In this document: piece by piece, positions 1 to 64,000 of the stretch | Numbering within the stretch: position 1 is the stretch's first letter | How the letters are laid out: each line of letters begins with the position of its first letter | Assembly: GCA_902810075.1 (NCBI GenBank) | Contig: LR778135.1 | Coordinates: forward strand, 124,001 to 188,000 | Length of the DNA: 64,000 nt | Source: Ruminococcaceae bacterium BL-6 | Lineage (GTDB): Bacteria > Bacillota > Clostridia > Oscillospirales > Acutalibacteraceae | Reading direction: 5' to 3' | Translations under genes and position numbers: made by a program | Notes under the pieces: generated by a model | The model's database searches: none | Told to the model about the DNA's origin: nothing | The model's input: only the letters and a program-made list of their open reading frames with translations

Positions 1-1
1 G

Positions 2-712
2 CAGGTCAACGGGCAGCCGGCGCCCATGTGGCGGACCATCCCGGTGAAACAGGGGGACCGCCTGTCGTTTTCGCCGATCAAAAGCGGCTGCCGCGCCTAC
101 ATCGCCTTTGCGGGCGGGCTGGATGTCCCCGTCGTCATGGGAAGCAAATCCACCAACCTGAAAGCCCAGATCGGCGGATTCCAGGGCCGCATGCTGAAAA
201 AGGACGATATCGTGCCGATCAAGGCGCCATCCGGGCCGGAAAAGCTGTGGGCTGCCGACACGCGGTACATCCCGGAATACCCGAAGCAGATCACGCTGCG
301 CGTCGTCCTAGGCCCGCAGGATCAGGCGTTCACCCGAGAGGGGATCGCGGATTTCCTGAATACGGAATACAGGGTCACGCCGGCCAACGACCGCATGGGG
401 TACCGGCTGGAGGGCAAAGAGATCGCCCACGCCACAGGCGCGGATATCGTGTCGGATGGGATCGTGATGGGCGCGGTGCAGGTGCCCAGCAGCGGCCAGC
501 CGATCATCCTGATGGCCGACCGGCAGAGCACCGGCGGCTATACGAAAATCGCGACGGTCGTCACGACGGACCTGCCCCTGCTGGCGCAGGCGCAGGCCGG
601 TACGGTGATCCGCTTCCGGAAGGTGGACGTGGAGGAAGCCCAGAAGCTTCTGAAAGAATTCCATGAAAAAATCGAAGCCTTTGCGCGCAGCCGCAAGCCG
701 GTGACGGCGTAA
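2..712 (+). CDS. pxpC: Biotin-dependent carboxyltransferase family / 5-oxoprolinase subunit C (partial, 5' end missing)
   Basis: Belongs to the KipA/PxpC/allophanate hydrolase subunit 2 family, whose members work with PxpA and PxpB to open 5-oxoproline to glutamate in an ATP-dependent reaction. The frame is already open at the first base, with codons for QVNGQPAP before the first visible Met, so the N-terminal part lies outside the window. Visible family features are the NG.P.PMW start of the barrel repeat, a GCRAYIAFAGG motif and GSKST. The C-terminal part carries a VPSSGQPIILMADRQSTGGY segment typical of the family. It ends 130 nt before a biotin-carrier gene, an arrangement seen in clostridial pxpA-accB-accC-pxpB-pxpC clusters. 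A role in feeding glutamate to the fermentation genes downstream is inference. Confidence 0.85.
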   Translation, partial: QVNGQPAPMWRTIPVKQGDRLSFSPIKSGCRAYIAFAGGLDVPVVMGSKSTNLKAQIGGFQGRMLKKDDIVPIKAPSGPEKLWAADTRYIPEYPKQITLRVVLGPQDQAFTREGIADFLNTEYRVTPANDRMGYRLEGKEIAHATGADIVSDGIVMGAVQVPSSGQPIILMADRQSTGGYTKIATVVTTDLPLLAQAQAGTVIRFRKVDVEEAQKLLKEFHEKIEAFARSRKPVTA

Positions 713-843
713 GCGGCGCAAAACCGGGGGGAGCATGTACGGGGGCTTATGTTCATTCACCTTTTTCCCCTGTCCGGGGCAAAAAATCGATCCGTCGGAA
801 AATATGAAAGCCCAACTATAATTGATTGAAAAGGAGTTTTACG

Positions 844-1068
844 ATGAGCGCAGAAACAACCACCATGAAAGCGGATTTTCCGGGAAAAATCCTGGATATT
901 ATGGTCAAGGAAGGCGAGGCGGTAAAAGAGGGCCAGCCCGTGATCCTGCTGGAGGCAATGAAGATGGAAAACGAGCTGGCTTCTCCCGCAAGCGGCGTCG
1001 TGTCGCAGATCCATGTGGAAAAGAACGCTTCGGTCGAATCCGGCCAGCCGCTGCTTACCATCCAATAA
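844..1068 (+). CDS. Biotin/lipoyl-attachment carrier protein (74 aa)
   Basis: Small biotinyl carrier domain. The EAMKMEN motif places the biotinylated lysine at residue 40, and the whole protein is one biotinyl barrel without the Ala/Pro linker of larger AccB/GcdC proteins. Start chosen at ATG 844 because AAGGAG (831-836) lies 7 nt upstream; an in-frame ATG at 826 precedes that site. It follows the pxpC-like gene in the same direction and is closed by a strong terminator, so it is likely the last gene of that operon. It may serve a 5-oxoprolinase-linked carboxylase or another biotin enzyme; the partner carboxylase is not visible. Confidence 0.85.
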   Translation: MSAETTTMKADFPGKILDIMVKEGEAVKEGQPVILLEAMKMENELASPASGVVSQIHVEKNASVESGQPLLTIQ

Positions 1069-1093
1069 CGGCAACGGCCCAATCGGGCAGATC

Positions 1094-1133
1094 AAAAGCG
1101 CGCGTTTCCAGTTGGCGGAAACGCGCGCTTTTT
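1094..1133 (+). terminator. Rho-independent terminator after biotin carrier
   Basis: A 16-bp GC-rich stem (1094-1109 with 1117-1132), 7-nt loop and a run of T at 1129-1133. Ends the pxpC-biotin carrier operon; the A-run on the 5' side could let it work on both strands. Confidence 0.85.
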
Positions 1134-1170
1134 GACCTGATCCTGAAAACACACTTTTTTCAGACGACGA

Positions 1171-1203
1171 ATGCAAAAGGGCGTCCGCAATTTGCGGATG
1201 CCC
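1171..1203 (-). terminator. Terminator of the Arg/Cys-rich peptide gene
   Basis: On the minus strand a stem of about 10-12 bp (1203-1179, one G-T pair) runs straight into TTTTGC. It starts 7 nt after the stop codon of the small peptide gene at 1210-1284, which supports that gene being a real transcription unit. Confidence 0.6.
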
Positions 1204-1209
1204 CGAAGA

Positions 1210-1284
1210 TCAGCACCGGCGGCGGCAGCGGCAGGCCCAGCGGCGGCGGCACCACCGACGGCAGCGATTCCTTCTCCAGCACAT
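1210..1284 (-). CDS. Tiny Arg/Cys/Trp-rich peptide (24 aa), unknown function
   Basis: I do not recognise this peptide. It begins MCWRRNRCRRWC and ends CRRRC: about half the residues are Arg, with six Cys and three Trp. The case for a gene is context: a perfect AAGGAG lies 7 nt before ATG 1284, a TTGACA-18-TAAACT promoter lies upstream (1348-1319), and a hairpin with a T-run follows the stop. The sequence is GC-rich and repetitive (CGCCGC), so the reading frame could be fortuitous and the RNA the real product. Possible roles (spore-associated basic peptide, leader peptide, antimicrobial peptide) are guesses. A longer GTG-started frame at 1292-1092 has its start too close to the same ribosome site. 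Confidence 0.4.
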   Translation of the reverse strand: MCWRRNRCRRWCRRRWACRCRRRC

Positions 1285-1318
1285 AGTAACACTCCTTTCG
1301 TTTTAGAAGCGGTATTAC

Positions 1319-1348
1319 AGTTTATGTACCGGCACGGGAGCTTGTCAA
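1319..1348 (-). promoter_or_regulatory. Promoter for the 24-aa peptide gene
   Basis: Minus strand TTGACA (1348-1343), 18-nt spacer, TAAACT (1324-1319), 35 nt before the small gene's start. Perfect -35, moderate -10. Confidence 0.5.
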
Positions 1349-1502
1349 TATTGGAAGAAACAATTTCGCCCGCTCATTTTAAACCGCCCCACAAAGGAGG
1401 AAAGCTTTTTCAGCCGGAAAATCCGGGGCTATTCCATTTTGGAGCCGGAATACGGCAGTTTTTATCGGGTCGGAATTTATTTTCCCGTTACAAAAATGTT
1501 CC

Positions 1503-1531
1503 TTGATCAAAAAAGAAGAGCCTCTTACAAT
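1503..1531 (+). promoter_or_regulatory. Promoter for the 1678-2391 gene
   Basis: TTGATC (1503-1508), 17-nt spacer, TACAAT (1526-1531). Leaves a leader of about 140 nt before the start codon. Confidence 0.5.
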
Positions 1532-1677
1532 AAAATCAGAAGCTCCGTCATTTCCGGGAGAAGACGCGGCGGCACGGCCCGTCCTTTCCGGATTCGATCC
1601 GGGATGAATGGCCGGCGCGCCGCGGGGAAAGCTACAGGAAGACGGGATTTTCCGCCCGCTGAGAGAGGAGGAGCGTC

Positions 1678-2391
1678 ATGAAAAAATTTCAAAACGCCCG
1701 CACCGTTTTCTGCCTTGTCCTGGCGGTGCTGATCTTCGGCGGCACGGCCGGGTACGCGTTTTATCGGAATTCGAAGAATACACAGGGGAAAGCGCCGGAA
1801 AATATCCTGAAGATCGCGGAGCAGACCCTCGCCGAAAACAGGGAGGAGATCAGCGCCCTGATCAAAGAGAACGGGGACGCGGATCTTGCGCCTTCGGAGC
1901 TTTCCCTTGGGAAGCATTTCAATATCAGCTACCCGGTTGCCGTAAGCAAAGCCAAACGGTCGAAATCGGAAAATTTCAACGATTATCTCAAAAACAGCGG
2001 CGAGTGGCTGTTTTTGGTGATGGATCAGGACAAGCCGGTTTCCACCCTGGCGGTGGATGAAAAAGGCCTGATCTATTACGGAAAAGACCCCTCCGGCTTC
2101 CGGGGCGCCCTAAAAGGGATCACGGCAGCCTCCGGAGGGGAAAAGGTGAGGCTGGCGGACGTCGGTTACCACTATTATTTCGTCGGCGCAAACGGGGACG
2201 CGGCGGCGGTCGCCCCCGACCGCGGGTCGCTGCGGACGGAAGCCGGGCGGAAAGCCTATTCCACCGTGATGAAAAGCGCAAAGCTGTGCCGGATCTACCG
2301 GGAGAATCTGGCCGACCAGTCCTCGCTGCCCGTCGATCAGTTAAAAGCGGGAGCTCTGGATCTGCTTCAGCTTTATCTGTCTGAAGGATAA
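1678..2391 (+). CDS. Hypothetical exported/membrane-anchored protein (237 aa)
   Basis: Not recognised. Residues 1-8 are basic, then a hydrophobic stretch from about 9 to 29 (VFCLVLAVLIFGGTAGYAF) acts as signal anchor or uncleaved signal peptide; there is no lipobox Cys. The remaining 205 residues are hydrophilic and probably sit outside the membrane. Sections such as WLFLVMDQDKPVSTLAVDE and VGYHYYFVGANGDAAAVAPD look like a beta-rich sensor-like fold, but I cannot name a family. Ribosome site GAGGAGGAG lies just before ATG 1678. It stands alone between a promoter and a hairpin shared with the convergent dcd gene. Confidence 0.75.
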   Translation: MKKFQNARTVFCLVLAVLIFGGTAGYAFYRNSKNTQGKAPENILKIAEQTLAENREEISALIKENGDADLAPSELSLGKHFNISYPVAVSKAKRSKSENFNDYLKNSGEWLFLVMDQDKPVSTLAVDEKGLIYYGKDPSGFRGALKGITAASGGEKVRLADVGYHYYFVGANGDAAAVAPDRGSLRTEAGRKAYSTVMKSAKLCRIYRENLADQSSLPVDQLKAGALDLLQLYLSEG

Positions 2392-2427
2392 AAACGGGGG
2401 ACCCATTTTAAAACCGGATTTATCGAA

Positions 2428-2460
2428 ACAAGCCGCCGGGCGCAGAACCGGGCGGCTTGT
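2428..2460. terminator. Hairpin between convergent genes
   Basis: Ten-base-pair stem ACAAGCCGCC / GGCGGCTTGT (2428-2437 with 2451-2460). On the minus strand it continues TTGTTTCG, so it more likely ends the lacI-dcd transcript; it may also stop the plus-strand gene. Confidence 0.5.
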
Positions 2461-2525
2461 CTGCCGTTGCTCCGTCACCCGGTCCCCGTGGGAATCCGGA
2501 CAGAAAAACGCAGTGCAGAACTCTT

Positions 2526-3056
2526 TCACGGCTCCTTTTTTTCGAAATCGCGGTAGAACAGGCTGGGCTGGATCCCCGTGTTGTTCTGGTATTTCCCGCT
2601 GCGGTACGGGTCGTAGTCCCCCTCGATGGTGTGGTAATAGATCTGGCAGATCTGGACGCCGGGATAAATGTGGATGGGCTGGATGCAGAACATTTCCAGC
2701 GTCCAGTAGCCCGCGAAGCCCACGTCGCCGAACCCGGCGGTCACATGGATGAAAAGGCCCAGGCGCCCGGTGGAGGAGCGGCCCTCCAGCATGGGGACAA
2801 AGCCTTCGGTGCGGGTGAATTCGTGCGTGCGCCCCAGGTACAGCCTGCCCGGCTGAAGCAGCAGGCCGCTTTCCGGGATGGGGAGCGTCGCGGTGCGGGC
2901 CGGCTTTTTCATGTCGAGGACCTGGTCCTCGTAGATCATCAGTTCGTTGTGCAAAGTCAGATTATAGCTGTTCGGGTTCAGCTTTTTTTCGTCGAACGGG
3001 TCGATGGCGATTTTTCCGCCCATGTGCCTTTTGATTTCCCTGCCGGATAAAATCAT
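2526..3056 (-). CDS. dcd: dCTP deaminase
   Basis: Converts dCTP to dUTP (or, if bifunctional, directly to dUMP) for dTMP synthesis. The 176-residue length fits the family. The conserved core EGRSSTGRLGLFIHVTAGF and GYWTLEM contains the Arg/Ser substrate loop and the catalytic Glu; the C-terminus has the GKYQNNTGIQPS segment that closes over the nucleotide. AAGGAGC precedes ATG 3056. It begins 28 nt after the LacI-type gene on the same strand, so the two are probably co-transcribed, an unusual pairing for a housekeeping enzyme. Mono- versus bifunctional activity cannot be decided by eye. Confidence 0.93.
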   Translation of the reverse strand: MILSGREIKRHMGGKIAIDPFDEKKLNPNSYNLTLHNELMIYEDQVLDMKKPARTATLPIPESGLLLQPGRLYLGRTHEFTRTEGFVPMLEGRSSTGRLGLFIHVTAGFGDVGFAGYWTLEMFCIQPIHIYPGVQICQIYYHTIEGDYDPYRSGKYQNNTGIQPSLFYRDFEKKEP

Positions 3057-3084
3057 GGAAAATGCTCCTTTTTTGCTTTCGGCG

Positions 3085-4107
3085 TTATTCTTTCCCCGCG
3101 TTTCCGGGGGCCGGCATCGTGCTGGCGCGCAGCACGAGCTGTCCGCCCACGCGGGTTTTTACGTTCCGGTATTCGGAATCGGCCATCATCAGGCACACCT
3201 GCTTCACCGCGATGGTGCCGATCAGCGCCTTCGGCACGCGCATGGTCGTCAGCGGCGGGGTGAGGATGCCCGAAAAAGGGATATCGTCGAAGCCGACGAC
3301 CGAAAGGTCGGACGGCACCTCAAAGCCGTATTCGGCCAGCGCCTTGATCGCGCCGATGGCGATGGTGTCGTTGTCCGCGAACAGGCAGGTCGGCAGCTCC
3401 GCGCCCTGCGACAGAATCTGCGTCATAGACTGGTAGGCGCCCACCAGCGTGGGGGTCAGGCGGAATCGGTGCTCCGGGCGGAAATCCATGTTCAGGCACG
3501 CGCAGGATTCGAGGAACGCCTGCGCGCGCTCCTCGAAATTGGCGATGCTTACGGCGCTGCACAGATAGCCGATCTCGCGGTGGCCGAGGGATTTCAGATA
3601 GGCGACCGCGCGGTAAACCGTTTCGCTGTTGTTGATGGAAACGCTGTTGCAGGTGTAATTTCTGACTTCGTTGTCCACCACGACAAAGGGTTTCTTAATC
3701 TTTTCCAGACAGTCATAGTGGTTCTTTTTCAGCTCCGTGCCCAGCACGATCAGCCCGTCGTATGCGCTGTAATCCAGCGAGTCCACGGTTTCGGCGAAGC
3801 GGTTGTCCGAAACCGTGATGGTAAGGTGAAATCCGCGCGAGCGGCATTCCGTTTCGATCGAGTCCAGAATCGCCGCGATAAAGCCCTCGTTTTCCTCGAC
3901 GATCATGCCGTGCTCTTTGTATTTCAGGAACAGAATGTTCTTGCTGGTTTCCTTTTTCGTGCGCGACGGTACCTTGTAGTGATATTCCTCCATGATCTGC
4001 AGGATATGTTTGCGTGTGGCGTCGCTGACGCCTTTTTTGTTGTTGAGCACGATGGAAATAGCCGCCGGCGAGACCCCGGCAATTTTAGCCAGCTCCTTGA
4101 CTGTCAA
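3085..4107 (-). CDS. LacI-family transcriptional regulator
   Basis: A 340-aa DNA-binding repressor. The N-terminal helix-turn-helix is TVKELAKIAGVSPAAISIVLNN, followed by the hinge helix and a periplasmic-binding-protein-like effector domain (DGLIVLGTEL, SVVGFDDIPFSGILTPPLTT). The family binds sugars or related small molecules and usually controls neighbouring transport or catabolic genes. No such genes adjoin it: downstream is dcd and upstream is a divergent sensor kinase. A promoter and an inverted repeat sit in the AT-rich 215-nt gap upstream, compatible with autoregulation. Ligand unknown. Confidence 0.92.
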   Translation of the reverse strand: MTVKELAKIAGVSPAAISIVLNNKKGVSDATRKHILQIMEEYHYKVPSRTKKETSKNILFLKYKEHGMIVEENEGFIAAILDSIETECRSRGFHLTITVSDNRFAETVDSLDYSAYDGLIVLGTELKKNHYDCLEKIKKPFVVVDNEVRNYTCNSVSINNSETVYRAVAYLKSLGHREIGYLCSAVSIANFEERAQAFLESCACLNMDFRPEHRFRLTPTLVGAYQSMTQILSQGAELPTCLFADNDTIAIGAIKALAEYGFEVPSDLSVVGFDDIPFSGILTPPLTTMRVPKALIGTIAVKQVCLMMADSEYRNVKTRVGGQLVLRASTMPAPGNAGKE

Positions 4108-4136
4108 GAGAATTCCCCCTCACTCGTGATAAATTC

Positions 4137-4164
4137 ATTATAACAAACTACTAAAAAAAAGCAA
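4137..4164 (-). promoter_or_regulatory. Promoter of the lacI-type gene
   Basis: Minus strand TTGCTT (4164-4159), 16-nt spacer, TATAAT (4142-4137), 30 nt before the start codon. The divergent kinase has its own TATAAT at 4281-4286 with only a weak -35. Confidence 0.55.
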
Positions 4165-4188
4165 TAAATATCTAAATATTAGTAATTT

Positions 4189-4210
4189 AGTATTAGCAAT
4201 TTCTAATAGT
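4189..4210. promoter_or_regulatory. Inverted repeat, candidate operator
   Basis: AGTATTAG (4189-4196), 6-nt spacer, CTAATAGT (4203-4210), one mismatch between arms, in the AT-rich gap between lacI and the sensor kinase. Candidate binding site for the LacI protein; no direct evidence. Confidence 0.35.
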
Positions 4211-4322
4211 ATTTTGAAAAGATCCCGGTTCGGAGTAAAATTTTTCCGCTCATGGCGTTCCCTTTTGGAAAAGGATACGCTATAATAAAATTTTGAAAAC
4301 AAACGGAAGGGGAGGGTCAGCG

Positions 4323-6853
4323 ATGAAAGCGAAAAAAGCGGCGGTGCCGGCCGTGCTGCTGATTTTGGGGATTTCCGCCCTTTTTCTGTTTCTCCGGAAA
4401 TCCGGGGAGCTTTCCGCTTTTCCGGGAAACGGGCGGCCGTGGAATGTTATTTTGCAGATTTTCAGCGCGGCCCTCTCGTTTTTCATCACGGTCCATTTTT
4501 TTCTGCTGGCCCTCCTGAACGGATTTACGCGGGCGCGGTCGGTCGGAATGTTCCAGTCCCTTTTTTACTGGGATACTTTCTGTTCCTGCCGGGCGATGCG
4601 GCGCGGGTGTTTTTCCCCGCGCTTCCGGAAGAGACGGCGGGAAAGCTTTCGGCCGTCTGTCTGACCGGGGCTTTCTTCTTCATCGCCATTGGTTTTTCGG
4701 AGATGCTCCGGAACAAAGGGGCAAGGCTCCGGTTTGGGTGGGTCCCGGCCCTTTTCCCGCTTTTCGGGCTTCCGGTGCTTTTTCTTCCGGGCCGCGCCTC
4801 CGCCTATCCCCTTTTTCCGGTTTACGCGCTGGCTTTCTGGTTTTATGCCGATGTGCTCCGGCAGGTCGAAAGGGCGGATTTTTCCTCTGATTACGGCAGC
4901 GGCGCAAAAAGGATGCGCCGCCTGCACATGCTCCGCCTGGGCCTGCTGCTGGCCCTGGTTGCCGGCCGTCTGCTGTCGCTGTTCTTCCCGGCTTCCGTGC
5001 CGGAGTTGGAATTTCTTTTTTATTTCGGGTTTGCGTGTCTCGGTCAGGCCGCCGGCGCTTACGGCGATTCGCTGAAGCTGGAGGGCCTTCGGGAGATGAA
5101 GCGGCTGCGGGACGACTTTATCCCAAAGCTCGCTTACCGGTATAAAGCGTTGATCAGCAGCATCGTCAGCCTGTCGAAATCCACCCTGAGAAACGCGGAT
5201 TCCGCGCCGAGGGAGCTGATCGAGAACACGGCCATGACCCGCAATCTCGCGCAGCAGCTTCTGGATGGCGCCGATCTCCTGCTCGACCTTTCGCTGATCC
5301 GCCAAAATCGGATGAAGCTGAATCCCGTGCCGGTGGATTTAAAGGTGTGCGTCGACCTTGCGGCGGAAAGCTGCGAAAAGCTCATGGCGGAAAAGAACCT
5401 CGGGTTTCGCTCCGGGGTGAGCGGCAGCGTTTTCGCGCTGGGGGATGAAAGCCGCGTGCGGCAGATTTTGATGGAGCTGATCCTGAACGCGGTGAAGAAT
5501 ACGGATCACGGCATGGTGACGGTGAACGCCTGGCGGGAAGGAGACCGGGCGATGCTCTCCGTAGAGGATACGGGGTGCGGGATTCCCGCGGAGGAGCGGG
5601 ACCATATTTTCCTGCCTTATGTTTCGCTCGACGCCGAGAGCGGCGGGCTAGGGCTGTCTCTGGGGCGCAGCCTTGCGGAGCTGATGGGCGGCGCGCTGAG
5701 GCTGGACCGCACGGCTCCGCAGCGCGGCAGCCGCTTTGTGCTGGAGCTTCCCGCGTCGGATGAAAGGCCGGCCGCCCTGCCGCGCGCGCCCCGTTCGGAC
5801 CGCCCCTATCTTCCCTATGCGTCCGCCGAGTTCGGCGGGCGGGAAAAAGCCGAGGGCACAGTGCTGGTTGCGGATGACGAGGTCAGCAGCCTGCAGACCG
5901 CGGCGGAGATCCTGCGGGGAGCCGGCTATCACGTCCTGACAGCGCTTTCCGGCAGAGAGGCGCTGCGCATCGCGGAAAGCCGGCCCGTCGACCTGGTGGT
6001 TCTCGATATCCTGATGCCGGGCAGCTCCGGAATTGCGGTGTGCCGGAAGATCCGGGAGCAGTATTCCCTCATCGAGCTGCCGGTCCTGCTCTCCACGGCC
6101 GGCGGGGAAAGCTGCGACCTGGAATACGGCATGAAGGCCGGCGCGAACGATTTCATCGCCAAGCCCTTTGAGGAAAAAGAGCTGCTGGCGCGCGTGCGCA
6201 CGCTGACCGCGCTGAAAAGCTCGATGGAACAGGCGCTGCACAACGAGATGATGTTCCTGCACATGCAGATCAAGCCGCACTTTCTTTACAATACCATCAA
6301 CACGATCGTCTCGTTCTGCTATACCGACCCGCAAAAGGCGGCGGAGCTTCTGACGAATTTCAGCAAATACCTCCGCCTGACCTTCGACATCGACCAGAAG
6401 ATCTCCCTGGTTCCGCTGGAGCGCGAGCTGGAAATGGTGCGGGCGTATCTGGAAATTCAGAAGGCGCGCTTCGGGGACGGCATCGCCGTTTCCTATGAAA
6501 TCGACCCGGCGCTTCTGGAATGGCGGGTGCCGCCGCTTTGTATTCAGCCGCTGGTGGAAAACGCCGTGAAGCACGGCCTGCACAACGGGAAAACCCCGGG
6601 CGGCATCCGGGTCCGCGCAGGGCGGAGCGGCGGGGAAAACCGGATCTCCGTCAGCGACACCGGGGGCGGGATGAAGCCGGAAAAGCTGAAAAAGCTGCAA
6701 AGCATGGAAAATACCGGCGGGGTGGGCCTGCTGAACGTGCAGAAGCGCATCCGCCGGTGGCCCGGCGCTTCTTTCTCCCTTTCGAGCAGGGAAGGGCGGG
6801 GGACCACGGCGGTGATCGCCGTGCGCGCGCCCAAGGAGGAATCGAAAGGATGA
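4323..6853 (+). CDS. Hybrid sensor histidine kinase with 1-nt frameshift
   Basis: The N-terminus is read from ATG 4323 (GGAGGG at 4311-4316). At 4560-4566 the frame must move back by one base at a run of six T to continue into the long frame ending at 6853; with a seventh T the product is 843 aa. Order: about seven membrane helices (1-225), a degenerate dimerisation helix near 265-285 where the usual phospho-His region reads AYRYKALI, a first HATPase (N-box near 388, DTGCGIP), a receiver (phospho-Asp near 561 in VVLDILMPG), a LytS/YehU-type kinase domain with QIKPHFLYN (His near 652), and a second HATPase (PLVENAVKHG). The stop overlaps the start of the response regulator (ATGA), so they form one operon. 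The shift may be a real mutation, an assembly error or programmed slippage. Confidence 0.75.
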
Positions 6854-7953
6854 AAGCGGTTTTGATCGATGATGAGATTCCCAGCCTGAACCTGATGAAG
6901 AGGATCGTCGGGCAGAGCCCGGATTTTCAGATTGCCGGCTGCTATACCGACGCCGTTTCGGCGCTGCGGGACCTTCCCGCCCTGATGCCGGATGTGATCT
7001 TCACCGATATCGAGATGGACGGGGTCAGCGGGATGGATCTGGCCAGAAGGGCCGGAAAGCTTTGCCCGGATATCCAGATCGTGTTCGTGACGGCTTACGA
7101 GCAGTACGCCGTGGACGCGTTCGCGCTGGATGCCGTGAATTACCTGATGAAGCCGATCACGCCGCGGGCGCTGGAGGAAACCGCCGCCCGCCTGCGCAGG
7201 AGTCTGGCGCCGCGCCCGGCGGAAGACAGGGCGCTCTGCTTCGGGGAGTTCGAAGTGTTTTCCCGGCGGAGCGGGGAGCCGATCCGCTGGCCGACGGCCA
7301 AGGCGAAGGAGCTTTTCGCCTGCCTGCTCTGCGGGCGCGGCCGGCAGGCGGAAAAATGGCGCCTCTGCGAGGCCCTTTGGCCCGATTCCCCGCCGCGGAA
7401 GGTGGAAAACCGGCTTTACAGCACGGTCAACCGGGTAAAGACCGCGCTGAAATCCGCGGAAATTCCGCCATCCGTTTTTTGCGACAAGGGAAAATACAGC
7501 CTTGGCGCGGAAAATTTTTCGTGTGATTTCTGGGAAGCCGATTCCTTTTTCCGGGCGGCTTCCGGAATCAACGACGGGAATGTCGCGGAATACGAGAAAA
7601 TTCTGGCCCTTCGCCGCGGCGCGCTGTTCGAGGGCGAGGACTTTCCCTGGGCGGAGGGGCTGGCCTCCCGGCTGGAGCGGCAGTTCCGCGCCGCGGAAAA
7701 ATCCTGCGCGGCTTATTATATGAAAAACAAGCGGTATGAAAAGGCGGATTTCCACCTGCACGCCGTGCTGGCGCTGGACCCCACGGATGAAGAAAGCGTG
7801 GCTATGCTGATGGGCGCCTGCTTTTTCCAAAGAAAGAAGCAGGCGCTTCAGCAGGTTTACGCCGCCTACTGCGGCCGCCTGTATGAAGAACAGGGGGAGA
7901 AGCCAGCGCCCGAAGTGGAAAAGCTGTTCCGCTCCTTTTTGCAATATTTATAA
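6850..7953 (+). CDS. Response regulator with SARP-type winged helix and BTAD domain
   Basis: Product of 367 aa. Residues 1-118 are a receiver (acidic DDE near 7-9, phospho-Asp 53 in FTDIEMDG, Lys in LMKPITP). Then comes an OmpR/SARP-like winged helix (WPTAKAKELFACLL...LWPDSPPRKVENRLYS) and a bacterial transcriptional activator (BTAD, TPR-like) domain to the end. Start is ATG 6850 inside the kinase stop codon; a longer in-frame opening from 6520 overlaps the kinase and is not used. Cognate partner of the hybrid kinase. The adhesin gene starting 150 nt downstream is the obvious candidate target, which is inference from position. Confidence 0.88.
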   Translation: MKAVLIDDEIPSLNLMKRIVGQSPDFQIAGCYTDAVSALRDLPALMPDVIFTDIEMDGVSGMDLARRAGKLCPDIQIVFVTAYEQYAVDAFALDAVNYLMKPITPRALEETAARLRRSLAPRPAEDRALCFGEFEVFSRRSGEPIRWPTAKAKELFACLLCGRGRQAEKWRLCEALWPDSPPRKVENRLYSTVNRVKTALKSAEIPPSVFCDKGKYSLGAENFSCDFWEADSFFRAASGINDGNVAEYEKILALRRGALFEGEDFPWAEGLASRLERQFRAAEKSCAAYYMKNKRYEKADFHLHAVLALDPTDEESVAMLMGACFFQRKKQALQQVYAAYCGRLYEEQGEKPAPEVEKLFRSFLQYL

Positions 7954-8105
7954 TTCGGGGCTGATTCGCGCTGGTTTGTGAGAAATTTGTAAGTTTTTTC
8001 CTTTATCCTAAAAATAATGGCATTAATATCGATTCCTAATTTTATTTTTTGACAGAACGGGAAGAAAATGCCGGCATTCTTATATTGAGCAGGAGGGATA
8101 AAGGA

Positions 8106-11100
8106 ATGAAAAAAAATCGTGTTCCAATCATTTCCTTTCTTCTGTCCGTCTGCCTGTTGCTCTCGGCGTTCACGCCGCTGGCAAGAGCGGAAGAAGGACA
8201 AAAAGAAGGAGAGCAGACAAAAGTTCCGTTTGAATTCATTACGGACCTGAAGCTGGAAGACGCGGAAGGCAATGATCTTTCAAAAGAAACAGATGTCAGC
8301 AAGGAAAGTGAAGTCCGCATAGACTGCGACTATCGAATACCGGATGAGGTGGATGTAGACCCGGACATCTCCTATTACATCACGACTATCCCGAAACAGA
8401 TTGTCAGCAAGAATATCAAAGAAATCCCTTTAAAAGATGGGGATGAAAATCAGTTCGCCACGATTCGCGTTGACGATCAGGGCGTGACCACCATTCAATT
8501 TACAAGCTATGCAGTGGAACTGTCGCAGCTGACCGGAAACTTTTATATCAATACGAAGTTTGACAAGGCGAATATCGGAAACGGGGAAGAAGAAAAAATC
8601 GAGTTTGACACCATCGCCAAGACGGTTACGGTCCATTTCAAGCAGGACGACACCACTTCGATTTCAAAGAAGGGGGAGCTTGAGGATGACGGGAACGTCC
8701 TGTGGACGGTGACGGTCACGCCGGGCGAAGTGGCACTGGACAATGCCGTTCTGACGGATAAAATCGAAGGGAAACAGGAATATGTGGATGATTCCTTTAC
8801 CATTGACCCCAACCCTTACGATCCCGATCCCGCCCTTAAGGGTCTTACGACTCCCGCCGAAGCAGGGGGAACGCTGAAATATCAGTTCCCGGAAAAAATC
8901 CAAGGCCAGGTTTATACTATCAAGTACAAAACACACCCGACCACGGTGCTGGGCACTACTTTGAAAAATACCGCGAAATTGGAGTATGGCAAAGAGACAG
9001 ACCGCAAGACCCTTACCGACGATGCAACGGTGACAATAGACAAAAAACTGATTTCCAAAAGCGGGGAGTTTGTAAAAGACGGCTCTGTATATAAAAAGCT
9101 GAACGACAAGTATCTTATCTTGTGGACGTTCAAAGTGAATAAAAGCGGAGAAACTTTGAACGACGCCGTGCTTTCCGACACGCTCCCGGCGGGGCTGACG
9201 CTGGTGGAGAATAATCAAACCTATCCTATCAAGAATAATGAAACGGTCATTCCGGAAGGTTCGGGAGAAGGGGAATATTCTTATACAGTCGGCAAGCCAG
9301 ACGAACCGACGGAGTTCGAGTACCAGTTCCAAGCAACAATTTCAGAACAGCACATCATCACATTCTATACCACGGTCGACGACGAGCGCTATTTTGAACA
9401 TAATCATTCCGCTATTACAAATACGGCGAAGCTGACGGTACAAAACGGTGAGAAAACAGAGACTTCTTCCGGTGGAGCTACCGTGGAAGGCAGCGGCAAC
9501 ACGGTCATCCAGAAAGACAGCGACAAAGACAGCGACAGCACGGGCTACGACGCGAAAACGCACCGCATCCACTGGAAGATTACCGTAAACTGGAGCAAGA
9601 GAACGCTCAATAATGTGGTTGTGACGGATGATATTCCAATCGGGCAGAAATATGTGGAGGATTCCGCAAAGATCAGCCCTACCGACGATGAAATCACAAA
9701 TGCAGGATTTTCGTATACAGCGACCGATGGCGACACGAAAAAAACCGGCACGCTGACCTATACGTTCCCGGAGACGATCGACAAACCCTATACGATCACC
9801 TTCGATACCGAAGCGACGGACCCCGCCGAATGGGCGGACAACGGCACAAATGACTACAAAAACGCCGCGTCGCTGACCGTCGACGGCATCTACGCCGGGA
9901 AGGGCGACGCGAAGCAGCCCGTGGACAGCAAGGTGCTGAGCAAGTCCGCGCTGGATTCCGAGTATGATTATGTCAACCGCATCATTACCTGGAAGATTCT
10001 GGTCAACGAATACGGGACCACGCTGACCGATGCCGTCGTGTCGGATCACATCCCGCTGGGCCTGAAATATGTGGAAGGCTCCGCAAAGACCGACCCCGAA
10101 GCGGGCGGCAGCTTTTCTTATGCGGCGGCCGGGCAGGACGAGAAAGACAAAACCGGGACGCTGACCTATACGTTCCCGAAAACAATCGAGAAAGCTTATA
10201 CCGTCACGTTCCAGACTAAAGTGACGGATGAAAAGCTGTTCGCAAAGAACGGCGAGGTTAAAATCAAGAACACGGCGTCGCTGACCAGCACGGAGCATCC
10301 GGACCCGGTCACGGCGGATGGCACCGCGACCATCCAAAACACCATCGTGGACAAAAACGGCGTTTACGATTCCGATGTCAGCAAGGATACGATCGACTGG
10401 CAGGTCGGCATCAACTCCAATCAGATCACGCTCAAGGATATCACGCTGACCGACGAATTGCCGGCAGGGCTGAAGCTCGACGAGAGCACCCCGGTCCAGC
10501 TGTTTCTTCGGACGCTGAGCAAAGACGGAAGTTTGACTTTGGGAAAACAGGTCACGAGCCCCAAAGTGGCTGTGGCGGCCAGCGTGGATGAGCATACAAA
10601 GCTTCAGACCGTCACCTTTACCATTCCCGGCACCATTTCGGATGCGTATCTGCTGACCTTCAGCACGAAGATCACGGATCCCACGAAAAAAGACTTTTCG
10701 AATACCATCCAATTCAAGGGAGAAGGCGCATACAATACCAGCGGCAATACCGGAATCAATATTTCCAGCCAGGATTCCGGCGGCAGCGCAAGCGGCAAAA
10801 CCGGCAGCGTCACCATCTATAAAGTAGATGAGAACGGAAATCCGCTGACCGGCGCGAAATTCCAGATCCTTTACAACGGCAAGGTATTCCGCTCCGCGGA
10901 TGAGGCGGTCGTTACAGACAACAAATTTGTCTTTAATAAGCTGAAATTCAAGCGTGTCTATCAGATTCAGGAAGTTTCCGCACCGAAAGGATATCAGCTT
11001 GACAGCACTCCGCTTTCGTTTACATTGACGGCGGGAACGGAGGAAACGGAAAATGCCAGCTACAACTTCATCAATACAAAGACCAAAAACCCTGGCCACG

Positions 11101-11441
11101 GCGGCGGAGGCGGTGGAGGCGGCGGATGGGATCCCCACGTGCCGGAGCAGGTCATCCCGTCTTCGTCCGTTCCGGAATCCTCGGCTCCGGAATCTTCGCA
11201 GGAACCCACCGAATCGATCGGCGATGAGGGCACGCCGATCGGTGGGATTTCCTCCGCACCTTCCGGCGCCCCGGGCGGCACGGAAAAGATCGGCGGCGAC
11301 GGTACCCCGAAGGGCGGATTGGGCGTCAAAACCGGAGACGATCCGGTCCTTCCGGTGGTCCTTTCTTCCCTGATGGCCGTCAGCGCCCTGTTATTCTTTG
11401 TGGTGGCGTATCGCAAGCCAAAAACCAAAAAGAAAAAATAA
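8106..11441 (+). CDS. Large cell-surface protein with repeated isopeptide/Cna-like domains
   Basis: Product of 1111 aa. Signal peptide at residues 1-28 (basic start, hydrophobic core, ARA cleavage-like site). The mature part has four or five related blocks of 110-150 residues, each with a WTVTV/WKITV start, a LTDKI/VTDDIPIG turn, a GTLTYTFPETI strand and a TYTITF-like end, similar to collagen-binding/DUF11-type stalk domains. One SpaA/Cna-B domain follows (GSVTIYKVDENGNPLTGAKF ... NFINTK), then a Gly-run, a Ser/Pro/Glu-rich wall-spanning linker and a C-terminal sorting-like signal: GVKTGDD, hydrophobic helix, Lys/Arg tail. A canonical LPXTG is absent. Start ATG 8106 has GGAGG upstream; the frame also opens at 8049 without a ribosome site. 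Probably an adhesin or pilus-like surface fibre. Confidence 0.85.
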   Translation: MKKNRVPIISFLLSVCLLLSAFTPLARAEEGQKEGEQTKVPFEFITDLKLEDAEGNDLSKETDVSKESEVRIDCDYRIPDEVDVDPDISYYITTIPKQIVSKNIKEIPLKDGDENQFATIRVDDQGVTTIQFTSYAVELSQLTGNFYINTKFDKANIGNGEEEKIEFDTIAKTVTVHFKQDDTTSISKKGELEDDGNVLWTVTVTPGEVALDNAVLTDKIEGKQEYVDDSFTIDPNPYDPDPALKGLTTPAEAGGTLKYQFPEKIQGQVYTIKYKTHPTTVLGTTLKNTAKLEYGKETDRKTLTDDATVTIDKKLISKSGEFVKDGSVYKKLNDKYLILWTFKVNKSGETLNDAVLSDTLPAGLTLVENNQTYPIKNNETVIPEGSGEGEYSYTVGKPDEPTEFEYQFQATISEQHIITFYTTVDDERYFEHNHSAITNTAKLTVQNGEKTETSSGGATVEGSGNTVIQKDSDKDSDSTGYDAKTHRIHWKITVNWSKRTLNNVVVTDDIPIGQKYVEDSAKISPTDDEITNAGFSYTATDGDTKKTGTLTYTFPETIDKPYTITFDTEATDPAEWADNGTNDYKNAASLTVDGIYAGKGDAKQPVDSKVLSKSALDSEYDYVNRIITWKILVNEYGTTLTDAVVSDHIPLGLKYVEGSAKTDPEAGGSFSYAAAGQDEKDKTGTLTYTFPKTIEKAYTVTFQTKVTDEKLFAKNGEVKIKNTASLTSTEHPDPVTADGTATIQNTIVDKNGVYDSDVSKDTIDWQVGINSNQITLKDITLTDELPAGLKLDESTPVQLFLRTLSKDGSLTLGKQVTSPKVAVAASVDEHTKLQTVTFTIPGTISDAYLLTFSTKITDPTKKDFSNTIQFKGEGAYNTSGNTGINISSQDSGGSASGKTGSVTIYKVDENGNPLTGAKFQILYNGKVFRSADEAVVTDNKFVFNKLKFKRVYQIQEVSAPKGYQLDSTPLSFTLTAGTEETENASYNFINTKTKNPGHGGGGGGGGGWDPHVPEQVIPSSSVPESSAPESSQEPTESIGDEGTPIGGISSAPSGAPGGTEKIGGDGTPKGGLGVKTGDDPVLPVVLSSLMAVSALLFFVVAYRKPKTKKKK

Positions 11442-11454
11442 GCCTTGCGCTTTC

Positions 11455-11495
11455 GGGCGCGGCGGGATTTTTCCCCGCCGCGCCCGCTTGCTTTT
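11455..11495 (+). terminator. Terminator after the surface protein
   Basis: Twelve-base-pair GC stem (11455-11466 with 11474-11485), 6-7-nt T-rich loop, then GCTTGCTTTT. Confidence 0.8.
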
Positions 11496-11676
11496 CTCCC
11501 TGCTTTCTTCTATAATTGATGCATCTGTTTTTGGAAAATGGCACACTGCGGAGGAGATTCCCTTGCGGGGAGCAAAGCGGCAGAGCCCCCTTTTTTCGGC
11601 CCGAAGTCCGTTTCATCAGCGGCGGGCGGCTGAAAAGCTTTAAGAATAGCAGGAAATTTTGATAGGAGTGAAAAGG

Positions 11677-12168
11677 ATGCATCCGATGAGAAGAAAAGAC
11701 CGCATGATCGGGGAAGACGAGGCGTATGAACTGCTGAAAAACTGCGAGTACGCGGTGATGTCCACCGTCAACGCCGAGGACGGGGCGCCGTACGGCGTGC
11801 CGGTTTCCCACGCGGTTTCGGGCCGCTTCGTCTTTGTGCACTGCGCGCTGGAGGGCCAGAAGCTGGACAACATCAAAAAGGACCCGCGCGTCTGCCTGAC
11901 CTGTGTGGGGCACACGCAGCTTGACCCTGCCGCGTACAGCACGGACTACGAGTGCGCCGTCATGAACGGCCGCGCGGAAGTGGTGACGGACCGCGAACAG
12001 AAGATCGCCGCTCTGCGCATCATCTGCGACAAATTTGCGCCGATGGAATCCCGGGAGAGCTTCGACCGTCAGATTCAGCACGGCGTCGACCGCACGCTGA
12101 TCCTGAAAATCTCGATCGATGAAATCAGCGGAAAAGCCAGGCGCGTGCTTTTCGGGAAAAACGGATAA
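11677..12168 (+). CDS. Pyridoxamine 5'-phosphate oxidase-like (flavin-binding split-barrel) protein
   Basis: A 163-aa protein of the PPOX/NimA-like class: MRRKDRMIGEDEAYELL start, Y.V.STV..DG.PYGVPVS core and FVFVHCALEGQKLDNIKKDPRVCLTCVG, the FMN-binding split-barrel signature. NimA relatives reduce nitroimidazoles; others are general flavin or F420 reductases or heme-binding proteins, so the substrate is unknown. ATG 11677 is chosen because TAGGAG (11663-11668) lies 8 nt upstream; a TTG at 11659 precedes that site. It stands as a single gene between two promoter/terminator regions. Confidence 0.85.
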   Translation: MHPMRRKDRMIGEDEAYELLKNCEYAVMSTVNAEDGAPYGVPVSHAVSGRFVFVHCALEGQKLDNIKKDPRVCLTCVGHTQLDPAAYSTDYECAVMNGRAEVVTDREQKIAALRIICDKFAPMESRESFDRQIQHGVDRTLILKISIDEISGKARRVLFGKNG

Positions 12169-12178
12169 ACCGTTTCCC

Positions 12179-12207
12179 TTGCGAACGCCAAAGAAATGAT
12201 TTATAAT
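12179..12207 (+). promoter_or_regulatory. murI promoter
   Basis: TTGCGA (12179-12184), 17-nt spacer, TATAAT (12202-12207). The 60-nt leader contains a perfect 10-bp hairpin CCGCTTCCGG/CCGGAAGCGG (12227-12236 with 12245-12254) immediately before GGGAGG of murI, which might tune translation. Confidence 0.7.
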
Positions 12208-12270
12208 GATGGCGCTTAAAAATGAACCGCTTCCGGCGGCCTCACCGGAAGCGGAAAGGGAGGTTGTTTT

Positions 12271-13068
12271 ATGTTGAATTCAAAAGGCCCGATCGGCGTG
12301 ATCGATTCGGGAGTCGGAGGACTTACGGTGGCGCGCGAGATTCAGAAGATGCTCCCGGGGGAGGACATCCTCTATTTTGGCGACAGCGCAAACTGCCCTT
12401 ACGGGAACAAAACGGGAGAGGAGATCACGGGGCTGAGCGTAAAAATGCTCCGGTTCCTCGGGGGACGCGGCGTCAAGGTCGTGGCGATTGCATGCAATAC
12501 CATTTCCACCCTTGTGGAAGTGCTGGCCCCGAAATTCGATTTCAGGATCATCGGCATCATTGAGCCCGCGGCGAAATCCGTCGTGCGCTCCGGCCTGAAA
12601 AAGGTCGGTCTGATCGCGACGGAATTCACGGTTTCCTCGGGCGCTTATGAAAAGCTGATCCACAAGTTCGACCCGTCCGTGGAAGTGATCGGCAAGGGCA
12701 GCCCGCTTCTGGCGGGAATGATCGACGGCGGCGATTTCGGCAGCAAAGCCGTTGATGCCGAAATCAAAACCGAGGTGGACAACATCCTTTCGAGGGGAAA
12801 GGTTCAGCATGTCATTCTCGGCTGCACGCATTATCCCATCGTGGAGGACAGCTTCCGCCGCTGCTACCCGGACATTCAGTTTATCAACCCCGCTGTGGAA
12901 CAGGCCAACGCCGTGCACAGCTATCTTGCGGAGAACAACGCTCTGTCCGGCCAAAAGAGCGGCGGCTCCTTCTCCATCTGCACTTCGGGCGACCCGCAGG
13001 TCTATGCCAATGTTGCAAAGCGGATCGGCATGTCCGACCCGACGTCGCTGGAAAAAATTGCACTTTAG
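12271..13068 (+). CDS. murI: Glutamate racemase
   Basis: Interconverts L- and D-glutamate without cofactor; D-Glu goes into peptidoglycan. The 265-aa product has all family marks: DSGVGGLTV near residue 12, ACNT with catalytic Cys75, and GCTHYP with the second catalytic Cys and a His. GGGAGG lies before ATG 12271, with a hairpin just upstream. In this window it stands next to gltS and gdhA, so it joins a glutamate-centred neighbourhood, but it has its own promoter. Confidence 0.96.
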   Translation: MLNSKGPIGVIDSGVGGLTVAREIQKMLPGEDILYFGDSANCPYGNKTGEEITGLSVKMLRFLGGRGVKVVAIACNTISTLVEVLAPKFDFRIIGIIEPAAKSVVRSGLKKVGLIATEFTVSSGAYEKLIHKFDPSVEVIGKGSPLLAGMIDGGDFGSKAVDAEIKTEVDNILSRGKVQHVILGCTHYPIVEDSFRRCYPDIQFINPAVEQANAVHSYLAENNALSGQKSGGSFSICTSGDPQVYANVAKRIGMSDPTSLEKIAL

Positions 13069-13465
13069 GCTTGTTTGATCCATAAAAAACGGCGCGATTT
13101 AACAAAACAGGCCCTTTGACGGTTCAAACGAGGTCTGGCACAAAAGAGCTTCTTCATCGTTTCGCCCCGCCCTGCGGCGCTGACCGGGTCCCTGCATTTC
13201 CTGCGGAGCCCGGGGCCCGCGGGGCGGGGCTTTTCCCGGCTTTCCGGGGGAAAACGCATCCTTTCGGGGTTCGGGCAGATTCCCCTAAATTCGGCATAGG
13301 CACGTCTCCGCTTTTGAAATCGCTTGCGCATGTTGTATGAATAATTTACACTGAAAAAAATATTTTTATAAAGCTTTTGCATTTCTTGTATTTTTTTGTT
13401 ATATTTTGAAAACGCAGTGCGATACTTAAGACTACCAAAAATTATATTGTAGGAGGAGACGGTTT
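13069..13465 (+). promoter_or_regulatory. murI-gltS intergenic region: GC hairpins and gltS promoter
   Basis: No convincing gene in 397 nt. Two GC-rich hairpins are visible, 13207-13230 followed by TTTT (possible late terminator of murI) and 13231-13254. The gltS promoter is TTGCAT (13377-13382), 17-nt spacer, TATATT (13400-13405) in an AT-rich stretch, leaving a 60-nt leader with AGGAGGAG before ATG 13466. Confidence 0.6.
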
Positions 13466-14656
13466 ATGTTAGAAGTAAAACTGGACCTGTACCTGGCGGC
13501 CGGTATCGGCGCCATCGTGTACTGGCTGGGGATCTGGATGGTGGACCATATCAGGTTCTTCAAAAAGTACTGTATCCCGGCCCCTGTGGTCGGCGGCCTG
13601 GTCTTTGCGCTGCTGAACACGATTTTTGCCGCGGCCGGCGTGATGCAGATCACTTTTGACGGCACACTGCAGGATTTCTTCATGCTGGCGTTCTTCACCA
13701 GCGTCGGGTTCACGGTCAGCTTCCCGCTTCTGAAAAGCGGCGCGAAATCCATTCTGATCATCCTGGGCCTGTCGATCGTGATGATCTTTCTGCAGAACTT
13801 CCTCGGCGGCGGCATCGCGTCGGCGTTCGGCCTGGATCCCCGGCTTGGCGTTGCGGCGGGCTCCACGGCCCTGATCGGCGGTCCCGGCACGGCGGCTGCG
13901 TTCGGCAAAGTAATGGATCAAATGGGCATTGAGGGCGGCTCCACGGTCGGCATGACCGCCGCTATCTTCGGGCTGGTCTTCGGCTCCATTCTGGGAGGCC
14001 CCACTGCAACAAGGAGAATCAGACAGTATCATCTGAAATCCAGTGAAACGCCGGAAGAGGCCGATGGCGATAACGAAGGGGAAGCCTTCAAGAGCACCTC
14101 GGTTAAATTTGTACAGGGCTTTATGTGGCTGGCCATTGCCTACGGCCTTGGCACGATCGTTTCCAAATGGCTGACGGATACCACACATATCACATTCCCC
14201 GGATACATCGGCGCGATGCTGGTCGCTGTTGTGATCCGCAATGTTCTCGATGCGAGCCATAAGAACTTTCCGGCGGAAGAGATCGACACCCTCGGAAATG
14301 TATTCCTGAACCTGTTCCTTGCGATGGCCATGATGAGCCTGAAGCTGTGGCAGCTGGTCAACCTGGCTGGGCCTCTGATCATCATTCTCGTTGCACAGAT
14401 CGTCCTGATGTTTGCCTTCTCCTATTTCGTTGTGTTCAACGTCATGGGCAAGACTTACAACGCGGCGGTTCAGACGGCCGGTTTCATCGGCTTCGCGATG
14501 GGCGCTACTTCCAACGCGATGGCGAACATGCAGGCGATCACCCGCGAGTACGGCCCCGCGAGAGAGGCTTACTTCGTAATCCCCATGGTCGGCGGTATGT
14601 TCATCGACTTCTTCAACGCGACGTTCATCACCCTCTTCCTGAACTGGTGGCATTAA
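13466..14656 (+). CDS. gltS: Sodium/glutamate symporter
   Basis: Imports glutamate with Na+. At 396 aa it matches the GltS family in length and shows its hallmarks: about ten hydrophobic helices, IPAPVVGGL in the first half, and the re-entrant signature STALIGGPGTAAAFG with an inverted counterpart GFAMGATSNAMANM in the second half. A hydrophilic cytoplasmic loop (near residues 190-210, EEADGDNEGEAF) separates the two halves. It has its own promoter and lies 288 nt upstream of gdhA, giving an uptake-plus-deamination pair that feeds the hydroxyglutarate fermentation genes further along. Confidence 0.95.
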   Translation: MLEVKLDLYLAAGIGAIVYWLGIWMVDHIRFFKKYCIPAPVVGGLVFALLNTIFAAAGVMQITFDGTLQDFFMLAFFTSVGFTVSFPLLKSGAKSILIILGLSIVMIFLQNFLGGGIASAFGLDPRLGVAAGSTALIGGPGTAAAFGKVMDQMGIEGGSTVGMTAAIFGLVFGSILGGPTATRRIRQYHLKSSETPEEADGDNEGEAFKSTSVKFVQGFMWLAIAYGLGTIVSKWLTDTTHITFPGYIGAMLVAVVIRNVLDASHKNFPAEEIDTLGNVFLNLFLAMAMMSLKLWQLVNLAGPLIIILVAQIVLMFAFSYFVVFNVMGKTYNAAVQTAGFIGFAMGATSNAMANMQAITREYGPAREAYFVIPMVGGMFIDFFNATFITLFLNWWH

Positions 14657-14722
14657 AAGCCCCGGTTTCGGGCGGCGGAGATTCGAACAATTATATTCTT
14701 TATAATTTAGATATTTTACATA

Positions 14723-14751
14723 TTTAAATTAGACGCAATCATTGGTATAAT
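14723..14751 (+). promoter_or_regulatory. gdhA promoter
   Basis: TTTAAA (14723-14728), 17-nt spacer, TATAAT (14746-14751), followed by a leader of almost 200 nt before gdhA. The leader has no feature I recognise. Confidence 0.55.
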
Positions 14752-14944
14752 AGAAAGGAAGTGGGCAAGGGTTGCGAAGCGCCGGAGCGAACGGACGGCT
14801 TCGCAATCCTGTCCATTGCCGTTCGGCACAATCCAGAAAAATTTCGCCGGAGAACGGATGATTCCAGAAGCCGATTTCCTTTCAGTTTTGTCTGCAACAG
14901 TTTTCTGATTGGATATAAAAATTTTTTATGGAGGTCTTATTATT

Positions 14945-16294
14945 ATGAGCGAGTATGTCAACAGAGTTCTGGCCGAACTCAAGCAGAAGAATCCGAATGA
15001 ACCCGAATTCCTGCAGACCGCGGAAGAAGTTCTCTCTTCTCTGGCGCCGGTGGTGGATCGTCACCCCGAGTATGAGAAGAACGCCCTTCTGGAGCGCATG
15101 GTCGAGCCGGAGCGCACGATCGAATTCCGTGTAACCTGGGTGGACGATGCCGGAAAGACCCATGTCAACCGCGGCTATCGTGTTCAGTACAACGGAGCGA
15201 TCGGGCCTTACAAGGGCGGCCTTCGCTTTCATTCCTCCGTCAACCTTTCCATCATGAAGTTCCTCGGATTCGAGCAGACCTTCAAGAACAGCCTGACCAC
15301 ACTGCCCATGGGCGGCGCAAAGGGCGGTTCCGATTTCGATCCGCGCGGAAAGAGCGACGCGGAAGTCATGCGTTTCTGCCAGGCCTTTATGACAGAGCTG
15401 TATCGTCACATCGGGCCCGATGTTGACGTGCCGGCAGGCGACTTGGGCGTCGGCGGCCGTGAAGTCGGCTTCCTGTATGGCCAGTATCGCCGTATCCGCG
15501 GCGCCTTTGAAAACGGCGTCATCACTGGCAAGGGCCGTTCCTTCGGCGGCAGCCTGATCCGCCCCGAAGCGACCGGGTTCGGCGCGATCTACTATGTAAA
15601 CGAAGTGCTCAAGCACGAGAATGACACGATCAAGGGCAAGACCTTTGCGGTTGCCGGCTTCGGCAACGTTGCATGGGGCGCCGTCACCAAGATCGCACAG
15701 CTCGGCGGCAAAGCGGTTACTCTGTCCGGACCGGACGGCTACATTTACGATCCCGACGGAATTACCACGAAGGAAAAGATCGATTACATGCTCGAAATGC
15801 GTGCGAGCGGACGCGACAAGGTTAAGGATTATGCCGATAAGTTCGGCGTCAAGTTCTTCCCGGGCGAAAAACCGTGGGGTGTCAAGGCCGATATCATGCT
15901 GCCCTGCGCGACCCAGAATGACGTTGATCTGGAAGAGGCCAAGAAGATCGTTGCGAACGGCATCAAGTACTACATCGAAGTAGCCAACATGCCTACCACG
16001 AACGAGGCTCTGGCTTACCTGCTGAAGCAAAAGAACATGGTCGTCGCTCCTTCCAAGGCTGTAAACGCCGGCGGCGTTGCCGTATCCGGCCTTGAAATGT
16101 CCCAGAACAGCGAGAGGATTTCCTGGAGCGCGGAAGAAGTCGATGAGAAGCTGCACGGCATCATGAAGAATATCTATGATTCGTCCGTTGCCGCTTCCCA
16201 GGAATACGGGCTGGGCTACAACCTTGTTGCCGGCGCCAATATCGCCGGATTCAAGAGGGTTGCCGATGCAATGCTCGCTCAGGGAACATTCTGA
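14945..16294 (+). CDS. gdhA: Glutamate dehydrogenase (hexameric, E. coli GdhA type)
   Basis: Reversible oxidative deamination of glutamate to 2-oxoglutarate and ammonia with NAD(P). Product of 449 aa, the usual size for the GdhA group. Substrate site motifs GPYKGGLRFH and LTTLPMGGAKGGSDFDP contain the catalytic lysines; the dinucleotide fold is FAVAGFGNVAWGA. ATG 14945 follows GGAGG; an upstream in-frame ATG at 14909 lacks one. Codon usage is strongly biased (many GGC/AAG), as expected for a highly expressed catabolic gene. In this context it probably runs toward 2-oxoglutarate, the entry of the hydroxyglutarate pathway. Coenzyme preference cannot be read with certainty. Confidence 0.96.
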   Translation: MSEYVNRVLAELKQKNPNEPEFLQTAEEVLSSLAPVVDRHPEYEKNALLERMVEPERTIEFRVTWVDDAGKTHVNRGYRVQYNGAIGPYKGGLRFHSSVNLSIMKFLGFEQTFKNSLTTLPMGGAKGGSDFDPRGKSDAEVMRFCQAFMTELYRHIGPDVDVPAGDLGVGGREVGFLYGQYRRIRGAFENGVITGKGRSFGGSLIRPEATGFGAIYYVNEVLKHENDTIKGKTFAVAGFGNVAWGAVTKIAQLGGKAVTLSGPDGYIYDPDGITTKEKIDYMLEMRASGRDKVKDYADKFGVKFFPGEKPWGVKADIMLPCATQNDVDLEEAKKIVANGIKYYIEVANMPTTNEALAYLLKQKNMVVAPSKAVNAGGVAVSGLEMSQNSERISWSAEEVDEKLHGIMKNIYDSSVAASQEYGLGYNLVAGANIAGFKRVADAMLAQGTF

Positions 16295-16897
16295 TTTCCT
16301 TCTTTCGTAAGAAACGGTCGGAAACAGATTTCAGGCGGCAAATGGCAGACAATGTCCTTTCTTTTCCGCGCCAGGCTCCCCCTTGGTGTAGTCCTTTTTA
16401 GGGAAAGATTCCGTGACGAGATAAGCCGGAAGAACGCTTGATGAAAGACAGGACCTGTGGAAAATTCCCGCAGGTCCTGTCTTTTTTGCGGCCGTTCAGA
16501 GCGGATCGGCCTGCCCCGGGCCTTGAATGAAATCCGCCGTTTCGCAGGGCTCCGAACGGACATAGCCGGGCCGTTTTGGGAAAAGAATACAATTTCATTC
16601 AGAATCCTTCATCTTTTCGCTGATCCGGTTTGACGGGCAGTTGATTTTGTGGGCAGTTATGCTATAATAAATAAAAATGGCGCAGTGTAATTATTGATTT
16701 ATGAAAATCGGCGTCCGCCCGGCTGGGAATTCCCGGGCGGCGGTCATCCCACGGATTCAGCCGGAGGGCGGCAAGCAGAAAGGGCATCCAGCGGAGAAGG
16801 ACGGGGGATGAATGTCAGGGCTGGGGAACGGTAAAAGGCAGCCGGAAAAGGGGGATGAGATCACCGGCGGAAAAAGAAACGGAGAAATGGCTGGAAA
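16295..16897 (+). promoter_or_regulatory. gdhA-sensor kinase intergenic region with long structured leader
   Basis: No gene seen in 603 nt. It holds the gdhA terminator, then a promoter TTGATT (16641-16646), 16-nt spacer, TATAAT (16663-16668), then about 220 nt of leader before the kinase. The leader has a strong hairpin near 16713-16740 (CCGCCCGG / CCGGGCGG type) and long purine-rich runs with GGGGGATG and GGAGAAGG. I cannot match it to a known riboswitch. Confidence 0.55.
16447..16487 (+). terminator. gdhA terminator
   Basis: Eleven-base-pair stem GACAGGACCTG / CAGGTCCTGTC (16447-16457 with 16471-16481) followed by TTTTTT. Confidence 0.9.
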
Positions 16898-18211
16898 ATG
16901 AAAAATCTTTTCAAACGGGAAGAGAGCTGTAACGATATGAAGCAATGGAGATGGACTGTGCTGGTCGGCGGAATTATTGCCCTGACGTCTCAGCTTTACC
17001 TGAACTTTTTTATCGATGGGTTCCGAATTTCCGCTGCGGCGGTCTTATATCCCGTCTTGTTGATGACGCTCACCAAAAACCAGGACGCCCTGAAGGTCGG
17101 AGCGGTCACAGGCGCTATGGTGTTTGCTTTCCGGACGCTGCTTGATTTGGCCGGGATCGCCCCCTCGCAGGGCGGGCAGCGGTCTATTCTGGCGAACGGT
17201 CTCTTCTATGTTTTTTACTGCCTGTTTTTTTCCATTATGGTAAAAAATAAATATACGGTTTCTTTTCCCCGCCTGGTTTTCAGCATTCTGGTCTGCGATT
17301 TTTCCGCGAATATCTGCGAGGTTGGGCTGCAGATCAACCTGAACTATGATTCGCTGGCCCCGAGCTTTTACCTGTATCTGCTGGGCATCGCATTTCTTCG
17401 CACCCTGGCCGCCGGGACGATTCTGGCGGGGGAGCGGAATTACCGCACGCTGATGAAACGCACGGAGCACGAGAACCGGTATCAGCGTTTGTTTTTGATG
17501 ACCACCCGGTTAAAGAATGAAATCTATTTTATGGAAAAGAATACGGATGAAATCGAATCCGCGATGAGCAACGCCTATCAGCTTTACGAAAAGCTGTCGG
17601 CGCTGGATACGCCGCCCGAACTGAAAAAGATGGCCCTGTCCATCGCGCGGGATGTGCATGAGATCAAAAAGGACTATATCCGGATCATGCAGGGAATCCA
17701 GAAGGAGATCAACGAGCAGAACGATAAGGAAACCATGAGCCTGCGTGACCTGCTCCACATTCTGGAGGAATCCACCCACCGTATGCTGGAAAGCAAGCGG
17801 CTGGATATCCAGCTGGAGATCCAGAGGCAGGACAATTTTGTCATGAAGCAGCATTATGCGCTGATGGTGGTTCTGATCAACCTCGTCAACAATGCGATCG
17901 AGGCGATCGAAGGGGTCCGCACAAAAGGCTGGGTTCGGATTGAGGAGAAAAAAGAAGGGGATTTTTATGTGTTCACCGTTTCCGACGATGGTCCCGGCAT
18001 TTCGGAAAGAGACATGAAACGCATTTTCCAAATGGGGTTCTCCACAAAATTCGATGAATTGACAGGAAATATCTACCGCGGTGTGGGCCTTTCCGGAGTC
18101 AAAATGACGGTGGAGGAGAAGTTTCACGGGACGATCGAGGTCAATTCGCAGCAGGGGGTCGGCACACAGTTTCAGGTCAGGATACCCATACATATGCTGG
18201 AGGAGACGTAG
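16898..18211 (+). CDS. Sensor histidine kinase, GlnK (YcbA)-like
   Basis: Product of up to 437 aa. The first 190 residues hold about six hydrophobic helices with no large external domain, then a coiled region (TRLKNEIYFMEKNTDEIES) and a GHKL ATPase: N-box INLVNNAIEAIEG, G1 SDDGPGIS, and GVGLSGVKMTVEEKFHG. The immediately following response regulator has a YcbB/GlnL DNA-binding domain, so the pair matches the Bacillus GlnK-GlnL glutamine-sensing system. Position downstream of gltS-gdhA supports a glutamate or glutamine signal. The start is uncertain: ATG 16898 has a GGAG about 13 nt away and ATG 16937 has only a weak site. Confidence 0.85.
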   Translation: MKNLFKREESCNDMKQWRWTVLVGGIIALTSQLYLNFFIDGFRISAAAVLYPVLLMTLTKNQDALKVGAVTGAMVFAFRTLLDLAGIAPSQGGQRSILANGLFYVFYCLFFSIMVKNKYTVSFPRLVFSILVCDFSANICEVGLQINLNYDSLAPSFYLYLLGIAFLRTLAAGTILAGERNYRTLMKRTEHENRYQRLFLMTTRLKNEIYFMEKNTDEIESAMSNAYQLYEKLSALDTPPELKKMALSIARDVHEIKKDYIRIMQGIQKEINEQNDKETMSLRDLLHILEESTHRMLESKRLDIQLEIQRQDNFVMKQHYALMVVLINLVNNAIEAIEGVRTKGWVRIEEKKEGDFYVFTVSDDGPGISERDMKRIFQMGFSTKFDELTGNIYRGVGLSGVKMTVEEKFHGTIEVNSQQGVGTQFQVRIPIHMLEET

Positions 18212-18212
18212 T

Positions 18213-19055
18213 ATGAATTTTTGTATTGTGGAGGATGATCTGTCGGTCATCAGCAATCTGGAAGAGATTATTGAAAGCAACAACCTGGGGGAAGTCTGCG
18301 GCAGCCCCGAAGAGCAGTCGCCGCCCAATGTGGATGAAATTATGGCGCTGAATCCCGACGTGGTGCTGCTTGATTTTCTGATGCCCGATGTGGATGGGAT
18401 CCAGGTCATCACGGAGCTGCGCAAGCGCGGCTGCACCGCCAAGTGCATCATGATTTCCCAGGTTTCCACAAAAGAGCTGATTATGAAGGCGTATAATGCC
18501 GGTGTGGATTTTTTCATCAGCAAGCCCATCAATGTTATCGAGATCAAGCGCGTGATCCAGAACGTCATGAAGCAGATCGAAATGGAGCAGAAGCTGTCCA
18601 GCATCCGCAAAATGTTTCAGTCCGACGTGGAAGGGCCCGCCGAAAAAGAGGAGAAGGATATCCCGATCCGCAAGCTGCAGCTGATCCTGAATCAGCTCGG
18701 CATGTCCGGAGAAAAGGGCTCCAAGGATATCGTCAAGGTGTGCAAATATCTTTACGAGCAGGAAAAATCAACCATGTCCCAGGAAAATGTCGGGCGCCTG
18801 TGCGAGATGCTCAGCGACAACCCGAAAAGCATGGAACAGCGCATCCGCCGCGCAATCGCAAAAGGGATGACGAACCTTGCGAATCTGGGGATCGAGGACT
18901 TTATGAACGATACGTTCACCCGCTATTCCAGCACCCTGTTTTCTTTTGAGGGGATCAAGACGGAAATGGATTATATCCGGGGGAAGCGTACCAGCGGCGG
19001 AAAAATATCGATCAAAAAGTTTATCAACGGCCTTCTTGTTTTTATGGATCAGTAA
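18213..19055 (+). CDS. Response regulator with YcbB/GlnL domain
   Basis: A 280-aa regulator. Receiver at residues 1-120 (EDD near 8-10, phospho-Asp in VVLLDFLMPDVDG, Lys in FFISKPIN), linked to a C-terminal YcbB-type domain of about 150 residues (LQLILNQLGMSGEKGSKDIV ... SMEQRIRRAIAKGMTNLANLG) used for DNA binding in GlnL/YcbB. The start lies 1 nt after the kinase stop, so they are translationally linked. By analogy to Bacillus it should activate glutamine/glutamate transport or use genes when the kinase is stimulated; targets here could include gltS or the gcd/gct operons. Confidence 0.9.
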   Translation: MNFCIVEDDLSVISNLEEIIESNNLGEVCGSPEEQSPPNVDEIMALNPDVVLLDFLMPDVDGIQVITELRKRGCTAKCIMISQVSTKELIMKAYNAGVDFFISKPINVIEIKRVIQNVMKQIEMEQKLSSIRKMFQSDVEGPAEKEEKDIPIRKLQLILNQLGMSGEKGSKDIVKVCKYLYEQEKSTMSQENVGRLCEMLSDNPKSMEQRIRRAIAKGMTNLANLGIEDFMNDTFTRYSSTLFSFEGIKTEMDYIRGKRTSGGKISIKKFINGLLVFMDQ

Positions 19056-19104
19056 ACCCTTCCAAAGAAAATACCCGCGGGCCGGATGTTTTCGCAGAAA
19101 TGGG

Positions 19105-19142
19105 AAAACCCGGATGCTCGCAGAGAAGAGCATCCGGGTTTT
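19105..19142. terminator. Bidirectional terminator between response regulator and hbd
   Basis: Fifteen-base-pair stem, AAAACCCGGATGCTC (19105-19119) with its complement (19128-19142), flanked by A- and T-runs, between convergent genes. Confidence 0.88.
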
Positions 19143-19169
19143 CTTTCATTAGCATGGCAAATAGCTAAG

Positions 19170-20006
19170 TCAGGAGTAGGTATAAAAGCCCTTTCCGGTC
19201 TTTTTCCCTAAAACCCCGCCGCGCACCATTTTGCGCAGGAGGGGATGTGGGCGGTATTTGGGGTCGCCCGTTTCGGACTGGAGGACTTCCATAATGGCAA
19301 GGCAGATATCCAGGCCGATCAGGTCGCCCAGGGCCAAGGGGCCCATCGGGTGGTTTGCACCGAGCTTCATGGCGGTGTCGATGCTTTCAGCGGAGGCGGT
19401 TCCATCCGCATAGATCCCGATCGCTTCGTTGATCATCGGGATCAGGATGCGGTTTACGATAAATCCGGCCGCGTCCTTTGCGACGATCGCGGTCTTGCCG
19501 ACCTCTTTCGCAATGGACTGAATTCTTTCCACCAGTTCGTCCGGCGTGTTCAGGCCCACTACGATTTCGACCAGCTTCATGACCGGAGCCGGGTTGAAGA
19601 AATGCATCCCGACGACCGGGCGGTCCAAACCGTTGGAAATCTCGGTTACGGAAAGCGAAGATGTATTCGTGGCGAAAATCGTGTCCTTTTTGCAGATCTT
19701 CTGCAGCTCAAGGAACACATCGCGTTTTGCCTTCAGGTTTTCGATCGCGGCTTCCTCGATCAGGTCGCAGTCCGCCGCCTTATCCTTCAGGCCGGTTGTG
19801 ATCTTGGACAGGATGAAATCCTTTTTGGCGGGTTCCAGTCTTCCTTTTTCAACCTGATGTTCCAGGGATTTTCTGATTTTTTCTTTTCCTCTTTGCGCAA
19901 AGCTCTCTTCAATGTCGCACAAGACGACTTCGTAGCCATCTGTGCTGGCAAAGACCTGTGCGATGCCCGAGCCCATGGTTCCGGCGCCGATTACGCCAAC
20001 TTTCAT
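19170..20006 (-). CDS. hbd: 3-hydroxybutyryl-CoA dehydrogenase
   Basis: Reduces acetoacetyl-CoA to 3-hydroxybutyryl-CoA in the acetyl-CoA route to butyrate. The 278-aa product has the NAD(P)-binding [14 protein letters not shown] at the N-terminus, the catalytic region [19 protein letters not shown] with the active His, and the C-terminal helical domain ([18 protein letters not shown]). AGGAGG precedes ATG 20006. It follows the thiolase gene by 49 nt and is the last gene before a bidirectional terminator, so the two form an operon. Confidence 0.95.
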
Positions 20007-20055
20007 AGCTGATGACCTCCTGTAAAAATTTTTTTACTGGTGGATTCGATTCCCA

Positions 20056-21243
20056 TCAGACTTCGACAATCGAGGCAACGCCCATGCCGCCGCCTACGCA
20101 CAGCGTGGCAAGGCCGCGTCCGCCGCCCCGGCGCTGAAGCTCGTGGAGCAGGGTGACGAGGATACGGCATCCGGAGGCGCCCACGGGGTGGCCGAGCGCG
20201 ACCGCGCCGCCGTTCGGGTTGACGCGCTTGGGATCCCATTTCAGCTCCATACCGACGGCCACCGCCTGTGCGGCGAACGCTTCGTTGGCCTCGATGACAT
20301 CCATGTCGTTGATTCCGAATCCCGTCTTTTTAAAGACCTTCTTGGTGGCGAACGCCGGCCCGATGCCCATGATGGCCGGATCGACGCCGGCCCAGGCGCC
20401 GGCGACCCACTTGGCCATCGGCTTTACGCCGAGCTCTTTGGCCTTTTCCGCGCTCATGACGATTACCGCCGCCGCGCCGTCGTTGATGCCGGAGGCATTG
20501 GCCGCGGTCACGGTTCCGGTCCCGTCTTTCAGGAACACCGGCGGAAGCTTGGAGATGCTCTCCGCGGTCACGCCCTTGCGGGGGCCTTCATCCACCTTGA
20601 ACATCGTGGTTTCCTTTTTCTTCAGCGGAACCTCTACCGGCAGGATCTCGGCGTCGAATCTTCCGGCGGCCTGTGCGGCTTCGCATTTCTGCTGGCTCCA
20701 TGCAGAAAATTCATCCTGCATCTGACGGGTGACTCCGTATTTTTTCGCGACGTTTTCCGCCGTCATACCCATATGATAATTATTGAAAGCGTCCCACAGG
20801 GAATCCCGGATCATGGTGTCGACCAGCGTGCCGTCGTTCATGCGGTAGCCGAAACGGGCATTCGGCAGAGCAAAAGGAGCACGGGACATGTTTTCCATAC
20901 CGCCCGCAACGACGACGTCGGCTTCGCCGGCAAGAACACGGGAAGCAGCCATATTGACGCTCTGCAAACCGGAGCCGCACACCTGGTTGATGGTCAGCGC
21001 GGGGACTTCCTGCGGAATTCCGGCAAAGATCGAGGCCTGACGCGCGGGGTTCTGGCCCAAAGCGGCCTGAAGCACGCAGCCCATCAGAACTTCATCCACG
21101 TCGGCGGGGGCGATGCCTGCCCGTTTCAGAGCTTCCTTCACCACCAGCGCGCCAAGGGTGGTTGCGGGTGTTTTAGAAAGAGCTCCGCCCATTTTGCCGA
21201 TGGCGGTCCTTACGGCACCGGCCAATACAACTTGTTTTTCCAT
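20056..21243 (-). CDS. thlA: Acetyl-CoA C-acetyltransferase (thiolase)
   Basis: Condenses two acetyl-CoA to acetoacetyl-CoA. Product of 395 aa with the three thiolase marks: [11 protein letters not shown] (acyl-accepting Cys89), [15 protein letters not shown] (catalytic His) and CVGGGMG (second Cys). ATG 21243 follows AGGAGG; the frame opens 51 codons earlier but crosses the promoter region. First gene of thlA-hbd, with a strong -35 and a large palindrome just upstream, so expression is probably repressor-controlled, possibly by the divergent IclR protein. Confidence 0.95.
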
Positions 21244-21326
21244 AAGAGAAACCTCCTGATTTTCTGTCGTTTCCAAGACGAACGGTCCCGTTTGCTTTGC
21301 AAATGAAATGCAGAACAAAATTTCGT

Positions 21327-21389
21327 AATAAGGAATCCATTCTGAATCATGGAATGAATTCCTTATTATTATCTCACTAAGAATGTCAA
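21327..21389 (-). promoter_or_regulatory. thlA promoter with 41-bp palindromic operator
   Basis: Minus strand TTGACA (21389-21384), about 15-nt spacer, TAATAA (21368-21363). Overlapping and just downstream of the -10 is a long inverted repeat: AATAAGGAATCCATTC (21327-21342) and its near-complement (21351-21367), one mismatch over 16 positions, 8-nt centre. Its position suggests a repressor operator. It lies in the 350-nt divergent gap with the IclR gene. Confidence 0.6.
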
Positions 21390-21492
21390 AACACAATAGC
21401 AGCGCACTTCAAATGTTCAACAAAATAGGATTTACATTTTTATCGATAATAAACAATAAACAAATATATTTTTGATTTCACAAAAACAGGAA

Positions 21493-21521
21493 TTGCATAA
21501 TGCGGAATTATCTTGTATTAT
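21493..21521 (+). promoter_or_regulatory. Promoter of the IclR-type regulator
   Basis: TTGCAT (21493-21498), 17-nt spacer, TATTAT (21516-21521), 72 nt before the start codon. The rest of the 350-nt divergent gap is AT-rich and has no gene. Confidence 0.55.
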
Positions 21522-21593
21522 GTTAAGCGAAATTATGGAGAAACTAGACCTGACACATTGCGTTTGGCATTTTTGGACTGAGGGGGAGAAAAA

Positions 21594-22370
21594 ATGGTAC
21601 AAAGCCTGGTGCGTGCCATGGAGATATTAGAGCATTTAAGGCAGTCGGATAAATCCTGTTCTCTGGCGGAGCTCACCCGCAAGACAGGGCTTCCATCCAG
21701 CACTGTTCACAGAATATTACAGACGTTCTGCAGCACGAACTATGTGGTGCGCGACCCGAAAACACATCTTTACCGGCTTGGGACGGCGCTGATTCCCCTG
21801 GGGATGGCGGCGACCAGGCGCCTGAAACTGAGGGATTCGGCGCTTCCGGTGCTGAAAAACCTGATGCGCATGACGGAAGAAGACGTGTTTCTCATCATCA
21901 TTTCCGGCTATCAGGGGATTGTGCTGGAAAAAGTGGAGGGTCCCAATCCGCTGAAAGTGGTGGAACGCTTCGGCGGCGAGGTGGACCTGCACTGCGGGGG
22001 AATCCGCCGCTCGCTTTTCGCCTATCAGCCCGACAGCTTCATAGAATCGTACATTCGCCACCACCTTCCCCATATGGCCGAGCATCCGGAGGAAAAGGAG
22101 ACGCTTCTCCGGAACCTGAGCCGGATCCGGGAGGAAGGGGTGGCGGTTTCCCGCGGGGAGTATATTCCGCATGCCGTGGGGATCGGTGCGCCGGTTTTCG
22201 ACATGAACGACAAGGCGATCGCATCCATCGGGCTGATCGCGCCGCAGTCTCGCACCCCCCCGGAGCAGGTGAAACGCTTTAAAGAGTTGGTAAAACAGCA
22301 CGCCGAGCAGCTTTCCGCGCTGCTTGGATATGTCAGGAACAACAAGGGAATTTCGGAGGAATGCAAGTAG
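21594..22370 (+). CDS. IclR-family transcriptional regulator
   Basis: A 258-aa regulator. The winged helix-turn-helix is in residues 1-65 (AMEILEHL ... SLAELTRKTGLPSSTVHRIL) and the effector-binding domain follows (VFLIIISGYQGIVLEKVEG, GEYIPHAVGIGAPVFDMN, ASIGLIAP). GGGGGAG precedes ATG 21594. Flanked by thlA-hbd on one side (divergent) and gcdD-gcdC on the other (same strand), it is well placed to control both halves of crotonyl-CoA production. Effector unknown; organic acids or CoA-derived acids are common for the family. Confidence 0.92.
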   Translation: MVQSLVRAMEILEHLRQSDKSCSLAELTRKTGLPSSTVHRILQTFCSTNYVVRDPKTHLYRLGTALIPLGMAATRRLKLRDSALPVLKNLMRMTEEDVFLIIISGYQGIVLEKVEGPNPLKVVERFGGEVDLHCGGIRRSLFAYQPDSFIESYIRHHLPHMAEHPEEKETLLRNLSRIREEGVAVSRGEYIPHAVGIGAPVFDMNDKAIASIGLIAPQSRTPPEQVKRFKELVKQHAEQLSALLGYVRNNKGISEECK

Positions 22371-22400
22371 AAAATAAAAGTTGGATGTTGACTTTTTTTG

Positions 22401-22429
22401 TTGACATAGAAATAAATTGATGCTATCAT
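22401..22429 (+). promoter_or_regulatory. gcdD-gcdC promoter
   Basis: TTGACA (22401-22406), 17-nt spacer, TATCAT (22424-22429), near consensus, 68 nt before gcdD. Confidence 0.75.
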
Positions 22430-22496
22430 TTATTTGAAAAATTCCAGAAAATGAAACGTATTTCACAATATGGGATGGTAAGGAGGAGGGATAAAT

Positions 22497-22751
22497 ATGC
22501 TCACGCTGGTAGGAGTGCTGTCCGCGATCATTTTAATCCTTGTGATTGTCATGAATTCCAAAATCACGGCGATCAAGACGGAAATGAATGAACAGATCGG
22601 CCAGCTGAAGGAACAGCTTGCCGCTGCGGCCGCCCCGGTGGAAGACGGGGAGGAAGAAGCCCAGGTATTCGCGTCCATTATGGGCGCTGTCAGTGAAGAA
22701 CTGCAGATTCCGGTGGAAGAACTGACTTTCAGCATTAGAGAATGTGCCTGA
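22497..22751 (+). CDS. gcdD: Glutaconyl-CoA decarboxylase delta subunit / OadG-like small membrane protein
   Basis: An 84-aa protein with one N-terminal helix (LTLVGVLSAIILILVIVMNS) and a charged cytoplasmic tail with an acidic linker. Delta or gamma subunits of Na+-translocating decarboxylases have this design and link the carboxyltransferase to the membrane pump. AAGGAGG precedes the start. It is 31 nt upstream of the biotin carrier gcdC, and the order matches the gcdD-gcdC pairing described for glutamate fermenters. Sequence similarity at this size is weak, so the call rests on context. Confidence 0.75.
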   Translation: MLTLVGVLSAIILILVIVMNSKITAIKTEMNEQIGQLKEQLAAAAAPVEDGEEEAQVFASIMGAVSEELQIPVEELTFSIRECA

Positions 22752-22782
22752 TTGAAAGAATGCTTGATAGGAGATGGCGAAG

Positions 22783-23244
22783 ATGAAATATTTAGCTAGA
22801 GTAAACGGTAAATTGTATGAGGTGGATGTGGAGCGAGCTCCGTCCCAGTATCAGCCGATTCCCAGAAGTGCTTATACCGGCGGCGCACCTGTTCCCGCGC
22901 CGGTAGCTGCGCCTGTGGCAGCCCCGGCTCCCGCCCCGGCACCGGCCCCTGCGCCGAAAGCGGCGGCTCCCGCACCCGCCCCTGCTCCCGCCCCGAAGGC
23001 GAAGGCGCCCGCGCCTAAGCTCGCCGAAGGCGACACCAAGATCGACTGCCCGATGCCCGGCAAGATTCTGGATATCAAGGTTTCGGAAGGCCAGTCCGTC
23101 AAGTCCGGGCAGACCCTGCTGATTCTGGAAGCCATGAAGATGGAAAACGAAATCGTATCCCCTGTGGACGCGGTTGTCAAGAAGGTTTCCGTCCAGAAGG
23201 GCGATATGGTGGAATCCAACGACCCGCTGATCATTTTGGGCTGA
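22783..23244 (+). CDS. gcdC: Glutaconyl-CoA decarboxylase biotin carrier (gamma) subunit
   Basis: Carries CO2 from the carboxyltransferase (GcdA) to the membrane decarboxylase. N-terminal 30 residues (MKYLARVNGKLYEVDVE) are typical, then a flexible Ala/Pro linker at about 35-80, then a biotinyl domain with EAMKMEN (biotin Lys119) to residue 153. Start decided by AGGAG at 22769-22773: ATG 22783 is 9 nt away, while ATG 22774 directly abuts it. Could in principle serve another Na+-pump decarboxylase, but gcdA follows 334 nt downstream. Confidence 0.88.
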   Translation: MKYLARVNGKLYEVDVERAPSQYQPIPRSAYTGGAPVPAPVAAPVAAPAPAPAPAPAPKAAAPAPAPAPAPKAKAPAPKLAEGDTKIDCPMPGKILDIKVSEGQSVKSGQTLLILEAMKMENEIVSPVDAVVKKVSVQKGDMVESNDPLIILG

Positions 23245-23578
23245 TTCCCATACTTTTCCCGCTTTTGGAACGTCCATCCGGAGCTCCGGGGCTTTCCCCC
23301 GGCCGGTTTACGGTTCCGGATTGCTCCGCGGAGTTTTTCCCCGCTGCGTAAAAGCGCTGACGGGGAGATTTTGTGTGGGCGTTTGGGCCCGGCGGACTTC
23401 CGTTTGGAAGGCGGAAATTTTCTGCAAAATAAAAAACATTTTTCCCGATTATTTTGTTTTGTATTGGCAAAATTCGAGAAATGTGATATAATGAAAACAG
23501 ATGAAATTTTGCGGAAAATATTGTATTTTTTTGTAGTTTTTAAATAAATTCATCCAGAATTAAGGAGGCACTTGCAAA
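23245..23578 (+). promoter_or_regulatory. gcdC-gcdA gap with gcdA promoter
   Basis: No gene. Near 23277-23300 are overlapping GC hairpins (CCGGAGCTCCGG, CCGGGG-CTTT-CCCCGG) without a T-run. The gcdA promoter is TTGGCA (23464-23469), 17-nt spacer, TATAAT (23487-23492); the 86-nt leader ends in AAGGAGG. The gap has no gcdB. Confidence 0.75.
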
Positions 23579-25348
23579 ATGGGAGATCATGGCTACTCGA
23601 TGCCTGGTTATTTTCAGAAGATGCCCACGATTGGAACGGCAGATGGAAATAAAAACCCCGAGAACGAGGCTGAAATTAAAAAGATAGAACAGGAAATCAA
23701 AGATAAGATCGCGCAGGTCCTTCAAAACGGCCGCTCTGACGAATCGCTGCACGAATCCGGACAGATGACGGCGGCCGACAGGGTGGAGGCATTGGTGGAC
23801 AAGGGCAGCTGGTGCCCGCTGAACAGCCTTTACAACCCGCAGGGGAATAAAACCGGCAGCACCGCCATTCTCAAAGGCCTTGGCAAAATCCACGGCAAAT
23901 GGGCGGTCGTCGTCGCATCCGACAACAAAAAGCTGGCCGGCGCATGGGTGCCCGGCCAGGCCGAAAACCTGCTGCGCGCTTCCGACACGGCCAAATGCCT
24001 GAACATTCCGCTTGTCTATCTGCTTAACTGCAGCGGCGTCAAGCTCGACGAGCAGGAAAAAGTGTATCCGGACCGCCGCCTGGGCGGCACGCCGTTCTAC
24101 CGCAACGCGGAGCTGAATCAGCTCGGTATTCCGGTGATCGTCGGCATTTACGGAACGAACCCGGCCGGCGGCGGATATCACAGCATCAGCCCCACGATCC
24201 TGATCGCCCATGAAAAAGCGAACATGGCAGTCGGCGGCGCCGGAATCGTCGGCGGCATGAACCCGAAGGGCTATGTCGACGAGGACTCCGCGAAGGATCT
24301 GATCGAAGCGACCAAAAAGGCGGTCGCGCACGCGCCCGGCTCCGTTGCGATCCACTACGGCCAGACCGGCTTCTTCCGCGAGGCCTATACCGAGGAGAGA
24401 GGCGTGATCGAGGCCATCAAGAAATACATGGATGACCTGCCGCATTACAACCTCGACTTCTTCCGCGTGGATGATGTGCATGATCCGCTGTACGACGCGG
24501 CCGACCTTTACAATATCCTGCCGATGAACCAGAAGCGCGCCTATCATGTCGAGGAAGTTCTGGGACGCGTCTTTGACGGCAGCGAATTTATGGAATATAA
24601 GAAGGGCTACGGCCCGGAAGTCATCACCGGCATCGCGAAGGTGAACGGACTTCTGGTGGGCGTGGTCGCCAACTATCAGGGCATTCTGATGAACTACCCC
24701 GAATATAAGGAAAAAGGCTCCGTCGGCGTGGGCGGCAAGCTGTACCGGCAGGGCCTGCTGAAGATGAACGAATTCGTCACCCTGTGCGGCAGGGACCGCC
24801 TGCCGATCGTGTGGTTCCAGGATACGAGCGGAATCGACGTCGGCGACGATGCGGAAAAGGCGGAGCTGCTCGGCCTCGGCCAGTCGCTGATCTATTCGAT
24901 CCAGAACTCGAAGGTCCCGCAGATCGAGATCACGCTCAGAAAGAGCAGCGCGGCGGCCCACTATGTCATGGGCGGCCCACAGGGCAACGATACCAACGCC
25001 TTTACGATCGGCACCGCGGCCACCGAGATCTACGTCATGAACGGCGAGACGGCGGCTGTCGCCATGTACTCCCGCAGGCTGGTCAAGGATTCCAAAGCGG
25101 GCAAGGACCTGAAGCCCACCATCGACAAGATGAACGATCTGATCAAGCTCTATCATGACAAATCCCGCCCGCAGTTCTGCACGGAGCACGGCTTTGTCGA
25201 CGAGATCGTCAGCCTGACGGACATCAGGAAATATGTTGTGGCGTTTGCTGAGGCCGTTTATCAGAATCCGACCTCCATCTGCCCGTTCCATCAGATGGTT
25301 CTGCCCCGCACGATCCGCGATTACGACAACCTGAACCTGAAGGGCTGA
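23579..25348 (+). CDS. gcdA: Glutaconyl-CoA decarboxylase alpha subunit (carboxyltransferase)
   Basis: Transfers the carboxyl group of glutaconyl-CoA to biotin on GcdC, leaving crotonyl-CoA. The 589-aa length is very close to the Acidaminococcus GcdA. Two crotonase-fold halves are visible: WAVVVASDNKKLAGAW and YGTNPAGGGYHSISPT in the first, and VGVVANYQGILMNYPEY, VWFQDTSGIDVGDDAEKAEL and VMGGPQGNDTNAFTIG in the second. AAGGAGG before ATG 23579. It opens the series gcdA-CoA transferase-crt-bcd-etfBA-gctAB-hgdCAB on one strand, the complete route from 2-hydroxyglutarate and from acetyl-CoA units to butyrate. Confidence 0.95.
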   Translation: MGDHGYSMPGYFQKMPTIGTADGNKNPENEAEIKKIEQEIKDKIAQVLQNGRSDESLHESGQMTAADRVEALVDKGSWCPLNSLYNPQGNKTGSTAILKGLGKIHGKWAVVVASDNKKLAGAWVPGQAENLLRASDTAKCLNIPLVYLLNCSGVKLDEQEKVYPDRRLGGTPFYRNAELNQLGIPVIVGIYGTNPAGGGYHSISPTILIAHEKANMAVGGAGIVGGMNPKGYVDEDSAKDLIEATKKAVAHAPGSVAIHYGQTGFFREAYTEERGVIEAIKKYMDDLPHYNLDFFRVDDVHDPLYDAADLYNILPMNQKRAYHVEEVLGRVFDGSEFMEYKKGYGPEVITGIAKVNGLLVGVVANYQGILMNYPEYKEKGSVGVGGKLYRQGLLKMNEFVTLCGRDRLPIVWFQDTSGIDVGDDAEKAELLGLGQSLIYSIQNSKVPQIEITLRKSSAAAHYVMGGPQGNDTNAFTIGTAATEIYVMNGETAAVAMYSRRLVKDSKAGKDLKPTIDKMNDLIKLYHDKSRPQFCTEHGFVDEIVSLTDIRKYVVAFAEAVYQNPTSICPFHQMVLPRTIRDYDNLNLKG

Positions 25349-25605
25349 GGCCCGGTTTTACAAAACACTGCAGCGTCAAGCTCCCCGAGCGGCGGGTCTT
25401 CCCCGCCGCCTTTGCGGAACTTGAGAGGATGATCCGCGCCGGGCGGTTTTCAGGGCTGCTTCCGCGTGCGGAAAAAGGGTACAGTTCCGACCAGAGAGAC
25501 TGACCGGGAATGGAACCAGGGAGGCTTCAAACCCGGGAAATTCAGTCGGACTTCGTCAGGCCTGATTATGTGAAAATAACGACAATGTACAAGGAGCTAC
25601 ACCAA

Positions 25606-26904
25606 ATGAATTGGAAAGAACTGTATGCGCAGAGGAAGATGTCCGCCGACGAAGCGATCTCGCATATCAAATCCGGTGACAGGGTGGCCACCCCCAACGG
25701 GGCGGGCGCTCCTGTTTATTTGTACGACACATTGGTGCGGCATGCGGGCGAGCTGGAGGATGTGGAGATCACCCACATGGTTCCGCTTGCCCCCGCGCCT
25801 TACGCACAGCCGGGAATGGAAAAGCACTTCCGCCACAACTCCATTTTCGCGGGTCCTCCGACAAAGGACACCATCCGGGCCGGCCACGGGGATTATACCC
25901 CTTGCTTCTTCTATAAGATTCCGGAGCTTTTCGATACCACTATGCCGCTTGACGTGGCGATCATCCATGTCTCCAGGCCGGATCGGCACGGCTACTGCAG
26001 CCTGGGCGTTACCGTCGACTATTCCAAGCATGCCGCGGAAACGGCCAAACTGGTGATCGCGCAGGTCAACCAATACATGCCGCGTACGCTCGGGGACTGC
26101 TTTATCCATGTGAGCAACATCGACTGTATCGTGGAGCACGACGAGCCGATTCTGGAGCTTCCGCGCCCCAAAATCACGGATGCCGAAAAGAAGATCGGGG
26201 AAAACTGCGCGGAGCTGATCAGGGATGGCGACACCCTCCAGCTGGGGATCGGCGCGATTCCCGATGCCGTCCTTTTGTTTATGAAGGACAAGAAGGACCT
26301 GGGGATCCATACGGAGATGTTCTCCGACGGAGTGGTGGAGCTGGTCGAAGCCGGCGTCATCAACAACAGCAGAAAGACGCTGCACCGCGGCCAGAGCGTG
26401 GCGACGTTCCTGATGGGGACGCGGCGCCTTTACGATTACGTCGATGACAACCCCGCCGTCGGCATGTATCCGGTCACCTATGTCAACGACCCCGCGGTGA
26501 TCGGCCAGAACGACAACCTGGTTTCCATCAATTCCTGCGTGCAGGTCGATTTCCTGGGCCAGGTCGTTTCGGAATGCGTCGGACCCACACAGATCAGCGG
26601 CGTGGGCGGCCAGGTGGATTTCATCCGCGGCGCGGCGATCAGCCGCGGCGGGCGCTCCATCATCGCCATGACCTCGACGGCGGGCCATGGGAAAATTTCT
26701 AAGATCGTGCCGTTTATCGACCAATGGGCGGCGGTCACGACCGCGCGCAACGACGTGCAGTATGTCGTGACGGAATACGGTATCGCCGAGCTGCGCGGCC
26801 ATACCATGCGCGACAGGGCGAGAAGCCTGATCCGGATTGCCCATCCGGATTTCCGCGGCGCCCTGATCGAGGAATTCGAAAAACGGTTCCACGCAAAATT
26901 TTGA
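25606..26904 (+). CDS. Acyl-CoA:acetate CoA-transferase (butyryl-CoA or 4-hydroxybutyrate type)
   Basis: A 432-aa member of the acetyl-CoA hydrolase/transferase family. It moves CoA from an acyl-CoA to acetate through a glutamyl-CoA intermediate; the candidate nucleophile is Glu in IHTEMFSDGVVEL, with LGIGAIPDAVL and GGQVDFIRGA also conserved. Set between gcdA and crt, the natural job is butyryl-CoA + acetate to butyrate + acetyl-CoA, the final step of butyrate formation; a 4-hydroxybutyrate substrate is possible since those enzymes are close relatives. ATG 25606 has AAGGAG (25591-25596) 9 nt upstream; earlier in-frame ATGs lack a site. Confidence 0.85.
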   Translation: MNWKELYAQRKMSADEAISHIKSGDRVATPNGAGAPVYLYDTLVRHAGELEDVEITHMVPLAPAPYAQPGMEKHFRHNSIFAGPPTKDTIRAGHGDYTPCFFYKIPELFDTTMPLDVAIIHVSRPDRHGYCSLGVTVDYSKHAAETAKLVIAQVNQYMPRTLGDCFIHVSNIDCIVEHDEPILELPRPKITDAEKKIGENCAELIRDGDTLQLGIGAIPDAVLLFMKDKKDLGIHTEMFSDGVVELVEAGVINNSRKTLHRGQSVATFLMGTRRLYDYVDDNPAVGMYPVTYVNDPAVIGQNDNLVSINSCVQVDFLGQVVSECVGPTQISGVGGQVDFIRGAAISRGGRSIIAMTSTAGHGKISKIVPFIDQWAAVTTARNDVQYVVTEYGIAELRGHTMRDRARSLIRIAHPDFRGALIEEFEKRFHAKF

Positions 26905-26955
26905 TTCGGTTCCATCTGCACGGCCACAACACAGACAGGAGGGGAAACTAACACT

Positions 26956-27738
26956 ATGAGTCTGGTCTCTTTTGAATCAAAGCAGGACAACAAAATCGGG
27001 GTCATCACGATCCGGCGCCCGCAGGCGCTCAACGCATTGAACACCCAGGTGCTTTCCGACCTGAAGCAGGCGCTGGAGGAAGCTGAAAAAAGCAAAGTCC
27101 GCTGCCTGATCATCACCGGGGAAGGCGAAAAGGCGTTCGTTGCGGGGGCCGATATCGGCGAAATGAAGGATCTCACCCGCGAAAAGGCGAAGGAATTCAG
27201 CCTGACCGGAAACCGGGTCTACCATCAGGTGGAGTCCCTTTCCGCGCCTGTGATCGCGGCGGTGAACGGGTATGCCCTTGGCGGCGGGTGCGAGCTTGCG
27301 CTTGCGTGCGATATCCGCATCGCCTCGGAAAAGGCGGTGTTCGCGCTCCCCGAAACGGGGCTGGGCATCACGCCGGGCTGGGGCGGCATGCAGAAGCTGA
27401 TCCGGGCGGTCGGCCCGGGACGCGCCAAGGAAATGGTGTTCACCACGCACCGGCTGAAGGCGCAGGACGCCCTTCGCGCCGGCCTTGTCAACGAGGTGTA
27501 CCCCGCGGAAGAACTGATGGCAAAATGTGAGGAGCTTGCGCTTTCCATCGCGGGGAATGCCCCGGTGGCGGTGCAGGCGGCCAAGCGCGTGATGAACGAG
27601 GCCACGGGGTTCGGCCTTTGGGAAGCCGAATCTCTGGAAGCCGGCTATTTCGCGTCTTGTTTTGAAACAGCCGACCAGCGGCAGGCGATGGGTGCTTTTG
27701 TCGAAAAGCGCAAACCGGAGCCTTTCGTTGGAAAATAA
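26956..27738 (+). CDS. crt: Enoyl-CoA hydratase (crotonase)
   Basis: Dehydrates 3-hydroxybutyryl-CoA to crotonyl-CoA. At 260 aa it is a typical short-chain crotonase: oxyanion-hole segments AFVAGADIGEM and ALGGGCELALACD, and the catalytic region FALPETGLGITPGWGGMQ with the active Glu. GGAGG lies before ATG 26956. It sits 51 nt after the CoA-transferase and 65 nt before bcd, within one operon. Links the Thl-Hbd branch to the same crotonyl-CoA pool made by GcdA. Confidence 0.94.
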   Translation: MSLVSFESKQDNKIGVITIRRPQALNALNTQVLSDLKQALEEAEKSKVRCLIITGEGEKAFVAGADIGEMKDLTREKAKEFSLTGNRVYHQVESLSAPVIAAVNGYALGGGCELALACDIRIASEKAVFALPETGLGITPGWGGMQKLIRAVGPGRAKEMVFTTHRLKAQDALRAGLVNEVYPAEELMAKCEELALSIAGNAPVAVQAAKRVMNEATGFGLWEAESLEAGYFASCFETADQRQAMGAFVEKRKPEPFVGK

Positions 27739-27803
27739 ATCGCACATCTTTCATACCGGCGCCATAGCCGGCCTGAAGAAATGTCAAAATCAGGGGGATG
27801 GAT

Positions 27804-28943
27804 ATGAATTTTGAACTGAGTAATGAGCAGCAAATGGCTCGGGAACTGTTCCAGAGCTTTGCAGAAAAGGAAGTCAAACCTTTGGCTCAGGAAATCGACG
27901 AACAGGAACGCTTTCCGTCGGAATCGGTCGAGAAGATGCAGAAATACGGCTTCTTCGGAATTCCGATCCCGAAGGAATACGGCGGCCAGGGCTGCGATGT
28001 TCTGACCTATATCCTGTGCGTGGAAGAACTCTCGAAGGTCTGCGCGACCACGGGCGTCGTTGTCGCCGCCCATACGTCGCTCGCCAGCGACCCGATCCTG
28101 AAGTTCGGCACGGAAGAGCAGAAGAAGAAATACCTTGTCCCGCTGGCAACCGGCAAGGCTATCGGCGCTTTCGGGCTGACCGAGCCGAACGCGGGAACGG
28201 ATGCTTCCGGACAGCAGACAAAGGCGGTTCTCGAGGGCGACCATTATGTGCTCAACGGCAGCAAGATTTTTATCACGAACGGCGGCAAGGCCGACATCTA
28301 TGTCATCTTTGCCATGACCGACAGGAGCAAGGGCGTGAAGGGGATTTCGGCGTTTATCGTCGAAAAGAGCTTCCCGGGCTTCAGCATCGGCAAAAAAGAG
28401 CTTAAAATGGGGATCCGCGGTTCTTCCACCACCGAGCTGGTGTTCGAGAACTGCATCATCCCGAAGGAAAACCTGCTCGGCCAGGAGGGCAAGGGCTTCA
28501 ACATCGCCATGGCCACGCTGGACGGCGGACGCATCAGCATCGCCGCGCAGGCCCTCGGCATTGCGGAAGGCGCTTTGGACGAGACCGTCAAATACGTAAA
28601 GGAAAGAAAGCAGTTCGGACGTTCCATTGCTGCTTTCCAGAACACTCAGTTCAGAATTGCAGATATGAAGGCAAGAATTGACGCGGCGCAGCTTCTGGTT
28701 TACCGTGCCGCCCTCGCCAAACAGAAAGGCGGCCGGTTCTCTGTGGAAGCGGCCTGCGCGAAACTGTTTGCTGCGGAAACCGCCATGGCGGTCACCACCG
28801 AGTGCGTACAGCTCTTCGGCGGCTACGGCTACACCAGGGATTATCCCATGGAGCGCATGATGCGCGACGCGAAGATCACCGAAATTTATGAAGGCACCAG
28901 TGAAGTGCAGCGCATGGTCATTTCCGGTGCGCTTTTGAAATAG
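27804..28943 (+). CDS. bcd: Short-chain acyl-CoA (butyryl-CoA) dehydrogenase
   Basis: FAD enzyme of 379 aa that reduces crotonyl-CoA to butyryl-CoA, taking electrons from Etf. Conserved parts: AFGLTEPNAGTDASG, IFITNGGKADIYVIFA, QFGRSIAAFQNTQFRIADM, LFGGYGYTRDYPMERMMRD and the catalytic-base Glu363 in IYEGTSEVQR. Start set at ATG 27804, 6 nt from the AGGGGG site; ATG 27798 abuts it. etfB and etfA follow directly, so a bifurcating Bcd-Etf complex coupled to ferredoxin reduction is expected from known clostridial complexes. Confidence 0.93.
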   Translation: MNFELSNEQQMARELFQSFAEKEVKPLAQEIDEQERFPSESVEKMQKYGFFGIPIPKEYGGQGCDVLTYILCVEELSKVCATTGVVVAAHTSLASDPILKFGTEEQKKKYLVPLATGKAIGAFGLTEPNAGTDASGQQTKAVLEGDHYVLNGSKIFITNGGKADIYVIFAMTDRSKGVKGISAFIVEKSFPGFSIGKKELKMGIRGSSTTELVFENCIIPKENLLGQEGKGFNIAMATLDGGRISIAAQALGIAEGALDETVKYVKERKQFGRSIAAFQNTQFRIADMKARIDAAQLLVYRAALAKQKGGRFSVEAACAKLFAAETAMAVTTECVQLFGGYGYTRDYPMERMMRDAKITEIYEGTSEVQRMVISGALLK

Positions 28944-28957
28944 TGGGAGGGTGCGCA

Positions 28958-29737
28958 GTGAACATTATTGTCAGTATCAAACAAGTCCCCGATACGAACG
29001 AGGTAAAGCTGGATCAGACCACCGGCACTTTGATTCGCGAAGGGGTTCCGAGTATCATTAACCCTGACGACAAAGCGGGGCTGGAAGCCGCGCTTCGGCT
29101 GAAGGACCAGTACGGCGCGCATGTCACCGTGCTTTCGATGGGCCCGCCGCAGGCGAGCGTCGCGCTCCGCGAGGCGCTGGCGATGGGCGCGGATGAAGCG
29201 ATTCTGGTAACCGACCGCAAATTCGGCGGCGCGGATACCTGGGCAACTTCCTCCACCCTTGCCGCGGCGATTTCCAAACTCGATTACGACCTGATCATCA
29301 CCGGCCGCCAGGCGATCGACGGCGATACGGCCCAGGTGGGCCCGCAGATTGCAGAGCATCTTTCTCTGCCCAATGTCAGCTATGCCGAAGAGATTTGGCT
29401 GGAGGGCGATTCCATCAAAGTAAAGCGCCAGTATGAAGACCGCTACCACATTGTCCGGGTCAAAATGCCCTGCCTGGTCACCGCGCTCAGCGAGCTGAAC
29501 GAGCCCCGCTACATGACCCCGGGCGGGATTTTCGACGCATGGCAGAAGGACATCACCGAGTGGCACAGGGACGACCTTAAGATCGACGACAGCAACATCG
29601 GCCTGAAGGGCTCGCCCACCCGCGTGAAAAAATCCTTTACCAAGGCGGTCAAGGGCAAGGGCACGGTCGTCACGATGGATTCGCAGGAATCTGCAAACTG
29701 GCTGGCCGACCGTTTGCATGACAAATTCATTCTGTAG
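28958..29737 (+). CDS. etfB: Electron transfer flavoprotein beta subunit
   Basis: A 259-aa EtfB: NIIVSIKQVPDT start, AD/FAD-binding regions VTVLSMGPPQAS and DLIITGRQAIDGDTAQVGPQ, and the C-terminal FTKAVKGKGT. GTG start at 28958 chosen because GGGAGG (28945-28950) lies 7 nt upstream, only 14 nt after the bcd stop. With EtfA it takes electrons from NADH and splits them between ferredoxin and crotonyl-CoA in known clostridial complexes; whether this one bifurcates is inferred from context. Confidence 0.93.
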   Translation: MNIIVSIKQVPDTNEVKLDQTTGTLIREGVPSIINPDDKAGLEAALRLKDQYGAHVTVLSMGPPQASVALREALAMGADEAILVTDRKFGGADTWATSSTLAAAISKLDYDLIITGRQAIDGDTAQVGPQIAEHLSLPNVSYAEEIWLEGDSIKVKRQYEDRYHIVRVKMPCLVTALSELNEPRYMTPGGIFDAWQKDITEWHRDDLKIDDSNIGLKGSPTRVKKSFTKAVKGKGTVVTMDSQESANWLADRLHDKFIL

Positions 29738-29757
29738 TGTGGAAAGTGGTGAGAAAG

Positions 29758-30777
29758 ATGAATAAAGAGGATTATAAAGGCATTTTTGTGTTCGCCCAGC
29801 AGGTGGACGGCAAACTGGAGAACGTTTCTTATGAGCTGATCGGCAAGAGCAAGGCGCTTGCGAAAGACCTCGGCTGCGAGGTGACGGCGATGCTTTTGGG
29901 GCACAATGTGGAGCCCCTGTGCAAGCAGCTCGCCAAATACGGCGCGGACCGCGTGATCCTTGCGGATGACCCGGCGCTGGAGGTTTATACGACGGAGCCG
30001 TATGCCTATGTGATTACCGAAATCATCAAGAAATACAAGCCTGAAATCGCGCTGTACGGTGCGACCGCCATCGGCCGTGACCTGGCTCCCCGCATCTCCG
30101 CTAGAATCCACACCGGACTGACCGCGGACTGCACCGGGCTGGAAATCGAAGAGGAAACGAAGAATCTGCTGATGACCCGCCCGGCGTTCGGCGGGAACAT
30201 CATGGCCACCATCGCCTGCGCGGATTTCCGCCCCCAGATGGCGACGGTGCGCCCCGGCGTCATGCAGCGCCAGAGCCCCAATGAGGGCGCGGCCTGCAAG
30301 GTGGAGCGCTTCTCTCTGCCCGACGTTGCCAGCCACGTCAACGTCGAGGTGCTGGAAGTCATCAAAAAGGTCAGCACCAAAATGGATATTCAGGATGCGA
30401 CGGTGCTGGTTTCCGGCGGCAGAGGAATGGGCGGCCCCGAGAACTTCGGCATGCTGGAAGAGCTGGCCGACGCGCTCGGCGGCACGATCTCCTCTTCCCG
30501 TGCGTCGGTCGACGCCGGATGGGTGGAAAAAGACCGTCAGGTGGGCCAGACCGGCAAAACGGTGCGCCCCAACCTTTATATCGCATGCGGCATTTCGGGC
30601 GCCATCCAGCATCTGGCCGGCATGGAGGATTCCGACGTCATCATCGCAATCAACAAAGACCCGTCCGCGCCTATCTTTGAAGTGGCGGATTACGGCGTCG
30701 TGGGCGATGCCCTCAAGATCGTTCCCCTGCTGACCGAGCAGGTGAAAAAATCCCAGGCGGAAAAGAAAAACGCCTGA
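29758..30777 (+). CDS. etfA: Electron transfer flavoprotein alpha subunit
   Basis: A 339-aa EtfA. The C-terminal FAD domain is clear: [51 protein letters not shown] and [20 protein letters not shown]. The N-terminal half is the Rossmann-like domain I. ATG 29758 is preceded by GGTGAG, 20 nt after etfB stops. Last gene of the gcdA-to-etfA group; a GC hairpin follows but has no T-run, so read-through into gctA is possible. Confidence 0.94.
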
Positions 30778-30850
30778 TTCTGTTTCAGTCGGTTTTGCCG
30801 CGGCGTTCCGCTTTGCCGGAGCATAACGGCGAATCACGAAAGGCTTTGCG

Positions 30851-30951
30851 GGCCCGCGGATGACGCGGGCCGGCGGGCTGTTCGGCAGTTTCCCCGATTT
30901 TTATGAAGTCATAATTCCGCTGAGCGAAAATTCCCGCGCTCTGCGCGGGAA
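30851..30951 (+). promoter_or_regulatory. Hairpins between etfA and gctA
   Basis: Two perfect GC hairpins: GGCCCGCG/CGCGGGCC (30851-30871) and TTCCCGCG/CGCGGGAA (30931-30951). Neither is followed by a T-run, so they may be transcript-processing or attenuation structures separating the bcd-etf and gct-hgd parts. No clear promoter seen. Confidence 0.4.
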
Positions 30952-31049
30952 ACGGTTTGGATTATGATTTATTTGCTTGTGTTAGGGTTGGATCAGCAAT
31001 TTTGCCTGTTCCATTCTTTCCTAAAAATAAATATATTGGAGGTTTTACC

Positions 31050-32012
31050 GTGGGAAAAGTGTATCAGTTGTCCGACGCGATTGCAAAGTTCGTCAAGAGC
31101 GGAGACCACATTGCATTCGGAGGATTCACCACAAACAGGAAGCCTTATGCGGCTGCCTATGAGATCCTGCGTCAGGGACAGAAGGATTTCATCGTAGAGG
31201 CCGGCCCTGCGGGCGGCGACTGGGATATGCTGATCGGCGCGGGCCGCGTCAAGGCATATATCAACTGCTATACCGCAAACTCCGGGTTTACCAATGTTGC
31301 CCGCCGTTTCCGCAAGGCGATCGAAAAGGGAGAGATGCTGTTTGAGGACTATTCCCAGGATGGATCGATCCTGATGTTCCATGCGGCCTCTCTCGGCCTG
31401 CCCTATGTCCCGGTTCGTTTCATGCTCGGTTCCGGTCTGCAGGATGAATGGGGCATCAGCGAAGAAGAGAGAAAGAAGATCGACAAGCTCCCCAACGAGA
31501 AATTTATCATTCAGGATAACCCCTTCAACCCGGGCGAAAAGATCATGCTTCTGCCCGTTCCGAAGCTGGATACCGCGATCATCCATGTCCAGATCGCGTC
31601 TCCCGACGGGACCTGCCGCATTCTGGGCGATGAGTTCCACGATGTCGATATCGCGGTGGCGGCAAAACATACGATCGTTACCTGCGAAGAGCTTGTCAGC
31701 AACGAAGAGATCAGAAGAGACCCGAACCTCAACACCATTCCCGGTTTCGTGGTCGACGCGGTTGTTCATGCTCCTTACGGCGCGCATCCGTCCCAGTGCT
31801 ACGACTATTACGACTACGACAGAGATTTCCTGAAAGAGTACGACAAGGCCAGCAAGACCGACGAGGACTTCAACAAGTTCCTCGACGAGTGGGCTTACGG
31901 CGTAAAGAGCCATGAGGAATATCTGAACAAGCTGGGCGCTGTTCGTCTGATCAACAATAAGGTTGTGCCTGGCCTTGGTTTTCACAGGGACATGACGAAG
32001 GAGGGTAAATAA
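31050..32012 (+). CDS. gctA: Glutaconate CoA-transferase subunit A
   Basis: With GctB transfers CoA from acetyl-CoA (or glutaconyl-CoA) to (R)-2-hydroxyglutarate. The 320-aa length equals the Acidaminococcus enzyme, and blocks such as GDHIAFGGFTTNRKPYAAAYE, GGDWDMLIG, RVKAYINCYTANSGF and HPSQCYDYYDYD are the same kind of sequence. GTG 31050 is used: GGAGG (31038-31042) is 7 nt away, whereas the frame opening at 30957 has no site. The stop overlaps gctB's ATG (TAATG). Confidence 0.96.
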   Translation: MGKVYQLSDAIAKFVKSGDHIAFGGFTTNRKPYAAAYEILRQGQKDFIVEAGPAGGDWDMLIGAGRVKAYINCYTANSGFTNVARRFRKAIEKGEMLFEDYSQDGSILMFHAASLGLPYVPVRFMLGSGLQDEWGISEEERKKIDKLPNEKFIIQDNPFNPGEKIMLLPVPKLDTAIIHVQIASPDGTCRILGDEFHDVDIAVAAKHTIVTCEELVSNEEIRRDPNLNTIPGFVVDAVVHAPYGAHPSQCYDYYDYDRDFLKEYDKASKTDEDFNKFLDEWAYGVKSHEEYLNKLGAVRLINNKVVPGLGFHRDMTKEGK

Positions 32013-32806
32013 TGGCTGACTACACCAATTATACAAACCGCGAAATGCAGGCGGTAACGATTGCAAAGGCTGTTAAAAACGATCAAATCGCGATTGTGGG
32101 CACGGGCTTGCCCCTGATCGGCGCTTCTCTGGCGAAGAAGGTTTTCGCCCCCGACTGCACCCTGATCGTAGAGAGCGGGCTCATGGACTGCAACCCGGTC
32201 GAGGTCCCCACCAGCGTCGGCGACTGCCGCTTCATGGCGCACTGCGCCGTTCAGTGGCCGAACTCCCGCTACGTCGGCTTCCAGGCCAACGAGTGGCTGC
32301 ATGACGACGACCGCCTGATCGCGTTCATCGGCGGCGCGCAGATCGACCCGTACGGCAACGTGAACTCCACCCAGATCGGCGACTACCATCACCCGAAGAC
32401 CCGTTTCACCGGTTCCGGCGGCGCAAACGGAATCGCGACCTTCGTCAACACCATCATCATGATGCAGCATGAATCCAGACGCTTCATGAAGAAGGTCGAC
32501 TATATCACCAGCCCCGGCTGGATCGACGGCCCCGACGGCCGCGCCAAGCTCGGCCTGCCCGCGAACAGAGGCCCGCAGATGGTCGTTACCGACCGCGGTG
32601 TCTTCAAGTTCGACGAAAAGACAAAACGCATGTATCTTGCCGGATATTACGAGACTTCCTCCATCGAAGAGATCATCGCGAACACCGGATTTGAGATCGA
32701 CGTTTCCAGAGCAGAGAAGATCGCTCCGCCGGAGCCGGAAGTCATCAGAATGATCCGCGAGGAAATTGATCCCGGCCAGGTATTTATTAAAGTTCCGAAG
32801 GAATAA
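32012..32806 (+). CDS. gctB: Glutaconate CoA-transferase subunit B
   Basis: Catalytic subunit of 264 aa. Glu54 in VESGLMD is at the position of the catalytic glutamate known for the Acidaminococcus enzyme. Other family marks: VPTSVGDCRFMAHCAVQWPN, FIGGAQIDPYGNVNSTQIG and TGSGGANGIATF. The start overlaps the gctA stop by one base, giving equal expression of the two subunits. Confidence 0.96.
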   Translation: MADYTNYTNREMQAVTIAKAVKNDQIAIVGTGLPLIGASLAKKVFAPDCTLIVESGLMDCNPVEVPTSVGDCRFMAHCAVQWPNSRYVGFQANEWLHDDDRLIAFIGGAQIDPYGNVNSTQIGDYHHPKTRFTGSGGANGIATFVNTIIMMQHESRRFMKKVDYITSPGWIDGPDGRAKLGLPANRGPQMVVTDRGVFKFDEKTKRMYLAGYYETSSIEEIIANTGFEIDVSRAEKIAPPEPEVIRMIREEIDPGQVFIKVPKE

Positions 32807-32937
32807 TGATTCCGTAGGACGGAATCCGCGGCGCGGGTTCCGATGCCGCGGGCGCACCCTTGCTTGTTTTCGGGCCTTGTGCCGAAAAGCAGAAACCCGC
32901 CGGATACAATCTCGCTTTTTAAGGAAGGTACTAATCT

Positions 32938-33750
32938 ATGGGGACAAAGTATACATTGGGAATTGATGTCGGTTCCACCACATCAAAATGCATCATTTTA
33001 AAAGATGGGAAAGAAATCGTCGGCAAATCCCTGGTTGCGGTCGGCGCCGGTACCAGCGGCCCCGACCGGGCGATCAAAGAGGTGCTGGAAAGTGCCGGCC
33101 TGAAAAAAGAAGAGATGAGTTATGTCCTCGCGACGGGCTACGGCCGCAACTCCATCGAGATGATCAATGATCAGATGAGCGAGCTGAGCTGCCATGCAAA
33201 GGGCGCGAGCTACCTTTTTCCCGAGGTCCACACCGTCATCGATATCGGCGGGCAGGACGTGAAGGTGCTTCAGATTGAAAACGGCGTTATGGTCAACTTT
33301 CAGATGAACGATAAATGCGCCGCCGGAACGGGCCGCTTTCTGGATGTGATGGCCCGCGTTCTGGAAGTGAAGGTCGGCGATCTGGGGGAGCTGGGCGCGA
33401 TGTCCACCAAACGGGTTGAAATCAGCTCCACCTGCACGGTTTTCGCGGAAAGCGAAGTGATCAGCCAGCTGGCGCAGGGCAGTGACATGCATGACATCAT
33501 CAATGGCATCCACCACTCCATCGCCGCCCGCGTGGTCGGTCTGGCGCGCCGTGTCGGCGTGCGGGATCAGGTGGTTATGACCGGCGGGGTCGCGCAGAAT
33601 ATCGGCGTCGTCTCCGCCCTGGAGGAGGAGCTGGGCCATAAGGTTTACACGTCGCCTCTCGCCCAGTATGCCGGCGCGCTCGGCGCCGCGCTGTTTGCGT
33701 ATCAGAAAGCCAACCGGAAGGAAAAGGAAAAAAGTCAGGCGTCTCAATAA
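32938..33750 (+). CDS. hgdC: Activator of 2-hydroxyglutaryl-CoA dehydratase (ATP-dependent archerase)
   Basis: Drives a single high-energy electron into the dehydratase with ATP hydrolysis. Product of 270 aa in the ASKHA fold: phosphate loops GIDVGSTTSKCII and VIDIGGQDVKVLQ, and MTGGVAQNIGV. Cys127 (NDKCAAGTGRFLD) and Cys166 (ISSTCTVFAESE) match the positions that hold the single [4Fe-4S] cluster between two subunits. Separated by 131 nt from gctB and 101 nt from hgdA; a G6/C6 hairpin lies in the second gap (33789-33807). Confidence 0.96.
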   Translation: MGTKYTLGIDVGSTTSKCIILKDGKEIVGKSLVAVGAGTSGPDRAIKEVLESAGLKKEEMSYVLATGYGRNSIEMINDQMSELSCHAKGASYLFPEVHTVIDIGGQDVKVLQIENGVMVNFQMNDKCAAGTGRFLDVMARVLEVKVGDLGELGAMSTKRVEISSTCTVFAESEVISQLAQGSDMHDIINGIHHSIAARVVGLARRVGVRDQVVMTGGVAQNIGVVSALEEELGHKVYTSPLAQYAGALGAALFAYQKANRKEKEKSQASQ

Positions 33751-33851
33751 GACGCCCGTGTTCAAACGAAACCTGAAACTTAGTCGGCGGGGGGATATTC
33801 TCCCCCCACACGTTCGAGATCTTTTATTCTATTTAAAGGAGCGATTGAATT

Positions 33852-35144
33852 ATGGCAGAAATCGAAAAAACAGCACCCGCTGCGCAAACGGCTCCTGGAA
33901 CCCCTGCAGCGCCTGCTAAAAAACCGAAGAGACCGGTTACGCCGGGCGTAGCCGCTCTGCGGAAGGTCGTCTCCGATGTTTATGCGGCGGCGTGGGAAGC
34001 AAAGAAAGCGGGCCGCCCCGTGGGCTGGTCCTCTTCCAAGTTCCCGTGCGAAATCGCCGAAGCCCTGGATCTGGCCGTCGTATACCCTGAAAACCAGGCT
34101 GCCGGCATCGCCGCGCAGCATGACGGACAGCGCCTGTGCGAGGCTGCCGAGGACCTGGGCTACGATGCCGATATCTGCGGGTATGCCCGCATCAGCCTGG
34201 CCTATGCCTCCGGCGTGGAAACCACCAATGTGTCCCGTCAGATGCCTCAGCCCGATTTTGTGCTGTGCTGCAACAACATCTGCAACTGCATGACGAAATG
34301 GTACGAGAATATTGCCCGTATGCACAATATTCCGCTCATCATGATCGACGTGCCGTACAACAATACGACCCATGTCGACGACTCCGCGGTCGCCTATATC
34401 CGCGCCCAGTTTGACGACGCGATCAAGCAGCTGGAAAAAATCGCCGGCAAGAAGTTTGACGAGAAGAAGTTCGAGGAAGTCTGCGCCAACGCGAACCGTA
34501 CCGCAAAGGCCTGGCTGAAGGTCTGCGACTACTGCCGCTACGAGCCTTCGCCGATGTCCGGTTTCGATCTGTTCAACCACATGGCAGACGTCGTTACCGC
34601 CCGCGGCAAGAAGGAAACCGCGGAGGCGTTCGAGCTGCTGGCGACCGAGCTGGAGCAGAACGTCAAAGAGGGCAAGTCCACCTTGCCGTTCCCGGAGAAG
34701 TACCGCATCATGTTCGAAGGGATTCCCTGCTGGCCGGAGCTGCGCGCCCTGTTTAAGCCTTTAAAGGCGAACGGCCTGAACGTGACCGCCGTCGTGTACG
34801 CGCCCGCGTTCGGATTCGTTTACAACAATATGGACGAAATGATGAGGGCCTACTGCAAGGCGCCGAACAGCGTCTGCCTGGAACAGGGCGTCGACTGGCG
34901 TGAAGGCCTCTGCCGCGAAAACAAGGTGGACGGCGTCCTCGTTCATTACAACCGCAGCTGTAAGCCGTGGTCCGGCTATATGCCCGAAATGCAGCGCCGC
35001 TTCACCGAGGACCTGGGCGTCCCCTGCGCCGCGTTCGACGGCGACCAGGCGGATCCCCGCAACTTCAACGTCGCCCAGTACGAAACCCGTGTGCAGGGCC
35101 TTGTTGAAGCCATGGAAGCAAACAAAGCTGCGAAGGAGGGCTAA
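33852..35144 (+). CDS. hgdA: 2-hydroxyglutaryl-CoA dehydratase subunit A
   Basis: With HgdB dehydrates (R)-2-hydroxyglutaryl-CoA to (E)-glutaconyl-CoA by a ketyl-radical mechanism. A 430-aa member of the HgdA/BcrC fold with Cys residues near FVLCCNNICNCMTKWY and WSSSKFPCEIAEA as likely [4Fe-4S] ligands. Unusual is a short Ala/Pro-rich N-terminal extension (residues 8-30). AAAGGAGCG precedes ATG 33852. The next gene starts 5 nt after the stop, so the two subunits are coupled. Confidence 0.95.
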   Translation: MAEIEKTAPAAQTAPGTPAAPAKKPKRPVTPGVAALRKVVSDVYAAAWEAKKAGRPVGWSSSKFPCEIAEALDLAVVYPENQAAGIAAQHDGQRLCEAAEDLGYDADICGYARISLAYASGVETTNVSRQMPQPDFVLCCNNICNCMTKWYENIARMHNIPLIMIDVPYNNTTHVDDSAVAYIRAQFDDAIKQLEKIAGKKFDEKKFEEVCANANRTAKAWLKVCDYCRYEPSPMSGFDLFNHMADVVTARGKKETAEAFELLATELEQNVKEGKSTLPFPEKYRIMFEGIPCWPELRALFKPLKANGLNVTAVVYAPAFGFVYNNMDEMMRAYCKAPNSVCLEQGVDWREGLCRENKVDGVLVHYNRSCKPWSGYMPEMQRRFTEDLGVPCAAFDGDQADPRNFNVAQYETRVQGLVEAMEANKAAKEG

Positions 35145-35149
35145 CGAAC

Positions 35150-36310
35150 ATGAGTATCGAATCGATTATCAGTGAGCTGGCCGGTGTTGCCGAAAATCCT
35201 GGCAAGCAGCTGGCAGATTTTAAAAAGCAAGGGAAAAAAGTGATCGGCGTTCTGCCTTACTACGCGCCCGAAGAGCTCGTTTATGCCGCCGGCATGGTGC
35301 CCATGGGCATGTGGGGCAGCAACGACAAGACCATCAGCCGGGCGAAGGAATACTGTGCGACGTTCTACTGTACCATCGCGCAGCTTGATCTGGAGATGCT
35401 TCTGGATGGCACGATGGATCAGCTCGACGGTGTGATCACTCCCACCATCTGCGATACTCTGCGCCCGATGAGCCAGAACATCCGCGTGGCGATGGAAAAG
35501 CTCAAGAAGATGCCCACCATCTTCCTGGCCCATCCCCAGAACCGCAAGCCCGCTTATGGACTGAAGTTCTGCGCCGATCAGTACACCAACGTCAGAAAAG
35601 CTCTGGAGAAAATCAGCGGCGCCCCGATTAAGGACGAAGCGATCCAGAATGCGATCAAGGTATACAACGCCAGCCGTGCAGCCCGCCGTAAGTTTGTAAA
35701 GCTTGCGAACGACCATTGCGACGTCATCACCCCCACGAAGCGCAGCGCCGTGCTGAAGGCTTCCTTCTTCATGCTCAAGGACGCCTACACCGCAAAGCTC
35801 GAAAAACTCAACGAAGAGCTTGAGAAGCTGCCCGACTGCGAGTGGAAGGGCGTTAAGGTTGTCACCAGCGGCATCATCTGTGACAACCCGTCCCTCCTTA
35901 AAATCTTCGAGGAAAATGACGTCGCCATCGCCGCGGACGATGTTGCCCAGGAGAGCCGTTCGTTCCGCGTGGACGCTCCGGAAAACTTCGACGACCCGAT
36001 GATGGCTCTGGCTACGCAGTTTGCCAATCAGGATTACGATGTTCTTCTGTTTGACGAGCATTCCTCCGAAAACCGCCGCGCCGAGCACGTCGTCAGCCTG
36101 GTCAGGGAGAACGAGGCTCAGGGCGTGATCGTGTTCATGCAGCAGTTCTGCGACCCCGAGGAGATGGAATATCCTTACCTGAAGAAGGCTTTGGATGCCG
36201 CCGGTATCCTGCATATCAAGCTGGGCATCGACCAGCAGATGCGCGATTTCGGTCAGGCGTCCACCGCGATTCAGGCATTTGCGGACGTTCTGAAAACGCA
36301 GAAAGACTAA
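35150..36310 (+). CDS. hgdB: 2-hydroxyglutaryl-CoA dehydratase subunit B
   Basis: A 386-aa partner of HgdA; the Acidaminococcus subunit is of the same size. Conserved parts: GVLPYYAPEELVYAAGMVPMGMWG, ITPTICDTLRPMSQN, VTSGIICDNPSLLKIFEEN and VFMQQFCDPEEMEYPYL, with Cys at CDT, CDN and FCDP as candidate cluster ligands. Last gene of the island; a strong terminator follows 56 nt downstream. Confidence 0.95.
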   Translation: MSIESIISELAGVAENPGKQLADFKKQGKKVIGVLPYYAPEELVYAAGMVPMGMWGSNDKTISRAKEYCATFYCTIAQLDLEMLLDGTMDQLDGVITPTICDTLRPMSQNIRVAMEKLKKMPTIFLAHPQNRKPAYGLKFCADQYTNVRKALEKISGAPIKDEAIQNAIKVYNASRAARRKFVKLANDHCDVITPTKRSAVLKASFFMLKDAYTAKLEKLNEELEKLPDCEWKGVKVVTSGIICDNPSLLKIFEENDVAIAADDVAQESRSFRVDAPENFDDPMMALATQFANQDYDVLLFDEHSSENRRAEHVVSLVRENEAQGVIVFMQQFCDPEEMEYPYLKKALDAAGILHIKLGIDQQMRDFGQASTAIQAFADVLKTQKD

Positions 36311-36365
36311 TCCATAATTTTACGGATGGCACCGATCGCTGTGTGCGATGTGCGCTCCGCGTCAA

Positions 36366-36397
36366 AAGGGCTTCCCGTAACAAGGAAGCCCTTTTTT
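36366..36397 (+). terminator. Terminator of the gct-hgd operon
   Basis: Eight to ten base-pair stem AAGGGCTTCC / GGAAGCCCTT, 8-nt loop, T6 at 36392-36397. Confidence 0.9.
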
Positions 36398-36531
36398 GTG
36401 CCCGCATTCTTTTCCGCCGACTCCCGGGTAAAAAGAAGGAAAAAGAAAATAATACGGGAAGCGGGATCTTCGTGACAATTTTCGCAATAAAACTCCAAGA
36501 GATCTTCCAAAATCGGGGAAAGTAATATTTC

Positions 36532-36560
36532 TTGACATCAGCTTCGATGCGCATTACAAT
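36532..36560 (+). promoter_or_regulatory. Promoter of the xpaC-telA operon
   Basis: TTGACA (36532-36537), 17-nt spacer, TACAAT (36555-36560), near consensus, 39 nt before the first start codon. Confidence 0.78.
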
Positions 36561-36598
36561 TAAACTATATTTTTGATCAATAGAATGGAGAGGTGTCC

Positions 36599-37267
36599 GT
36601 GCGCAAAATTACTCAGAAATCGGCGCTTCCCGTGTATTCGATAGCCGCGCTCTGGCTTTTGTGGGCTTCGTTTTTCCCGCTGTACCGCATATGGCATTTT
36701 ATGCTGGTGATCCTGTTCTCCGTTGTGGTCTACATCAGCGTTTCCCGTCTGTGCCCGCCGAAGATCATTCTGGTGAAGGAACAGCCCAAACCGGCCGACA
36801 CCGGGAACCGGGACGCGGACGCGCTGATCGACGCCGGCCGTTCCCGGCTGGAACGCCTGAACCGGCTGGACGAGGAGATTTCGGACGAAAAGGTAAGCGC
36901 ACAGATTGCACGGATCGCCGGGGTCTGCGGAAAGATTTTCGATTATGTCGAGCAGAACCCCAAAAAGGCGCCGCAGATCCGGCTTTTTCTGAATTATTAT
37001 CTGCCGACCACCATCAAGCTGCTGGAAAGCTACAGCCGGATGGCCGGCCAGAAAATTTCGGGGGAAAATATCAGCTCCGCGATGCGGGGCGTGGAAGGAA
37101 TCCTTTCCACCATCGGGGATGCGTTTGAAAAACAGCTGGATCATCTGTTTGCGGATGAGGCGCTGGATATTTCCACCGACATCACGGTGCTGGAGGGGAT
37201 GATGGCCCGGGAAGGGCTGACGGGAGACGATTTCGGGCAGAAGACGCAACAGGAAAGGAAGCAGTGA
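36599..37267 (+). CDS. XpaC-like 5-bromo-4-chloroindolyl phosphate hydrolysis family protein
   Basis: A 222-aa membrane protein. Two close hydrophobic segments near residues 12-50 (SIAALWLLWASFFPLYRIW, FMLVILFSVVVYIS) form a hairpin, followed by a long helical cytoplasmic region (DALIDAGRSRLERLNRLDEE ... FLNYYLPTTIKLLESYSRM), the pattern of XpaC/PF10112. The family is regularly found next to telA, as here (6 nt gap). Despite the family name no enzymatic role is established. GTG 36599 is preferred over GTG 36593 because GGAGAGG (36587-36593) overlaps the latter. Confidence 0.8.
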   Translation: MRKITQKSALPVYSIAALWLLWASFFPLYRIWHFMLVILFSVVVYISVSRLCPPKIILVKEQPKPADTGNRDADALIDAGRSRLERLNRLDEEISDEKVSAQIARIAGVCGKIFDYVEQNPKKAPQIRLFLNYYLPTTIKLLESYSRMAGQKISGENISSAMRGVEGILSTIGDAFEKQLDHLFADEALDISTDITVLEGMMAREGLTGDDFGQKTQQERKQ

Positions 37268-37273
37268 CCGACG

Positions 37274-38407
37274 ATGGATCAACAGGAATGGAAACCCTCT
37301 TTGACATTGAACCCGCAGCCTGCGGATGCCGAGGCCGCCGGGATGAAGGAAGCCGAGCCTTCCGCTCCCGAGCTGGACAAAAAACAGCTCACGCCGGAAG
37401 AACAGCGCATGGTCACCGATTTTGCCCATAAAATCGACGTTACCGACACCAATCTGGTGCTTCAGTACGGTTCCGGCGCGCAGAAAAAAATCGCCGATTT
37501 TTCCAGCTCGGCGCTCGCGAACGTGCGGACGAAGGACATGGACGCGGTGGGCGGCATGCTGTCCGACCTGGTCTTGCAGCTCAAGGGCTTTGAACTCAAG
37601 CCGGAAGAGAAAAAAGGCCTTCTCGGCTTTTTCAAGAAAACGGGAAATCAGATCGCCGCGCTGAAAACCCGCTATGACAAGGTGGAAGTCAATGTCGACC
37701 GCATCAGCGAGATGCTGGAAAACCACCAGATCCAGCTGATGAAGGACATTGCCATGCTGGATAAGATGTACGATCAGAACCTTGCCTATTTTAAAGAGCT
37801 CAGCATGTACATTCTGGCGGGCAAGGAAAAGCTGGAAAGCGTGCGCGCAAACGAGCTTTCCGCCCTGCTGGACAAAGCGAAGCGGAGCGGCCTGCCGGAG
37901 GATGCGCAGGCGGCGAACGACCTTTCCAACATGTGCAACCGGTTTGAGAAAAAGCTGCACGATCTGGAGCTGACCCGCATGATCTCGATCCAGATGGGCC
38001 CGCAGGTGAGGCTGATCCAGAACAACGACAGCCAGATGGCCGAAAAGATCCAGTCTTCGCTCGTGAACACCATCCCGCTTTGGAAAAGCCAGATGGTTCT
38101 GGCGCTGGGGCTCGCCCACTCGAGACAGGCGATGGAGGCGCAGCGCGGGGTGTCCAACATGACGAACGAGCTGCTGCGCAAGAACGCGGACGCGCTGAAA
38201 ATGGGAACCATCGAGACCGCGAAGGAATCCGAGCGCGGAATCGTGGATATCGAGACGCTCCAGCACACCAACGAGGCCCTGATCTCCACGCTGGACGAGG
38301 TGCGCCGGATTCAGGAGGAAGGCTATCAGAAGCGCCGCTCGGCGGAGGCCGAGCTGGGCCGCATCGAGGGCGAGCTGAAGCAGAAGCTGCTGGAACTGAG
38401 AGGCTGA
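37274..38407 (+). CDS. TelA/KlaA toxic-anion-resistance family protein
   Basis: A 377-aa, almost wholly alpha-helical protein with the TelA core (LVLQYGSGAQKKIADFSSSAL, NVDRISEMLENHQIQLMKDI, LDKMYDQNLAYFKELSMYI, QMGPQVRLIQNNDSQMAEKI). Named for tellurite resistance, but in Gram-positives it is part of XpaC-TelA modules tied to envelope or metal stress. No membrane segment is seen, so it likely acts in the cytoplasm on the XpaC partner. LemA-like and TPM proteins follow in the same operon. Confidence 0.9.
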   Translation: MDQQEWKPSLTLNPQPADAEAAGMKEAEPSAPELDKKQLTPEEQRMVTDFAHKIDVTDTNLVLQYGSGAQKKIADFSSSALANVRTKDMDAVGGMLSDLVLQLKGFELKPEEKKGLLGFFKKTGNQIAALKTRYDKVEVNVDRISEMLENHQIQLMKDIAMLDKMYDQNLAYFKELSMYILAGKEKLESVRANELSALLDKAKRSGLPEDAQAANDLSNMCNRFEKKLHDLELTRMISIQMGPQVRLIQNNDSQMAEKIQSSLVNTIPLWKSQMVLALGLAHSRQAMEAQRGVSNMTNELLRKNADALKMGTIETAKESERGIVDIETLQHTNEALISTLDEVRRIQEEGYQKRRSAEAELGRIEGELKQKLLELRG

Positions 38408-38417
38408 TGGGGGCGAC

Positions 38418-38969
38418 ATGAGTTTTCTGAAAAAACGTTCGGCGGCGATTGTGATTTTGGTGATTGTGGTCGTGGTTTCCGTGCTGTTCGGTTCCCACCG
38501 TTCGCTGGCCGCCCTGCGGCAGGACGCGCAGGACGTGTTCACGCAGGGGGAAAAGGGGGATGGCCTCAGCATTGAACACGATCTGGAGTCGCGCGTCCAG
38601 CTTTCTTCCAATCTGGTGACGGTGGCGCGGCGGTATCTCGACGCAGATGCGCCGTCGGTGACCGGGGCCGAGCAGGCCGCCGCAGCCCTCAGCGCGGCGC
38701 GGACGCCCGGCGAGAAGTACCGTGCCAATGCCGGGCTCGACAGCGCGTTCGGCACCCTTTACGCAGAACTGGGGGAGAAATCCCTTTCCGAGCAGGACGC
38801 GCGCTACCGGACGCGCATCCAGACCGATTTTCAGTCCCGGAACGCCACGATCAGCCACGACGCGTATAACCGCGTGGCGCAGAACTTCAACGAAGGCGTG
38901 CTGGGATCGTTTCCCGCCGGCCTTCTCGGCGCGGCGACAGGCATCCAGCCGCTGGAACTGTATCGCTGA
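38418..38969 (+). CDS. LemA-like membrane protein
   Basis: A 183-aa protein: one N-terminal helix (AAIVILVIVVVVSVLFGS), then a helical domain ending in a segment like the LemA C-terminus (YNRVAQNFNEGVLGSFPAGLLG). Divergent from classic LemA, so the family is assigned at moderate confidence, supported by the TPM-domain gene directly after it; LemA and TPM (YgcG) genes are commonly adjacent. Start 10 nt after telA. Confidence 0.7.
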   Translation: MSFLKKRSAAIVILVIVVVVSVLFGSHRSLAALRQDAQDVFTQGEKGDGLSIEHDLESRVQLSSNLVTVARRYLDADAPSVTGAEQAAAALSAARTPGEKYRANAGLDSAFGTLYAELGEKSLSEQDARYRTRIQTDFQSRNATISHDAYNRVAQNFNEGVLGSFPAGLLGAATGIQPLELYR

Positions 38970-38981
38970 ACGGAGGAAAAA

Positions 38982-39956
38982 ATGAAAAAAAGACGCGGGC
39001 TGTTCATTCTGTTTCTGGCGCTGGCCGTTCTGATGTTTTCCCTGAACGCTTCGGCGGCGGTCAGTATTCCGGAAAAAACCGACGACTTTTATGTGGCCGA
39101 TTACGCCGGCGTGCTCAGCAGCGATACGGTTCAGGCGATCGTCAAGGCGGACGCGGAGCTGTACGAAAAAACCGGCGGCCAGATCGTGGTCGCCACCGTA
39201 GACTTCCTCGACGGCGCGGAGATCGAAGATTACAGCTACGCCATGTTCAATCAGTGGGGCATCGGCTCCAAGGACAAGAACAACGGCGTTTTGCTTCTGC
39301 TTGCCGTGGGGGAAGAAAATTATTATGCCGTTCAGGGCTACGGAATCGAAAGCAATCTTACCAGCGGAAAGCTGGGGGATATCCTGCATTCGGATCTGGA
39401 GCCCGATTTTGCCGCGAAGGATTACGACGCGGGTGTGAGAAAGACGTTTTCCGCCCTGCTTTCCTGGTATGAGGACTATTATCACGTTTCCATTACCGGA
39501 AATGCGCAGATCGGCGGGCAGAAGGAGAACCGGTCCGACCGCGGGGAGGGCTTTTCGGGCTCGGTTTTCCGCTTCTTGACGATGTTCGTTTTCGTGATCT
39601 TGATTTTTGTCTTTTTTGGGCGGTTTCGCCGCAGGTATTACGGCGGCTTCGGGGGGTTCGGCGGGTTTCCGTTTTTCTTCGGGCCCATGATGCCGCCCTT
39701 TTTCGGCGGGCGGCGACGGCGCGGCGGTTTCTGGGATGACCGCTGGAACACCCCGGGCGGCGGGCAGACGCGCGGCGGAGGAGCCGGGCGCCCCGACGAC
39801 CCCGGGGATGGAAACGAGGATCGTCATGACCATGACGACCACGACGACTGGTTCGGAGGCTTTGGGGGCTTCGGCGGTTTCGGTGGATTTGGCGGCGGTT
39901 CCGGCGGTTTCAGCGGCGGCGGTGGCGGCACACGCGGCGGAGGCGCCGGAAGATGA
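38982..39956 (+). CDS. TPM-domain (YgcG-type) membrane protein
   Basis: A 324-aa protein: signal peptide (residues 1-27, ending NASAA), a TPM domain outside the membrane (FYVADYAGVLSSDTVQAI, KTGGQIVVATVDFLDG, NNGVLLLLAVGEENYYAVQGYGIE), a membrane helix near 190-212, and a low-complexity Gly/Phe/Arg tail with Asp/His runs (HDHDDHDD) that could bind metal. Twelve nt after the LemA-like gene, so the last of four co-transcribed genes. Function in the family is not settled; envelope quality control or stress is the usual proposal. Confidence 0.88.
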   Translation: MKKRRGLFILFLALAVLMFSLNASAAVSIPEKTDDFYVADYAGVLSSDTVQAIVKADAELYEKTGGQIVVATVDFLDGAEIEDYSYAMFNQWGIGSKDKNNGVLLLLAVGEENYYAVQGYGIESNLTSGKLGDILHSDLEPDFAAKDYDAGVRKTFSALLSWYEDYYHVSITGNAQIGGQKENRSDRGEGFSGSVFRFLTMFVFVILIFVFFGRFRRRYYGGFGGFGGFPFFFGPMMPPFFGGRRRRGGFWDDRWNTPGGGQTRGGGAGRPDDPGDGNEDRHDHDDHDDWFGGFGGFGGFGGFGGGSGGFSGGGGGTRGGGAGR

Positions 39957-39991
39957 GGCTAAATTTTATATGAGGAGTATCGTATTGGATT

Positions 39992-41323
39992 ATGGAGCAA
40001 CGAAAATACGGCCTGTTTACCGCAATCACAATGATTACGGGAATTGTAATTGGCTCGGGGATCTTTTTCAAAAGCGATAATATTCTGGTTTGGACCAAAG
40101 GAAATGTCAAAGACGGCATCCTGGTTTTTCTGGTGGCCGCTATTTCCATTATTTTCGGTTCCCTTGCCATTTCGGAGCTTGCGATGAAAACGGACAAGTC
40201 CGGCGGCATCATCACCTATGCCGAAGAATTTTGTTCCATGCCCGTGGGCTGCGTGTTCGGGTGGTTTCAAAGCTTTATTTACCTGCCCAGCCTGGTCGCC
40301 GTGGTGGCGTGGGTTGCGGGCATCTATACCTGCATCCTGTTCAACCTGAACAACACGCTGGAAATGCAGGTCCTGATCGGCACCGGTTATATGCTGATCC
40401 TGTTCTTCTTCAACATTCTGTCGGCAAAGCTGGGCGGATACATACAGAACGCTTCGACCGTAATGAAGATGATCCCGCTGCTTCTGATTGCGGTGGCGGG
40501 CCTGATCGCCGGGCATCCGGCGGAAAGCTTCGCCTACAACCAGTCCGGCGTAAAGACGGCCAGCCTGCTCAGCGCGATCGTGCCGGTCGCCTTTTCGTTT
40601 GACGGCTGGTCGATTTCCACGTCGATCTGTCACGAAATCAAAGACAGCAAAAAGAACCTTCCCCGCGCGCTGGTCATGTCCCCGATCCTGATCCTTCTGG
40701 TATATGTGCTTTATTTCGTCGGCATCTCGTCTTTGGTGGGGCCGGAAAAGATCATAAAAATGGGCGACGATCATGTATTTTACGCGGCGAACCTGCTGTT
40801 CGGCGCGGTCGGCGCGAAGATCATCCTTGTTTTTATCATCGTTTCCGTGCTCGGCACCGTAAACGGGATCATCCTCGGCTCGATCCGCCTTCCCTATGCG
40901 ATGGCGATCCGCAACATGATCCCCGCTTCCGATACGTTTAAAAAGATGGGAGATGAGAAAAGCGGAATCCCGTTCCATTCGGCGCTGCTTGCCGGCGCTT
41001 TTTCCCTGATCTGGATGGCACTCCATTTCATCACCCAGAAATACAATCTTCTGCCGAATTCCGACGTTTCCGAAATCAGCATCGTCATGAATTACCTGAG
41101 CTACACCGTGCTCTATGTCATGGTGATCCGGCTTGCCGCAAAGGGCGAAATCAAAGGAGCCTGGCATGGATATATCATACCGGTGCTCGCAATTCTGGGC
41201 GCGCTGATCATTCTGTTCGGCGGCATACAGAATCCGCTGTTCCTCGTCCATTTTACGATCTGTGCGGTTCTGGTGCTTCTGGCGCTCTTTTATGCGGTTC
41301 GGAACAAGAGCAGGATCGTCTGA
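39992..41323 (+). CDS. APC-superfamily amino acid permease
   Basis: A 443-aa transporter with about 12 membrane helices. Helix 1 shows GIVIGSGIFFK, the substrate-binding unwound motif of APC carriers, and the sequence AFSFDGWSISTSICHEIKD matches helix 6 of LAT/SteT-like exchangers. Substrate is probably an amino acid. The start ATG 39992 has only a distant GAGGAG (about 14 nt), so initiation may be weak. Ends at a strong bidirectional terminator. Confidence 0.9.
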   Translation: MEQRKYGLFTAITMITGIVIGSGIFFKSDNILVWTKGNVKDGILVFLVAAISIIFGSLAISELAMKTDKSGGIITYAEEFCSMPVGCVFGWFQSFIYLPSLVAVVAWVAGIYTCILFNLNNTLEMQVLIGTGYMLILFFFNILSAKLGGYIQNASTVMKMIPLLLIAVAGLIAGHPAESFAYNQSGVKTASLLSAIVPVAFSFDGWSISTSICHEIKDSKKNLPRALVMSPILILLVYVLYFVGISSLVGPEKIIKMGDDHVFYAANLLFGAVGAKIILVFIIVSVLGTVNGIILGSIRLPYAMAIRNMIPASDTFKKMGDEKSGIPFHSALLAGAFSLIWMALHFITQKYNLLPNSDVSEISIVMNYLSYTVLYVMVIRLAAKGEIKGAWHGYIIPVLAILGALIILFGGIQNPLFLVHFTICAVLVLLALFYAVRNKSRIV

Positions 41324-41351
41324 GCCTTGCTTTCAATTTTTAAATAAAAAG

Positions 41352-41382
41352 AAGCCCGGAAAGGAATTTCCTTTCCGGGCTT
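41352..41382. terminator. Bidirectional terminator between permease and DtxR-like gene
   Basis: Fifteen-base-pair perfect palindromic stem starting AAGCCCGGAAAGG, with T-runs on both sides, between convergent genes. Confidence 0.88.
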
Positions 41383-41402
41383 TGCTGTTTTTTTCCCGAG
41401 CC

Positions 41403-41762
41403 TTAGTTGACGAGCTGCTTGATCTTTTCAAAGGTTTCCTGGCTGATGACGTGCTCTACCCGGCAGGCATCGTTCGCGGCCGTGCGGGGATTTACGCCGA
41501 GCCCCGTCAGGTAAGCGGTCAGAATGCGGTGGCGTTCGTAGACGTGCGCGGCGATTTCCATGCCGCGCTCCGTCAGGGAAATCCGGCCGTTCTTTTCCAT
41601 GATGATGTAACCGTTCTCCCGCAGAAGGCTCATGGCGCGGCTGACGCTCGGCTTTGTCACTTGAAGCTGGCCTGCGATATCCACCGAGCGCACATAGCCG
41701 CGCTGGTCCTGGAGCATCAAAATCGCTTCCAGATAATTTTCCGCGGACTCCTGGATTTTCAT
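41403..41762 (-). CDS. DtxR/MntR-family metal-dependent regulator (first copy)
   Basis: A 119-aa protein: winged helix (ESAENYLEAILMLQDQ ... VRSVDIAGQLQVTKPSVSRAMSLLRENGYI) and a dimer/metal domain with ERHRILTAYLTGLGV, DACRVEHVIS. The His/Glu/Cys ligands look like those of MntR/IdeR proteins; there is no SH3 domain. ATG 41762 follows GGAG; the frame opens 11 codons earlier without a site. Its close relative at 46759 is next to feoAB, and the shared GTTAG-N6-CTAAC sites suggest that one or both control this iron region. Confidence 0.9.
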   Translation of the reverse strand: MKIQESAENYLEAILMLQDQRGYVRSVDIAGQLQVTKPSVSRAMSLLRENGYIIMEKNGRISLTERGMEIAAHVYERHRILTAYLTGLGVNPRTAANDACRVEHVISQETFEKIKQLVN

Positions 41763-42065
41763 GGAAAACTCTCCTCTCTGCCCATTTGGGAACAAGAAAA
41801 GCTCTTCTTTTCTGTTCCCTGCGATGGGAAAACGGAACGATTGTCACGCGGAGACCCCTTTCCGCATAGAATGATAAAGGCGGCCCCTGGCTTTTTTTGA
41901 CCGCCGGTTTTGCCGTCAAAAAGCCGTATCGTAAAAACTTCGAAAGGGGAATCCGGCTTTTCAGGGGCCGGTCCCTCTGGAAAACGAGAGGTCCGCCCCG
42001 TAGCGGGGAAAGGAAGGGCGGCGGCCGGAAGGGGACCGGGCCGCTGTCCGTTTCGCCGGAAGCCG
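41763..42065. other. Intergenic region with hairpins, no gene seen
   Basis: About 300 nt between the DtxR-like gene and the flavodoxin gene, both on the minus strand. A stem of 13 bp with one bulge lies at 41788-41819 in the DtxR leader, and a GC-rich imperfect hairpin near 41965-41999 may end the flavodoxin transcript. No GTTAG-type operator seen here. Confidence 0.5.
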
Positions 42066-42491
42066 TCAGGCGGCTGCCAGCTGTTTGCCGAGCGTTCTGC
42101 AGTTTTCCGAAGCTTCGTCATCCGGCGCTTCGTTTGCAATCACCGTGCCGAGCACCGCGACGCCGCCGTCCTGAAGGCCGCTCTCCCAGGTGCGCATCCA
42201 TTCGCCGTCGCCCCAGCCATAAGAGCCGAACAGCGCGATCTTTTTCGAGGCCAGCTTAGCCTGAACCGAAGAGAACATGGGTTCAAACTCGCTTTCCTCC
42301 AGCTGCTCCGTACCCATTGAGGGGCAGCCGAACGCGATGCGTTCGAACTGGTCCGCAAGCTCGGGGGTGAATTCCGCCGCCGTATAAACGGAAACCTCGG
42401 CTCCGGCTTCTTTGGCGCCTTCGGCAACCAGGTTCGCCATCGCTTCCGTGTTTCCCGTTCCGCTCCAATATACAACTGCCACTTTTGCCAT
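42066..42491 (-). CDS. Flavodoxin
   Basis: A 141-aa short-chain flavodoxin. FMN phosphate loop [17 protein letters not shown], then [13 protein letters not shown] (50s loop, with Met in place of the usual aromatic) and [18 protein letters not shown]. Carries low-potential electrons when ferredoxin is limited by iron. ATG 42491 is chosen at the flavodoxin fold start; the ribosome site is weak (GAAAGG). It is the last gene of an operon with DUF2325 and DUF3793 genes, preceded by iron-type operators, which fits iron-starvation use. Confidence 0.93.
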
Positions 42492-42523
42492 ACTTATCGC
42501 ACTACCTTTCAAATTTTTGCTTA

Positions 42524-43078
42524 TCATGAAGCGGCGATCGTCAGCTGTACCACCGATCTTCCGCCGCAAAACAGCCTCGTATAGATCTGTCTGCATTTCA
42601 CATATTTGGTGAAAAGCTTTTTTGTTTCCCCTTCATTGGAATAAACCTTCCAGAATCCGCAGCATTTACAATTCTGTCCGCGATTTTTGATAAATTCGGT
42701 TACGTCCTCCAGCGGGTAGCCCAGAAAAAGGCCGATCTCGTGGGGAAAGGCGCCGGCCCGCGCGATCCGGTCCCGCAGAAGGCTGATACATGCGGAAAGA
42801 TCCGAACAGTCATATCCGTACCCCGCAAGGAAATCCGCCGCCCCGGGCCGCGCAAGCTCGCGCGCAAGCGTACCCTTGCGGTAGACATAAACGAGTGCGT
42901 GCGTCCCGCCGCGGTGCAGGACGGTCAGAAACACGCCGCGCGGGTTCAGCTTTTGATTCCAGAAGCGGATGTATTCCGGGACAAGCTCCCGGTCCGGCCC
43001 CGTATAGCTGAACAGGTTTGCCGGCTTCAGCCCGGCGAGCGTGGAAGAACATTGCTCGATCAATGATTTTTCAAACAT
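42524..43078 (-). CDS. DUF3793 family protein
   Basis: A 184-aa protein of unknown function found in anaerobic Firmicutes. Recognisable parts are [42 protein letters not shown] and the C-terminal [21 protein letters not shown] with three Cys. AGGAGG precedes ATG 43078. Between DUF2325 and flavodoxin in one operon under a palindromic iron-type operator, so a link to iron or redox handling is likely, by inference only. Confidence 0.85.
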
Positions 43079-43122
43079 TGCGCCCTCCTAGGCCTTGTCG
43101 TCTTTTCGCGGAAGGAACAGGG

Positions 43123-43401
43123 TCAGCAGTAGGCCGATAAAATATTTTTCAGCGCGCAGGAGCTGCTGCTGTGGGAGCGCACGATCTCGGTATTGGTGTT
43201 TTTCGTCATCTGCAGCGCGCTGTGCACCATCTGGTGCGATACGGTGCTCGTGAACAGCACCAGAAGATCGGGCCGGCCGATCTGGGTCCTTAAATTCGCG
43301 GGCTGCTGGGTGAACACTTTCGCGGTGCAGTTGAACTGCCTGCAGATGTCCTTGTAGGTACACACCATCCGGTCGTGCCCGCCGATAATAACAACGCTCA
43401 T
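43123..43401 (-). CDS. DUF2325 family protein
   Basis: A 92-aa protein starting MSVVIIGGHDRM, the usual DUF2325 opening, with FTSTVSHQMVHSALQMTKNTNTEIVRSHSSS in the middle and end. These small proteins have a Rossmann-like strand-helix pattern and sit near metal and redox genes. First gene of the three-gene operon; start has GAAAGGATG about 11 nt upstream. Upstream are two GTTAG/CTAAC palindromes. Confidence 0.85.
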   Translation of the reverse strand: MSVVIIGGHDRMVCTYKDICRQFNCTAKVFTQQPANLRTQIGRPDLLVLFTSTVSHQMVHSALQMTKNTNTEIVRSHSSSSCALKNILSAYC

Positions 43402-43426
43402 TTTACAATCATCCTTTCTTCTTAAT

Positions 43427-43484
43427 GTTAGCTTTGACTAACTATTGGCTTAAATTTTAGAGTTAGCATCGCTAACTCTAAAAT
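43427..43484. promoter_or_regulatory. Tandem DtxR-type operators upstream of DUF2325 operon
   Basis: GTTAGCTTTGACTAAC (43427-43442) and a 14-bp-armed perfect palindrome whose arms are ATTTTAGAGTTAGC (43454-43467) and its complement (43471-43484). The large palindrome spans a possible minus-strand promoter (TTAGAG, 16 nt, TAAAAT). The same GTTAG...CTAAC core recurs in front of feoB and feoA. Confidence 0.7.
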
Positions 43485-43631
43485 ATGGACAGCAGGCTTC
43501 TTACGCGTTCCCAAAAAGCTGTGACGTGGATCTGTTTCTGTTCTCCGCCGGAGGCGGCAGATCCGATTTACAATCACAAAGCGGAATTGTTATAGTTTTT
43601 GTTTTTAAAAAGGAATTGATGCATTTGGAAG

Positions 43632-43664
43632 AAAAAGGGGACGCGGGATCTTTTCTCGCGCCCC
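43632..43664 (-). terminator. Terminator of the feo operon
   Basis: Minus strand GGGGCGCG / CGCG-T-CCCC stem (one bulge), A-rich loop, followed by TTTTT, 14 nt after the Cys-rich microprotein gene. Confidence 0.75.
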
Positions 43665-43677
43665 ACTTCTTTTTCAG

Positions 43678-43827
43678 TTATTCCTTTTTCCGTTCGTCCG
43701 GCGGGCAGCATGCGCTGCATCCGTCGCATCCGCATCCGCACCCGCCGGATTTATGGGTTTTAAAAGTTTTGTACCCGGCAAAAATGAGGATTGCGAGAAT
43801 AATCGCACCGACAATAATCGTAGACAT
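43678..43827 (-). CDS. FeoB-associated Cys-rich membrane protein (49 aa)
   Basis: Short gene starting 3 nt after the feoB stop. One N-terminal membrane helix (TIIVGAIILAILIFAGY), then a tail GGCGCGCDGCSACCPPDE with seven Cys, the pattern of the FeoB-associated Cys-rich family (PF12669). Likely sits at the cytoplasmic mouth of FeoB and binds or relays Fe2+. The stop is followed by the operon terminator. Confidence 0.88.
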   Translation of the reverse strand: MSTIIVGAIILAILIFAGYKTFKTHKSGGCGCGCDGCSACCPPDERKKE

Positions 43828-43830
43828 AAC

Positions 43831-45972
43831 TTAAATCGCCGCTTTCTTTTTCACAGAGCCGCCAAGTTCATTCGGGTCGGATACTTTCCGGCACAGCAGG
43901 TAAATCAGTGCCACCGTAAGAATGATGGCGACTACGGTTCCAACCCCGAACCCACCGCCGCTGAAGGCCATGCCGAGCTGGTAGGTGATCAAGGAGACAA
44001 CATAGGCGAACACGCACTGATATCCGACGGAGAACCAGGTCCATTTGGCGGACCCCATCTCGTTGCGGACGGCGCCGATTGCGGCAAAGCAGGGCGCGCA
44101 CAGAAGGTTGAACATGAGGAAAGAGTAGCCGCTGAGCTGGGTGAAGGAAGCCTGCAGGCTCTGCCAAACCTCCTGGCCATCTTCCGCCACTTCGGAGAAG
44201 CCATACAGGATACCGAACGTGCCGACGACGTTTTCCTTCGCGATCAGGCCTGTCACCGTGGCGACGGCCGCTTTCCAGTTGCCCCAGCCGAGCGGAGCAA
44301 ACAGGGGGGCGATCGCATTGCCTATGACGGCCAGCATGGACTGCTCGAGGTCCACCATCTGGAATCTCCAGTTAAACGTGCTCAGCAGCCATACCAGCAC
44401 GGTTGCCAGCAGGATAACGGTCCCCGCTTTGCGGACAAAGGCTTTTGCGCGGTCCCACATGTGGAGCAGCACGTTTTTCGGGCTTGGAAAATGGTAGGCG
44501 GGAAGCTCCATGACGAACGGGGAAGGCTCGCCCGCAAAGAGCCGCACTTTCTTCAGGATGATGCCCGAAACGATGATCGCGGCCATGCCGACGAAATAAG
44601 CGGAAGGGGCGATCCACGGGTTTCTCGGGAACAGCGCGCCGGCGATCAGCGCGATGATCGGCAGCTTCGCGCTGCACGGAATAAATGTGGTGGTGATGAT
44701 GGTGAGCTTGCGGTCGCGGTCGTTCTCAATGGTTCTCGAGGCCATGATGCCGGGGACGCCGCAGCCGGTGCCGATCAGAATCGGGATAAAGGATTTGCCC
44801 GAAAGGCCGAACCGGCGGAAGATGCGGTCCATGATGAACGCGATGCGCGCCATATAGCCGCAGTCCTCCAGGATCGCCATGCAGAAAAACAGCACCAGCA
44901 TCTGGGGAAGGAACCCGAGCACCGCGCCGACGCCGGCGATGATGCCGTCGAGGATCAGGGAGTTCAGCCATTCCGCCGTGCCGATGGAGGCCAGAAAGCC
45001 CTCCACGGCGGGCGGGATGATGTTGCCGAACAGCTCATCGTTGACCCAGTCGGAGCCCATGGTGCCGACGGTCGAAATAGAGAGGTAATAAACGAGGAAC
45101 ATGATGACGACGAAGATCGGAAGCGCCAGAATCCGGTTCGTCACAATGCGGTCGACTTTATCGGAAGTGGTGAGGCCCTCTTTCTTTTTGCGCACGCAGT
45201 CACCGATGACCTGCGCGATGTATTGATAGCGCTCATTCGTGATGATGGATTCGGAGTCGTCGTCCAGCTGTGTCTCACACTCGCTGATCGCGGCTTCCAG
45301 CCGGGATTTTGTGCTTCCGTCCAGCTTGAACTGCTCCATCACCTTTTCGTCGCGCTCGAACAGCTTAATGGTGAACCACCGGGCATGCGGGTTATTCTGC
45401 AGGGAAGGCACCGCTTCAGACACCTTCTGAAGCGCGGCTTCCACCTCTTTGCCGAAGGTGCGCGGAACCGGTTTGTTTTCCGCGTGACGCGCGGCGTTCA
45501 GCGCGCAGTCGATCAGCTCTTTTTTGCCGATCCCTTTCAGGGCGGAGGTTTCCACCACTTCACAGCCGAGCATCTGGCCGAGCTTTTTCACGTCGATCTT
45601 ATCGCCTTTCTTGCGGACGATATCGATCATGTTCAGCGCAATGACCACCGGAATCCCGATTTCCACCAGCTGCGTGGTCAGGTACAGGTTCCGTTCGATG
45701 TTGGACGCATCCACCAGATTGACGATGACGTCGGGGGCTTCGTTGATCAGATAGTTTCTGCTGACAACTTCTTCCGGCGTATACGGAGACAGCGAATAGA
45801 TTCCGGGAAGGTCGGTGATGATGACATCCTTGTGCCCTTTCAGCTTTCCTTCCTTTTTTTCCACGGTTACGCCCGGCCAGTTTCCCACGTACTGCGACGA
45901 ACCGGTCAGGTCGTTGAACAGGGTGGTTTTACCGCAGTTCGGGTTTCCCGCAAGAGCGATTTTGATTGACAT
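43831..45972 (-). CDS. feoB: Ferrous iron transport protein B
   Basis: Main Fe2+ importer, 713 aa. N-terminal G domain: GNPNCGKTT (P-loop), DLPGIYSL (G3), NMID (G4), SAL (G5), followed by the helical GDI-like domain (230-270) and two Gate-type membrane bundles with GTGCGVPGIMASRT, STFIPCSAKLPI-like and LLCAPCFAAIGAVRNE motifs carrying the conserved Cys. AGGAGG precedes the start. Operon order is feoA-feoA-feoB-Cys-rich protein. A GTTAG-type site in the 94-nt gap before feoB hints at a second control point. Confidence 0.97.
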   Translation of the reverse strand: MSIKIALAGNPNCGKTTLFNDLTGSSQYVGNWPGVTVEKKEGKLKGHKDVIITDLPGIYSLSPYTPEEVVSRNYLINEAPDVIVNLVDASNIERNLYLTTQLVEIGIPVVIALNMIDIVRKKGDKIDVKKLGQMLGCEVVETSALKGIGKKELIDCALNAARHAENKPVPRTFGKEVEAALQKVSEAVPSLQNNPHARWFTIKLFERDEKVMEQFKLDGSTKSRLEAAISECETQLDDDSESIITNERYQYIAQVIGDCVRKKKEGLTTSDKVDRIVTNRILALPIFVVIMFLVYYLSISTVGTMGSDWVNDELFGNIIPPAVEGFLASIGTAEWLNSLILDGIIAGVGAVLGFLPQMLVLFFCMAILEDCGYMARIAFIMDRIFRRFGLSGKSFIPILIGTGCGVPGIMASRTIENDRDRKLTIITTTFIPCSAKLPIIALIAGALFPRNPWIAPSAYFVGMAAIIVSGIILKKVRLFAGEPSPFVMELPAYHFPSPKNVLLHMWDRAKAFVRKAGTVILLATVLVWLLSTFNWRFQMVDLEQSMLAVIGNAIAPLFAPLGWGNWKAAVATVTGLIAKENVVGTFGILYGFSEVAEDGQEVWQSLQASFTQLSGYSFLMFNLLCAPCFAAIGAVRNEMGSAKWTWFSVGYQCVFAYVVSLITYQLGMAFSGGGFGVGTVVAIILTVALIYLLCRKVSDPNELGGSVKKKAAI

Positions 45973-46010
45973 TGCATTTCCTCCTCATCTTCGCCAGTGA
46001 TCTTAAAGTT

Positions 46011-46026
46011 ATTAGTCAAGACTAAC
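46011..46026. promoter_or_regulatory. DtxR-type operator before feoB
   Basis: ATTAGTCAAGACTAAC: perfect TTAGT/ACTAA arms with 4-nt centre, one base off the GTTAG-N6-CTAAC form. Between feoA and feoB, so an internal control site or promoter is possible. Confidence 0.6.
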
Positions 46027-46066
46027 AAACGGGCCCTTTCCGGAGGAATCCCGTTTGAAATACAGC

Positions 46067-46288
46067 CTATACGACTTCGATCATTTCAGCGTCCGCCTTG
46101 CGAAGACTCAGCTCATAGTTCCTGACGTTCACTTCAATCGGGTCGCCAAGCGGCGCAACCTTACGAATGAAAATCTGGGTGCCTTTGGTGATCCCCATAT
46201 CCATAATTCTGCGCTTGATCGCACCGGCGCCGTTCAGCTTGCTTACCGTAACGGTTTCCCCGGTTCTGGCGTCTCTCAGGGTCTTCAT
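46067..46288 (-). CDS. feoA: FeoA domain protein (proximal to feoB)
   Basis: A 73-aa SH3-like FeoA: TLRDARTGETVTVSKLNGAGAIKRRIMDMGITKGTQI, ending in LSLRKADAEMIEV. It helps FeoB function in the cytoplasm. GAGG lies before the start. Second of two consecutive FeoA genes, which differ clearly in sequence. Confidence 0.92.
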   Translation of the reverse strand: MKTLRDARTGETVTVSKLNGAGAIKRRIMDMGITKGTQIFIRKVAPLGDPIEVNVRNYELSLRKADAEMIEVV

Positions 46289-46325
46289 ATCCCTCAGCCT
46301 CTTTCCTTATATTGAATCGCGACCG

Positions 46326-46535
46326 TCATATCATGATCCGGTTCGCCATTGATTTGTCAAGGGCAACCCGGGTGTCTTTGATATTCAGAATCACGTTTCC
46401 GGCAATTTCATTCACGATCGTGACGCATTCCCCTTCTACAAAGCCAAGGCTTGCCAGAAAGCGGCGGGTCTCGTCCTTCCCGGTAATTCTTTTGATCTGG
46501 TTCTTTTCTCCGCGTCTGGCCATTGTCAGCGGCAT
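46326..46535 (-). CDS. feoA: FeoA domain protein (first of operon)
   Basis: A 69-aa FeoA-type protein: IKRITGKDETRRFLASLGFVEGECVTIVNEIAGNVILNIKD. AAGGAGG precedes ATG 46535. Paired FeoA genes before feoB are common in Clostridia. Lies 37 nt upstream of the second feoA, under the main promoter and operator. Confidence 0.9.
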   Translation of the reverse strand: MPLTMARRGEKNQIKRITGKDETRRFLASLGFVEGECVTIVNEIAGNVILNIKDTRVALDKSMANRIMI

Positions 46536-46579
46536 AGATCATTCCTCCTTGAAGCAGTTCCGCTCTTCTTGTTGGATGG

Positions 46580-46639
46580 GTTAGCATCGACTAACCTTCA
46601 TTTCGTTTTTAGTTTACCACAACTAACTTCACCTGTCAA
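46580..46639 (-). promoter_or_regulatory. feo operon promoter and operator
   Basis: Minus strand TTGACA (46639-46634), 17-nt spacer, TAAACT (46616-46611). A perfect GTTAG-CATCGA-CTAAC site (46580-46595) lies just downstream of the expected start point, and a looser GTTAG...ACTAA copy overlaps spacer and -10. This is a repression layout. Confidence 0.72.
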
Positions 46640-46695
46640 TATCCCTGTCAAAAAAATCTGAAACAATTTTCGGGCGGCCTCCGGGCCCGCATTAC

Positions 46696-46724
46696 TTGTA
46701 AAAAGCCGGATTTTATGTTAGGAT
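46696..46724 (+). promoter_or_regulatory. Promoter of the second DtxR-like gene
   Basis: TTGTAA (46696-46701), 17-nt spacer, TAGGAT (46719-46724), divergent from the feo promoter. Confidence 0.5.
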
Positions 46725-46758
46725 AAATTACAATATCATAAAAGAGGGAGGGACGCGC

Positions 46759-47157
46759 TTGAAAATTCAGAAATCCGCGGAGGACTATCTGGAAACAATT
46801 CTGGTGCTCAAAAACCGGACCGGCGCGGTCCGGTCCATCGACATCGCCAATGAGATGAACTTTTCAAGGCCGAGCGTCAGCCACGCGATGAAACAGTTTC
46901 GCGAAAACGGATATATCGCCATAGACGAAGGCGGCTATATCGAATTGACCGGAAGCGGCAGGGAGATCGCGGAGCGCATTTACGAGCGGCACACCCTGCT
47001 GTCCGAATGCCTGATCGCGCTCGGCGTGGAGGAAAAGACCGCCAAAGAGGATGCCTGCCGGCTGGAGCATGCCATCAGCGAGGAAAGCTTCGGGAAGATC
47101 CGCGAATACTGGAACCGGAAGAAGGCCGAAGCCGCCGGGCAGGAAGCCCGCAAATAA
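46759..47157 (+). CDS. DtxR/MntR-family metal-dependent regulator (second copy)
   Basis: A 132-aa paralogue of the protein at 41403, with the same start (KIQKSAEDYLETILVLKN), recognition helix region FSRPSVSHAMKQFRENGYI and metal domain ERHTLLSECLIALGV, DACRLEHAIS. TTG start 46759 follows GGGAGG. Divergent from the feo operon and only about 220 nt from feoA, so it is the best candidate for the repressor that reads the GTTAG-N6-CTAAC sites with Fe2+. Confidence 0.9.
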   Translation: MKIQKSAEDYLETILVLKNRTGAVRSIDIANEMNFSRPSVSHAMKQFRENGYIAIDEGGYIELTGSGREIAERIYERHTLLSECLIALGVEEKTAKEDACRLEHAISEESFGKIREYWNRKKAEAAGQEARK

Positions 47158-47266
47158 TTTTTGTTCTTTTGTGACCGGCTCACAGACAATGATGCCTTTT
47201 TGGTTATAATAAGAATCAAAGCGGAAGAAAAAAGCCTGATGGCAGTCCCGGCTGAGATGTCGAGCT

Positions 47267-47318
47267 TGTTTCCGTTCCTCCTCCGCCCCTGGCGGGGAGG
47301 AGCGGATCCGGGTCTGCA
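47267..47318 (+). repeat. Dispersed hairpin element, copy A (in trxA leader)
   Basis: About 52 nt (TTTCCGTTC ... GGGGAGGA ... CTGCA) in the 190-nt leader of trxA, very similar to a segment at 51973-52025. The stem here is imperfect. A TATAAT lies near 47202-47207 at the head of this leader. Confidence 0.5.
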
Positions 47319-47392
47319 GCCGTAAATGGAATTGCCGCAGGGCGGCTCTTCTGCCGGACAGTCTGTTTTCAGTCGGAAAGGAAGAACGGATT

Positions 47393-47704
47393 ATGATTCA
47401 TGTGACAAAGGACAATTTTCAAAAGGAAGTCGTGGAAGCCGGGAAACCCGTCCTTCTGGATTTTTGGGCGTCGTGGTGCGGGCCGTGCAGGATGCTTTCG
47501 CCCGTTGTGGACGAAATCGAGCACGAAGTGACCGACGCCAAGGTGTGTAAGGTAAACGTCGACGAGCAGCCGGAGCTTGCGGGCGAGTTCGAGATCCGCA
47601 GCATTCCGACCCTCGCGGTCATGCGCGGGGGAAAAGTGGTCGACACCATGGTCGGCGTCCAGTCCAAAGACGCGATCCTGAAGCTTCTGGAAAAAGGGAA
47701 ATAA
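47393..47704 (+). CDS. trxA: Thioredoxin
   Basis: Disulfide reductant of 103 aa with WCGPC at 28-32, the conserved [19 protein letters not shown] and cis-Pro in [23 protein letters not shown] before ATG 47393. It has a long structured leader and its own terminator. No thioredoxin reductase is adjacent. Confidence 0.96.
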
Positions 47705-47780
47705 AGCCGGCTCCCCGAAAAAGCGGGAAAATGACCGGCGCTGCCCCGGCACGCAAAGGCCGGGCGAACAGGAAAAACAG

Positions 47781-47823
47781 AAAAGCTCTCCGCTGCGGAT
47801 GAACCGCGCGGAGAGCTTTTTTT
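47781..47823. terminator. Terminator between trxA and the MalY-like gene
   Basis: Thirteen-base-pair stem AAAAGCTCTCCGC with complement at 47808-47820, then T7. Serves convergent genes on both strands. Confidence 0.9.
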
Positions 47824-47830
47824 GATGGGA

Positions 47831-49027
47831 TCAGGAAAGAATTCCGGTCTTTTCTTTTTGTTCCCGCGCGGCCGCTTCCAGCCGGCGGAACGCCTCTTCC
47901 AGAACGGAGCGCGGGCAGGCGATGTTGATGCGCTGGAACCCCGAGCCGCCCTGCCCGAAGACGGGGCCGGCATCCAGCCACAGCTTTGCCTTTTCCGTCA
48001 TCAGGCGGTCGAGCTCCCGGTCGCTCAGCCCGAGGGCCGAACAGTCCAGCCAGATCAGATACGTCCCCTCCGGCTCGGTCAGCCGGATTTCGGGGAGCCT
48101 TTCCCGCAGGAAACCGCGCACGAACGAAAGGTTTTCCGTCAGGTATTCCTTCAGGGCGTCTAGCCATTGCGCGCCCTCTTCATAGGCGGCGCGGCAGGCG
48201 ATCAGGCCCATCACGTTGGCCTGGCTGTATCCGGCCCGGTCGATTTCGCGGCGGATTTTACGGCGGATCTCCTGGTTCGGAATGAAGATGTTGGAAATCT
48301 GCAGGCCGGCCAGGTTGAAGGTTTTGGTCGGCGCCGTGCAGATCATCGAATTCTGCGCGAATTCCGGGCCGAGGCTGGCAAAGACGATATGCCGGCGCCC
48401 CGGATAAGTAAAGTCGGCGTGGATCTCATCCGAAACGACAAAGACCCGGTGCTTCCGGCAGATCTCCCCCATCCGTGTCAGCTCCTCCCGCGTCCAGACG
48501 CGGCCCACCGGGTTGTGCGGGCTGCACAGGATGAAGAGGCGGACATCGTTTTCCGTGATTTTTCGCTCGAAGTCCTCAAAGTCGACGGAATATTTTCCGC
48601 CGGAGCGAACCAGCTCGTTGACGACGAGCTTTCTTCCGTTGTCCACGATGGATTCGGTGAAGGGGTAATAGACCGGCTGCTGGATGAGGACCGCATCGCC
48701 CCTTTGCGTCAGCGCGCGGACCGCCGCGCACAGGGCGAACACCACGCCCGGCGTCTTGATCAGCCATTCCGGGCGGATCTGCCAGCCGTGGCGCGAGGAA
48801 AACCATTTTTCCAGCGCCGTGAAATAAGCTTCGCCCGGCTCGGAGTATCCGTAAATCCCGTGGCGGATGCGTTCCTCCAGCACGCGGGTCACGCAGGGCG
48901 GCACCCGGAAATCCATATCGGCCACCCAAAGCGGGAGCACGTCGGCGGGTTTGCCGCGCTTCACAGCAAAATCGTATTTTAAAGAGCCGGTATTCCTTCT
49001 GTCGATGATTTCATCGAAACAGTGCAA
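47831..49027 (-). CDS. MalY/PatB-type PLP aminotransferase (cystathionine beta-lyase)
   Basis: A 398-aa fold-type I PLP enzyme: LPLWVADMDFRVPP start typical of MalY/PatB, FILCSPHNPVGRVWTREEL, VVSDEIHADF and the PLP lysine in SMICTAPTKTFNLAGLQ. The subgroup cleaves C-S bonds (cystathionine, cysteine) and in E. coli MalY has a side role in regulation. It begins 3 nt after the next PLP gene ends, and that gene is 19 nt from an Rrf2 regulator, so this is a sulfur amino acid operon. Confidence 0.9.
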   Translation of the reverse strand: MHCFDEIIDRRNTGSLKYDFAVKRGKPADVLPLWVADMDFRVPPCVTRVLEERIRHGIYGYSEPGEAYFTALEKWFSSRHGWQIRPEWLIKTPGVVFALCAAVRALTQRGDAVLIQQPVYYPFTESIVDNGRKLVVNELVRSGGKYSVDFEDFERKITENDVRLFILCSPHNPVGRVWTREELTRMGEICRKHRVFVVSDEIHADFTYPGRRHIVFASLGPEFAQNSMICTAPTKTFNLAGLQISNIFIPNQEIRRKIRREIDRAGYSQANVMGLIACRAAYEEGAQWLDALKEYLTENLSFVRGFLRERLPEIRLTEPEGTYLIWLDCSALGLSDRELDRLMTEKAKLWLDAGPVFGQGGSGFQRINIACPRSVLEEAFRRLEAAAREQKEKTGILS

Positions 49028-49030
49028 CGT

Positions 49031-50170
49031 CTATTCCTCCTTTAACGCCTGGGTCAGGTCTTCGATCAGATCGTCAGCATCCTCCACTCCTACGGAAAGG
49101 CGCAGCAGCCTTTCATTGATGCCCTTCGCCTCGCGTTCCTCCTTCGGAACGTCGGCGTGGGTCTGCAGCATCGGGTAGGTCAGCAGCGTTTCCACGCCGC
49201 CCAGACTTTCGGCAAACCGGATCAGCGAAACGCGGTTCAGCATCCGTTCGGCGGTTTCCCGGCTGTCCGTTTCAAACGAGATCATCGCGCCGAATCCGCT
49301 TGTCTGCCGTTTGGAGAGCTCATAATCCGGGTGGTCGGGCAGGCCGGGGTAAAACACCTTGCGGATCTCTTTGCGGCCGCACAGCCACCGGGCGATCGCC
49401 TGCGCGCTTTCCTGCTGCTTTTCCATGCGCAGGGGCAGGGTCTTGATGCCGCGGATCAGAAGCCAGCTGTCGAACGGGGAAAGGCACGCGCCGGTCGTTT
49501 TGTAAATGAAGCGAAGGCGCTCACAAAGCTCCGGGTCGCTCGCGACGAGAAACCCCGCGAGGGTATCGTTATGGCCGCCCAGATATTTCGTCCCGCTGTG
49601 GATCACGATATCCGCGCTGAGCGTGAGCGGCTTCTGGAAATACGGGGTCAGGAACGTGTTGTCCACGATCAGGCGCAGCGAGTGCTTCCGGCTCAGGCGC
49701 GCGGCGGCGGCGATATCCGTCACCTGCATCATGGGGTTCGTCGGGGTCTCCACGAAAAGCGCCTTTGTTTCGGGGCGGATGGCCGCCTCTACCAAAGCAA
49801 GATCCGAGGTATTCACGAAGTCGAAGGAAAGGCCGTTCTTGACGTTGATATTTTCGAACAGGCGGCGGGAACCGCCGTACAGGTCGTCGGAGGCGATGAT
49901 GTGGTCGCCGGGGGAAAACAGCTCCATCAGCGCCGTGATGGCGGCCATGCCGGAAGAAAAGGCGATCGCATCCCTGCCGCCTTCGAGCCTGGCCATCGTT
50001 TTTTCCAGATGCTCCCGGGTCGGGTTCTGCATGCGTGAATAATCATAGCCCGTGCTCTCCCTTACGCCCGGATGCGAAAACGTTGCGGTCTGATAGATGG
50101 GCACGGAAATCGAGCCTGTCCGGTCGCACGGGTCCGTGCTGCCGTGCACGCATAAAGTATTGAATTTCAT
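49031..50170 (-). CDS. Cys/Met metabolism PLP enzyme (cystathionine gamma-synthase/lyase family)
   Basis: A 379-aa enzyme with the family sequence TLCVHGSTDPCDRTGSISVP, YSRMQNPTREHLEKTMARLEGG, AIAFSSGMAAI, and the PLP-Lys region IVIHSGTKYLGGHNDTLAG. It may act as gamma-synthase, gamma-lyase or beta-lyase; these cannot be separated by eye. Together with the MalY-like lyase it could run transsulfuration in either direction. Starts 19 nt after the Rrf2 gene. Confidence 0.9.
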   Translation of the reverse strand: MKFNTLCVHGSTDPCDRTGSISVPIYQTATFSHPGVRESTGYDYSRMQNPTREHLEKTMARLEGGRDAIAFSSGMAAITALMELFSPGDHIIASDDLYGGSRRLFENINVKNGLSFDFVNTSDLALVEAAIRPETKALFVETPTNPMMQVTDIAAAARLSRKHSLRLIVDNTFLTPYFQKPLTLSADIVIHSGTKYLGGHNDTLAGFLVASDPELCERLRFIYKTTGACLSPFDSWLLIRGIKTLPLRMEKQQESAQAIARWLCGRKEIRKVFYPGLPDHPDYELSKRQTSGFGAMISFETDSRETAERMLNRVSLIRFAESLGGVETLLTYPMLQTHADVPKEEREAKGINERLLRLSVGVEDADDLIEDLTQALKEE

Positions 50171-50189
50171 GAAGATTCTCCTGTCGATT

Positions 50190-50633
50190 TCAGATATAGA
50201 ACATACAGTAATCGGATCGGATCCCTTCCGCCTCCATTGCCAGGTCGGAAAGGTTGACCGAGCCGAGCGCGGCTTTCACCGCTTCGTCAAGCTTATTAAA
50301 GGCAGATACCCGCATGGCTTCTTCAATTTCGGGGGCCTTGTCCTTAACGGTGGCTTCCGTGGGTTCGAACAGGGAAAGTTCAACGGCAGACAAAACCTCC
50401 AGCGCGGTTATCTGCCTGGGCATTCGTGCCAGCTGGTAGCCGCCCTGGGCTCCCTTGATGGACGTGACGAGGCCGCCCCTTTTCAAAAGGGAAAAGACCT
50501 GCTCCAGATAAATTTTCGAAATCCCCAGTTTTTCGGAAATGCTGATGACGGTAATATATTCTCCATTGCTGTATGTCTCGGCCATGCTGATCATTGCGGC
50601 GAGAGCATAGCGTCCCTTTGCAGAAATTCTCAT
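50190..50633 (-). CDS. Rrf2-family regulator, CymR-like
   Basis: A 147-aa regulator: RISAKGRYALAAMISMAE and SISEKLGISKIYLEQVFSLLKRGGLVTSIKGAQGGYQLAR make the winged helix. The three-Cys cluster of IscR/NsrR is absent; the only Cys is near the C-terminus, as in CymR, the cysteine-metabolism repressor. Being first in an operon with two C-S PLP enzymes supports that role. ATG 50633 is chosen; an earlier ATG at 50648 overlaps the GAGG site. Confidence 0.88.
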   Translation of the reverse strand: MRISAKGRYALAAMISMAETYSNGEYITVISISEKLGISKIYLEQVFSLLKRGGLVTSIKGAQGGYQLARMPRQITALEVLSAVELSLFEPTEATVKDKAPEIEEAMRVSAFNKLDEAVKAALGSVNLSDLAMEAEGIRSDYCMFYI

Positions 50634-50822
50634 TATTTGAAACCTCATTTCATACTTCTACGATATGTATTCATGATATTTGAAAACGGCCGGATTGTCA
50701 AGCCCCCACCGCTGAAAAAGAGCGGGACAAACAATAAATTTTTTTAATCAGGGGAAAAAAGGACAAAAAGGGACAAAAACAGCGTCGGGGCAGGCCCGGC
50801 GCCGATATGGAGGGACGTTGAG

Positions 50823-51911
50823 TTATTTTGAGAGCGCCTGCTCGATCAGCCTGAGATTGTTTTTCAGGCGTTCGTTCCCGGGGCTCAGCTCCAGGGCCTT
50901 TCGGGCGTGCTCGGCCGACCGCTCCAGAAAGCCGAGACGGTAGCAGGCGATCGCGCACAGGTCGTCGGGGGTATGGTCCCACGAATAGCCCATGTTCACA
51001 TACGTTTTCGATTTTTCCCGGATGGAAAGCGCTTTTTCCGCCGCGAAAAAGGATGTGAGCCAGTCTTTTTTTTCATAGGCGGCCTGCGCCAGCTCCACAT
51101 AGGGGTCCCGCAGATGCGGGGCCTCGGCGGCCGCGCGCAGATACCACGAATAGGCCTCCCGGTCCTTTCCCAGCCGATGGTACGATTTCGCGATCCAGCG
51201 CATGGAAGCGCAGCGTTCTTCCGCCCAGGTGCTGGCGGGCAGCGAAAGGTGGCGCTTCAGGGTTTTGATGCAGTCCGGAAAGCGGCCCAGATACAGATAT
51301 TCCCGCCCCAGATAGTAGCACATGCGGTCGTCCTCGGGATTTTCCCGCACGGCCGTCTCCAGAAGCGGCAGGTAAGAGCCTCTGGATTTTTCGGGGTCGG
51401 GATAATGGTCCAGAACGACGGAGTCCGCATAGACCGTCCTCTGCGGCGGCGTCCCGTTATAATACAGGTATTCGTGCACAGGGTAGCGCCAGCGGAATCC
51501 TTTGCGGGAATGGATTTTGGAATAGTAGAACTGCATGTCTGGGGAACCGTCCGGCCGGTGGCTCCAGTTGTAAAGATAGCGCGCGGTGTTGGTATCCGGC
51601 TGCCACACCTGTTCCAGATGCTCCCGCCACCCTGGTGAAAAGACCTCGTCCAGGTCGGTGCAGACGCAGATGTCGACGCCGGCGGGGACATGGTCCAGCG
51701 AAAGGTTGCGCGCGGCGTCGAACCGCCAGGGTTTGACCTCCTCCGTAAACACAACCGCGCCCCTGCCGCGCAGCTTTTCCACCGTCCCGTCGGTCGAGCC
51801 GGTGTCGGTGACGACGACAAGGTCGGCCTCCCGCATGGAATCCATCCAGCGGTCGACAAATTTTTCTTCGTTTTTGGCGATGGCGTAAACGCACACTTGA
51901 TATCGGCCCAA
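50823..51911 (-). CDS. Glycosyltransferase family 2 with TPR-like C-terminus
   Basis: A 362-aa protein. Residues 1-95 are a GT-A domain (CVYAIAKNEEKFVDRWMDS, VVVTDTGSTDGTVEKL, metal-binding CTDLDEVF). The C-terminal half has tetratricopeptide-like helices (YYLGREYLYLGRFPDCIKTL, IAKSYHRLGKDREAYSWYL, ACYRLGFLERSAEHARKAL). The acceptor is unknown; relatives modify peptides, proteins or surface glycans. Single gene with TATAAT on the minus strand at 51939-51934. Confidence 0.87.
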   Translation of the reverse strand: MGRYQVCVYAIAKNEEKFVDRWMDSMREADLVVVTDTGSTDGTVEKLRGRGAVVFTEEVKPWRFDAARNLSLDHVPAGVDICVCTDLDEVFSPGWREHLEQVWQPDTNTARYLYNWSHRPDGSPDMQFYYSKIHSRKGFRWRYPVHEYLYYNGTPPQRTVYADSVVLDHYPDPEKSRGSYLPLLETAVRENPEDDRMCYYLGREYLYLGRFPDCIKTLKRHLSLPASTWAEERCASMRWIAKSYHRLGKDREAYSWYLRAAAEAPHLRDPYVELAQAAYEKKDWLTSFFAAEKALSIREKSKTYVNMGYSWDHTPDDLCAIACYRLGFLERSAEHARKALELSPGNERLKNNLRLIEQALSK

Positions 51912-51972
51912 AAAGCTTCCCTCTTTCTTTCTGATTATATCTCATCCGGCAATTCCCCTTATGACTCGGTCC

Positions 51973-52335
51973 TGTTTCCGTTCTTCCCCCGACGAAGCCG
52001 GGGAGGAACGGAAACAAATCCTGCATCTTAACAGAAAATGCGATGGGAAAAGGAAAGCCGCCGGCTGTGGCGGCTTTCCGGTATGTAGCCATCCGGGCGC
52101 CCGATTGGCGCCCGGACAAAGGAGAACCTAAAAAGGATCGGGCAGGCAGAGCCGGGATGAAAGCGGCTCTGCCGAAAGCGGAGGAAACAGGTCTTAGGGC
52201 TGGCGTTTTCCCGATGCCCTGTTTTTTAGGGATAACTATTATTTCCATTACAGCTTATGCATGGCCGCTGCATATGTTGAAGAAAAACACCGGGAAAGCA
52301 ATCGGCACAGGCCTGTGTAAGCCTGTGCCGATTGC
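51973..52335. other. Cluster of five strong hairpins, possible structured RNA; includes hairpin repeat copy B
   Basis: In the 511-nt gap between the glycosyltransferase and tctA there are five near-perfect stems: 51973-52016 (17 bp, one G-T; repeat copy B), 52052-52079 (11 bp), 52092-52116 (10 bp), 52145-52173 (9 bp) and 52298-52335 (15 bp). The last one, read on the minus strand just after tctA, could be its terminator. The only open frame (52043-52366, plus) looks spurious. Strand and function of the set are unknown. Confidence 0.5.
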
Positions 52336-52422
52336 GCAAATTTATCTTGTAGAAGGAAACAAATAATCCGGGGCGCCTTAGCAGGGGAGCCTTGGGACGT
52401 CCCGGCGGCGTCATCTAAAACA

Positions 52423-53934
52423 TCACATCTCGATTTCCTCATCGCCGTAGGTCGCTCTGCGCTTTGCCGTGGTAAGGATGCTCACCACCAGGACGGCCGC
52501 TGTGATGAGGAGCATCACGGCGCAGATCGGGCGCTGCACGAACTGCGCGGCATCCCCGCGGAACATGGTCATGGACTGAACCAGTGTGGACTCCATAATG
52601 TCGCCCAGCACAAAGGTCAGGATGATCGGAGCGATCGGGAAGTCTCCCTTTTTCATCAGGTAACCGAGGATGCCGAACAGGAAGGTCATGACGACATCCA
52701 TAACACTGTTGTTGATGCTGTATGTCCCAACGAGGCACAGCACAATGATGATGGGGAACATGATCCGGTTGGGAACATGGGTCAGTTTGGCCCAGAATCC
52801 CGCCATGGGGAGATTCATGAATAAGAGGAGCGTATTCCCGATGAACATGCTCGCGATGACGGCCCAGACCACGTCGGGATTTTCCTGGAACAGCATGGGG
52901 CCCGGCTGAAGGCCGTGCATGACAAACGCGCCGAGCAGGATCGCGATCGTGGGGGAGGTTGGGATCCCCAGCGTGAACAGCGGGATTAGGGAACCGCCAC
53001 AGTAGGCATTGTTGGCTGTTTCGGGGCCGGAGACGCCCTCCACCACGCCGGTGCCGAATTTTTCAGGATGCTTCGACAGCTTCTTTTCCAGCGAATAGCT
53101 CAAAATGGTGGGGATGACGGAGTTTGTGCCGGGCACCAGGCCGATCAGAAAGCCCAGAACGGTTCCGCGGAGGATGGACTTGGTGACAATGGGGCGTTCC
53201 TCCTTTGTCGGGAAAAGCCCCTTGATGGGCGGTATGGTCACTTCGGAATGAAGGTCGGTTTCCAGCGAAAGGAAGATTTCCGACAGGCCGAACAGGCCGA
53301 TGGCAAGGCAGATAAAATCGAGCCCGCTTAAAAGATAGTCCGTTCCCAGCGTAAATCTGGCGATACCGCTGGAATTATCAAGCCCCACCAGGGAAAGCGC
53401 AAGGCCCAGAAAGGCCGAGGTCATGCCTTTGACAAGTGATTTCCCCATAAGGCCGACCACCATGGTCATACCCATCACCATCAGGCAGAAATATTCGGGC
53501 GGCCCGAACTTCAAAGCCTGAGAGGCGACAAACGGCCCGACGAACACCAGCCCTATCATGGCGATCGTGCCGCCGACAAACGAGCCGATTGCGGCTACGC
53601 CGAGCGCGACGCCGGCCCTGCCTTTCTGGGCGAGCGGATAACCTTCCATACAGGTGATGACGGAAGCGGATTCGCCCGGGATGTTGACCAAGACAGAGGT
53701 GATAGTCCCGCCGTACATGGCTCCGTAATAAATTCCCGCCAGCATGATGATGGAACTGGCGGGGCCCATGCCGAAGGTCAGGGGCAGCAGCAGTGCTGTT
53801 CCGGCGGAAGGGCCGAGGCCCGGCAGCACGCCGACCATCATGCCGAAAGCGACGCCGATCAGGCAGTACAGCAGATTATACCAGGTTGCCGCCGCGGCGA
53901 ATCCCTGCAGTAAGTATCCTAGTGATTCTGACAA
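52423..53934 (-). CDS. tctA: Tripartite tricarboxylate transporter, large permease TctA
   Basis: A 503-aa membrane protein, about 12 helices, with the TctA signature [21 protein letters not shown] and the second-half copy [21 protein letters not shown], plus [22 protein letters not shown]. Imports carboxylates with a cation, fed by the binding protein TctC. Last gene of a seven-gene minus-strand operon; overlaps none, 12 nt after tctB. Confidence 0.95.
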
Positions 53935-53946
53935 CGATATCCCTCC

Positions 53947-54411
53947 CTAAATTCCGAATATTCCAACCGGCAGCGGAACCTGCAGCAGAATTTTGAAGAC
54001 CACATAGCACAGGGCCGCCACAATGACGGAAAGGGCGACCGCGCGTTTCCAGCTGTACCCCAACGAGAAAAGCAGGAAAAGCATGATCGCGGCGGCGGGT
54101 AGAAATCCGGTTATGGTTACCAGGGCAAGGAAAACCAGAAGGGCCGCCCATGTGACTATCATATTTTTCAGGCCCGCGCCTTTCGGAAAAATTTGATTCA
54201 GTGCGATTCCTTCCTTTTTCGCTTCGGCGAAGAAGGAGAGGATGGAGAACACGACCAGAAAGGCGCTTACCCAGGTGGACATAAAGGATTCCCCTGGTCC
54301 GTATCCCGACCAGTAGTTCATTCTCCGCGAGCCGATAAACATCGCAAGCCCCAAAAGGAACGTTATGCCGCTTAAACAGACGCCAAGATTTAAATGTAGC
54401 GACTTTCGCAT
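53947..54411 (-). CDS. tctB: Tripartite tricarboxylate transporter, small subunit TctB
   Basis: A 154-aa four-helix membrane protein (LNLGVCLSGITFLLGLAMF ... TWVSAFLVVFSILSFF ... WAALLVFLALVTITGFLPAAAIMLFLLF). Sequence is weakly conserved in the family; size, topology and place between tctC and tctA make the call. Start set at ATG 54411 with AGGGG about 12 nt upstream; an earlier ATG at 54441 is possible. Confidence 0.88.
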   Translation of the reverse strand: MRKSLHLNLGVCLSGITFLLGLAMFIGSRRMNYWSGYGPGESFMSTWVSAFLVVFSILSFFAEAKKEGIALNQIFPKGAGLKNMIVTWAALLVFLALVTITGFLPAAAIMLFLLFSLGYSWKRAVALSVIVAALCYVVFKILLQVPLPVGIFGI

Positions 54412-54523
54412 TGAGAATACTGCACCCCTTTCAAAGGGCAAACCACTTGCCTGCCCTGTTTTTAGACACTCGCCGCGCCGGGGCGGCGTCTCCCGCTGTG
54501 CGGCGGGGAGAGATGTGCAGCCG

Positions 54524-55540
54524 TTATTTCCAGCCCATTACGTCGGCCATGGCTGCCACGTCCTGTTCGCATTTTTTCGCATAGGCGGCATATTCGTCCC
54601 CGCCTATATAGTTGACTACCATTCCCATGTCTTTCATTTTCTGAATATGCTCGGGATTCTGGATCGCTTTTTCAAATGCCTTGGAAATTTTGGCATACAC
54701 CTTTTCATCTACGCCGGCAGGCATAAAGAATCCGCGGTCGGAAGGGGAAAGGACCTCGCTGCTCAGTTTCAGCTCGTTGTAGGTGGGAACGTCGGGGAGC
54801 ACCTCGGAACGCTTGGGTGCGAACACGCACAGAATATCGACCTCTCCGCTCTTGTAGGCCGAGAGCGTTTCGCCAACGGAACCCCAGGCGACGTCGATAT
54901 GTCCGCCGAGAAGAGCGGCGTAGTTGTCGTTCCATCCCGACTGATGGACGGGTACCAGCTTGAGACCCGGAATAGCCTTTTTCAAGCTTTCCGTCACCAT
55001 GTGCTTGTTGCTGCCCTTTCCGGCATCCCCGGCCAGCAACTCATGGGTTTTGGCGTACTCCACCAGATCTTTTGCACTGGAAAAACGTTTATCGCCTTTT
55101 TTTACGACCATCGTGCCCCAGTCGCTGATCTGGTTCGCGATCGTACGGAACGATTCCAGATTTTCCTTGCGATTCTGCTGAGGGTCGAGATATCCGGCGT
55201 AAAAAGCGGGAATATTGAACTGCGCCATGGTATAGCCGTCGGGCGCGGCCTTGGCAAGCTCGTTCCAGGCAATCCAGCCGTTGGCTCCGGTCTTGTTGAC
55301 TACGGTGATGGATGTCCCGAGCTCATTTTCCAGGTAGGGGACCAGCGTGCGCACGCACAGGTCGGAGCCGCCGCCCGCCGACCACGGCACCAGAATCGTG
55401 ATGGGCTTGGTCGGCCAGTTAATGTCGGCTTCAGCGGCTTTGGAACCGGAAGCCTGAGTAGATGTGGAGGGTTTGGCGGAGCAGGACAGAAGCGATAAGA
55501 TCATCAGCAGGGAAAAAACCATACAAGCTGCTTTTTTCAT
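54524..55540 (-). CDS. tctC: TctC-type solute-binding lipoprotein
   Basis: A 338-aa binding protein. Lipobox LLSC with lipidated Cys20, then a Ser/Thr linker and the Bug-type fold (KPITILVPWSAGGGSDLCVRTL, VVNKTGANGWIAWNELAKA, LVPVHQSGWNDNYAALLGGHIDVAWGS). Captures a carboxylate outside the cell for TctAB. Family members bind citrate, glutarate, aromatic acids and many others, so the ligand cannot be read from sequence. Confidence 0.94.
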   Translation of the reverse strand: MKKAACMVFSLLMILSLLSCSAKPSTSTQASGSKAAEADINWPTKPITILVPWSAGGGSDLCVRTLVPYLENELGTSITVVNKTGANGWIAWNELAKAAPDGYTMAQFNIPAFYAGYLDPQQNRKENLESFRTIANQISDWGTMVVKKGDKRFSSAKDLVEYAKTHELLAGDAGKGSNKHMVTESLKKAIPGLKLVPVHQSGWNDNYAALLGGHIDVAWGSVGETLSAYKSGEVDILCVFAPKRSEVLPDVPTYNELKLSSEVLSPSDRGFFMPAGVDEKVYAKISKAFEKAIQNPEHIQKMKDMGMVVNYIGGDEYAAYAKKCEQDVAAMADVMGWK

Positions 55541-55578
55541 GATGAAATCTCCTTTTATGTTTTTTTGAATACAATCCG

Positions 55579-56562
55579 TTATAAAGAGTGAACTTTATAC
55601 TCTGGATTTACCAAGTCGCGCTTTGAAAACTCCCTCCCTTCCAGGGCATCCATCAGATTGTTCATGCAGTGCCGTGCACAAAACGCATGATTATCGAGCG
55701 TGGAGCCCCCGATATGCGGAGTGCAGATTACATTCTCAAAAGTCAGCAGGCGGTTGCCGGATTCAACGGGCTCGTTTGCGAACGTATCGATCCCGGCACC
55801 GCTCAGCCGATTTCCTTCCAGTGCGTCGGCCAAAGCCTGTTCATCCACAATTTTTCCGCGGGCTGTGTTGATGAGAACGGCTTCCGGTTTCATTCTGCCG
55901 ATCTCTTCCCTTCCGATCAGACCCTCCGTCTGGGCGGTCAGCGGAACATGGATGCTGACGATGTCCGAGGTTCCCATCAGGGTATCCAGGGAGACATAAG
56001 AGGCCCGCAGATCCTGCTCCTGCCGTGCGGTGCCCCGGACCAGGTCATAATACTGGACCTTTGCGCCGAAAACGTTTACTTTTTCCGCGACCAGGCGCGC
56101 GATATTTCCGAAACCGACAAGGCCCACGGTTTTTCCGCTGAGCGTGCGGGCCTGTTCCAGAATTTCGGGAATTAGCCAGGTACCGCGGTGAACGGAGCGG
56201 TCCGCCAGGGTGATGCGGCGCAGGACCGCCAGCATCAGCAGAACCGCATGTTCCGAAACGGAAACGGCATTAACGCCCGCGGCAATCAGAACGGGGATTC
56301 CCCGCTCTGTCGCGCATGCGACATCCACCTTGTCATATCCAGAGCCCCACCTCTGGATTACTTCCAGCTTGGGGGCGGCGGAAATAACCTCGCGGTTGAT
56401 CAGCATCTGCCGGGTGATCATATAGTGGATGTTTCTGAGTTTGCTGTGATCGTCTTCGGGTGAAATCAATTCCAGTTCAAATTGATTCGGCAGAAGCCGG
56501 GTTACCTCCCGGATCATATTGTTGTCGAATCTTCCGACCAGACCTAAAATTTTTTTTGCCAT
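55579..56562 (-). CDS. D-isomer-specific 2-hydroxyacid dehydrogenase
   Basis: A 327-aa NAD(P) enzyme: Rossmann loop VGLVGFGNIARLVAEKV, catalytic Arg in WGSGYDKVDV, NTARGKIVDEQAL, Glu in TFANEPVESGN and His in ICTPHIGGSTLD. Interconverts a 2-oxoacid with its D-2-hydroxyacid. In the tct operon the substrate is presumably the imported acid; a role as 2-hydroxyglutarate dehydrogenase for the glutamate pathway is possible but unsupported by position. Confidence 0.92.
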   Translation of the reverse strand: MAKKILGLVGRFDNNMIREVTRLLPNQFELELISPEDDHSKLRNIHYMITRQMLINREVISAAPKLEVIQRWGSGYDKVDVACATERGIPVLIAAGVNAVSVSEHAVLLMLAVLRRITLADRSVHRGTWLIPEILEQARTLSGKTVGLVGFGNIARLVAEKVNVFGAKVQYYDLVRGTARQEQDLRASYVSLDTLMGTSDIVSIHVPLTAQTEGLIGREEIGRMKPEAVLINTARGKIVDEQALADALEGNRLSGAGIDTFANEPVESGNRLLTFENVICTPHIGGSTLDNHAFCARHCMNNLMDALEGREFSKRDLVNPEYKVHSL

Positions 56563-56616
56563 ATGTATTTCTGATTCCTTTCCGTAATTGCCGGCGAATT
56601 TGGCAGGGTATGGTGT

Positions 56617-57621
56617 TTATCGCTCTTCGGGCAGAGTTTCCGCTACGGACAGAATCAGCTCTTCCGACGGATTTTTTCGATTTTGGGCAGACACTTCGAC
56701 GATCAGGCGGTAAAGGCTGACCTTCTTTTCCGCGGCGATCCGGGTGAACAGCTTCAGGAAGCTGGAGTGACAGCCGGAATAGCCCAGAATCAGCTCGATG
56801 GGCGTGATGGCGGGCCGGTAATCATGAAGCTTCATGGCCGGGATCAGCTCTTCGTCCAGGAAGCGCAGAAGTCCATACAGGTCGATCCCGGGTTCCAGCA
56901 GTCCTGTGTGCTGCAGGACCGCGGCGGCGGCCTCGGTGGGAATGTTTCCGGCGCTGCGTGCCATGCCGAGCAGCCCGCAGTCGATCACCCGGGCGCCGTG
57001 TTCCGCCGCCGCCAGTGCATTTGCAATCGAGAGGCCCAGATTGTTGTGCCCGTGGAATCCGACGGGGATGGAAAGGGCGTGTGAAAGAGCCTCCGAATAC
57101 CGGGCAGCCTGCTCCGGTGTCATGGTGCCGGCCGAATCCATGATGGTAATCTCGTCAAGACCTTTGGATTCCAGCAGCTTCGCTTCCTCCGCCAGTTGTT
57201 CCGGAGTCAAAAGATAGGCTTTCATCATGGAATAGCGCGCTTTCAGCCCGTATTCCTTCACCTTGGCGAGCGGCTCCAGCGCAATGGCGGCGTCGCCTGC
57301 ATCCGCGCCGATCCGCAAAAATGAAAGGCCGTTTTCCGCGGCAAGGGCGACGCTCTTTTCACGGTAGCGCTTTGCGTTCAGGAACATTCCGATTTCCGCT
57401 TTTTTCAGATAGGGACGGGCCAGATCCAGGTATTCCCGGTCGGTGAGCGGTGCGATGAATTTGGCTACCTCATATGCGCCGATTCCGCCGGAATTCCCGT
57501 ATTCGATCACTTTGATTCCGCTGCGGATCAGGCCGGACAGCATCATGTCGGTCAGCTCGGCCGAAAAGCCTTTTCCGACCACATTGGCACCGTCTCTTAA
57601 AGTACAATCCAACAATTGCAT
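56617..57621 (-). CDS. DRE-TIM aldolase (4-hydroxy-2-oxovalerate aldolase/HMG-CoA lyase-like)
   Basis: A 334-aa TIM-barrel enzyme: LLDCTLRDG (metal-binding Asp and catalytic Arg), ITIMDSAGTMTPEQ, metal-binding GFHGHNNLGLSIANALAAAEHG and DCGLLGMARSAGNIPTEAA. Closest in style to DmpG/MhpE aldolases, which split 4-hydroxy-2-oxoacids to pyruvate and an aldehyde; the usual acetaldehyde dehydrogenase partner is not present. Could also act as a synthase or lyase on a CoA-free substrate. Confidence 0.85.
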   Translation of the reverse strand: MQLLDCTLRDGANVVGKGFSAELTDMMLSGLIRSGIKVIEYGNSGGIGAYEVAKFIAPLTDREYLDLARPYLKKAEIGMFLNAKRYREKSVALAAENGLSFLRIGADAGDAAIALEPLAKVKEYGLKARYSMMKAYLLTPEQLAEEAKLLESKGLDEITIMDSAGTMTPEQAARYSEALSHALSIPVGFHGHNNLGLSIANALAAAEHGARVIDCGLLGMARSAGNIPTEAAAAVLQHTGLLEPGIDLYGLLRFLDEELIPAMKLHDYRPAITPIELILGYSGCHSSFLKLFTRIAAEKKVSLYRLIVEVSAQNRKNPSEELILSVAETLPEER

Positions 57622-57648
57622 GGAAAGATTCTCCTTTGTCAGTTTCTG

Positions 57649-58674
57649 TTATTGACCGTCTTTGTTCAGATCCAGAATTTTAGAATAGGTCGCCTCCGAA
57701 AGAAGAAGGGAATCCGGGCCGCCGTTTCTTCGGGATTCCTCCAGCTCGCCGGGGATCAGGATCTGTTTCACGCCGGAGCGGGTCTTGGAATTTTTGATTT
57801 TCTCGAACCATTCTCCGCCGCGCCACTCGAACTGCTCCGGGTCGGTGAAATGGGCGATGTCGAACGCGCCGAAAAAGTGGCCGGTGCCCGCTTTGCCGTG
57901 CGAGTCGAACATCCCCTCGGATTCGCAGCTCAGCCGCGCTCCGCTGAGCAGGCAGCAGAAAGCCTCGATCACCATTGCGATCCCGTATCCTTTATGGCCC
58001 GCCATGGGCAGCAGGCTGCCGGAAATCGCCGCCGCAGGGTCGGTCGTATCGTTGCCGTATTTGTTGAGCGCCCAGCCGCGCGGAAGGCATTTTCCTTCCC
58101 GTTCGAAAATGCGGATCTTTCCTTTTGCCACCGCACTGACGGCGATGTCCAGGGTAAAAGGGACGTGTCCCCTTACGGGAAAGGAAACGGCGAACGGGTC
58201 GGTGCCGAGCAGGGGCTCCATGCCGCCGAACGGTGCCATCGCGGGGCCGGCCGCCGTGCACGCGAAACCGATGCACCCTTCCCGCGCCGCCATTCTGGAA
58301 AAATAAGAGGCGGCCCCAAAATGGTTGGAATTGCGTACGGCCGCAAAACAGGCCCCGTGTTTTTTCGCCCCCGCCACACATTCCTGCATCGCCCGGTGCG
58401 CCACCACCTGCCCAAGGCCGTCTCCCCCGTCGATGGAAAGGGCGCAGTCCCTCTCGGAAACGGTGATCTCCGGCACCGGGGAGATCAGGCCCTGGCGGAT
58501 TCTTCGGATATAGGCGGGCAGCCGGATCAGCCCGTGGGATTCGATGCCGCAGATTTCCGCATCGAGCAGCGTGTCAGTCAGAAGATCGGCATCCTGCTCG
58601 GGCACTCCGGCACTGTGCAGGATTTTCAGACAACATTCGGTCAGGTCGGAAATGGAAACGCAAGTTTTTGACAC
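57649..58674 (-). CDS. Ldh2/malate-L-lactate dehydrogenase family oxidoreductase
   Basis: A 341-aa enzyme of the NAD(P)-dependent Ldh2/ComC family: ESHGLIRLPAYIRRI, VRNSNHFGAASYFSRMA, GTDPFAVSFPV and LPMAGHKGYGIAMVIEAFCCLLSG. Oxidises L-type 2-hydroxyacids such as malate, lactate, sulfolactate or ureidoglycolate. GTG 58674 follows AAAGGGGCGG; the longer opening to 58932 runs into the next gene. Its presence with a D-type dehydrogenase in one operon suggests a two-enzyme racemising route. Confidence 0.9.
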   Translation of the reverse strand: MSKTCVSISDLTECCLKILHSAGVPEQDADLLTDTLLDAEICGIESHGLIRLPAYIRRIRQGLISPVPEITVSERDCALSIDGGDGLGQVVAHRAMQECVAGAKKHGACFAAVRNSNHFGAASYFSRMAAREGCIGFACTAAGPAMAPFGGMEPLLGTDPFAVSFPVRGHVPFTLDIAVSAVAKGKIRIFEREGKCLPRGWALNKYGNDTTDPAAAISGSLLPMAGHKGYGIAMVIEAFCCLLSGARLSCESEGMFDSHGKAGTGHFFGAFDIAHFTDPEQFEWRGGEWFEKIKNSKTRSGVKQILIPGELEESRRNGGPDSLLLSEATYSKILDLNKDGQ

Positions 58675-58699
58675 AGTTTGTCCGCCCCTTTCTGAACTT

Positions 58700-59254
58700 C
58701 TATTTTTGTGATAGACCGAGCGTGGAACAGCGGAAGACAAACAGATCCATGTCCCGGATGAAATCAGCCTCCGCGGTCCGGAACGAACGGTCCCCTTCAA
58801 ACGAATGGACGGCAATGATATGGACCACTTCGTCGGGCAGGCCGGCTTTCGCCGCCAGAATCGCGCCCGAAAGCGGGTGGCGGAGCAGATCCCCGGTTTT
58901 CCCGTGGACGGCCCTCCCGCTTTCCATCGCATACTCCGTGAACTTGCCCAGGTCGTGTGTCAGTGCGCCGCAGATCAGGATATCCCGGTCAACCCGCTTT
59001 CCGTGACGCACAAAGTATTTGTCCAGAAACAGATAGTTCCGAAGCACCGCCTGCGTCACATCGCGGATGTGCTCGATCAGGCCGACGTCGCAGTTTCCCC
59101 GGCTGATGCTTACCGGCGCATGGAGGACATCCTCGTCGCTCCAGCCGCCCTCTTTGATCGCAAGCTGAAAGGCCGAAACAGTCTGGTCGCGCAGCTTTTC
59201 CGACCTGATCTCCAGAATCTCGGGCAAAAGCGCTAAAATTTGTTGCCGTTCCAT
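58700..59254 (-). CDS. HD-domain protein (phosphohydrolase fold)
   Basis: A 184-aa HD-superfamily protein: GLIEHIRDVTQAV (first His), CGALTHDLGKFTEY (HD motif), RHPLSGAILAAKAGLP and IIAVHSFEGDR. Such enzymes use two metals to hydrolyse phosphates or other small molecules. ATG 59254 has AAGGAG 7 nt upstream; the frame opens at 59332 without one. First gene of the operon after the divergent LysR promoter, so it likely belongs to the pathway. Confidence 0.88.
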   Translation of the reverse strand: MERQQILALLPEILEIRSEKLRDQTVSAFQLAIKEGGWSDEDVLHAPVSISRGNCDVGLIEHIRDVTQAVLRNYLFLDKYFVRHGKRVDRDILICGALTHDLGKFTEYAMESGRAVHGKTGDLLRHPLSGAILAAKAGLPDEVVHIIAVHSFEGDRSFRTAEADFIRDMDLFVFRCSTLGLSQK

Positions 59255-59318
59255 CCAAGCACTCCTTTCCCCCTTCTTTTTTACTAACAAGAGAGATAAA
59301 ATTTTGTAAAAATGTTCA

Positions 59319-59367
59319 TTGATTCTTAACACTTTTTATGATAACATCAAAATACGACAAAATCCAA
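59319..59367. promoter_or_regulatory. Overlapping divergent promoters, LysR gene and HD-tct operon
   Basis: Plus: TTGATT (59319-59324), 17 nt, TAACAT (59342-59347). Minus: TTGGAT (59367-59362), 18 nt, TATCAT (59343-59338). The two overlap face to face in a 163-nt gap, the classic LysR layout. Confidence 0.55.
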
Positions 59368-59417
59368 CAGATTATTATAGATTGTGAGACAGCCTTTTTG
59401 CTGTTGGGGGAGTGGAA

Positions 59418-60410
59418 ATGAGTTTTCTCAGCCTGAATTATTTTCTGGTTGCCGCGGAAGAGATGAATATCACAAAAGCGGCGCAGCGCCTTTACATTAC
59501 CCAGCAGTCGCTCAGCTCCCACATACAGCGGCTGGAAGAGCACTATGGAGTTCGCCTTTTCGAGCGGAAGCCGGCATTGAAGCTGACGGTGGCCGGCGAA
59601 TATATGGTGACGTTCGCAAACCGGATTCTGTTCTTGGAAAAGCAGATGGTTTCTCAGTTTTCGGAGCTTTCCGAAAAAAATATCGGCCGGCTCACCGTGG
59701 GGTTTTCCCGCTCCCGTTCCAGAATTTTTATGCCGGATATCTGGTCGCTGTACCATGCCCAATATCCCAACATCGATGTGGTGCTGGTAGACGCGCTGAC
59801 CGTACAGTTCGACGAGATGCTTCAGGATGGGAAGATCGACCTTTATATCGGGGTGGATGCGCCCGAAGAATCCAATACCTGCTGTACGCACCTTGTCCAG
59901 GAACGGCTTTACTGCATTATGAGCGAGGAGCTTCTGAAGAAATGCCTGCCCGGCACCTGGAAGCAGTTTTTGGTGAACGCCCGGAGCGGGCTGGACCTGA
60001 ACTGTATCCGGAATTTTCCATTTATCATGCTGCCGCCGAACAACCGGTTCCGTGCCCGGGTCGACCGTTATTTTTCCTCGATCGGCGTGATCCCTCACAT
60101 CGTGTTTGAAACCAGCCAGCATGAGATGATTTATGCCCTTTGCCGGCAGTCATACGGCGTGGGCCTGATCTCGCAGATGTACCTGTACCAGCCGCTGAAG
60201 CAGCCCGAAGAAAAAGGGGCCTTTTATGTGTTTCCGATCAAAAACAATATCGGCTCCAGCACGATCGACCTTGTCTATCGGTTCAGCAACCCCATGCCGA
60301 AATATATCCGGGCCTTTCTGGATTCAGTGGAAGCCGTATTTCAGACGTATACGGATTCGGTGGATTCCATGATAGAAAAAGCGACCGGAATCTGTGCCGC
60401 CGAAGGATAA
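59418..60410 (+). CDS. LysR-family transcriptional regulator
   Basis: A 330-aa LTTR: N-terminal wHTH (LNYFLVAAEEMNITKAAQRLYITQQSLSSHIQRLEEHYGVRLFER in part) and a substrate-binding domain (LTVGFSRSRSRIFMPDIW, DLYIGVDAPEESNT, SYGVGLISQMYLYQPL). ATG 59418 is 6 nt from GGGGGAG; a GTG at 59412 is too close. Divergent from the seven-gene tct operon, it most likely activates it in response to the imported acid or an intermediate. Confidence 0.94.
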   Translation: MSFLSLNYFLVAAEEMNITKAAQRLYITQQSLSSHIQRLEEHYGVRLFERKPALKLTVAGEYMVTFANRILFLEKQMVSQFSELSEKNIGRLTVGFSRSRSRIFMPDIWSLYHAQYPNIDVVLVDALTVQFDEMLQDGKIDLYIGVDAPEESNTCCTHLVQERLYCIMSEELLKKCLPGTWKQFLVNARSGLDLNCIRNFPFIMLPPNNRFRARVDRYFSSIGVIPHIVFETSQHEMIYALCRQSYGVGLISQMYLYQPLKQPEEKGAFYVFPIKNNIGSSTIDLVYRFSNPMPKYIRAFLDSVEAVFQTYTDSVDSMIEKATGICAAEG

Positions 60411-60436
60411 GGCGCAGATTTCGGGCCGGATGAGGA

Positions 60437-60484
60437 AACGCCGTACCGAGCGGGAATGAACCGCTCTCGGTACGGCGTTTTGAT
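60437..60484. terminator. Terminator between LysR gene and collagen-like gene
   Basis: Stem of about 18 bp beginning AAACGCCGTACCGAG, with a 2-nt bulge, then TTTTG; A-run on the other strand. Convergent genes. Confidence 0.85.
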
Positions 60485-60493
60485 TTACGGAGC

Positions 60494-61054
60494 TTAGACG
60501 ACTTCCACGATGGTCAGATTGGCCTGAATGGGCGACGTGCCGTAAGTGACTGTCGCGCCGCTGTTGTTGAACAGGTTGAAGACCAGCGGGACGGTCGTTA
60601 CGGTGAGCAGGGCGCTTCCGTTGAGCTGAAGCGTGACGACCGGCGAAGGCGAAGAAGCCAGAACCGTCTGGGCGCCTCCGGCGACGACCCGGATGCCGAA
60701 CGAAACGTTGGTTGCCGCTTCGGCGCCGTCTGTGTTGACCCACCAGGAAATATAATAATTGCCCGGCTGAGTGATGAAGAAGTTTCCGACTCCCGCGTTG
60801 TAGGTGATGTTAGCGGAGGGAGCGTTGACGGTGGTATCGAACAGGACGTTGGTACCGGTCGCGACCGTGCCGCCGCTGCTGCCCTGCAGCTGAACCTGCA
60901 GGCCGGAAAGCTCGGAACCAGGGCCCGTAGGCCCTGTGGGGCCGGTCGGGCCGGTGGGACCCGTGCCGCCCGTCGGACCCGTAGGCCCTGTGGGGCCGGT
61001 TGGGCCGGTGGGACCAGTAGCGGCATCCGTTTCTGCACAACCGCGCTTTTTCAC
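60494..61054 (-). CDS. Collagen-like protein with C-terminal beta domain (BclA-like), 3' part of a split gene?
   Basis: As read, 186 aa from GTG 61054: a short start ([12 protein letters not shown]), 11 Gly-X-Y triplets (GPT, one GGT) at residues 14-46, and a 140-aa C-terminal domain ([63 protein letters not shown]) like the trimeric jelly-roll domains of BclA-type exosporium fibres. The start lacks a clear ribosome site, and the first 12 codons fall inside the inverted repeat that bounds the adjacent recombinase segment, so the present N-terminus may be supplied by that element. The real gene may continue upstream at 63060 onward. Terminates convergent to LysR. Confidence 0.75.
61022..61043 (+). 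repeat. Left inverted repeat of the recombinase element
   Basis: Twenty-two nt ending TTTCTGCACAACCG. Inverted match (20 of 22, last 14 perfect) to 63037-63058. Contains an imperfect palindrome around TGCA. May be half of the recombinase attachment site. Confidence 0.6.
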
Positions 61055-61127
61055 CCTGCGCTTCCATCATATCGGACATCCCGCCCGGCATATGCTGGGA
61101 TGAAATCCGGGAAAGGGGATGCGCGGG

Positions 61128-61397
61128 ATGAAAGAGGCGGGAAAATCTTCGGCTCAGCCGGAGGCGAATGAAATCCGGGAGGACGATCTGGTGCAGATCG
61201 AAGAGATTCAGATCGACACATCGCTTCCGCCGGAACAGCGGATGAGGGATTATTTGAAGAAGGTCAAAAATCCGTATGCGTTCCGGTGCGGGCAGATCAC
61301 GGTGCGGCTCTGTTTCGACCCGGACGGAAAGGGGCTGGGCGATCTGCTTCGGGACTATTTTATCAAAAAGCAGGCCGACGGCTCCTTTATGGAGTGA
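61128..61397 (+). CDS. Small recombinase-associated protein (89 aa)
   Basis: Acidic-then-basic small protein with SLPPEQRMRDYLKKVKNPYAFRCGQITV and a C-terminus LGDLLRDYFIKKQ. Similar short proteins with the IKNPY.F..G core sit just upstream of large serine recombinases in Clostridia mobile elements (DUF6870-like, from memory). Start at ATG 61128 is 9 nt from AAAGGGG (61112-61118); ATG 61119 abuts it. The recombinase starts 14 nt downstream. Function unknown; a directionality or DNA-binding helper is a guess. Confidence 0.7.
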   Translation: MKEAGKSSAQPEANEIREDDLVQIEEIQIDTSLPPEQRMRDYLKKVKNPYAFRCGQITVRLCFDPDGKGLGDLLRDYFIKKQADGSFME

Positions 61398-61411
61398 AAG
61401 GAACGGGAAGA

Positions 61412-62998
61412 ATGGCGCGCGTTCACGGGATGCCGGAGGCCGGCTGGAAGGTGGCGGTTTATATCCGCCTTTCCAAAGAAGACGGAAACGACGAAAGCCT
61501 AAGCGTGGGGAATCAGAAAAAAATAGCGCTGGATTATCTGGAGCATTCGTTTGAAGGCGTTTGTCGGACGGTGGATTTTTATACGGATGACGGGCTGACG
61601 GGGACGGACTACGACCGCCCCGGATTTCAGCGGATGCTGCGCGGGATAGAGGCGGGGAAGATCGACTGCGTTGTGTGCAAGAACCTGTCCCGGGCATTCC
61701 GGAACTATGCGGATCAGGGGTATTTTCTGGAAAATTATTTTCCGCGGCACGGCACGCGGTTTATCACCATCGGGGACCCGCGGGTGGACAGTTATCTGCA
61801 CCCCGAAACCATTCAGAATCTGGAAGTGCCGATCACGGGATTGATGAACGACCGCTTTGCCTGCAGGACATCCGGGGATATCCGCGCGACCTTCGACACG
61901 AAACGCAGGAACGGCGAGTTCATCGGCGCATTTGCGCCGTACGGCTATCAGAAGGACCCGAACAACAAAAACGCCCTCGTTCCGGACGAAGAAGCGGCCC
62001 GGGTGGTCAGGCGGATTTTTCTGTGGTTCGCGTACGCGGGCATGAGCAAAAACGGAATCGCGAGAAAGCTGAACGAATGGGCGGTGCCGAACCCCACGGA
62101 ATACAAGCGGCGGAGCGGCATGAAATACCATAATCCCAGCGGGGCCGGGAACGACGGGCTTTGGAGCGCCGGCACCGTCGCGCGGATCCTGAGCAATCCG
62201 GTGTATCTCGGCCATATGGTGCAGGGGCGGCAGAAGGTCGTCAGCTACAAGGTGCACGACAAGGTTCCGGTGCCCCGGGAAAAATGGTTCGTCAAAGAGA
62301 ACACCCATGCCCCGGTCGTCGATGCGGAAACCTTTGAGAGAGCGCAGAGCCTTCAGCAGCAAAATACCCGCACCGCGCCGAGCTGCGGCAGGCTGTCCCT
62401 GTTTTCGGGATTCCTGCGCTGCTCCGGCTGCGGAAAGGCGCTTTCGAGGAAGCGCGCAAAAAATCATGTTTACTATTTCTGCCGGACGTATCGGGAAAAA
62501 TCCAGAACCAGATGCACCAGGCATTCCATCCGGGAAGAGGATCTTCGGGCCGCCGTCCTGCTTGCAATTCAAAAGCAGGAGGAGCTGGTGCGTCCGTTTC
62601 CGGCGGACATCCGCACGCCCCGCCCTTCCGGCGGGTGGGATGGGGGCCGCCTGCTGGCGCTTCGCCGGCAGGCGTGGAAGCGTGTCGCCGCGCAGATCGA
62701 CAGCCTTTATCCGGACTGGAAAAACGGGGACCTGACAAGGCAGGAATATCACAGGCTGAAAGAAAAGCTGACGAAGCAGGCCGCCGCGCTGGAACAGGCG
62801 GTGGCATCGCTGGAGCAGGAAACGGAGGAAGAAAAGGAAGAAAAAGACGCCGATTCGGGGGCCACGGCGGGCGCGCGGGGAATCCTCCGGCTGGAGCGGG
62901 GAATCCTGGCGCAACTGGTGAGCCGGATCGACGTGGGGGAAGGCGGGATCACGATACGGTTTCGGTTCGCGGACCCTTATCAAAAAAGTCCGGGATGA
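61412..62998 (+). CDS. Large serine recombinase
   Basis: A 528-aa, apparently intact site-specific recombinase. N-terminal catalytic domain [11 protein letters not shown] with nucleophile Ser21, [16 protein letters not shown], and the Arg-bearing [14 protein letters not shown]. Recombinase domain [30 protein letters not shown], then a zinc ribbon ([12 protein letters not shown] ... [15 protein letters not shown]) and a C-terminal coiled coil ([20 protein letters not shown]). Family members integrate, excise or invert DNA between short sites; SpoIVCA of the skin element is one. Start ATG 61412 has AAAGGAAC 8 nt upstream. Ends beside a bidirectional hairpin. Confidence 0.93.
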
Positions 62999-63025
62999 CA
63001 GGAAACAGCTGCCATCCCGGACTTT
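62985..63025 (-). terminator. Hairpin terminator between recombinase and collagen remnant
   Basis: Thirteen-base-pair perfect stem AAAGTCCGGGATG (62985-62997) with complement (63013-63025). The minus strand continues CTTTTTTGA, so it stops transcripts coming through the collagen repeats; on the plus strand it follows the recombinase stop. Confidence 0.65.
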
Positions 63026-63036
63026 CCCGGGAGGAA

Positions 63037-63058
63037 CGGTTGTGCAGAAAAGGCTGCC
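63037..63058 (+). repeat. Right inverted repeat of the recombinase element
   Basis: Starts CGGTTGTGCAGAAA; inverted copy of 61022-61043. Lies immediately inside the last Gly-X-Y codons of the upstream collagen segment. Confidence 0.6.
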
Positions 63059-63064
63059 CCTGTT

Positions 63065-63514
63065 GCGCCCGTTGCGCCCGTAGGACCGGTGGGACCGGTC
63101 GGACCCTGAGCGCCCGTTGCGCCCGTAGGACCGGTGGGACCGGTCGGGCCCTGAGCACCCGTTGCGCCCGTAGGACCGGTGGGACCGACCGGGCCCTGGG
63201 CACCCGTTGCGCCCGTAGGACCGGTGGGACCGGTCGGACCCTGAGCGCCCGTTGCGCCCGTAGGACCGGTGGGACCGACTGGGCCCTGGGCACCCGTCGC
63301 GCCCGTAGGACCGGTGGGACCGACCGGGCCCTGAGCACCCGTCGCGCCCGTAGGACCGGTGGGCCCGACCGGGCCCTGGGCGCCCGTCGCGCCCGTAGGA
63401 CCGATGGGACCGACTGGGCCCTGGGCACCCGTTGCGCCCGTAGGACCGATGGGACCGACTGGGCCCTGAGCGCCCGTCGCGCCGGTTGCGCCGGTGGGAC
63501 CGACTGGGCCCTGA
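63065..63514 (-). repeat. Ten tandem copies of a 45-bp collagen-coding unit
   Basis: Copies start every 45 bp from 63065 (63110, 63155 ... 63470). Each unit encodes 15 residues on the minus strand, G-P/V-T... ending GAQ. Copies differ at a few third positions; the last (63470-63514) is more divergent. Exact in-frame units should change copy number by slippage. Confidence 0.9.
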
Positions 63515-63620
63515 GGCCCGACCGGGCCTTGGGCGCCCGTTGCGCCGGCGGGGCCTTGCGGGCCGGTCGGCCCAGTCGCCCCGGTCGCCCCGGTTGCGCC
63601 GTTTTCAACAGGAATACCGG

Positions 63621-64000
63621 TTATGGTGGAAAATGCAGAAGCGGGTCGGAGCAGCGCAGATGAATGCGAACCGCTCCGTTTTCTCCGACTGAAATCGTGT
63701 CCACCAGCTCCGTCAGCAGGCCGCGGGTCAGCGACGGGAGGCTGCCATCTTTTTGAAATGCCGCCCAGTCCGGGGAAACGCCGTTTCCTGCCCGCGGTTT
63801 TCCGGCTTCTTCCCGAATGACATCCAGGGACCGGCGAAGCTCCTTCTCCCTTTGCTCGTACCGCCGGCGCAGAGCCCGGTAATCGCCGCGAGAAAGATCG
63901 CCATCCCGCAGCGTTTCGTACAGGGACCGTTTGTAAAATAAGGTTCTTTCCAGCTCGCGCTCCCTGCTTTGCAGCATGGAAGAAAGGCGCGCTCCGCTTT
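63621..64000 (-). CDS. Second serine recombinase, C-terminal part (continues beyond window)
   Basis: The frame is open from the window edge to TAA 63623-63621. It encodes the coiled-coil and C-terminal section of a large serine recombinase: [36 protein letters not shown], then [26 protein letters not shown], matching the same region of the recombinase at 61412 in pattern ([23 protein letters not shown]) but not in detail. Its last codons overlap, in another frame, the start-less collagen segment downstream. Confidence 0.75.

Follow-up and report, generated by a model that had tools for sequence, protein, structure and literature searches.

Two serine recombinase elements divide a collagen-like gene of spore-surface type in Ruminococcaceae bacterium BL-6 and are probably excised during sporulation

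Why should the gene for an exosporium-type collagen be broken up by a recombinase element of about 2 kb, and could such a gene still be read as a whole? The question is raised by a 64,000-nucleotide stretch of Ruminococcaceae bacterium BL-6, hereafter the window (C1:124001-188000 of a 3.44-Mb one-contig genome). The LepA encoded by this genome shares 98% identity with a JGI/ENA protein and 87% with that of Faecalispora. The initial annotation proposed that a very small large serine recombinase (LSR) element splits a gene of this type and that its precise removal restores the frame, and both points are borne out here. The gene is in fact cut into three pieces, an N part, a middle and a C part, by two elements, termed elements 1 and 2 (Table 1). 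We consider it likely that both were inserted by LSRs and that they are excised in the sporulating mother cell, rebuilding a spore-surface protein.

Anatomy of the divided gene

Minus-strand collagen codons do flank element 1 on both outer sides, as first described, and its inverted repeats enclose a small ORF and an LSR. The small ORF proved to encode DUF6870, and the LSR frame is open, with an ATG start codon read directly from the sequence. The repeats were correctly recognized as inverted and had been drawn too short (61022-61043 and 63037-63058); the arms measure 25 nt, and the best value in shuffled sequence was 17 matches (60 shuffles, 150-nt flanks). Comparison with related elements placed the start of both arms immediately after an AC dinucleotide (minus-strand A at 63063 and 61018). 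A crossover at this AC, directly outside both arms, is symmetric and in frame, and the join reads GGC GCA AC|T GGT, or Gly-Ala-Thr-Gly. The GC crossover originally suggested was discarded, being asymmetric and giving a join that breaks triplet phase. With AC as the crossover, the earlier caution that the exchange point lay 3 nt off the centre of the repeats also vanishes; the offset arose because another shared dinucleotide had been taken.

Table 1. Features of the divided collagen gene and its two elements (window positions unless prefixed C1)
Feature	Position	Strand	Remarks
C-terminal collagen part	60494..61018	-	11 Gly-X-Y triplets and BclA_C-like domain
Element 1, intervening element in collagen gene	61019..63063		2,045 bp, core to core; arms 22/25, core AC
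Element 1 inner arm (attP half-site) adjoining C-terminal collagen part	61019..61043	+	AGCGGCATCCGTTTCTGCACAACCG
Small ORF, DUF6870 (PF21757)	61119..61397	+	E 5e-25
LSR1, large serine recombinase	61412..62998	+	PF00239, PF07508, PF13408
Element 1 inner arm (attP half-site) adjoining middle collagen segment	63037..63061	-	AGGGGCAGCCTTTTCTGCACAACCG
Middle collagen segment	63062..63594	-	Gly-X-Y only, without own start; cores included
Element 2 inner arm adjoining middle segment	63595..63619	+	arms 20/25, core AC at minus-strand 63594
3' end of LSR2	63621..64000	-	whole gene C1:187621-189222, past the window from 64001
Element 2	C1:187594-191648		4,054 bp; LSR2 and GltS sodium/glutamate symporter

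The repeat-rich part from 63060 upward, earlier linked to the C part, does belong to the same gene; it is not the N terminus, however, but a start-less middle segment entered from element 2. This second element ends beyond the window (C1:191648, the equivalent of 67648), and the agreement of its arms exceeds a shuffled maximum of 18. The likely start of the collagen gene is an ATG at about C1:192071, beside a GerK-type germination operon. Joined together, the N, middle and C parts form a composite of 492 codons with no internal stop, a BclA_C-like tail and 96 consecutive Gly-X-Y triplets, the frame running unbroken over both junctions, which fall near residues 142 and 319. Precise loss of both elements would restore one reading frame, as for other gene-intervening elements. 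The BclA_C-like domain of the C part scores 33.6 bits against PF18573, below the cut-off of 38, and P0007, a protein 83% identical to the C domain, is listed with PF18573.

LSR1 and LSR2 each combine a Resolvase N domain, a Recombinase domain and a zinc ribbon in one open frame, all above Pfam cut-offs. They are 44% identical and lie on separate branches of the recombinase tree, so that elements 1 and 2 are most simply regarded as two independent insertions. A search for phage structural or replication genes found none in element 1, which holds DUF6870 and LSR1, and none among the element 2 ORFs of at least 120 aa, which are LSR2 and GltS; a model search of the element 2 ORFs returned no DUF6870. 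The AC cores of the elements lie on the same strand, in direct rather than inverted orientation as an invertible phase-variation switch would have them. Deletion is therefore expected, and inversion is ruled out as an outcome. On sequence evidence, support for both the elements and their crossover is firm.

An attachment site written in collagen codons

Matching of arms alone identified, among others, six pairs (elements 1 and 2, L013, L022, L105 of G015 and L102 of G002), and in all six the shared dinucleotide beside the arms was, by reading, AC in phase. All 16 dinucleotides were compared over 28 sequences, with collagen ends in phase and arms of at least 15/25. AC produced frame-consistent pairs in 12 of the 28, 11 of them with an LSR inside, against four for GC, three each for CC and GG, one each for CA, GT and TG, and none for the remainder. 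The AC pair in L016 was rejected as spurious, its LSR lying outside the pair, which leaves 11 of 28. Two pairs each are present in L009 and on G001 contig 4, and L014 has a second, weaker pair (14/25). The resolved set comprises 14 elements of 2.0 to 15.9 kb from ten genomes; it leaves out G003 C41, C45 and C53, G001 C3, L011, L017, L018, L025, L042 and others. In part of these omitted cases, contigs or fetched flanks stop short of the element ends. Glycine is kept at every third residue in 14 of 14 joins, partly by construction, since most elements were picked by a search requiring AC and phase. In L014, the LSR frame belonging to element A overruns the core without a stop of its own.

The attB consensus over the 14 elements is GGnCCn-AC-nGGnCC. 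This is what Gly-Pro-Thr codons write, and the repeat is therefore itself a pseudo-symmetric site. An attP that is pseudo-symmetric about the 2-bp core common to attB, the pattern sought for an LSR, was also found. Evidence for AC that is independent of arm matching comes from L140 (G071) and L141 (G173), which belong to different families. Their DNA is identical from the LSR 3' end through AC, and right after it the two loci continue into different collagen genes. On the upstream side of the LSR the match extends over 774 bases, of which 758 are the same, and then stops.

A relative resides on the circular plasmid CP141730.1, where a DUF6870-LSR pair is followed, behind the LSR, by a two-armed site (17/25) with the centre GT, which is AC on the opposite strand. 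The next best site in the stretch reaches 16/25, and hairpins of 19 and 22/25 occur elsewhere within the 19.5 kb. The plasmid encodes ParA, ParB, a MobP3 relaxase and conjugation genes, and the MOB-suite verdict is non-mobilizable. A phage origin was considered and set aside: no relative is encoded in 44 pattern-matching stretches of viral_contigs, and the phage collections yielded 18 records at E<=1e-40 (among the 10 of 18 listed, mostly small faecal scaffolds, best 42%) with no convincing attP in these records.

Recurrence in relatives and constraint on the severed part

Relatives with an uninterrupted collagen gene, whose existence had been suggested as a check, were found. At the syntenic LepA-GerK-collagen-glycosyltransferase locus, G002, from the same genus, has two element-free collagen genes; the repeats of the first contain two in-frame stops, and the second is a 759-aa open frame. 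Continuous collagens with the same C domain (81-83% identical) and other N termini are present in Desulfitobacterium hafniense, D. chlororespirans and ENA/JGI sequences. In G003 another element splits the same locus, and in G001 the C side of the locus, likewise accompanied by another element, lies on a contig starting within the collagen. Two elements, of 4.9 and 2.06 kb, share one gene in L014. On G001 contig 4, the N part is followed in the same orientation by an 11.4-kb element, a middle part interrupted by an assembly gap, a region containing three LSRs, another middle part, a 15.9-kb element and finally the C part, an arrangement that probably represents three elements in one collagen gene. 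The middle element of this gene, whose three LSRs are of another kind, fails the AC rule.

The association with collagen follows recombinase relatedness. Of the 105 LSR loci compared, 50 score at least 400 bits against LSR1, a cut chosen after the table was seen, and 27 of these 50 have a collagen tract no more than 1.6 kb away; one of the 27, L168, represents the second element of the gene that holds LSR1 and owes its score to the LSR1 in its flank. Below 400 bits the figure is 1 of 55, a four-triplet match touching the LSR itself. LSR1 and LSR2 share a clade of 52 rows (support 100/99) in a tree of 78, built after removal of duplicates, short entries and those below 240 bits; 34 of the 52 rows sit at collagen genes and no collagen was seen at the other 18. 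Three labels, assigned by hand, change 14 times on the tree against a shuffled mean of 29.8, and 0 of 200 shuffles were as low. The sister clade contains 10 rows (support 97/96), six of them in spoVAD, with the C-terminal part of SpoVAD after the LSR (PF07451, profile about 200-329). LSR1-like matches (E<=1e-100) occur in 32 of 394 genomes of the order and 5 of 391 of the class, the window's own genome being counted in both.

DUF6870 tracks the same recombinases. It lies upstream of the LSR in 39 of the 60 loci that score at least 400 bits, in 5 of 8 at 300-400 and in 2 of 43 below 300; these counts include four overlapping pairs of loci and, with L168, a repeat of the LSR1 flank. The predicted structure (mean pLDDT 82.8, pTM 0.63) has two helices and a two-stranded hairpin. 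From its position and distribution, DUF6870 is a candidate recombination directionality factor (RDF) or partner of the LSR.

Selection on the severed tail can be gauged in G001 and G003, where an orthologous C part is cut at the same place by a related element, the two LSRs sharing 86% identity; the G003 contig does not reach the N side of its element. Between these two C parts, dS is 0.386 and dN 0.172, giving a dN/dS of 0.447 that is below 1 with p = 0.0015; comparisons with G000 give 0.173 and 0.142. Since the ratio is below 1, the severed tail still seems to be in use, at least at times. Its constraint is weaker than that on MATE (0.126), the glycosyltransferase (0.165) and the LSRs (0.131 and 0.147), and equal to that on FliC (0.450). 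Synonymous divergence between the two genomes was also measured for the LSR at the C part (0.504), the other LSR (0.510), the adjacent MATE gene (0.569), FliC (0.645), the glycosyltransferase (0.270) and a cargo gene (0.299). The element has likely been inherited since G001 and G003 split, likely rather than provenly so because the dS values scatter from 0.27 to 0.65; repeated loss and re-entry may also have occurred.

Excision, its timing and competing explanations

The mechanism that we favour would start from a single spore-surface collagen gene that two mobile elements interrupt, each inserted by its own LSR. The attB would be provided by the Gly-Pro-Thr repeat DNA itself, GGn CCn AC nGG nCC, pseudo-symmetric about the AC of the Thr codon, and the free element would carry a symmetric attP centred on the same AC. 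Since the cut would fall on the first two positions of the ACN codon, neither insertion nor precise excision would disturb the Gly-X-Y phase. During sporulation the LSR, perhaps with DUF6870 as directionality factor, would excise both elements in the terminal mother cell, element 2 leaving without a DUF6870 of its own. The 492-aa protein would be made for the spore surface, and the germ line would retain the elements.

By analogy with skin, SPbeta and gin, the elements are probably excised, the sporulating mother cell being the likeliest setting. In all six readable collagen-gene upstreams (200 nt; one each from G000 and G001, two each from G002 and G003), CATAnnnTA is found at -64 to -99, which we take to be a sigma-K-like -10 box. 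The target collagen is of exosporium type, has such a box and stands beside a GerK-type operon, and the window's genome encodes sigK (above the NCBIfam cut-off), SpoIIID and SpoVAD, all in open frames. Upstream of the recombinase genes the sigma-K-like motif is not clearly enriched, with 8 of 60 LSR upstreams at 400 bits or more against 4.4 expected, and 2 of 51 other LSR upstreams against 5.1. The sister clade misfits a pure mother-cell model because spoVAD is a forespore gene. As summarized in one study, SPbeta and skinCd pair a constitutive recombinase with a sporulation-controlled RDF, and in B. subtilis skin, vfbin and gin the recombinase is sporulation-specific (PMC5595907). Given these modes of control, mother-cell excision would be the likeliest reading here, and we infer a developmental switch in the collagen gene.

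Collagen repeats might, alternatively, be no more than a safe and abundant landing site for selfish elements that knock out a dispensable gene and leave it rarely and without regulation. Several observations suit this account, which we regard as rather unlikely: the same recombinase element occurs in different collagen genes of two families, a plasmid bearing conjugation genes harbours a relative, elements as large as 15.9 kb carry cargo such as transporters and two-component systems, and occurrence is patchy, as the counts given above for order and class show. Yet the severed tails remain open and under purifying selection, all parts of a gene with two elements are still in frame, and the sister clade has settled mostly in spoVAD, an important spore gene.

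Phase variation, in which low-frequency exit and re-entry in growing cells would toggle the spore-surface collagen between lineages, is unlikely. The protein is of a surface type, LSR frames and attachment sites look intact, and the circular plasmid bears a free two-armed site. Against this, the direct cores allow no inversion, and no empty allele was seen among four genomes of the genus, the divergent G002 genes aside. For skinCd, moreover, the LSR integrates alone and requires an RDF to excise (PMC5025042). Very improbable, finally, is a pair of separate genes, an unrelated N and middle gene and a C part starting at its own GTG (a 186-aa ORF, 60494-61054), since that GTG sits inside the element past the arm, matching arms and in-phase joins connect the parts, the middle segment has no start, and in 6 of 7 homologues examined, of 12 found, a collagen protein ends in the C domain (P0012 differs), in a search whose reach was proteins of about 270-860 aa, stand-alone C domains falling outside it.

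Developmental excision from a collagen gene, the reading that we prefer, has counterparts among known systems. LSR1 matches YokA chain 9dxh (E 7.6e-17), presumably the SPbeta integrase SprA. The gin element is a non-phage element with serine recombinases in the sporulation gene gerE of Bacillus cereus ATCC10987; like the elements here, it has an imperfect inverted-repeat att site with a central dinucleotide, and its loss rebuilds the gene (PMC5595907). It differs in its gerE target, its three recombinases and its single insertion, and excision has been demonstrated for gin (PMC5595907), whereas the present elements lie in collagen repeats with one LSR each and two per gene, are as small as about 2.05 kb and are predicted to be excised. 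SPbeta likewise interrupts a spore-envelope gene, spsM of Bacillus subtilis, and is excised in the mother cell; it is a full prophage with a single attB in a unique gene, in contrast to minimal elements in a repetitive target (PMC4191935). Excision of skin from sigK in Clostridioides difficile is LSR-based and requires a sporulation-specific RDF; there the target is a sigma factor gene and the RDF is identified, whereas DUF6870 is a candidate (PMC5025042). An excisable element in a sporulation gene, as proposed here, is also represented by yin in yabG of a clostridium, which is prophage-like and involves no collagen (PMC10747680).

The kind of system is thus known (skin, SPbeta, gin and yin). 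Among the literature matches listed (open-licence literature, judged by title and abstract opening), no paper dealt with collagen-like genes as hosts of LSR elements, with LSRs inserted in spoVAD or with DUF6870, and the apparent codon-based attB, clade-wide habit and multiple splitting of one gene were likewise not met there. Each sporulation element met in the literature is an isolated case in an individual gene. In the present instance, codon geometry links a recombinase clade to a single class of spore-surface gene in many clostridial genomes, with two elements in one collagen gene and, in one relative, probably three. This offers a reason for the preference of LSRs for spore genes, as well as integrases that target a repeated codon pattern.

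Minimal two-gene systems are now on offer for studies of LSR directionality, with DUF6870 as a candidate new RDF family, and truncated collagen genes in clostridial assemblies may need re-annotation. More tentatively, collagen-repeat DNA could be a ready array of symmetric attB sites that houses small LSR elements as removable introns, several per gene serving to diversify the spore surface. If this doubtful idea is true, elements leaving independently or recombining across sites would yield truncated, partly joined or full collagens. Collagen parts would also be shuffled between genes, and the spore surface would be diversified.

Surroundings of the collagen locus in related genomes

In the window, about 8.5 kb of metabolic genes separate the C part of the collagen gene from a glycosyltransferase gene, whereas in two genomes of the same genus (G001 and G002) the same glycosyltransferase directly follows the collagen gene. 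A GltS-like symporter lies between the collagen and glycosyltransferase genes in a third (G003, L100), but in the window's genome it is carried within element 2. In one G002 collagen gene (L108), which lacks an element, two of the collagen repeats each hold an in-frame TGA codon at the same position; these codons may reflect a pseudogene, recoding or an assembly error.

Coordinates of features at collagen loci
Feature	Location	Coordinates
Metabolic genes	window	51942-60410
GltS-like symporter, element 2	C1	189517-190752
GltS-like symporter (L100)	G003:C17	61712-63319
Two in-frame TGA codons (L108)	G002:C4	about 522770-522860
Three tandem LSRs (L106)	G001:C4	110857-115831

Other large serine recombinases (LSRs) and att-like sites

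At another junction of the collagen gene on G001 contig 4, three LSRs of another clade stand in tandem behind a DUF6870-like ORF (L106), resembling the three recombinases of gin. At L156, a different spore-surface-type protein, with an N domain resembling that of P0001, adjoins the LSR on its 3′ side and is perhaps another target class. One clade subgroup (L149, L150, L153 and L167) shares the arm GTTTTCCTAATAGGAG, beyond which the DNA is unrelated. CP141730.1 (L170, L171), a 72.6 kb circular plasmid, carries conjugation genes, genes annotated rpsI and rplM, and a free att-like site of the LSR1/LSR2 type.

spoVAD and the sister-clade LSRs

Because sister-clade LSRs directly precede the C-terminal part of SpoVAD at L145, L146, L148, L152, L160 and L161, six genomes appear to have a spoVAD gene interrupted by DUF6870-LSR elements. 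Since spoVAD is a forespore gene, excision from it would be heritable.
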